From positions 1 through 24,934 of IMG/VR virus record IMGVR_UViG_3300025671_000489: a stretch of 24,934 bases of DNA. The stretch is one strand, 5' to 3'. Position 1 is the stretch's first letter. Each line of letters starts with the position of its first letter. Positions 1 to 24,934 of this stretch are shown one piece after another. Both the position numbers and the translations under genes were made by a program. The notes below the pieces were generated by a model. That model saw only the letters and a program-made list of their open reading frames with translations. It ran no database searches and was not told where the DNA came from. The stretch comes from a virus.

Positions 1-326
1 ACACATGATAGATCCTCACACTCACGCTTTCTGATTATAAAGGCATCTGTACTGTATCTGAGAGGTCTTCCGCTCTTACAGTCCTTTACCTGTATTATTT
101 CAGCAAGGTCACATGGAACCTCTGTACGTCCATTTGTCAGAGTTAGAAGGTCTGCATCATTACCATCCGTTACACGATTGACAAACTGTATGGGAACAGA
201 GATCAGCTCCATGGCCTCTCCTATCCATTCAATGATATCATATCTGTCTATCGGATCAGGAAATGGATTGTCCCTGTTGATGGATTCAATGACAGTATCT
301 ATGCTTACGTATCTTCCGTTTAACAT
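1..326 (-). CDS. Connector- or tail-type structural protein, 3' end cut by window
   Basis: An open frame runs from an ATG at 326 off the left edge, giving 108 residues. It begins MLNGRYVSIDTVIESINRD and continues with a block reading DIIEWIGEAMELISVP at about residues 29-44. Similar 'IEWIGEA.ELI' proteins occur, as I recall, late in the structural block of Bacteroidota phages, where they are annotated as structural or connector proteins. The start overlaps the end of the upstream gene by seven bases, consistent with coupled translation. No start competes with this ATG, and only a weak GAAG lies upstream. The reading frame is secure. The connector or tail role is inferred from position and remembered similarity, and the missing C-terminus prevents a firmer call. 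Confidence 0.72.
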   Translation of the reverse strand, partial: MLNGRYVSIDTVIESINRDNPFPDPIDRYDIIEWIGEAMELISVPIQFVNRVTDGNDADLLTLTNGRTEVPCDLAEIIQVKDCKSGRPLRYSTDAFIIRKRECEDLSC

Positions 327-832
327 TCTTCAAAAAAATCATAGTCATTCAATGGATTCTTGAGAACCTTTGCAAGCAATCTTTTCCATTTCCTGAGAGG
401 GTAAAACTTATAGAACCTTGAGTTCTTTGCATATGGCGCCTTACGATGCCATTTCCATTTACAGATGAATCCACCTGTATGTGGGTTTGTAAAGTACAGC
501 AAGGTCTTCTCCTCCTTTGCCTCAGGGTCTTCTGCCCATAGTTGTTTTGTGGACTTCCAATCAATGGCACGTCCTGTTCTGCTCATGGTACCATCTTCCT
601 GGACAGCATCATTCTGCTTACTCTTTACAATGGATATGTTGCCCATCCTAAAAGGAAGATGGACGACAAGATTATCAGTTATCATCTTTTCCACCATAAG
701 AGTGTTCGCCATGGAAACAGCCTTAGCAAACTTCTGAGGTGATAGGTCGTATACGGTGCCTCTTTCTACACTGTCCAATGAGCTGTTATAGAACTCATAC
801 ATGTCAGATGTAACATACCTTCTCCTTTCCAT
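320..832 (-). CDS. Conserved phage protein of unknown role in the neck/tail gene group
   Basis: This 170-residue protein is a real gene by context: its ATG shares one base with the upstream stop (TAATG) and its stop overlaps the next start. It has a helical N-terminal part, then HLPFRMGNISIVKSK at about residues 58-72, IDWKSTKQLW near 89-98, NPHTGGFICKWKWH near 116-129, and a basic Tyr/Trp-rich C-terminus (FYPLRKWKRLLAK). I recall this pattern (LP-RMG-I-K, DWK-T--LW, HT-G) in many Bacteroidota podovirus-like and crAss-like phages beside tail or connector genes. Its function has not been established to my knowledge. Position between two putative connector proteins suggests a role in neck or tail assembly, but an unrelated coupled function is possible. 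Confidence 0.75.
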   Translation of the reverse strand: MERRRYVTSDMYEFYNSSLDSVERGTVYDLSPQKFAKAVSMANTLMVEKMITDNLVVHLPFRMGNISIVKSKQNDAVQEDGTMSRTGRAIDWKSTKQLWAEDPEAKEEKTLLYFTNPHTGGFICKWKWHRKAPYAKNSRFYKFYPLRKWKRLLAKVLKNPLNDYDFFEEC

Positions 833-1593
833 TATTTAGATTTTCTTTCTCTTGGCTGTTGTTTCTGTTGTTGGGACATCAGATCTTCAAGTGAACTTCT
901 TCTTACCGGTTGTGCAGGCTCTTTGAAGTTCATAGCATCATTCTCAAGATCCTGAGGCATTCCAAGTATCCTTGCCATGTCCTTACTGATCACCTCCTCT
1001 TTGATGTAATCCCATGTTCTACTGTCAATAGGATATTTGTTATCATCACTGTAGCATGGACTTCCTGAGCATGATGTGAATGACTGCAGTTCCGAAGGGT
1101 CTTCAAATATCCCTCTTACAGATATCAGATCTATGAGAGCGGTAGGCAGATTAGATACTACATATACACGGTTGTTTCTGACATAGGCTGCCATACCACC
1201 CTTGTTATACCTTCCGTTGCCAAAGTAAATGGCCTTCTCATAAGGCATAAGAGAGTATCCCGGCTGTCCTGCAGATACAGGTCCTATACGTTCTATTGCA
1301 AGTCTGTTATGAAGTGCAATAGGCATAGGGATCTCAAGCTTACTTCTGAGAACGGTACACCCTGATTGAAAATCACAGCACTCCGCATCATCGGCCATTT
1401 CCATTTCAAGACAGTTGATGTCCTGCATCAGAGCAGGCGATGCTATACGGTTCTTGTTCAGTTCATTTGTAATGAAGTGAGCCCTCTTCGTGTGAATGAG
1501 GGCTTTAATGAACCTTGTATCTATGACGTCATCGTCTGAACGGTTGGGGTTGGCAACCTCCAATATCTGATAAACTGCTTCGTTGAGTGTCAT
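832..1593 (-). CDS. Putative neck-ring/connector structural protein
   Basis: This 253-residue protein starts with a helical segment (MTLNEAVYQILEVANPNR, then FIKALIHTKRAHFITNEL near residues 28-45). A beta-rich middle contains IPMPIALHNRLAIERIGPV, and the end is Ser/Gln/Lys-rich (SQQQKQQPRERKSK). The helix bundle followed by a beta domain resembles head-tail connector or ring proteins stacked beneath the portal in short-tailed phages, including crAss-like neck rings. Six Cys residues lie in the middle (CCDFQSGC and CSGSPC), which may form disulfides or bind metal. It overlaps the upstream metallophosphoesterase gene by ATGA and the downstream gene by TAATG, so all three are probably translationally coupled. 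The ring role is inferred from architecture and neighbourhood, not from a catalytic motif. Confidence 0.7.
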   Translation of the reverse strand: MTLNEAVYQILEVANPNRSDDDVIDTRFIKALIHTKRAHFITNELNKNRIASPALMQDINCLEMEMADDAECCDFQSGCTVLRSKLEIPMPIALHNRLAIERIGPVSAGQPGYSLMPYEKAIYFGNGRYNKGGMAAYVRNNRVYVVSNLPTALIDLISVRGIFEDPSELQSFTSCSGSPCYSDDNKYPIDSRTWDYIKEEVISKDMARILGMPQDLENDAMNFKEPAQPVRRSSLEDLMSQQQKQQPRERKSK

Positions 1594-2750
1594 TCAAATA
1601 GTATTCTGTCCTGAGATATCCTTGATCCGAACTTCTCAACTATCTCGAAGTCCACACCGGCTGTTCCAGAACCATAGTTAGTGTGTATCCATTTAGAGGA
1701 TCCGTACATGCTCATCACATTCTTGTACCTGAACCTCTTTGCGTACTCTACGCTTGATTGATGAAGATCTCCCTTAACGAAGTGAATGTAAGGAGTGCTT
1801 ATGCCCTTTACATTTATGTAGTCGTTAATGTAGTTTTCCACTTGTGGTGTTATTCTAAGAGGGAGTCCTGATCTCAGATCCTCCTCATCCTTACCATGTG
1901 TCACTATGTAGGTATGATCTCCATAAGTAAAATGATCAAGGAACTTGTCTATGACCATTCTTTCCACATCAGGATGCCTTACTTCAAGATAGATGTCAAC
2001 TCCTCTGTTTGCACAATAACCAAAAGCTCCACTATGATTATCGCTTGTAACTGCCACAAACTTGATGTTCGAGGCTATGTCCATCTCAACAAGTCTGTCA
2101 AAGAACATACGATGTACCTTTACATACACATCGAACTGTTCTCTGCTTGTAAGATTCTGAGGCAGGTCATGACCTCCTCTGGTGGTCTGACCGTTGTACC
2201 CATCCAAAGGATCTCCAAGATCCATGAATACCAGAGTATCGAACTTACCATGCAGTTTCTTCTGATGCTGGCATTCTGCAAGAAGTGTCATCATTCTGTC
2301 CGTGAACACCTTTTCATCATATTGATTCTGATAGATGCTTGACTCTTTTGTATGAGCTCCTACATGCTTATCAGAAGTAAAAAGGAACAATCCCTTTTGA
2401 TTGGATGATCCTTTAATAGGTCTGAGTTTATGAGGTTTGATACTTTTTGTAAGAGATTCCAATATCTCTTTTCTCAGTTCCTTAGGGTCAATATCATTAC
2501 CCTTTTCCTTTTCATAACTGTATCTCATCTCACCGCCTGACCCTCCTTGCCAGGCAGATTTGACCTTCATACCTTCCGGAGCATAGTTATTATGCTCTTT
2601 GGATATCTGTTTTCTTGCCCTCTTTGCAGACCTTCTTACAACTTCCATAGGCGCATTGAATTTCTTTGACACTCTTCTGAGTGACTTAAGATATCCTTTA
2701 CGTTCTACAAGGAAGTCACAGATCTGATCCTCTAAAACAGTTTCTGACAT
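1590..2750 (-). CDS. Calcineurin-like metallophosphoesterase with HTH-like N-terminus
   Basis: The 386-residue product carries the metal-binding motifs of the calcineurin-like phosphoesterase superfamily in the usual order: SDKHVGAH at 126-133 (D127, H129), LGDPLDG at 178-184 (D180), SDNHSG at 236-241 (N238, H239), THGKDE at 284-289 (H285) and KGDLHQS at 326-332 (H330). The reaction is therefore probably two-metal hydrolysis of a phosphomono- or phosphodiester; the substrate is unknown. Residues 10-50 form a basic helical region (LVERKGYLKSLRRVSKKF, then MEVVRRSAKRARKQ) that reads like a winged-helix or HTH DNA-binding element. The gene sits among structural genes, 12 bases after a small virion-type gene and overlapping the next gene by ATGA. 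A nuclease or DNA-processing role is an inference; a generic phosphatase is the alternative. Confidence 0.88.
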   Translation of the reverse strand: MSETVLEDQICDFLVERKGYLKSLRRVSKKFNAPMEVVRRSAKRARKQISKEHNNYAPEGMKVKSAWQGGSGGEMRYSYEKEKGNDIDPKELRKEILESLTKSIKPHKLRPIKGSSNQKGLFLFTSDKHVGAHTKESSIYQNQYDEKVFTDRMMTLLAECQHQKKLHGKFDTLVFMDLGDPLDGYNGQTTRGGHDLPQNLTSREQFDVYVKVHRMFFDRLVEMDIASNIKFVAVTSDNHSGAFGYCANRGVDIYLEVRHPDVERMVIDKFLDHFTYGDHTYIVTHGKDEEDLRSGLPLRITPQVENYINDYINVKGISTPYIHFVKGDLHQSSVEYAKRFRYKNVMSMYGSSKWIHTNYGSGTAGVDFEIVEKFGSRISQDRILFE

Positions 2751-2762
2751 TAATGATGTTTC

Positions 2763-3068
2763 TTATTCGTAATATACCATAACACTTCCAGAAGTAATAG
2801 CTACTGCTGCTCCCGGATCGTTTGAGTCCACTGATAGATAAGTTCCTGCAGGAAGTGTGTTGCTACCGGCTCCCCATAGAGCAAGAAGATCTGCTCCACT
2901 TGAAGTAGTTGCAGAAGTTATTACAGCATCTGCCAATACTACTATGGAGGCAAACTTTCCTCCTGGATAAACTGTTGCATTGTCCACATATCTACATCCC
3001 TTTAAACCTGTAACCCTTCTGAGGAGTTGGCTTAAGGCCTGCAGTCCAAGTTGTTCTGTTGATTCCAT
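2763..3068 (-). CDS. Small putative virion structural protein
   Basis: This 101-residue protein has a short N-terminal helix (LGLQALSQLLRRVTG). A beta-rich Gly/Ser/Thr body follows and ends in a tyrosine pair (SGSVMVYYE). Short proteins with this 'LPAGTYLS ... SGSVMVYYE' ending recur among phage structural genes and look like decoration or fibre-base proteins, though I cannot name a characterised homologue. It starts ten bases after the spanin-like gene and ends 12 bases before the metallophosphoesterase gene, so it is part of the same message. Length, composition and context support a virion component; the exact role is unknown. Confidence 0.7.
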   Translation of the reverse strand: MESTEQLGLQALSQLLRRVTGLKGCRYVDNATVYPGGKFASIVVLADAVITSATTSSGADLLALWGAGSNTLPAGTYLSVDSNDPGAAVAITSGSVMVYYE

Positions 3069-3078
3069 TTAATTTGAT

Positions 3079-3699
3079 TTAAAAATTCAAGAGATACCTT
3101 CCATAGGTAAGTCCCACATAATGCTGCTGAAGATATCCATAGTCAGCAGACAGGTAATTGTTTTTTATTTTGAGGTTGATACCTGCTCCTATCATAGGAG
3201 TGTATTGTGTATTGAAGTCAGATATCAGACCTACTTTGGCATGCATGCCGAGTGCAAAATTTGCACCTACCACTTTTTTAGGTAAATAATCAATTACTAA
3301 ATTCTCAGTTACATTCTGGTAGTTCTGCCATTGAAGTCTAAGTGCACCACCTCCAACTGGTGCAGTTGTGTCATAGTGCACTACCTCAGTAAGCCAAGAC
3401 TCTATTATCTTAACGGTATCTATTACAAGAACGCTGTCGTAAGTATTGATATATCTTATATCATGTACGGTATCATGTACAGTATCATGTACGGTACGCC
3501 ATTCTACAAATCTTAGAGTGTCATATTTCCAACGATCTACGTACTCAATTGTAGGAACTGGCTTTTCGATGATAGTGGTAACAGGCTTACCGCTTGTGTC
3601 ACCGCACCCTTTCCACGCAACTATTACTCCAAGTAGGAATGCTATCAGGTACGGTAGGAACGTACTTAGAAGATGTTTTACTATATCATTGTTCAGCAT
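3079..3699 (-). CDS. Spanin-like envelope protein: inner-membrane anchor plus beta-rich C-terminus
   Basis: The 206-residue product has one clear N-terminal transmembrane segment (about residues 10-29), followed by KGCGDTSG and a polar stretch rich in D-T-V/L units with a triple VHDT repeat at 70-80. The C-terminal half (about 140-206) is made of short alternating strands such as GANFALGMHAKVGLIS and HYVGLTYGRYLLNF, and it ends in Phe, as many outer-membrane beta-barrel proteins do. No lipobox precedes Cys32. Anchored 'DTV'-rich proteins are common in Bacteroidota phages (possibly the DUF6808 group, number from memory). Position two genes after a holin suggests it disrupts or bridges the outer membrane at lysis, as spanins do. 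The lysis role is an inference; a phage-encoded membrane protein unrelated to lysis is possible. Confidence 0.72.
   Translation of the reverse strand: MLNNDIVKHLLSTFLPYLIAFLLGVIVAWKGCGDTSGKPVTTIIEKPVPTIEYVDRWKYDTLRFVEWRTVHDTVHDTVHDIRYINTYDSVLVIDTVKIIESWLTEVVHYDTTAPVGGGALRLQWQNYQNVTENLVIDYLPKKVVGANFALGMHAKVGLISDFNTQYTPMIGAGINLKIKNNYLSADYGYLQQHYVGLTYGRYLLNF
3460..3495 (-). repeat. Three in-frame 12-base tandem repeats in the spanin-like gene
   Basis: Three consecutive copies of a 12-base unit (plus-strand atcatgtacggt, with one base changed in the middle copy) encode the (TVHD)n stretch of the spanin-like protein. The unit is a multiple of three, so copy-number change would alter linker length without shifting the frame. 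Confidence 0.85.
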
Positions 3700-3780
3700 A
3701 CGATTCCTTATAGATCAATAAAATGTAAAAGTAATTAAAACTAATGTCAATATTATTACAATAGTAAAAATATTTTTTTA
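3700..3780 (-). other. AT-rich spacer ahead of the spanin-like gene; possible promoter
   Basis: These 81 bases separate the DUF5675 gene from the spanin-like gene and are strongly AT-rich. Read on the minus strand they contain TTGACA and, downstream, TACTTTTA, a near match to the Bacteroidota -7 element TAnnTTTG. The start codon is preceded by ATAAGGAATCGT, a plausible ribosome binding site. I see no stable hairpin. A promoter here would give the lysis tail its own transcription, but the match is weak. Confidence 0.3.
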
Positions 3781-4236
3781 TTAGTTGTTAAAGCTTGTTT
3801 TACCGTTACCACATATCTCAACATCTATCTCTTCCGGAACAACAGCCATGATAGCTTTGAATGTATTCTTGGAGTTAGTAATGTCAGTGATCCCATCATT
3901 GTTTATATCCTTGTGTTCTCTTCCCACAAGTATACATCCTCTTATATCCGGACGTCCTGTTCTGGGATTCAAAGACCCTGCATAATTACCCCAATGGATC
4001 AATATGAGAGATCTTCCTTCTACATCCTGTATGTGCAGATGCCTGCTGTACTTTTTAGAGAATCTTATCTTGGCCTTGTAATTTCCTTCTGGAATGCAAG
4101 ATTCATTCCTTAGATTGTTTTTCCATGGAAGTTCCAATGTCTTGAATTGAAATAGAATATTCCCATCAACATCTTGAAGATAGGCATGCCCTAAGGTCTG
4201 CTTTTCTCTGTATGATCTGTCAATATGAATCTTCAT
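3781..4236 (-). CDS. DUF5675 family protein, candidate lysis enzyme
   Basis: The 151-residue product matches the DUF5675 family as I know it: TLELPWKNN near residues 33-41, SCIPEGNY at 46-53, LIHWGN at 79-84 and GCILVG at 100-105. The spacing of His81, Asn84 and Gly100-Cys101 recalls the His...Gly-Cys active site of L,D-transpeptidase-type enzymes, although the family has no experimentally proven activity that I can cite. It lies between a holin and a spanin-like gene, the place normally held by an endolysin, and no other endolysin is visible in the window. Residues 110-118 (DINNDGITD) look like an EF-hand or dockerin-type calcium loop. There is no signal peptide, which fits holin-dependent export. 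The family call is fairly firm; peptidoglycan cleavage is inferred. Confidence 0.78.
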   Translation of the reverse strand: MKIHIDRSYREKQTLGHAYLQDVDGNILFQFKTLELPWKNNLRNESCIPEGNYKAKIRFSKKYSRHLHIQDVEGRSLILIHWGNYAGSLNPRTGRPDIRGCILVGREHKDINNDGITDITNSKNTFKAIMAVVPEEIDVEICGNGKTSFNN

Positions 4237-4333
4237 TTCTATCTTTCTTTTTAGGCTCTCTTCCCTTATGTGAACAGTTTCCAGTTTTCAAGCATTTGTT
4301 GTCACACTCGACAGGGACAATTTCACAAAACAC
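4220..4333 (-). CDS. Possible 37-residue Cys-rich mini-protein (GTG start)
   Basis: The 104 bases between the holin stop and the DUF5675 start contain a minus-strand frame starting GTG after AAAGAAA and overlapping the DUF5675 start by 17 bases. It encodes VFCEIVPVECDNKCLKTGNC followed by a Lys-rich, acidic tail. Four Cys residues in a C-x6-C-x3-C-x5-C pattern and a charged tail look more like a small metal- or disulfide-bound domain than random sequence. Evidence against it is the non-ATG start, the short length and the overlap. Conservation in related phages would decide. Confidence 0.35.
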   Translation of the reverse strand: MFCEIVPVECDNKCLKTGNCSHKGREPKKKDRNEDSY

Positions 4334-4340
4334 TTTCTTT

Positions 4341-4829
4341 TCACTTCTCAAATACCTTCTTTATTTTTTCAATTAAAGCTGAGACATCAAACCTGTCATC
4401 AAGTGCCACAATGTTCTCAAGTATCGATTTACCTTCTGTTCCCATCAGGAACGAATACGCCCATATGACAATCCACCCGAACAGTTCAACCTGCTCTCCC
4501 TTAACCTCAAAACTATCAAGTCCGTGTATGACTATGAGGAACGCTCCGTACTGTAACGCCTTCACTGCCGTCCTGCGTATCCCGTATGATGTGACAGCGT
4601 GTTTGTTCTTGATCGCCTTTGCTATACCTGTCACAAGGTCAACCATCATGAACGTAACGAGCCACTTTAGAAACTCCCAATCAGCGAAGAGGTACTTCTC
4701 CGTGAACGCGAACAGTGGTGTTATGACGAACGTGAACGCCCATATCTTTACGTCAGTAAAGTTTGCCGAGAACTTCAGGGCTACATCCTTGAATACTCCC
4801 CAATCGTCTATGGTGTGGTCTGCTTTCAT
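4341..4829 (-). CDS. Phage holin (toxin-secretion/lysis holin family type)
   Basis: This 162-residue protein has the features of the TcdE/phage-holin-4 type: hydrophobic segments at about residues 29-45, 52-72, 90-103 and 115-130, and the family hallmark MVDLVTGIAKAIKN at 62-75 (D64, T67-G68) followed by basic residues and SYGIRRTAVK. It ends in a charged amphipathic tail (IEKIKKVFEK). Holins assemble in the inner membrane and open it to let the lytic enzyme reach peptidoglycan; the next full gene is the DUF5675 candidate enzyme. The start overlaps the upstream stop by ATGA. The first codons (MKADHTI) are duplicated 1.36 kb upstream within a 24-base direct repeat. By eye this gene is richer in CpG than its downstream neighbours, which may mark a different origin. 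Confidence 0.85.
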   Translation of the reverse strand: MKADHTIDDWGVFKDVALKFSANFTDVKIWAFTFVITPLFAFTEKYLFADWEFLKWLVTFMMVDLVTGIAKAIKNKHAVTSYGIRRTAVKALQYGAFLIVIHGLDSFEVKGEQVELFGWIVIWAYSFLMGTEGKSILENIVALDDRFDVSALIEKIKKVFEK

Positions 4830-4832
4830 GGT
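4809..4832 (-). repeat. Direct repeat, holin-proximal copy
   Basis: These 24 bases span ACC plus the first seven codons of the holin (MKADHTI). They match 6166-6189 at 22 of 24 positions in the same orientation. The two copies flank the adhesin gene and the 67-residue ORF, as if that cassette had been inserted at, or duplicated from, the original holin start. Confidence 0.85.
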
Positions 4833-5029
4833 TCTTCAACTATTATACATCTGCTCAGCTCTTCCTCAGAAAGCCCGTCTCCATCAAGTACATCTAAACA
4901 CCATTGTCCGTTGTACTCAATAGGATTTGACCACCAGTAGATGGTAGGCGGCTGGCATCCTCGTTTGAACGCTTCAAAACTGTTGCGTTCGTCTGCCGCT
5001 TCTTTTGTGTCAAATGGTAGTAGCATCAT
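4826..5029 (-). CDS. Small ORF of unknown function ahead of the holin
   Basis: This 67-residue product begins MMLLPFDTKEAADERNSFEAF and contains IYWWSNPIEYNGQWCLDVL followed by an acidic end (GLSEEELSRCIIVEEP). It overlaps the adhesin stop upstream and the holin start downstream, both by ATGA, so it is likely translated in a coupled chain. A second ATG lies immediately in frame at 5026. There is no signal peptide or membrane segment. The Trp-rich middle suggests a small folded domain. I do not recognise the family. It appears to travel with the adhesin upstream, because both lie inside the flanking direct repeats. Confidence 0.65.
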   Translation of the reverse strand: MMLLPFDTKEAADERNSFEAFKRGCQPPTIYWWSNPIEYNGQWCLDVLDGDGLSEEELSRCIIVEEP

Positions 5030-6138
5030 GGTAATAGGCTTGGTGTAAAGTTGCTGTCAATGTTTGCTTCGATTGCCGCTCGGTCTGCTGTTTTATCGGT
5101 TGAGTAAGAAACGATACAAGCTATTTTTCCGTTAATACCTGATGATAAATCAGACCTGCCCGCAACCCTTGTTATTGTAAGGTCTGTTGTAGTTCCACTT
5201 ACTCCTAATGACCCATCAACGTATATACCTGTATCAGTCAAATATGATGCTAAATGTGGGTTCAGATCCTCTGTTGATGTTTGTACATTTGTTGACCCAT
5301 CAAACATTCCTATACCTGTAACTCCACTTACTGTACCGCCAAAATTGAAGTTGTCTTGATTTCCTCCAAAAACTGTGTTCACCAGATTCAGCCCATCGTT
5401 CTTAGATACTACAAACGCTGAATTTACCGTTAATGAAGTGCTTATAACATAAATGTCAGTATCACCTATCATTGCGACAGCACCATTAAGGTCAACCAAT
5501 GCACCGTTAACTATTACACGCTGCTGGTCTGCTGCGTTCGAAGCTGTGAATGTAACACCGAAAGTGTCCTGAGAATAACCTGTAACCAAGTAACCGTCAT
5601 CACCGCCTATCCAATCACCTAATGCTGTACCACTTCCGTCTTCGCTCAATAAGCTCAACACACCGTTAGAATCAAAATAAAATGCTTTTTGTGCGTTGTC
5701 GCTTGAGCGTCTCATCAATGCTGCCTCGCCCGTGTATGCCGCTCGTAATTTGAAAAATGCAAATGCAAAGTTAGCACCTGTTCCTTCCGCTGTGTCTAAT
5801 AGATAATTGCTTAAAACTGTAACGGATTCAAATCCGTATGATGTAATGTCGGGAGTTCCATTTTGAACTCCTAACACATACAATTCATAGTTACCAGCGA
5901 ATACTCCAGATACATTCCAATTAAATGAATTGCTTGCCTGTTCAGCAAGAAATACCATTTCATCGGTAACAGTATTGTAAGCAAAGAACAGATAACTGTC
6001 GGGCGTGTAACCGCTTGCTGTTGCTGTTATTGTAATCGTATCGCCTATGCTTGGTGATGCATTGGATACTTCCACTGAAACAGAACCTCCACCTACTCCT
6101 CCACTCCCTGCTGGCCTTATGAATCCTACTCCTGGCAT
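5026..6138 (-). CDS. Putative adhesin/fibre protein: Ig-like domain plus LamG-like domain
   Basis: The 370-residue product begins MPGVGFIRPAGSGGVGGG, a Gly-rich tag shared with the ORF at 7423-7671. Residues about 20-112 form an Ig-like repeat (VSNASPSIGDTITITATASG ... YELYVLGVQNG). The rest, from about 115, resembles the concanavalin/LamG-like beta-sandwich of phage fibres, with signatures such as FAFFKLRAAYTGEALM-type sequence and RRSSDNAQKAFYF. It closes with IVSYSTDKTADRAAIEANID, a C-terminal pattern I associate with these fibre domains. Such domains bind surface glycans, so host recognition or capsid decoration is the likely role. The gene and the 67-residue ORF after it are bounded by 24-base direct repeats, suggesting the cassette was swapped in as a unit. 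Domain calls are from memory. Confidence 0.75.
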   Translation of the reverse strand: MPGVGFIRPAGSGGVGGGSVSVEVSNASPSIGDTITITATASGYTPDSYLFFAYNTVTDEMVFLAEQASNSFNWNVSGVFAGNYELYVLGVQNGTPDITSYGFESVTVLSNYLLDTAEGTGANFAFAFFKLRAAYTGEAALMRRSSDNAQKAFYFDSNGVLSLLSEDGSGTALGDWIGGDDGYLVTGYSQDTFGVTFTASNAADQQRVIVNGALVDLNGAVAMIGDTDIYVISTSLTVNSAFVVSKNDGLNLVNTVFGGNQDNFNFGGTVSGVTGIGMFDGSTNVQTSTEDLNPHLASYLTDTGIYVDGSLGVSGTTTDLTITRVAGRSDLSSGINGKIACIVSYSTDKTADRAAIEANIDSNFTPSLLP

Positions 6139-6141
6139 GGT

Positions 6142-6186
6142 TTAGAGATTGTAAATTATGGTAATTATAGTATGGTCTGCTTTCAT
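6142..6186 (-). pseudogene. 14-codon remnant that copies the holin N-terminus
   Basis: Between the two adhesin genes lies ATG to TAA, encoding MKADHTIITIIYNL. Its first seven residues are identical to those of the holin, and its ATG overlaps the upstream stop by ATGA exactly as the holin start overlaps its own upstream stop. The simplest reading is that the holin once followed the 349-residue adhesin directly and its start was left behind when the 370/67-residue cassette arrived. It might still act as a coupling leader for the adhesin gene three bases downstream. Confidence 0.55.
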
Positions 6187-6189
6187 GGT
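6166..6189 (-). repeat. Direct repeat, adhesin-side copy
   Basis: Second copy of the 24-base repeat at 4809-4832, with two transitions. It spans the end of the 349-residue adhesin gene and the start of the 14-codon remnant. The similarity stops sharply on both sides. Confidence 0.85.
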
Positions 6190-7232
6190 GCGCCCAATGT
6201 GCTTGTAACTATACTACCTACGCTGTCATCCGTTGCTGCTGCTCTTAATCGTTGTGCCACTACGTGTGATGATGTCTGTATGTCATCTAACAGGTCGGAA
6301 GCAAGTTGTGCGGTATCAACATTAACAGGCGAAAGCGTTCCTTCATACTCATTAGAAGGCCCGTAAACAACACCATCTTCTACATCTTCTTCTAATGGGT
6401 AACCTGTTAGAGTGGATGCAGTATAGAGGAACTTGTCCTCACCTAATGTATTAGTTCCAAACCTCCATTGTGCAGTATCTGACATTGTTCCAAAACGCAA
6501 CCGCGAACACAATAACGCCATACGTTCAACGGTATTGGTCACTATCACGTTTTCAAGGATAAGCAATGACCCAGCGACTGTATTAACCGCCTCTTCCGAT
6601 GTTGAAGATGTAATACTACCATTGATGGTAATGGTGTCCGTAGCAGTGGAAGATTGAACACAGGCACTGAGGTTGGCTGTCACTATCCCAGTTATGTTGA
6701 TGAAGGAAGATCCACCTGTCGAAAGTACAGCAGTCTGCTGATTACCACCAACTGACGCAGATCCCAATACTGAGCCGTTTATATTACAAGTAACGCCAGC
6801 ACCATTAAGTCTTATGCAATACCCATACAGACCAGCAGCACCTCTGCTGCCAGTAATTACTCCGTTGATGTTAACTATACAGGAACCAGTTATATTTACT
6901 GTTCCGATACCATATTGCCCTGCATTTACATTTACATTACTGTTGATGGTAATGGTGTTGCCAATTACTGCCGTGATATTTATAAAACCAAATCCATTAC
7001 TGGCTCCAAATATGCCCGCGCCAGTGCAAGTTATCACTCTTGATGCGCTGACCACCACATTGCCACTACTCGATCCAATATTAGACAGGCTCAATACAGT
7101 AATATCCACATCCGCTTGTACGGTATGACCGATGGCTATTACCACATCATCCACACTTGTAGGAACAACACCGCCCACCCAAGTAGCCGTGTCTGACCAA
7201 TTACCCGATTGTGCGCTTGTTATCGTTGCCAT
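6183..7232 (-). CDS. Putative beta-helical adhesin/tail-fibre protein
   Basis: The 349-residue protein opens with MATITSAQSGNWSDTATWVG, a start I recall from many phage and bacterial surface proteins that lead into parallel beta-helices. Residues 40-240 are rich in short Asn/Ile/Gly/Val rungs (such as INITGIVTANLS and ITINGSITSS), as expected for a beta-helix. The C-terminal region has GVVYGPSNEYEGTL near 289-302, a common phage fibre ending, then a helical segment and a short SIVTSTLGAP tail. Beta-helical fibres bind or degrade surface polysaccharide, but no catalytic site can be picked out. It begins one base inside the stop of the preceding small ORF, and its stop overlaps the holin-like remnant. 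Confidence 0.75.
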   Translation of the reverse strand: MATITSAQSGNWSDTATWVGGVVPTSVDDVVIAIGHTVQADVDITVLSLSNIGSSSGNVVVSASRVITCTGAGIFGASNGFGFINITAVIGNTITINSNVNVNAGQYGIGTVNITGSCIVNINGVITGSRGAAGLYGYCIRLNGAGVTCNINGSVLGSASVGGNQQTAVLSTGGSSFINITGIVTANLSACVQSSTATDTITINGSITSSTSEEAVNTVAGSLLILENVIVTNTVERMALLCSRLRFGTMSDTAQWRFGTNTLGEDKFLYTASTLTGYPLEEDVEDGVVYGPSNEYEGTLSPVNVDTAQLASDLLDDIQTSSHVVAQRLRAAATDDSVGSIVTSTLGAP

Positions 7233-7417
7233 CAGTCTTTGTTTTGATTGTAAAACTCAGTTGCAGCAGCCAAAGCACTTGGATAGTCTGCAAGGTTGTT
7301 TAGCGTCTTGTTATCTACAGGTACACGCTGACCTTCTTCATTGATTGTCCAGCAGTTTAAAACGGCCACGTAAGCCGAACCTACTTGATTGATCACTGTT
7401 GAGAATTTCTTTTCCAT
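7232..7417 (-). CDS. Small conserved-looking protein in the adhesin operon
   Basis: I place the start at the ATG at 7417, five bases after the upstream stop, giving 61 residues (MEKKFSTVINQVGSAYVAVL ...). A longer form from TTG at 7456 would overlap the upstream gene by 34 bases and is less likely. The sequence has a short beta-rich first half (YVAVLNCWTINEEGQRVPVD) and a helical end (YPSALAAATEFYNQNKD). It shares one base with the start of the next adhesin gene. I do not recognise it. Position suggests a chaperone or adaptor for the adhesins, but nothing in the sequence proves it. Confidence 0.6.
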   Translation of the reverse strand: MEKKFSTVINQVGSAYVAVLNCWTINEEGQRVPVDNKTLNNLADYPSALAAATEFYNQNKD

Positions 7418-7422
7418 TTTGC

Positions 7423-7671
7423 TTACGTATAAGTTACTGTTAGTCTGTCTGTCCAAGCAACATCTTCGGCTGTTGCTGTTGCCGTTGTTCCGTTAGGGTT
7501 GTGAAGTATTCGTGTAATGAACCACTTTTCAGCACTTTCCAATGTACCTTTATTTGCTGCACCTATGTACGAGTAAAAAGTATCAGGACTTCCTTCTGGT
7601 TGGTAGTCCTGTCGAAGCTCTTTTGCTCCACCACCTCCAAAACCTATTCCTATTATTCCTACTCCTGGCAT
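7423..7671 (-). CDS. Small putative virion protein with MPGVG N-terminal tag
   Basis: The 82-residue product begins MPGVGIIGIGFGGGGAKELR and ends with a beta-type segment (AEDVAWTDRLTVTYT). In the middle is YIGAANKGTLESAEKWFITR. Short proteins with this 'YIG.A..G....A.W.I.R' layout recur in phage structural clusters; I recall them as hypothetical or structural. The N-terminal peptide MPGVG-x-I and its underlying 15 bases are identical in type to those of the 370-residue adhesin. The gene lies one base after the Cys-rich gene and five bases before the next small ORF. Confidence 0.68.
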   Translation of the reverse strand: MPGVGIIGIGFGGGGAKELRQDYQPEGSPDTFYSYIGAANKGTLESAEKWFITRILHNPNGTTATATAEDVAWTDRLTVTYT

Positions 7672-7672
7672 T

Positions 7673-8395
7673 TTAATTTGTTACATTTTCTGGTTCATAT
7701 TCATTACAAGAATCACAGTAATCATCTAAAAAAGAAGCGAGATCGCATATGTCACTTGATGTAAGACAAGGATAAAGTCTTTCTGTTGTAGGAGCTACTG
7801 TATAGACAGGATCGTTATTTTCATCCCTTTCTATTTCAAGTATGAATCCTGTAAAAACTGCAGTTAGGTTTATGCCTACAAAGTTTCCTGCTGAATCAAA
7901 GTAATTGTCATTTGCGTACAAAGTAACTTCAAGAGTAAAGGTATTTTGAGGAGGGCTTGGGGGAGTTGTATTTACAACCTTTATCTGAAGGTTCAAAGGA
8001 TCAGAACTGCCTTGATTGAAAAGCTCTGTAATGATCTGACCCAACTCAAATCCTTTTCCTGGAGTAGCATAACCTACAGGTATGGTATAAGATGGTTGTC
8101 CGTTAGGAACTCTTCCGTGCTGTATGGTCTCGCCTAAAGCATTGGTTGTTTCCAAATAGCTCCAGATCATAGGATCTCCTACATACCTACCTTCAGCTGT
8201 ATAAGTAACTTTTTGCCAAGTGTCCTGCACTGGAGCCTTTGACATGAGATCGGATACTGTTCTCGCTGTCACATGTTTTGTCATGCAACAGGGATCCATC
8301 TGCCCTCCACGCATCTTATCAAGCAAAGAGAGCCCCTTGGTTGAGAGGCAACAACTTTTAACACTTACGTAGTTTCTTATATCTACAGCGTTCAT
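7673..8395 (-). CDS. Cys-rich putative virion protein
   Basis: This 240-residue protein begins MNAVDIRNYVSVKSCCLSTK, has a second Cys pair (PCCMTK near residues 35-40), a long beta-rich centre containing the linker NTTPPSPPQNTFTLEVTLYA, and four or five Cys in a helical acidic C-terminus (CLTSSDICDLASFLDDYCDSC). The paired Cys at both ends suggest disulfide stapling or metal binding in a fibre or decoration protein exposed outside the cell. Its ATG overlaps the preceding small basic gene by ATGA, so it is part of the same message. I cannot assign a family. Context among fibres supports a virion role, with no enzymatic motif visible. Confidence 0.65.
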   Translation of the reverse strand: MNAVDIRNYVSVKSCCLSTKGLSLLDKMRGGQMDPCCMTKHVTARTVSDLMSKAPVQDTWQKVTYTAEGRYVGDPMIWSYLETTNALGETIQHGRVPNGQPSYTIPVGYATPGKGFELGQIITELFNQGSSDPLNLQIKVVNTTPPSPPQNTFTLEVTLYANDNYFDSAGNFVGINLTAVFTGFILEIERDENNDPVYTVAPTTERLYPCLTSSDICDLASFLDDYCDSCNEYEPENVTN

Positions 8396-8559
8396 CCTTT
8401 AACTTTTTTCAATCTTGGATTCTTTCTTTTTGCTTTTGCAGATGCTTTTCTTGTAGCTGACGCCAGTATAGCTCCGGCAGCCTTTTTACTTACACCCTGC
8501 TTCTTAGCTATCTTAGCCTGAACTGCTTTGAATCCTGGATGCTTCTTTGACTTTTTCAT
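8392..8559 (-). CDS. Lys-rich small protein, 55 residues (sixth of the basic cluster)
   Basis: The frame from ATG 8559 encodes MKKSKKHPGFKAVQAKIAKK and then QGVSKKAAGAILASATRKAS with a basic tail (AKAKRKNPRLKKVKG). It overlaps the genes on both sides by ATGA, which strongly supports translation. The 'HPGFKAVQ..IA...G...K.AGAILA...R.AS' pattern is one I recall from small uncharacterised phage proteins. Net charge is very high. Nucleic-acid binding, perhaps in the virion, is an inference. Confidence 0.72.
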   Translation of the reverse strand: MKKSKKHPGFKAVQAKIAKKQGVSKKAAGAILASATRKASAKAKRKNPRLKKVKG

Positions 8560-8696
8560 TTCTTACGCTTCATCATACAAGCAGAAGGTCTTTTTACACT
8601 TCGAGTTTCAACTCCTCCTTTTTTCATAAGCATCTCCATCATACCTCCGGTTTCCATTCCACCGCCTTTATACATTTTTTTCTTTGAAGATTTCAT
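8556..8696 (-). CDS. Met/Gly/Lys-rich small protein, 46 residues (fifth of the basic cluster)
   Basis: The frame from ATG 8696 encodes MKSSKKKMYKGGGMETGGMM followed by EMLMKKGGVETRSVKR and a basic end (CMMKRKK). It begins one base after the stop of the preceding small gene and overlaps the next by ATGA. Ten of 46 residues are Met. Its 'KKGG(M/V)E' element is shared with the 54-residue protein just upstream, which suggests the two are related. No known function. Confidence 0.6.
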   Translation of the reverse strand: MKSSKKKMYKGGGMETGGMMEMLMKKGGVETRSVKRPSACMMKRKK

Positions 8697-8697
8697 C

Positions 8698-8862
8698 TTA
8701 CTTTTTCTTGGATTTCATGATCTTAGCCTGCAAAGCTTTTGGTAAAGACTTTTGTTTGCCTGTCAGGCCTTTTTTCTTCATAGACTCCATTCCGCCTTTC
8801 TTCATCATCTTAGCCTTAGTCATAGATGCAGGCTTATTTTTCTTTTTCATTTTACCGTACAT
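8698..8862 (-). CDS. Lys/Met-rich small protein, 54 residues (fourth of the basic cluster)
   Basis: The frame from ATG 8862 encodes MYGKMKKKNKPASMTKAKMM, then KKGGMESMKKKGLTGKQKSL and PKALQAKIMKSKKK. An internal ATG at 8850 is a possible shorter start. The ending 'GLT.KQK.LPKALQAKI' is a pattern I recall from small uncharacterised proteins of aquatic phages. It lies 19 bases after the 65-residue basic gene and is followed immediately by the next. About a third of its residues are Lys. Confidence 0.65.
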   Translation of the reverse strand: MYGKMKKKNKPASMTKAKMMKKGGMESMKKKGLTGKQKSLPKALQAKIMKSKKK

Positions 8863-8881
8863 AGTAGTTAGTTTTTAAATG

Positions 8882-9079
8882 TTAATCTCTGTAACCTCCG
8901 CCTTTAGCTTTGTATTGTTTTGCAAGCATCTGAGCTTTTCTTGCAGACCATTGTCCAGGTTTTCCTCCTTTACTACCTGCTTTGATCCTATTGAACAGAG
9001 CCTTTCTCATAGAAGGCTTTGTGTAGTTTCCAGCAGCATTTACTTTGGACTTTTTAGACGAGGGTTTTTTCTTTTTCAT
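8882..9079 (-). CDS. Conserved Lys-rich small phage protein, 65 residues
   Basis: The product contains KVNAAGNYTKPSMRKALFNR, IKAGSKGGKPGQWSARKAQM and AKQYKAKGGGYRD. This 'AGNYTKP.MRK.LF..IKAG.KGGKPGQWSARKAQ.LA..Y...GGGY' signature is shared, as I remember, by many aquatic phages and some large eukaryotic viruses and has no demonstrated function (it falls in a DUF; I do not trust my memory of the number). The start overlaps the preceding gene by ATGA. The strongly basic composition suggests binding to the packaged genome or to RNA. Confidence 0.78.
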   Translation of the reverse strand: MKKKKPSSKKSKVNAAGNYTKPSMRKALFNRIKAGSKGGKPGQWSARKAQMLAKQYKAKGGGYRD

Positions 9080-9348
9080 TTTCTGTATCTCGCTGTTTTC
9101 TTTTTAATATTCTTAGGCTGTGATACAAACTGTTTTCCTTTTTTGTTACCTGCGGCTTTTGCTTTATTGGTTGCTCTTTTTTCCCCTGCACTTAGGTTAT
9201 CCCAAGCAGCTTTAGGAAGATATCTTTTCTTACCCTTTGACTTTACTTCTTTACTCTTACCTTTCTTTTTGTTAGCATGGGTACCTGAGGTCATCCATTT
9301 CTGACCTGTCCACTTCTTTAAAGACTTCTGTGATTTCTTAAGAGCCAT
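9076..9348 (-). CDS. Conserved Lys-rich small phage protein, 90 residues
   Basis: I start this gene at ATG 9348, which shares a base with the upstream stop (TAATG) and is preceded by GAAGAAAGG. A GTG at 9363 would add five residues overlapping the upstream gene. The product contains KSLKKWTGQKWMTSGTHA, KRYLPKAAWDNLSAGEKRAT and GKQFVSQPKNIKKKTARYRK. I recognise the pattern 'LKKWT.Q.W...RYLP..A...L...E..AT...K..G...GKQF..QP..I' from a widespread uncharacterised viral family (DUF5872-like, from memory). The protein is very basic and lies in the run of six small basic genes. Genome binding is an inference. Confidence 0.78.
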   Translation of the reverse strand: MALKKSQKSLKKWTGQKWMTSGTHANKKKGKSKEVKSKGKKRYLPKAAWDNLSAGEKRATNKAKAAGNKKGKQFVSQPKNIKKKTARYRK

Positions 9349-9656
9349 TACCCTTTCTTCCACTTTTTACTTGGAGACTTGGTTTTACTTGGACTCCACT
9401 TTACTTTATCAGCCCAGTAAGCAGCACTCATCTTGCCTTTAGAGATATTTTTAGCATGCCTGCTTTTAAATGCCTTTCTCTGCCCAACTGTCTGGTTGGT
9501 CTTCACACCTTGCTGACCAAAACGAATGGTCTTTACCTTATCTCCCTGTTTGGCCACTACGATGTGTGACTTCTTAGGATGGCCTGGAGTTCTTTTAGGT
9601 TTGTTGTAACCTGATACTCCGGCTCTTGCTAATCTTGGATCTTTCTTACTAGCCAT
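9348..9656 (-). CDS. Conserved Lys-rich small phage protein, 102 residues
   Basis: The start is placed at ATG 9656, which overlaps the upstream stop as TAATG and has AAGAGGA about eight bases before it; an ATG at 9680 would add eight residues inside the upstream gene. The product reads MASKKDPRLARAGVSGYNKP, then KRTPGHPKKSHIVVAK, VKTIRFGQQGVKTNQTVGQR and MSAAYWADKVKWSPSKTKSP. The combination 'DPRLARAGV.G.NKPKRTP.HP.KSH.V.AK.G..VKTIRFGQQG' is, as I recall, widely conserved in marine and other aquatic phages with no known role. High conservation and basic charge suggest a structural or nucleic-acid-binding job. Confidence 0.82.
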   Translation of the reverse strand: MASKKDPRLARAGVSGYNKPKRTPGHPKKSHIVVAKQGDKVKTIRFGQQGVKTNQTVGQRKAFKSRHAKNISKGKMSAAYWADKVKWSPSKTKSPSKKWKKG

Positions 9657-10399
9657 TATACTATTCCTCTTCTTAGACATCTAACGTACCAACCGTTGAC
9701 AGCAACACTGCAGTTAGCATCTGCTGTTATCTTGAACTGACCTCCGTTATTCAGTGTGTTCGTATCACCGATGTATATTGAGTTAAAACTTGTTATCTGA
9801 TGATTTCCAGATGACTTGAAATTATGCTCCTGTATAAAAGGTATTGAATAAGCACCTGCTCCTGTTCCTAAATGCAAAAAAACGTCTATACCTGTATTTG
9901 ACGATAGTGTTTTAACAATAATATCAAGTCTGATATCAACCATATCACCTACTTTGAGGTCTGACCAATCAAAGTTATTAGTGCTTGGATCCCAAAGTCT
10001 GTCAACTCCTTCAGGCAGGAACTGAGTATTGGTGTAAGCACCAAGGGTATCATTTGTTATTACTACTGCCGCACCTCCACCAGTAACACTTATTGCTCCT
10101 AATGGTTGAGATGTAGCAAAATCATTGTAATCTGCAAAGCCTCCTGATATATTATCATTATCACCTTCAAGTGTCAAATAAGACTTGATAGTAGTGACAA
10201 GATCATACACCCCATTGACAGATGGATCATCTATCTGAGTAGAGTCTGCTCTGAGTATCTCTTCATTATCATCAAGAATGACCACCTCACCTGCCTCAGC
10301 TATTACACTTAGGTTTTCTTTAGGGTAATAATTGATGTTCTTCTCAACCGTATCGTAGATGAGAAGTTCAGTGGCTTTATTTTCTATCCTAAAACCCAT
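9656..10399 (-). CDS. Putative fibre/appendage protein
   Basis: The 247-residue product begins MGFRIENKATELLIYDTVEK, with a small N-terminal beta domain to about residue 75. From about 100 it continues with a beta-sandwich-like region (SNTGIDVFLHLGTGAGAYSI, SFNSIYIGDTNTLNNGG) and ends CSVAVNGWYVRCLRRGIV. The alternating polar and hydrophobic strands, low Lys and Cys content and placement among fibre-like genes suggest a virion appendage with a jelly-roll-type tip. Its start overlaps the upstream stop by one base (TAATG) and its stop overlaps the first small basic gene. No family could be named. Confidence 0.68.
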   Translation of the reverse strand: MGFRIENKATELLIYDTVEKNINYYPKENLSVIAEAGEVVILDDNEEILRADSTQIDDPSVNGVYDLVTTIKSYLTLEGDNDNISGGFADYNDFATSQPLGAISVTGGGAAVVITNDTLGAYTNTQFLPEGVDRLWDPSTNNFDWSDLKVGDMVDIRLDIIVKTLSSNTGIDVFLHLGTGAGAYSIPFIQEHNFKSSGNHQITSFNSIYIGDTNTLNNGGQFKITADANCSVAVNGWYVRCLRRGIV

Positions 10400-11382
10400 T
10401 AGGCAGTAATAGTGTAGCAGATAGTAATATCAACTATACATGCCTCTGGAGTTGTTTTAGATGTTTCCAGAGTTATGAACTCAGTTGCTCCTGAGTTTGT
10501 AAAAGTATTATTTGCTGTAGGTGTCACGGTCACTACATTGCCTAAAAGTAATGCAGTTGTAATATCTATCTGACTTCCGGTCATCAAAGTACTTGCGTTA
10601 TTCTTTGCGACTACAGTAAAGGTGTCAGTGGCAGGTACCTGCTTAACAGTAGCATATATTGCATTTACTGTACAGCTTCCTCCATTAGGTAGACACATGG
10701 GATATTTGATGGCCCCTATCTTGCTTGCAGAGTCTCCTTCAAGTTGTACAGTGAACTGTCTTTGATTTACACCTGCTGATGATTTTAAAGGAGTAACAGT
10801 TCCTGCCGGAATAGTAGCTGCTCCTGTAGAAGCTAAAGACAGATCTCCTGAAACTGCAACTGAAACTACATCTGTTCCGTCACCTACAAGTATCTGTCCT
10901 GATGTCTTTGCGTCAAGGTCTGTAGGAGCATCAGAAGCACCTCCTACCTTGATACTTCCTCTTGTTATGTTGGCGAGTTTAGCATTGGTAATGGCATCGT
11001 CTGCAATATCAGGAGTATCTATCTCTCCCAACTCAAATGGAGCTGAAGCTTCTTCCAGTACACTTACTATCCAAGCAGATCCGTCATAAAAACATTCTAT
11101 GATGAAGTTGGTAGCTTTTAGTATTTCAGAAGGTATTGCAAGTACTCCGAACACGGTTACTCCTGTCAAAGCAGGTACTGTAAGATTTGCATCCCAATAG
11201 ATACGTACTTTCTGACCTGCTGTAGGAGTTCCTCCTGCAACTATCTGCATTATCCCTGCAAGAGTGACCGTCCCAGTGATAAGATGATCTTCGTAAACGA
11301 TCTCAGGTGACGATGTTGCAAGATCTACAGGAATAGTAACTGTTCCTACAGAGATAGCATTATGTGTTTTAAATGTAGCCAT
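10399..11382 (-). CDS. Putative tail/head fibre protein with phage fibre repeat
   Basis: The 327-residue protein has an N-terminal beta domain (1-110). A typical phage fibre shaft follows: DIADDAITNAKLANITRGSI at about 125-144, then KVGGASDAPTDLDAKTSGQI and LVGDGTDVVSVAVSGD to about 180. This 'AIT.AKLA...RGSI..G......DL.A...GQIL.G.GT.....SGD' module is common in phage fibre and collar proteins, as I know them. The C-terminal third (200-327) is a separate beta domain rich in Thr and Val that ends CIVDITICYTITA. Fibres of this type trimerise and project from head or tail; the attachment site cannot be read from sequence. The gene follows the collagen-like gene after one base. Confidence 0.78.
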   Translation of the reverse strand: MATFKTHNAISVGTVTIPVDLATSSPEIVYEDHLITGTVTLAGIMQIVAGGTPTAGQKVRIYWDANLTVPALTGVTVFGVLAIPSEILKATNFIIECFYDGSAWIVSVLEEASAPFELGEIDTPDIADDAITNAKLANITRGSIKVGGASDAPTDLDAKTSGQILVGDGTDVVSVAVSGDLSLASTGAATIPAGTVTPLKSSAGVNQRQFTVQLEGDSASKIGAIKYPMCLPNGGSCTVNAIYATVKQVPATDTFTVVAKNNASTLMTGSQIDITTALLLGNVVTVTPTANNTFTNSGATEFITLETSKTTPEACIVDITICYTITA

Positions 11383-11383
11383 A

Positions 11384-12082
11384 TTATGCCTTTTTTAGAA
11401 GTTCAAGCTTAGCTGTCAATAATTTTACCGGCCTCAGCGCAGAATCTGTTTCCAAAAGAATATCCACATCAAAGTCATTGGCCAAGTTGACAGCCATGGT
11501 CTGAGAGGTTTTGAATACGTTTCCTAAGTTATTTGCCATGGGTACTATTACTTCAGAAGAGTAATCAGAGTATCCTGGCTGTACCTGATATGTCTGTAAA
11601 TGAGATTCTATTCTAAGGCCTATTGAAGAGAATCTGACAATATCCAAAGTGATCCTGTAAGAAAATGGACCCTTTACCTTTATGTTAGGATAGTCAAACA
11701 ATCCTGTGCCGAGTCCTATCTGAACGTCAGTCCCATCTACTTGAATCTTCATACCGGTAAGAGAAAGATCACTCAGAGTAGGAAGAGTAAGAGCTGTAAG
11801 TCTCAATGTATCTCCATCAGTATCCAAAGTACCTCCGGTCACTGTCCATGTTTCCGGTAAAGCTGTAGCATAGCTTAGATCAGTTATTTCCTGATCTTCT
11901 TCTAGAGTATAGAGAATTGATGTACCATCATCTCCTGGAGGGCCTGCTACAGTACTGGCAGCTCCTGCCGGTCCTTCTGGACCTTGTGGTCCTACTGGGC
12001 CTTGCGCCCCGGTCGTGCCTTTTGGTCCTGCCGGTCCCTGCTGAAGTTGGACTGATCCTAAACAATCATTACATTCACTCAT
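11384..12082 (-). CDS. Collagen-like fibre or decoration protein
   Basis: The 232-residue protein begins [15 protein letters not shown]. It continues with eight uninterrupted Gly-x-y triplets at residues 16-40 ([18 protein letters not shown] and on) and a further GPPGDDG at 47-53, followed by a globular C-terminal domain of about 175 residues. Collagen-like triplets in phage proteins form short triple-helical stalks, so this is likely a trimeric fibre, stalk or head-decoration protein with the C-terminal domain at the tip. Two Cys at 4 and 7 just before the stalk could link the chains. The gene is nine bases from the upstream Cys-rich gene and one base from the next fibre gene. Confidence 0.8.
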
Positions 12083-12090
12083 CTCTGATA

Positions 12091-12669
12091 TTATTTACAA
12101 CTACAGTCCTCCTCAGTGGCACACAATGCAGTGAGCTTGTCAAAGGCTGTCTTGGCTTTGTTAAAATTACATCCTCTGGCAGCATCCTCAAAGTCTTTTA
12201 AAAGGGCCCAGAGATAATTGGCAAAATTCAGTTTATCCGCATTCTTGCAAGGATCATTGCCATACGCAACAATAGCTGCGTGAAGTCTTTTATGTACACA
12301 ACACTTTAGGTCACAATAAACATAGAATTTTACTGTTTTCTCTGTAGTAGCTGCAGCTTCATCTGATCCTACAGTTATAACATAAGTTGCAGTGTACAAC
12401 CCATCAGGCAATGTAAGAGGTATTTCCTCGTAAGTAAAATCTGCATACCAATCAACTGCGTTGGTCTGAGATGTGATGTCTTCAGTATGTACAATACCTG
12501 TAGAATCTTTGATAATGATAGACGCATCGGTCACATCTGTCCTATCACTGTTAGGAGTGCCCCAACCTCCAGTATTGCTGGCCGAGTATCCTCCAGTAAT
12601 ATCAGTAACAGATAGGACATTACAGTTATCCTTTGTACATACCGATAGATTTAATGTAGGTAAGGGCAT
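12091..12669 (-). CDS. Cys-rich protein with Ig-like N-terminus and helical C-terminus
   Basis: The 192-residue protein has a beta-sandwich-like N-terminal part to about residue 115 (LPDGLYTATYVITVG is typical of an Ig-like or fibronectin-like strand pair). A helical C-terminal part contains CDLKCCVHKRLHAAIVA, DPCKNADKLNFANYLWALLK and a terminal CATEEDCSCK. About ten Cys are present, many in the helical part, pointing to disulfides or metal binding. It lies five bases from the gene before it and eight bases from the collagen-like gene after it. A head or tail appendage adaptor is the best guess from position; I do not recognise a named family. Confidence 0.65.
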   Translation of the reverse strand: MPLPTLNLSVCTKDNCNVLSVTDITGGYSASNTGGWGTPNSDRTDVTDASIIIKDSTGIVHTEDITSQTNAVDWYADFTYEEIPLTLPDGLYTATYVITVGSDEAAATTEKTVKFYVYCDLKCCVHKRLHAAIVAYGNDPCKNADKLNFANYLWALLKDFEDAARGCNFNKAKTAFDKLTALCATEEDCSCK

Positions 12670-12674
12670 TTAAG

Positions 12675-12980
12675 TTAAATTTTACTTAATGATGATGATA
12701 TGACAATTGAGCCTACTTTGGACTTCTTATCCTCAAGTATCTGCTGAACTTCAGCCTCAATAGCGTCAACGTCAACCTCTGCACGTATCCATGCCTTCAC
12801 ATCCTCCTCTTTCAGTTCACTGAACGGAATGAAGTCTGGTGAGTCAGGGTCTCCTTCAAGTGTGACCTTACCTCTTTTGTTAGCGATAAGTCCACCTTCC
12901 TTTGCAATGACATTGAATCTGACCTCAAATACAAGGTCACTGTCTGCGTGTCTTTTGATCTTTTCTAATTTTAGTCTCAT
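12675..12980 (-). CDS. Small conserved phage protein of unknown role
   Basis: This 101-residue protein begins MRLKLEKIKRHADSDLVFEV and has DFIPFSELKEEDVKAWIRAE near residues 69-88, followed by a helical, charged segment and a Ser-rich tail. The layout 'beta strands, then PF-EL-EE-V--W--' is one I know from small phage proteins near tail or fibre genes (the DUF7936-like group, from memory); their function is unproven. The gene overlaps the upstream fibre gene by ATGA and ends five bases before the next gene. A role as an assembly chaperone or appendage adaptor would fit but is not shown by the sequence. Confidence 0.68.
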   Translation of the reverse strand: MRLKLEKIKRHADSDLVFEVRFNVIAKEGGLIANKRGKVTLEGDPDSPDFIPFSELKEEDVKAWIRAEVDVDAIEAEVQQILEDKKSKVGSIVISSSLSKI

Positions 12981-14419
12981 GTCAGTCTTATTCTTATGGT
13001 TCCTGAGTTATGGTAAATACCGCCTACAGGTACTCCTCCTGTAGCGGCAGCCGCATCATCTGCGTAGTCAAGTGCTGGTATCGTCTCTGATACAAGGTAG
13101 TCATTGAAGAACTCAAGTATAGCGTCTCCATTGTTGTCTTCAATTCTAATTACCGATGCCGTGTTATCTGATAGGTCGTTTGCAATTACGAATCCATTTG
13201 CTGAATCGTACAATTCCATACTGATAACTTCTCCAGAACTATTTGTCTTTGTGGCAACATTGTAAAACGGGGTTGAATCACCTATCCCAAGTTCATGCCC
13301 CATATAGGTCTTATCCCCAGAGACAGTGTCAATGAAATTCCCCCTTAAAGAGAAGTTTCTTGTAAGTGATCCTCCTACACCAGTATTATCTACTATCACG
13401 CTACCGTGAAAAAGTGAAGACCCTGAGTAGTCACCGCTATTGACCTCGTATATTGTCCCTGCAATTGAAGACGGAACAGATACACCAAGCCCAACAAGCT
13501 CTGTTTCACCGTCAAAAATACCCTTAGAGATCGTGACATCACTACCTTCGTATTTACTACCGATAAAGTCACCAGAAAAATCTGTATCAATGAACCCTCC
13601 AAATGCGGGTATGTATTGAAATCCGAAAGGTGATTCTAAGTCATTATCCGTCACATAACTGAGCGTGTCTGTAAAGTCAATTGTGAGATCACTGAGCGTT
13701 ACACCATCATTTTTTACTTCAAGCCTTGCATCTCCGTTATTGTCTTCTATCCTTAATACTGATGCTGTATTGTCGGCAAGATCGTTTGATAATTTAAAAC
13801 CCGATTCTGAATCTAAAACTTCAAGCTTTACTGTTTCTCCAGAATTATTTGTTTTTGTTATTTCGTATGAAGAGGCTGAGGAGTCTATAAGGTAACCATC
13901 AATTATCTCGGTAACATCTCCAGAAGAAGGGTCTACGAATATGGATTCCCTAAAATTCAAAAACCTTTCGTCACCACCGAGTAGAGTATCGTCAGAATAT
14001 TTTATGAGATTTGAAAGTGATGATCCAGAAAGGTCTCCAGATGTTATTTTCAATAACTGACCAGAAAGCTGATCAGGAAATGAAAGTCCGATAGGGTCTA
14101 TTTCAGTTTCTCCATCACCGATAATATTGAAAATGGAATGATTGTCAGATGTAATTACTGACCCCAAAACATCTCCAGTAAATACAAGGTTCTGCCACGA
14201 CCCTAAAAACTCTTTACCAACATTGATCTCATAATCCTCTTCAGTCAAATAACTGAGCGTGTCTGTGAAGTCAAAGTTTTTTGGATGAATATCATCTAAC
14301 CCCTCAATCTTTTCCAAGGCATCTACAAGCTCATTGAACTGTTTAGAGTAGACTCTCAATCCATTATCATTGGTACCCGGTAAGTGATTCTGTCCTGTTA
14401 TTTTTTTAAATAATCCCAT
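12977..14419 (-). CDS. Repetitive fibre-like protein with two ~195-residue modules
   Basis: The 480-residue protein has a short N-terminal region (1-48; helix YSKQFNELVDALEKIEGL) that may dock it to the virion. Two homologous modules follow at about 49-240 and 247-440, and then a C-terminal segment containing DYADDAAAATGGVPVGGIYH at 451-470, an ending I know from many phage fibre proteins. Each module opens with DFTDTLSY, contains GDGETE or FDGETE and SGD(L/Y)SGSSL, and closes with S(V)(L/I)RIEDNNGDA. The protein is acidic and beta-rich, as expected of a fibre shaft. It starts 24 bases after a strong terminator-like hairpin and is the first gene of the appendage block. Head-fibre versus tail-fibre attachment cannot be decided here. 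Confidence 0.75.
   Translation of the reverse strand: MGLFKKITGQNHLPGTNDNGLRVYSKQFNELVDALEKIEGLDDIHPKNFDFTDTLSYLTEEDYEINVGKEFLGSWQNLVFTGDVLGSVITSDNHSIFNIIGDGETEIDPIGLSFPDQLSGQLLKITSGDLSGSSLSNLIKYSDDTLLGGDERFLNFRESIFVDPSSGDVTEIIDGYLIDSSASSYEITKTNNSGETVKLEVLDSESGFKLSNDLADNTASVLRIEDNNGDARLEVKNDGVTLSDLTIDFTDTLSYVTDNDLESPFGFQYIPAFGGFIDTDFSGDFIGSKYEGSDVTISKGIFDGETELVGLGVSVPSSIAGTIYEVNSGDYSGSSLFHGSVIVDNTGVGGSLTRNFSLRGNFIDTVSGDKTYMGHELGIGDSTPFYNVATKTNSSGEVISMELYDSANGFVIANDLSDNTASVIRIEDNNGDAILEFFNDYLVSETIPALDYADDAAAATGGVPVGGIYHNSGTIRIRLT
13100..13681 (-). repeat. Second long internal module of the fibre-like gene
   Basis: Residues 247-440 align with residues 49-240 at an offset of about 198-202. Most of the DNA has diverged, but a 24-base stretch at 13657-13680 matches 14251-14274 at all but one position, so some of the similarity is maintained or recent. 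Confidence 0.85.
13700..14275 (-). repeat. First long internal module of the fibre-like gene
   Basis: This is the partner of 13100-13681. Shared anchors are DFTDTLSY, GETE, SGDxSGSSL, KTNSSGE/KTNNSGE and RIEDNNGDA. Confidence 0.85.
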
Positions 14420-14429
14420 GTGCTTGTTA

Positions 14430-14474
14430 AGATAAAAATAGTATCTGATAGGGAGTTACGGCTCCCCATCAGAT
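14430..14474 (-). terminator. Rho-independent terminator or attenuator after the 423-residue gene
   Basis: On the minus strand, ATCTGATGGGGAG and CTCCCTATCAGAT (bases 14474-14443) pair over 13 positions with a single G-U wobble and a six-base loop, followed at once by TACTATTTTTATC. This is a strong intrinsic terminator shape. It lies between the capsid block and the appendage block, so it would end or reduce head-gene transcripts. Confidence 0.78.
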
Positions 14475-14488
14475 CTATTTAAAGGTTA

Positions 14489-15760
14489 TTAGGCAATAGT
14501 AATAGTTGATCCCAAAAGAACGGTCAACACAGCACCTAAACTGTTAGGAGTAGCTGTAACAGCAAATGCTGGAGCAGTCTCTGGAATAGCAACAATTACT
14601 TGTTTAGGAGATACTTCGTTAGTGAAACTTCCAGTCACAATAGAGTTTTGATGTTTGAAAGTGATCACCTGATAAGCTCCACCTGCAACTGCAGGATCTG
14701 CAACCAAGATAGGCTGGTAGATGTTAGGTGCCCCCATTCTGTAGATCTCACCTTGGAATCCTTTCAAGAAGTGCTCCAAAGAAGCAATGGACTCGTAAGT
14801 ACCTACACCTGGACTTCCAGCAACTTCTCCAAGAAGAGTAGATCCGAAGTTCTCAAGTTGAGTTTCCCAACGAGCGATCTTGTACTTGTAATCAGGATAT
14901 CCAAAGTTAAGATCAGCTCCTGTAAGAACAACTCCCCAATCCGCAAGGTTACCTACTGCTGCAGGAATTACTTGAGTGTAGCTAGAACCTGTTACACGAT
15001 CCCCTCCTTCAACTTGAACAGGACGATCAAGAGTCATTTCGCCTCCTGAAATTGCAACAATTTTGTAAACATCAGATGTTAAAGAAACTGCACCGGTAGC
15101 CGTAGCTCCAATTCTAACAAAATCTCCAACAACTGGAGGAGTACCCGTGTTATAAGTAGGAGTAGCATCCGCGTTCTGAATCTTAGTAGATCCTTTTACA
15201 ACACTTACTGTTTCATCAAAATCAAATGCAGCAGCTAGTGCTTCAGAACAAATAGCTTTAAAAGTGATAAACTTCTCAGCTTCACGTAGGAAGTTGTTGA
15301 TCAAAGAAGATGTAAGACCAAGAGAGATGTCAGCTTGACCAGAACTTGAAACTGACTTGAACACACCATGCTTGATCTTCTGACCATCAGACTCTGCAGA
15401 AAGCAATTCCTGAACATACAGACGAATGTAGTAAAGGTTGTTTGCAACTACATCGATAGAACCTGAAGTACCATCAAAACCAATGCTGGTAACTTGGTTC
15501 ACTCGTGCAGCACCTGCAGCAGAGTTTACATTGGATATACTACTTACTTCAATGAGGTCAGAGAACAAAGGATTCTGTCCTGCACGTCCAAGTACCAACT
15601 TGAACTTGTCAGTAGTAGCAGCACTCGCAGTGGTGACCCGAGCTCCTTGCTCATCCAATACAATGATCTCACCATCGTTAGGAACCACTCCTGTAGAAAG
15701 AGCAGCAACATTAGCTCCGATAAAGATCTCTTGAGCGTTTTTAATTTGACTTGTAGCCAT
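14489..15760 (-). CDS. Putative capsid accessory (decoration/auxiliary) protein
   Basis: The 423-residue protein begins MATSQIKNAQEIFIGANVAA. It is rich in beta-type Gly/Ala/Val/Thr sequence, with an internal helical region (SLINNFLREAEKFITFKAIC near residues 150-170). It has no signal peptide, no enzymatic motif and few Cys. Its composition resembles a highly expressed virion protein: Ala, Val, Gly and Thr dominate and Lys is scarce. It comes after the capsid, conserved-neighbour and connector genes and just before the terminator, where crAss-like phages carry auxiliary capsid or head-fibre genes. I cannot exclude a tail-tube or baseplate role. The start is the ATG at 15760, preceded by an A-rich leader (TTTAATTAAA). 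Confidence 0.65.
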   Translation of the reverse strand: MATSQIKNAQEIFIGANVAALSTGVVPNDGEIIVLDEQGARVTTASAATTDKFKLVLGRAGQNPLFSDLIEVSSISNVNSAAGAARVNQVTSIGFDGTSGSIDVVANNLYYIRLYVQELLSAESDGQKIKHGVFKSVSSSGQADISLGLTSSLINNFLREAEKFITFKAICSEALAAAFDFDETVSVVKGSTKIQNADATPTYNTGTPPVVGDFVRIGATATGAVSLTSDVYKIVAISGGEMTLDRPVQVEGGDRVTGSSYTQVIPAAVGNLADWGVVLTGADLNFGYPDYKYKIARWETQLENFGSTLLGEVAGSPGVGTYESIASLEHFLKGFQGEIYRMGAPNIYQPILVADPAVAGGAYQVITFKHQNSIVTGSFTNEVSPKQVIVAIPETAPAFAVTATPNSLGAVLTVLLGSTITIA

Positions 15761-15765
15761 TTTAA

Positions 15766-15891
15766 TTAAAGATTTAGGTTAAAAAATAATGGGACATGAG
15801 CGTCATCTGTTTCTCTATGTGACGGATTCCCAATTCCACCTTTCTTGTATAGGAAACGCTCATCGGCAGCTATGTAACAACATTTTAACAT
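15766..15891 (-). CDS. Possible 41-residue protein in the 153-base gap
   Basis: Between the connector-like gene and the 423-residue gene an open frame begins ATG at 15891, with AAAAAAGGCAATCTG just upstream, and ends six bases before the next start. It encodes MLKCCYIAADERFLYKKGGI, then GNPSHRETDDAHVPLFFNLN. The good spacing to both neighbours and to a purine-rich leader favours a gene. An inverted repeat inside it (ATGAGCGT at 15860, ACGCTCAT at 15796) instead allows an RNA structure. I do not recognise the protein. Confidence 0.42.
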   Translation of the reverse strand: MLKCCYIAADERFLYKKGGIGNPSHRETDDAHVPLFFNLNL

Positions 15892-15913
15892 CAGATTGCC
15901 TTTTTTAATAAAA

Positions 15914-16642
15914 CTATTCTACGACACGACTTTCTTTGAATACATGCGTTTGGAATCGTGGCTGTCTTGCAGCTTCCAGCATGTATTGCACGGCCATGTC
16001 AGCTATTTGTCTATGAGTTGATGGGTCCAGTTCGCAGAAACCTGTAAGATTGGTTGCATCAGTAATATCTATTTCTTTAGGGTACTTTATGTATGATACG
16101 TGATATGTATTAAAGGTTGTGTTGTCTCCAAGTATCAGTTCATGTCTTTTACTTGTACCTGTTACTGGAGCAGAATCCAATGCCCTACTTGCATCCATTC
16201 TCCAGACAAGTGTATTGTCCGGTCTTTTGTAAGGATTCTTTCTGTTGGCATTGTAATAATCCTCTCTGATGGGTTTGACCGATACCCTTTCGGATACGGT
16301 CTCCCCACAAGAGGTAAAAGAAATTGTAGCCTCTTCGTTGATAGTGTACAGATACTCAGTTGGCAACTGTACGAAAAGACTGTTAGAACCATGATTACCT
16401 GGAGTAGTTCCTGAAATATCAGCAAACCTTTTAAGCTCTGACAGATCCTTTGATCTTTTCTCAGTCTCTTCAAAGCCTACTCTCCCTAGGTTTGACATAC
16501 CGTTGTACAGAGACTTTACGAAGTCCTCCTGAGCTGCGTTGAGGAACAGATTGATATCCGCATCCTCATATCCAGGTGCAGCAAAGTTGGATATTGAATC
16601 GTAAGTTACAAGTACGTAGTCTCTGAACTCGGTAGTTGTCAT
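15914..16642 (-). CDS. Putative head-tail connector/neck protein
   Basis: The 242-residue product opens MTTTEFRDYVLVTYDSISNF, with a helical DADINLFLNAAQEDFVKSLY near residues 27-46. A beta region follows containing FVQLPTEYLYTINEEATISF, and the end is helical (HRQIADMAVQYMLEAARQPR). Helices, then a beta region with 'LP.EY', then helices is the general shape of adaptor or connector proteins that dock under the portal, and the gene lies shortly after the capsid gene. The gene overlaps the upstream stop by one base (TGATG). I see the same overall plan in the 253-residue protein at 832-1593, though residue-level similarity is low. The connector role is an inference. Confidence 0.7.
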   Translation of the reverse strand: MTTTEFRDYVLVTYDSISNFAAPGYEDADINLFLNAAQEDFVKSLYNGMSNLGRVGFEETEKRSKDLSELKRFADISGTTPGNHGSNSLFVQLPTEYLYTINEEATISFTSCGETVSERVSVKPIREDYYNANRKNPYKRPDNTLVWRMDASRALDSAPVTGTSKRHELILGDNTTFNTYHVSYIKYPKEIDITDATNLTGFCELDPSTHRQIADMAVQYMLEAARQPRFQTHVFKESRVVE

Positions 16643-17505
16643 CAGTCTTCCATTGCATCAACCTTCTTCTCGATAACAAGTCTAAGGTCTTGGTTCTTTT
16701 TGTTGTTAAGGAACTCTACAGCTTCTGCAAGATTGTTACCGATAAGATCACCTCCAGGAGTGTAATATGCAATACCCTGCTTACGTAGAGCTTTTGCAGT
16801 GATAGCGTCCTGAATGAGGATCTTGGTCTCAAGGTCTTTATCTCTGACAGCATTGAGGAAAGCCTCCGGAGCATTGCTCAAAAGACGATTGGCCTCTGTC
16901 TGTAGGAACTCAAGTTTGGCATTCTTACCAACTTTCTTGCCTGTAGCCACCATAATGACATGACGAAGTGATCTGAAGTCCTTCTTGATCGCACCATACT
17001 CAGTATAGGCTGCAAGCTTGGTATCAAGCTCATTCAACTGTTGTTGAGTTTCATGGTTCTCATCGACCAGTGCAAACTTCTGCGTCACTTTCGTTTCCCT
17101 TGGATCATCAGAAAGTGCAATACGATCCTTAACTGTAAGTAGGATCTTGTACTTCATGTAATCATCAGGGCGTGATAGGTCAAGATACGTTACCTCATTC
17201 TTGAGACGGACCTTGGCCTTTTTCTTTGTGTAATAGTTCTTCTCTCTTGTTACAGAAAGTTCATTGGGTTCAAAATCCATCCCGGAAGAGGGGCTCTCAA
17301 AGAAAGCCCGCTCTTCTGGTGTCAATGGATCTTTCATACGTCCCCTCTCATCGATAGGAACGCATACTTCATAATAAGACTCTTTAAAAAGAAAGCTGGC
17401 CTCATGCTCCTTAGGTAGGAGTCCCCTCTTTCTTTTCAATGGCACGATCTTTACCTTCCGGTTAGGAAGCTTGAACTCTGCTATTGTTACATCCGTTTTG
17501 CTCAT
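16642..17505 (-). CDS. Conserved crAss-like structural-block protein next to the capsid gene
   Basis: The 287-residue protein contains a basic, beta-type N-terminal region and FFESPSSGMDFEPNELS near residues 68-84. It continues with NYYTKKKAKVRLKNEVTYLD near 90-109, then LSRPDDYMKYKILLTVKD and a long charged helical second half ending DLRLVIEKKVDAMED. I recall the pattern 'YY.KK..V.L.N....LDLS.P.DY..YKILL' from a protein encoded directly after the capsid gene in crAss-like phages. It has no catalytic motif. A head-associated, completion or stabilising role is inferred from position. The gene begins 23 bases after the capsid stop and is coupled by TGATG to the next gene. Confidence 0.72.
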   Translation of the reverse strand: MSKTDVTIAEFKLPNRKVKIVPLKRKRGLLPKEHEASFLFKESYYEVCVPIDERGRMKDPLTPEERAFFESPSSGMDFEPNELSVTREKNYYTKKKAKVRLKNEVTYLDLSRPDDYMKYKILLTVKDRIALSDDPRETKVTQKFALVDENHETQQQLNELDTKLAAYTEYGAIKKDFRSLRHVIMVATGKKVGKNAKLEFLQTEANRLLSNAPEAFLNAVRDKDLETKILIQDAITAKALRKQGIAYYTPGGDLIGNNLAEAVEFLNNKKNQDLRLVIEKKVDAMED

Positions 17506-17528
17506 CTCTTCTCAGATCTATTTATTGA

Positions 17529-19022
17529 TTATGCTAAAATACTTGGGATCAATGAAGCAGTACGTGATGGATCGTATACTGCAACACCACACACAGAGGC
17601 ACGGTGTACAGAGTAACCATCAGTACTCATCGCCATCATGTTCATGTTACGCTCACCTACAGGAGAGAAAGGATTTCTCAGACCTGGGATGTAACCCATG
17701 ATGTCCTCAGATCCGTTCACGTAGAACTTCTGGATGTTAGGCTCTCCGTTAGTAGTACCAATGTCCATGATGTCATATCGGTAAGACTCAGCTACACCAC
17801 CGTCAGGGTGATACAACTTGTTTCTTTCACGATCATCGTACATTGAATCCACCATCAAGGTCACCTTGACACCGTTAGGTCCCAGGTACTCAACGAACTG
17901 ACCACCGTATCCAAGAGGCATCTGAACACCATTGGCGCTTGAAGCTCCGTATAGACGGCTTTCATTCCGTAGAGGAGTGTACAACTGAGACTGATCTTCC
18001 AAAGCTTGGTGGAACTGGATAGCTCCACGCTCACCTGTACGTAGTACGAAGTGACGCTCATCTGTAGGAAGCTTACCTTCAGAAAGGTCAACAAGGACCT
18101 CGGTCAAGTAATCAATATCGAATGAGCTGTAGTAAGAAGTGTTAGACGCTTCCATTTGCTCACGGATACCGGCACCCTGCTTGATGATGTGTCCTGAGTT
18201 ACCGATGTTGAAGTACTCACCGTTAGCCCCTCGGTTGCTACGTGCAAACATCAAGAGACGGTTCTTTTCCTGACGGAACTGATAATCGAACACATAGTCC
18301 TCATACTGGGTCCATGTAGTGTGAGTAACAAGCTCACCGTTCTCACCTGCTGATTGCCACTTGGTAGCAAAAGGTCGGTTGATCATGTTTCCTGGAGTAG
18401 TGTGCTCCATACGGATCATAGAGAATGCGTTACGCATTGTGAACGGGCTTTCAAAGTTGATACCACCACCTTTCTTAGAAAGAGTTGATTCAACAAGAGA
18501 CCATTCACGGCTGAAACGGGTACCTGCCTCAAGCTCTTCTACCGGCATGAAAGCGGCAGGATCACCTGTTACAAGTTCTACAGTGTATCGCCAGTTGGTC
18601 CCATCAGGAACAGGATCTGCTACGATACGCAATTGATACACCTCATTCTTATGTCCAACGATAGTGTGAACATCAGTAAAGTGCTGTTCTGGGAAGATAA
18701 GGTCGAATCGAGAGAAGTTCAATCCTGGCTGATCACCTGCTGCAACGGCAGTACCGTTGATCTGTGCTTCTACCAAAGGAACATTCTTCTTGGCCGAACC
18801 GATGAGTTCCCAAGTGAAGTCATCATCTGTTTCCAATACTTTGTAAGGAATATCAGATAGATAACTGTCCAGATCCATACCAAAGTTAGAGGTATAGATA
18901 CGTCTCATAAGATTGGAGGCTTTCTGAGGTGCGGCCTGATAGATCGCTCCCATGTGATTGGAAGTCGTAAGACCTGCCCACGATTGAGCCTCCGTCATCT
19001 GAAATGGAGAAATTTGTGGCAT
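17529..19022 (-). CDS. Major capsid protein, crAss-like (HK97-fold expected)
   Basis: The 497-residue length is normal for crAss-like capsid proteins. Conserved blocks I recognise from that group are FTMRNAFSMIRMEHTTPGN at 194-212, EKNRLLMFARSN at 252-263, SGHIIKQGAGIREQMEASN at 276-294 and ERHFVLRTGERGAIQFHQA at 322-340. The fold is expected to be HK97-like, with the shell built from many copies; this is inference from the family. The gene follows the scaffold-like gene by 12 bases, and its start has only an A-rich leader (CTAAAAACAAA), as is common for strongly expressed Bacteroidota genes. Among all proteins in the window, this one gives the clearest crAss-like signal. Confidence 0.9.
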   Translation of the reverse strand: MPQISPFQMTEAQSWAGLTTSNHMGAIYQAAPQKASNLMRRIYTSNFGMDLDSYLSDIPYKVLETDDDFTWELIGSAKKNVPLVEAQINGTAVAAGDQPGLNFSRFDLIFPEQHFTDVHTIVGHKNEVYQLRIVADPVPDGTNWRYTVELVTGDPAAFMPVEELEAGTRFSREWSLVESTLSKKGGGINFESPFTMRNAFSMIRMEHTTPGNMINRPFATKWQSAGENGELVTHTTWTQYEDYVFDYQFRQEKNRLLMFARSNRGANGEYFNIGNSGHIIKQGAGIREQMEASNTSYYSSFDIDYLTEVLVDLSEGKLPTDERHFVLRTGERGAIQFHQALEDQSQLYTPLRNESRLYGASSANGVQMPLGYGGQFVEYLGPNGVKVTLMVDSMYDDRERNKLYHPDGGVAESYRYDIMDIGTTNGEPNIQKFYVNGSEDIMGYIPGLRNPFSPVGERNMNMMAMSTDGYSVHRASVCGVAVYDPSRTASLIPSILA

Positions 19023-19034
19023 TTTGTTTTTAGT

Positions 19035-20174
19035 TTAAAATAGATTATCCAATGACTTGAGTAGATCTTGATCTACACTACCAAATATTTGTTGACGGTT
19101 TCCTCCGCCTCCAAAATTACTCGAACGCTGATTCTCCAGAGAGTCAGTGAACTTTTTTACACTTTTACTATTGCTTGTACGGCCGAACACCGAGATGTCC
19201 GGATTCTCATTAAAGAGTCCTAACGATGCCAGATAATGAAGTCTGAGGTCAAAGGTCACTGGGTCTTTGGCCCTTAACTCCTGTATCGCATATATAGGTC
19301 CTTGTTCTGTTACCTTCACAGGTTGTGTCATTTGATCGAAAAGCTCTTTTCTTTTACGCTCAGGGACCTTCATTCCAGGAAGTATCTCTTCGGTATCCAT
19401 GATCTGCTTTTCGATCTTCTTTACTTTGTTCTGAGCCTCTGACTTCTGAGACTCTGCAAGCTGACGCTGCTCTTCCATTTTCTTCTCATTGATCACTTTA
19501 AGATCATTGAGAGCTGCGGATGCATCCTCAATATCGTCACCAAGCTCAACAGATCGGTCTGTAAGCTTTCTGGCACGTTCCGGATTGATACCGCTTGCAA
19601 CAAATGAATTGTAGATGAGTGTCTTTCTGATCTGCTCCTTCTGTGCAGCGATATCATCACTGTCAGCATCATCGGGCAGGATCTGAGATGTCTGCAATCT
19701 TTCCAACTGCAACTTCTGATTGTTGTAGTTACGGATCACTTCTGAAGGAACTCCATTGCGGTAGTCCTCCAACATCTGTTTTGCCTGATCGTTAAGATCA
19801 GCATATTCATTCTTCTTGATGGTGTCCTTGATAAGATCGACAAGATCAGAAGGTCCGGAAAGACCTTCCAATCTGTCGTCTTCAGCATCAATGACGCCTT
19901 CCTCCAAAAGCACCGAGGCAAATAACCTTAAAGGTTCGGATGGAGAAGAGGGAGCGCCCTCAGAGGAAGGTTCTTCTACTTCCAATTGAGGTTCAGGCTG
20001 TACTTCTCCTACCTTGGTGGACGGAGTTTCTTCAATATCGATCTTTCCAAGAGTAGGCTCTTGTTGTTCTTCTTTCTTGGGAGCATCGATAACTTCTCCC
20101 CTTTCATCAAAATGGATAAGGTTGTCATTACTTAGATCAAACCCTCCAAAAATGTCGTTCGTTTCTTCTGCCAT
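19035..20174 (-). CDS. Scaffold-like acidic coiled-coil protein between portal and capsid genes
   Basis: I start at ATG 20174, giving 379 residues (MAEETNDIFGGFDLSNDNLI). The upstream TTG at 20189 would add five residues. The first ~90 residues are acidic and Pro/Glu-rich (EEQQEPTLGKIDIEET, EPQLEVEEPSSEGAPSSPSE). The centre (about 130-270) is strongly helical with a probable coiled coil (INEKKMEEQRQLAESQKSEA). The end is Gly/Asn-rich and then SVDQDLLKSLDNLF. Acidity, coil and the position between portal and major capsid genes match the scaffolding proteins of tailed phages. No protease motif is visible. A minor structural or portal-associated role is the alternative. Confidence 0.72.
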   Translation of the reverse strand: MAEETNDIFGGFDLSNDNLIHFDERGEVIDAPKKEEQQEPTLGKIDIEETPSTKVGEVQPEPQLEVEEPSSEGAPSSPSEPLRLFASVLLEEGVIDAEDDRLEGLSGPSDLVDLIKDTIKKNEYADLNDQAKQMLEDYRNGVPSEVIRNYNNQKLQLERLQTSQILPDDADSDDIAAQKEQIRKTLIYNSFVASGINPERARKLTDRSVELGDDIEDASAALNDLKVINEKKMEEQRQLAESQKSEAQNKVKKIEKQIMDTEEILPGMKVPERKRKELFDQMTQPVKVTEQGPIYAIQELRAKDPVTFDLRLHYLASLGLFNENPDISVFGRTSNSKSVKKFTDSLENQRSSNFGGGGNRQQIFGSVDQDLLKSLDNLF

Positions 20175-20265
20175 TTTTCTAACGTACAAAATTAGACTAT
20201 ATAATATTCACTTTTAACTGAAACCATGTTTCTACTCACATTTATGATGGTTGTTTTTATAGCAA
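20175..20265 (-). promoter_or_regulatory. Intergenic leader with a Bacteroidota-type -7 element
   Basis: This 91-base spacer, the longest in the packaging/head block, is AT-rich. On the minus strand it carries TAATTTTG (20194-20187), an exact match to the Bacteroidota -7 consensus TAnnTTTG, 12 bases before the start codon. A convincing -33 TTTG element is not visible. An AACCAT/ATGGTT inverted repeat lies further upstream. A promoter for the scaffold and capsid genes is plausible but weakly supported. Confidence 0.33.
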
Positions 20266-22635
20266 TTACTTGGTACGTTGCTTAGTAGCCTCTACCGCCA
20301 ACTTGGCTTGACGGTCCAACTCCTTCTGACGTGCCTCGTGCTCCCTATCCATATCCTTCTCCATCTTATCGTATTCTACTTTCAGTCTCTTAACATCCTC
20401 TGACTCAGCTTTGAATGCCTGCTTGAGCCTTTCAATTGCAAGATCCTTCTCATTCTGAGATGTCTGTAGATCGGTCTCATGCTGCATCTCCATACGTTTC
20501 ATTGCCATGTTGGCTTCGATCTGCTGCTGTTGTTGCTGCTGACCCGCCTGGAGCTGTCTTTCCTGCTGTTGTTGCTGACGCTGGATGGCATCTTCTTCAG
20601 CAGTCTCGATCTTACGTCTCATACTGGAGATGGACCTGTCTGTCATGATGTCCATCAATTGACTGAAATTCAATTTATCACTCTGTAGTCCTGCCTGAGC
20701 AAGTTGGATGAATCTTTCTCTCATCTGAGCATCCAACAGGTTATTTGACATGACGATACCAAAATCCAGTTCACGGAAGTGGTCACCATCAAGTTCAAAT
20801 ATTTCAGACGACATGTCATCCAATATATGCTGTACTATCTTCTTTTTACCCTTGTATGCAAACTTGGCCGCCTCTAATAACGCTGTGAGCGTTCGCTTCT
20901 TGACATCCTCATGCATACTGAAATAAACTTCAGTAATATGAGAAGACTGAGTAACAGACCTATCGACATTCCCAACAAGTTCTCTATTGTGTATACTGCC
21001 CTCTCTCTGCTTTGATACTCCTGAGATCTCACCCATCTCAACCTTCAGGAAGTTGAGCATTGCAAGATTCTGTTGAATGTATCCAGAAAGGTTAAAGTCC
21101 ATAGGAGTACTTCTTCCAGGAAGATTGCCAGCAAGTTTACCTGTAGATGCTCCCTTGTCACCTTCTTTGAAAGAATCCTCTACCATCCAGCCCATACGCT
21201 CTGCATAGTACAGGACATCCTCAAACTCCCAACCGTCAGGAGTACGTGCAAGGTCGATGGTACCGATGACCCCTTTATACTTTGCAAAGGCATCCTGCGT
21301 CTTCCACATGAATGCATTGTACAGATACTGATAAGGCTTCATCCTTCCCATAAGAGAAGTAATGTCATCATCGTTCACAGAGTATGCCGATCCTATGTAC
21401 GGGCATTGTGAAATGGATGGGTTTGACATTGAATACGCCTTTATGGGGAATGCCTGCATCTTTACGTAGATGTCACGTCCTATACGTGTACCTTCCCACC
21501 AGTCGGTCACCCAGTACCACTTGACCTCTTCACCAAGTGCAGTGTCAGCTTCATAGAACTCGGACACCAGCTTGTACTGTACATCACCGGTAACCTCATC
21601 ATAGTACTTCAGACGTCCCACCTTCTGATACGATCTCCATACCACACGGGTAACGAGAATTGATCCTGTACTGGTATATTCAGGCAAATGAAAGGATGAG
21701 TCTATAAGCTCATCTGATGCTACCAACTGCCCTTCAGTGTTCTCAATGAGATTGATGGCCGGCAGATCAGGTTCCTTCTCTCCAAGATTGATGAATGATT
21801 TATCATCGTCTGCAGAATATCCTGCCTTACCTCTCTCCAACATGGACACCTGAGAAGGTTTAAGATGATCATGGAACATGTCAATGATCCTTCCAGGAGA
21901 GTAGTAAGCATACTCTACAATAATATCACAGTCCTCTATCTGATTACTTTCAGATGTACGGATGGTCTTAATATTGAGAGGATTGCACTTTCTCAGTGAA
22001 GGTTCCCCTCCTACGATATCAACTGCATAGATCTCAAGTCCTGTAAGAAGTGCATCCAAGAATCCGTCATTGAACTTCTTGTCCACCTTTTCCTCATGTT
22101 TGATATGCTCAAGGAGGTGTGTGGCCCTACGTTCACGGATATCCTGATACTCATACTTTCTCCACTTCTCAAGATCCTTTATCTTCTTTTCGATCGTGGC
22201 CTCATCAATATTAGGCTCCTGTATGATCTCTTCCATGAATGTCTTCATGTATCGATCCTTGATCTCTTTCTCCTTTTGGGAAACAGCATCCTCATTGACG
22301 ATCTTGACCCTGAAGTCAGAGACCCTCTTTGCCTCTTCGCCTACAAGAAGATTTATCTTCGGTGCAGCGATGGGATAGTTACGTGGTTTAATTGGAAAGG
22401 AGTCCGATCCCAATGCGAAGGGATCACAGAACTCCATCATCTCCTTAGTGTCAAGTCTGTTGTTGTAGAGGTCTATGTTAGCCCTCATCTCACTGTAGTT
22501 CGTCTTGAACTCAGTTGCGGAGAATGCATGATCTATCGCAGACTGCACACACTTCTTTCTCCAGCTTTCCCCCTTCTGTGTGAGGGATCTCTTTTGGGAT
22601 GGAAATCCACTTAATCCATAATCAGATACGGCCAT
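20266..22635 (-). CDS. Portal protein, crAss-like
   Basis: The gene starts best at ATG 22635 (789 residues, MAVSDYGLSGFPSQKRSLTQ); GTG at 22641 would add two. Size and order directly after the terminase identify the portal, the dodecameric ring through which DNA enters the head. Visible blocks include FPIKPRNYPIAAPKINLLVG near residues 81-100, EEAKRVSDFRVKIVNED, WYWVTDWWEGTRIGRDIYVK near 377-396 and LPGRSTPMDFNLSGYIQQN near 507-525, the last resembling the portal pattern I know from crAss-like phages. The C-terminus holds two polyglutamine runs (about 685-706) and a long charged coiled coil (706-785), longer than usual for small-phage portals. TAATTTTG also precedes this start. Confidence 0.87.
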   Translation of the reverse strand: MAVSDYGLSGFPSQKRSLTQKGESWRKKCVQSAIDHAFSATEFKTNYSEMRANIDLYNNRLDTKEMMEFCDPFALGSDSFPIKPRNYPIAAPKINLLVGEEAKRVSDFRVKIVNEDAVSQKEKEIKDRYMKTFMEEIIQEPNIDEATIEKKIKDLEKWRKYEYQDIRERRATHLLEHIKHEEKVDKKFNDGFLDALLTGLEIYAVDIVGGEPSLRKCNPLNIKTIRTSESNQIEDCDIIVEYAYYSPGRIIDMFHDHLKPSQVSMLERGKAGYSADDDKSFINLGEKEPDLPAINLIENTEGQLVASDELIDSSFHLPEYTSTGSILVTRVVWRSYQKVGRLKYYDEVTGDVQYKLVSEFYEADTALGEEVKWYWVTDWWEGTRIGRDIYVKMQAFPIKAYSMSNPSISQCPYIGSAYSVNDDDITSLMGRMKPYQYLYNAFMWKTQDAFAKYKGVIGTIDLARTPDGWEFEDVLYYAERMGWMVEDSFKEGDKGASTGKLAGNLPGRSTPMDFNLSGYIQQNLAMLNFLKVEMGEISGVSKQREGSIHNRELVGNVDRSVTQSSHITEVYFSMHEDVKKRTLTALLEAAKFAYKGKKKIVQHILDDMSSEIFELDGDHFRELDFGIVMSNNLLDAQMRERFIQLAQAGLQSDKLNFSQLMDIMTDRSISSMRRKIETAEEDAIQRQQQQQERQLQAGQQQQQQQIEANMAMKRMEMQHETDLQTSQNEKDLAIERLKQAFKAESEDVKRLKVEYDKMEKDMDREHEARQKELDRQAKLAVEATKQRTK
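20518..20583 (-). repeat. CAG/CAA tract encoding polyglutamine in the portal
   Basis: The codon tract contains two runs of five and seven Gln separated by a short charged linker (QRQQQQQERQLQAGQQQQQQ). Tandem CAG/CAA codons could expand or contract without breaking the frame. The tract joins the portal core to the C-terminal coiled coil. Confidence 0.85.
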
Positions 22636-22649
22636 GGGCACAAAATTAC

Positions 22650-24848
22650 TTACTTTTTATGACGCATATGTACAGGAGTGTATCCAGAAAACAATTGTTT
22701 AGGCTCTCTTCTATGGCCGTTTCTTCTCATAGAAGGTCTGCTATCAAAGAATGATGGGTATGTTCTGGGCTCATCCACCACATCCATCTTGAACATGTCC
22801 TCTTTAAGTATCAACACCATACCCAACGCAGATATACGGTCATAGTTGCCGAAGTTGGGATTGTACATCTCAAGCTCTTTCAACAGCGCAGTGTTCCAAA
22901 TGGTATGCAAATTAAGTCTATCATGATCCTGCCCTTCCTCCTCAGAGTATGCAGTATCAAGTAGCCAGGACTTTATAAGGGACCTTGCCCATGCATTGAC
23001 GGATTTTGTAGCATTCGTACCCTTGGCCGTATTACCGAAGGTAGACGTCTTCATGATCTGCATGTCCTTCAATATCTTAGGAGTATCTGCCAGCAGGTAC
23101 AGTGCATTACGTTTCTCAAAATACGAGAACATTCCCTTCTTGTTGTTCTCGTAGTTGCATCTGGCATTGTAATACTTTATGAGCCTGTAACAGATCTCAT
23201 AGAACTTCTCTGCAGTTGCCGGCCTGCCTGTATACTCTGCCACTATCCTATTGGTTATCCTGTTCATGATGATACATGATCCGAGAGATGCAGTAGTTGA
23301 CACATCATCGTCATAGGGGTCGACACCTGCTATGTACATGTTTGCCGGCACCTCATCCTCAGGCGGATGCTCAAATATCTCCACACATCCATGCAATCCA
23401 AAGTTATCCCTTACCGGAAACTCCTTTATAGGATAATTATCAGAAGGCCTCAACTCTATCTGACCGTTACGATTGACAAGATCCACATTGAATATCCTGT
23501 CCGTCCATCTTGCCGGATGTGCTTCAACCTCTGACCTCTGTACCTTAAGGTCTTCAACAGGGAAGATACTGCCTTCCCTTCTCATCATGGCCTCCTGAGG
23601 AGTAATGGAACGGTCAGCCCGTTCCTGAATCATCGCATTGGGGTCCGTGGTGGCCTTCTTGACCTTTTCCCTTTCCTCAATGATCTCCACAAGAGCACTA
23701 AAAACATCAGAGTTACCATCTTTATCGTAATGCCCTTCCCTATTAAAATACTCTCCGCAATACCATCCACACAGACTGTCTTCAGGAGCGTTCTGATCGA
23801 ATACATTCCTGATGGCATATATACGATAACCCTCAGGTTGTGAGAACAGTGTCCTTATACCTTCAAAGTCAGCTCCCTCGGTACCACCTGTACCAAAGGC
23901 TATCATGGTACCGAACGTCACATTGCCCTGCTCTACCGATGGTCTTGCAATTGACCATGCCTTCAGAAGATGTGGGAACTTACCGGCCTCCTCGAACAGG
24001 ATGACCTTACCCCTCTTACCCCTTGCACGTTCTGGCTGATTCTTAAGTGTAACACCTATGATCTCAGATTTGTACCCTTTTACAACCTTTGTCTTGGGAT
24101 CCTTATAAGATGCACGTCTGTGCATTGCAGTGTCCTTCTCATCCCTTGCTTTCTTCCATGGAGTGTACTCATCCACAAAATCCATTACATCCCAGGCCTT
24201 GTCAAGTATGGCATCACCTTTCAGATACTCACCCTCCGATGCAAGTGCATAGCTTTTTGACTGAGGTACGTGATAATAGTTCCTGTCCATGGTAGACCCT
24301 CCCTTGTAAGAGAATCCACGTCCCCTCGTTTTGAGCACCACTGCATGCAATCCACGTTGCTCTGCCTGCTCAAGGTAATGGAAGTACAGATAGTCACTGT
24401 CCCACACATCAGGGAAAGTAAACACCCTGTCCGCACGTTTCAGATCAGAATCATCGCTCTCTTCCAGTATGACGGTCTTCATGATGGGGCAGTAGTTCAG
24501 ATACCAGTAGTAGTAACCGGATACCCACTCACCGTCCTCCTTACGTACATACCCCTCCTTACAACGTCTTATCTCCTCCAACCAGAACTTCATATAATCT
24601 GACTTGGGATGTGGGTTGGGCATCAGATGCGTATAACACCCGTGCTTCTGAAAATGAATGGCCGCAGGTCTGAAGTAGTCCATATCCTTCAGAATGTGCG
24701 GCCGTGTAACATCTACCTTGATCCTGCCCTGATCGTCCCTTGGGATCATGTCCGCATAGGGCCTGTCCAGGGAGGTCATGTAGGACAGGATGGGTATCTC
24801 GTCTATCAGATCATATACCTGTCTCTGTATATCTTCCTTCTTTGACAT
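22650..24848 (-). CDS. terL: Terminase large subunit (packaging ATPase-nuclease)
   Basis: The 732-residue protein carries both terminase activities. The ATPase shows Walker A-type KTRGRGFSYK at 173-182, Walker B VILFEE at 282-287 (E286-E287 catalytic candidates) and a coupling-motif block FGTGGTEG at 318-325. The nuclease shows AGVDPYDDD at 507-515, an acidic YENNK near 566-570 and YDRISALGM near 669-677, consistent with the RNase H-like three-acid site. Length suits crAss-like terminases, longer than the ~500 residues of many phages because of an N-terminal extension. The enzyme cuts concatemeric DNA and pumps it through the portal encoded 14 bases downstream. No small terminase is visible here. 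The ATG at 24848 has little Shine-Dalgarno signal. Confidence 0.95.
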   Translation of the reverse strand: MSKKEDIQRQVYDLIDEIPILSYMTSLDRPYADMIPRDDQGRIKVDVTRPHILKDMDYFRPAAIHFQKHGCYTHLMPNPHPKSDYMKFWLEEIRRCKEGYVRKEDGEWVSGYYYWYLNYCPIMKTVILEESDDSDLKRADRVFTFPDVWDSDYLYFHYLEQAEQRGLHAVVLKTRGRGFSYKGGSTMDRNYYHVPQSKSYALASEGEYLKGDAILDKAWDVMDFVDEYTPWKKARDEKDTAMHRRASYKDPKTKVVKGYKSEIIGVTLKNQPERARGKRGKVILFEEAGKFPHLLKAWSIARPSVEQGNVTFGTMIAFGTGGTEGADFEGIRTLFSQPEGYRIYAIRNVFDQNAPEDSLCGWYCGEYFNREGHYDKDGNSDVFSALVEIIEEREKVKKATTDPNAMIQERADRSITPQEAMMRREGSIFPVEDLKVQRSEVEAHPARWTDRIFNVDLVNRNGQIELRPSDNYPIKEFPVRDNFGLHGCVEIFEHPPEDEVPANMYIAGVDPYDDDVSTTASLGSCIIMNRITNRIVAEYTGRPATAEKFYEICYRLIKYYNARCNYENNKKGMFSYFEKRNALYLLADTPKILKDMQIMKTSTFGNTAKGTNATKSVNAWARSLIKSWLLDTAYSEEEGQDHDRLNLHTIWNTALLKELEMYNPNFGNYDRISALGMVLILKEDMFKMDVVDEPRTYPSFFDSRPSMRRNGHRREPKQLFSGYTPVHMRHKK

Positions 24849-24934
24849 TGAATATCACTTTCAGGTTATTAGGTCCTGTAACCTGATTATCCTTTACAGT
24901 AAAGCTATAAGCATCCCTGTTAAGATCATGCATG
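24811..24934 (-). CDS. Possible 3' end of an upstream gene overlapping the terminase start
   Basis: A minus-strand frame is open from the window edge to TGA at 24811 and reads HDLNRDAYSFTVKDNQVTG, then PNNLKVIFNVKEGRYTETGI. It overlaps the first 38 bases of the terminase gene. The residue composition looks coding and the 86 bases before terL hold no other feature. The start lies at or beyond the edge (an ATG sits at 24933). The overlap is longer than others in this window, so it could be chance. Confidence 0.4.
   Translation of the reverse strand, partial: MHDLNRDAYSFTVKDNQVTGPNNLKVIFNVKEGRYTETGI

Follow-up and report, generated by a model that had tools for sequence, protein, structure and literature searches.

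Introduction

Which protein deals with the outer membrane when Crassvirales, a group that includes abundant gut viruses, lyse their hosts? Kongari et al. 2018 listed Bacteroides phage B124-14 and Croceibacter phage P2559S as spanin-less, with criteria that omit other topologies, and gave an outer membrane protein serving as o-spanin as one possible example (PMC6139136). A 2025 survey, in which spanins were selected by transmembrane (TM) and lipid-box features, reported that Bacteroidetes phages use unimolecular spanins only (PMC12596118), and a review of the Crassvirales mentions spanins in general terms only (PMC10136315). The locus described here lies in a linear virus record from IMG/VR, 24,934 bases long, which was analysed whole and is referred to as the window. 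An earlier note on this DNA had proposed that one of its genes, encoding a protein of 206 aa, is a single-protein spanin with an outer membrane-like beta C-terminus. We ask whether the gene belongs to a lysis cassette, what its protein looks like across a family of relatives, and how it compares with known spanins.

The gene and its lysis cassette

The window is a Crassvirales fragment, because it encodes a CrAss_Ring_2 protein (Pfam), its portal, terminase and major head proteins match PHROG families, and its major capsid protein is 43–45% identical to those of Crassvirales phages. On the minus strand, structural genes are followed by a 67-aa ORF, a holin, a DUF5675 gene and then the 206-aa gene, beyond which lie a 101-aa ORF, a gene for an exonuclease/phosphoesterase-like protein and the gene for ring protein 2 (Table 1). 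The 206-aa gene is very likely a member of the lysis cassette, third after holin and endolysin. Several points of the earlier note are borne out by the models and searches described here: the N-terminal hydrophobic helix, the polar DTV-type linker, the strand-rich C-terminus, and the holin and candidate enzyme upstream.

Table 1. Features of the candidate spanin-type gene and its cassette, in window coordinates.
Feature	Position	Strand	Basis
Candidate spanin-type gene, 206 aa, third in lysis cassette	3079..3699	-	ORF, synteny
N-terminal membrane-anchor helix, residues 3-32	3604..3693	-	AF2 helix; hydrophobic core LPYLIAFLLGVIVAW
Cys32 of GC motif, just beyond membrane helix	3604..3606	-	Family alignment
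Polar Asp-Thr-rich linker, residues 33-105	3385..3603	-	Low AF2 confidence
HDTVHDTVHD repeats, residues 71-80	3460..3489	-	Alignment of relatives
Three predicted strands, residues 106-140, invariant W..NYQN..E	3280..3384	-	Moderate AF2 confidence
Predicted four-stranded amphipathic antiparallel sheet, residues 148-203	3091..3258	-	pLDDT mostly about 90 or more; DUF6808 hairpin match
DUF5675 gene, endolysin slot, H...GCI motif	3781..4236	-	Pfam E 4e-27
Holin (Phage_holin_4_1), first gene of the cassette	4341..4829	-	Pfam E 4e-14

A protein family that follows endolysins

Scans of viral contigs yielded 95 distinct relatives of the 206-aa protein, with identity down to about 36–40%. They share many invariant columns, including the motifs IEYVDRW, W(L/I)xE, YDT and WxNYQNxxE and a set of patterned glycines in the C-terminal strands, a likeness far beyond chance. 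The family is previously undescribed. Sequence searches of Pfam, PHROG and the PDB with the protein and the family profile gave no match (for the window protein, no Pfam family at E≤1), tblastn against annotated phage records found no relative, the sole match having an E of 5, and no bacterial or archaeal relative was confirmed among 84,980 genomes scanned.

At the loci of these relatives ORFs were called, duplicates removed and neighbours labelled by similarity to seeds that had been checked against Pfam and PHROG; the counts below are for the 73 distinct loci that have 700 bp or more of upstream DNA. GH24 lysozyme is the direct upstream neighbour at 29 of them, compared with 18 for peptidase M15, five for Amidase_2 and three for DUF5675, so that an endolysin-type gene directly precedes the family gene in 55 of the 73. 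A 120-aa protein (P25) takes this position in 11 others, and a holin or small TM gene precedes most. The earlier note had regarded homologues encoded consistently away from lysis genes as evidence against its reading; that condition was not borne out, for at 65 of the 73 loci the family gene has an endolysin or a recognised holin no more than four genes away. That four unrelated enzymes swap in one slot while the family gene stays is what would be expected of a third member of the cassette, and this synteny is the strongest evidence in the case for the family gene.

Adjacency to a holin and an endolysin would also suit a lysis-timing protein, antiholin-like or endolysin-tethering, that does not disrupt the outer membrane. 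Two single-TM proteins from the lysis region of crAss001, gp27 and gp28, are annotated "lysis regulatory protein". Such a role is improbable for the window family, however, as its gene is found alongside four unrelated endolysins and several holins, which makes specific binding to either unlikely, and a timing role needs neither the long linker nor the conserved C-terminal sheet. It is also conceivable that the product serves in the virion or in superinfection exclusion and that the place of its gene in a late operon is accidental, since structural genes flank the cassette and four loci (L008, L014, L015 and L017) have left it, the family gene there following a radical-SAM-like gene and not standing beside lysis genes. 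Against this, the post-endolysin position is conserved across very different neighbourhoods, and an analogue in the cultured Crassvirales phage phi14:2, gp087, is absent from the structural proteins detected by MS; we consider this explanation very improbable.

Several further observations concern the composition of these neighbourhoods. At the four loci outside the cassette, where the contig continues, a MazG-like gene follows the family gene, a possible relocation. The most divergent clade (L088, L089 and L090) has an additional gene of 112–128 aa between lysozyme and family gene. Small, charged coiled-coil proteins with one TM segment often precede the endolysin, as in crAss001 (25698-26033, L169) and in cluster TM18, found upstream of lysozyme at many loci (e.g. 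L071, 2114-2338), and these could be holins or spanin partners. DUF5675, which occupies the endolysin slot in three of the 73 loci, carries an H...GCI motif like that of L,D-transpeptidases; crAss001 gp30, a protein similar in type, is annotated as L,D-carboxypeptidase/transpeptidase. DUF5675 is plausibly a peptidoglycan hydrolase.

Membrane anchor, cysteine and linker

The full-length AF2 model is poor overall (pLDDT 59) and contains a helix at residues 3–32. The flanking charges (+0.7 versus +0.2) have a weak N-in bias, and we infer an N-in (type II) topology for the protein. The linker that follows, about 75 residues rich in Asp and Thr, would measure about 25 nm when fully extended; it is of low confidence or disordered in AF2, lacks a coiled coil, and carries D-T-V/I repeats including the HDTVHDTVHD run. 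At the DNA level, window positions 3460-3489 are a 12-bp tandem repeat coding HDTV units, and copy number varies among relatives in steps of four residues.

Of 85 full-length relatives, 84 retain a GC pair directly after the helix. The residue before it in these 84 is K (51), R (17), Q (15) or D (1), and 63 have W as the third residue ahead of the Cys; the window protein has WKGC. Judged by match to consensus only, the motif is a poor fit to a lipobox because the preceding residue is charged or Gln, not small, and the third before the Cys is mostly W. Nevertheless, WKGC, WQGC and SKGC might be read as an unusual lipobox of an atypical u-spanin or o-spanin, a lipidated protein whose beta part acts in the periplasm. 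Conservation of the GC pair would be in keeping with this, as would the functionality of unusual lipoboxes such as AWAC (PMC6139136) and the reported exclusive use of unimolecular spanins by Bacteroidetes phages (PMC12596118). The charged or Gln residue present in all 84 sequences, and the frequent W, speak against it, and so do the analogues described below, in which the TM-proximal Cys either stands in a clearly non-lipobox context (FTEC in phi38:1, GKTC in csAssE-Sib) or is absent (BKO1-TP3, BF1-TP2 and phi14:2). We regard lipidation of this kind as unlikely, with the near-invariance of the TM-adjacent Cys leaving it some small probability. A disulfide, by analogy with two-component i-spanins, is one plausible role for Cys32.

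Search for a lipoprotein partner

The search for lipoprotein-like ORFs, defined by a regular expression, took in every forward frame between points 3 kb before and 2 kb after the gene at 64 loci. No conserved one was found apart from the family gene itself in the WQGC subgroup. Two relatives of 79–84 kb, read piece by piece, contained no convincing lipoprotein, though the records searched may be incomplete. Across the loci searched, no embedded, overlapping or nearby o-spanin gene accompanies the family gene.

The C-terminal sheet

An AF2 model of residues 100–206, built from a 58-sequence alignment, has seven antiparallel strands (pLDDT 81, pTM 0.46). The last four (148–160, 166–178, 181–190 and 192–201) reach a pLDDT of about 90 or more, while it is uncertain how the two sub-sheets are placed against each other, as the pTM indicates. 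Across the family the strands alternate between hydrophobic and Gly or polar positions (p=0.0004 summed over seven strands, within-strand permutation; p about 0.04–0.05 for each of strands 4–7). The residues of the hydrophobic face are W/F, L, V, L; Y, F/M, V/L, L; F, A/V, Y, F; and I, V, V, I, whereas Gly, Asn, Gln, Ser, Asp and His make up most of the opposite face. In strands 4–7 the hydrophobic face is long and has aromatics at its ends, and the opposite face is Gly-rich. As modelled, this sheet resembles outer membrane strands and fits an outer membrane-interacting sheet, although soluble sheets may alternate too.

No PDB fold matches the model significantly. The earlier note had named a predicted soluble fold for the C-terminus as evidence against its reading; the model matched no known soluble fold, and this condition too was not borne out. 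The closest compact Foldseek match is the anchor of the trimeric autotransporter AtaA (rmsd 3.6 over 58 columns, probability 0.72), a resemblance that at an E of 1.3 is not significant and is suggestive only. Like the AtaA and Hia anchors, the 206-aa protein would contribute four antiparallel amphipathic strands per chain; unlike them, its N-terminal part leads to the inner membrane and not to the surface, and there is no sequence similarity. Against viral models, Foldseek returned one match at E 4e-4, W8CQR3.

Two elements of the earlier note did not survive these comparisons. A monomeric outer membrane beta-barrel of the OmpX or OmpA type, with eight or more strands, is not supported, the model having only seven strands, no significant fold match and a pTM of 0.46. 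The aromatic C-terminal residue, which might have served as a BAM signal, is a peculiarity of the window and few others, the last residue in 91 sequences being R (52), L (24), K (11), F (3) or M (1).

That a closed barrel is not predicted lends some weight to another explanation, in which the protein is half of an i-spanin-like system: a soluble periplasmic sheet binds a host outer membrane protein, lipoprotein or LPS, so that the outer membrane side is supplied by the host and nothing inserts. An N-terminal TM segment with a conserved membrane-proximal Cys does recall two-component i-spanins, in which a periplasmic Cys is ubiquitous (PMC6139136), and crAss001 gp27 and B124-14 gp16, both encoded in lysis regions, have coiled coils and a C-terminus different from that of the window family. 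However, the linker of the 206-aa protein has no coiled coil, and the hydrophobic face of strands 4–7, with its end aromatics and Gly-rich reverse, is not what one would ordinarily see in a soluble sheet that has no packing partner. We give the host-supplied arrangement an appreciable but minor likelihood.

DUF6808 and analogues in other Bacteroidota phages

DUF6808 (PF20647 / PHROG 26448), of unknown function, is similar in layout to the window family, with an N-terminal TM segment, an Asp-Thr-rich linker and a terminal beta-hairpin. This hairpin aligns with the first hairpin of the window-family sheet at an hhalign probability of 78% and a score of 36.2, whereas none of 150 column shuffles exceeded 22.2 and the reversed control gave 18.8, and its GxG..P..GxG pattern is present in the window family. 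The two differ in that DUF6808 ends in a single hairpin and the window family in four strands, and the middle regions differ as well; none of 34 scanned family members reached the Pfam gathering score for DUF6808.

Like the window family, DUF6808 genes have endolysin neighbours in Bacteroidota phages. They come directly after endolysins, or one to two genes from them, in Bacteroides phages BKO1-TP3, BS-TP4, BS-TP1 and BF1-TP2, in phage csAssE-Sib, in the Elizabethkingia phage TCUEAP3, and in contigs of Prevotella and Phocaeicola; by inspection, the order in a Prevotella contig is holin-like, endolysin-like, DUF5675-like, DUF6808. Among the papers searched, none names DUF6808.

In phi14:2, gp087 stands between a GH19 enzyme and a metallophosphoesterase, and its relatives in phi38:1 (gp084) and Calle come after an amidase. 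It has a TM segment and a terminal run that by eye resembles four short strands. Profile comparison gives no support for homology with the window family, scoring 15.6 against shuffles of up to 21.2, and we treat gp087 as an analogue only.

A candidate spanin-type function

Our best reading is that the 206-aa protein acts in spanin-type disruption of the outer membrane as a type II protein that has a beta C-terminus and is not a lipoprotein, which we consider fairly likely. The single-protein spanin of the earlier note is thereby upheld in part: cassette position, anchor, linker, beta C-terminus and the lack of a lipoprotein partner agree with it, and the monomeric barrel and terminal aromatic do not. 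Under this reading, helix 3–32 would anchor the protein N-in in the inner membrane, the extended linker of about 75 residues would cross the periplasm, and the amphipathic C-terminal sheet would engage the outer membrane. Once the inner membrane had been opened and the cell wall broken down by holin and endolysin, the protein would link inner and outer membranes by one polypeptide and help to disrupt or fuse the outer membrane, acting with neither a lipobox nor a lipoprotein partner. Both contact with the outer membrane and its disruption are what we infer.

It could also be that the sheets of several copies close into a small oligomeric outer membrane barrel, giving a protein with a TM helix at one end and TM beta-strands at the other. 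We regard this more specific arrangement as possible but less likely than not; if it were true, a spanin class lacking lipid anchors would be widespread in Bacteroidota phages, including the window family, DUF6808 and proteins of the phi14:2/phi38:1 type.

Compared with a unimolecular spanin such as T1 gp11, the 206-aa protein is alike in being the product of one gene that ends a holin–endolysin cassette, in its beta-rich periplasmic part and in bridging, as proposed, the membranes with one polypeptide. Its polarity is reversed, with the inner membrane anchor N-terminal, and it has neither a consensus lipobox nor a C-terminal TM helix, ending instead in predicted beta-strands; the part of the earlier note's reading that sets it apart from known u-spanins is supported in this. 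In addition, u-spanins have no periplasmic Cys (PMC6139136), whereas Cys32 is kept throughout nearly all of the window family. With two-component i-spanins such as lambda Rz it shares the N-terminal TM segment, the probable type II topology, the periplasmic Cys and the position in the cassette, but it has a beta C-terminus in place of a coiled coil and, unlike Rz/Rz1, no linked o-spanin lipoprotein gene was found in the 64 loci and the two longer relatives. By defining features the protein is outside both known spanin classes, though it probably works like one. A TonB-like reading, which the TM segment, linker and beta C-terminus might bring to mind, was set aside for the lysis-cassette position and the lack of a TonB match.

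The missing outer membrane step in Crassvirales has strong candidates in the window family and the DUF6808 proteins, and a candidate function is now attached to a Pfam family that had none. Cultured relatives and analogues, namely phi14:2, phi38:1 and the DUF6808-bearing Bacteroides phages, make the spanin reading directly testable.

One DUF6808-type gene has an odd setting. Inoviruses are regarded as phages that leave their hosts without lysing them. In a 4.6 kb circular record called Inovirus (MT135313.1, L162), which has a Zot-like gene, an M15-peptidase-like gene followed by a DUF6808-type gene lies at about 404-1523.
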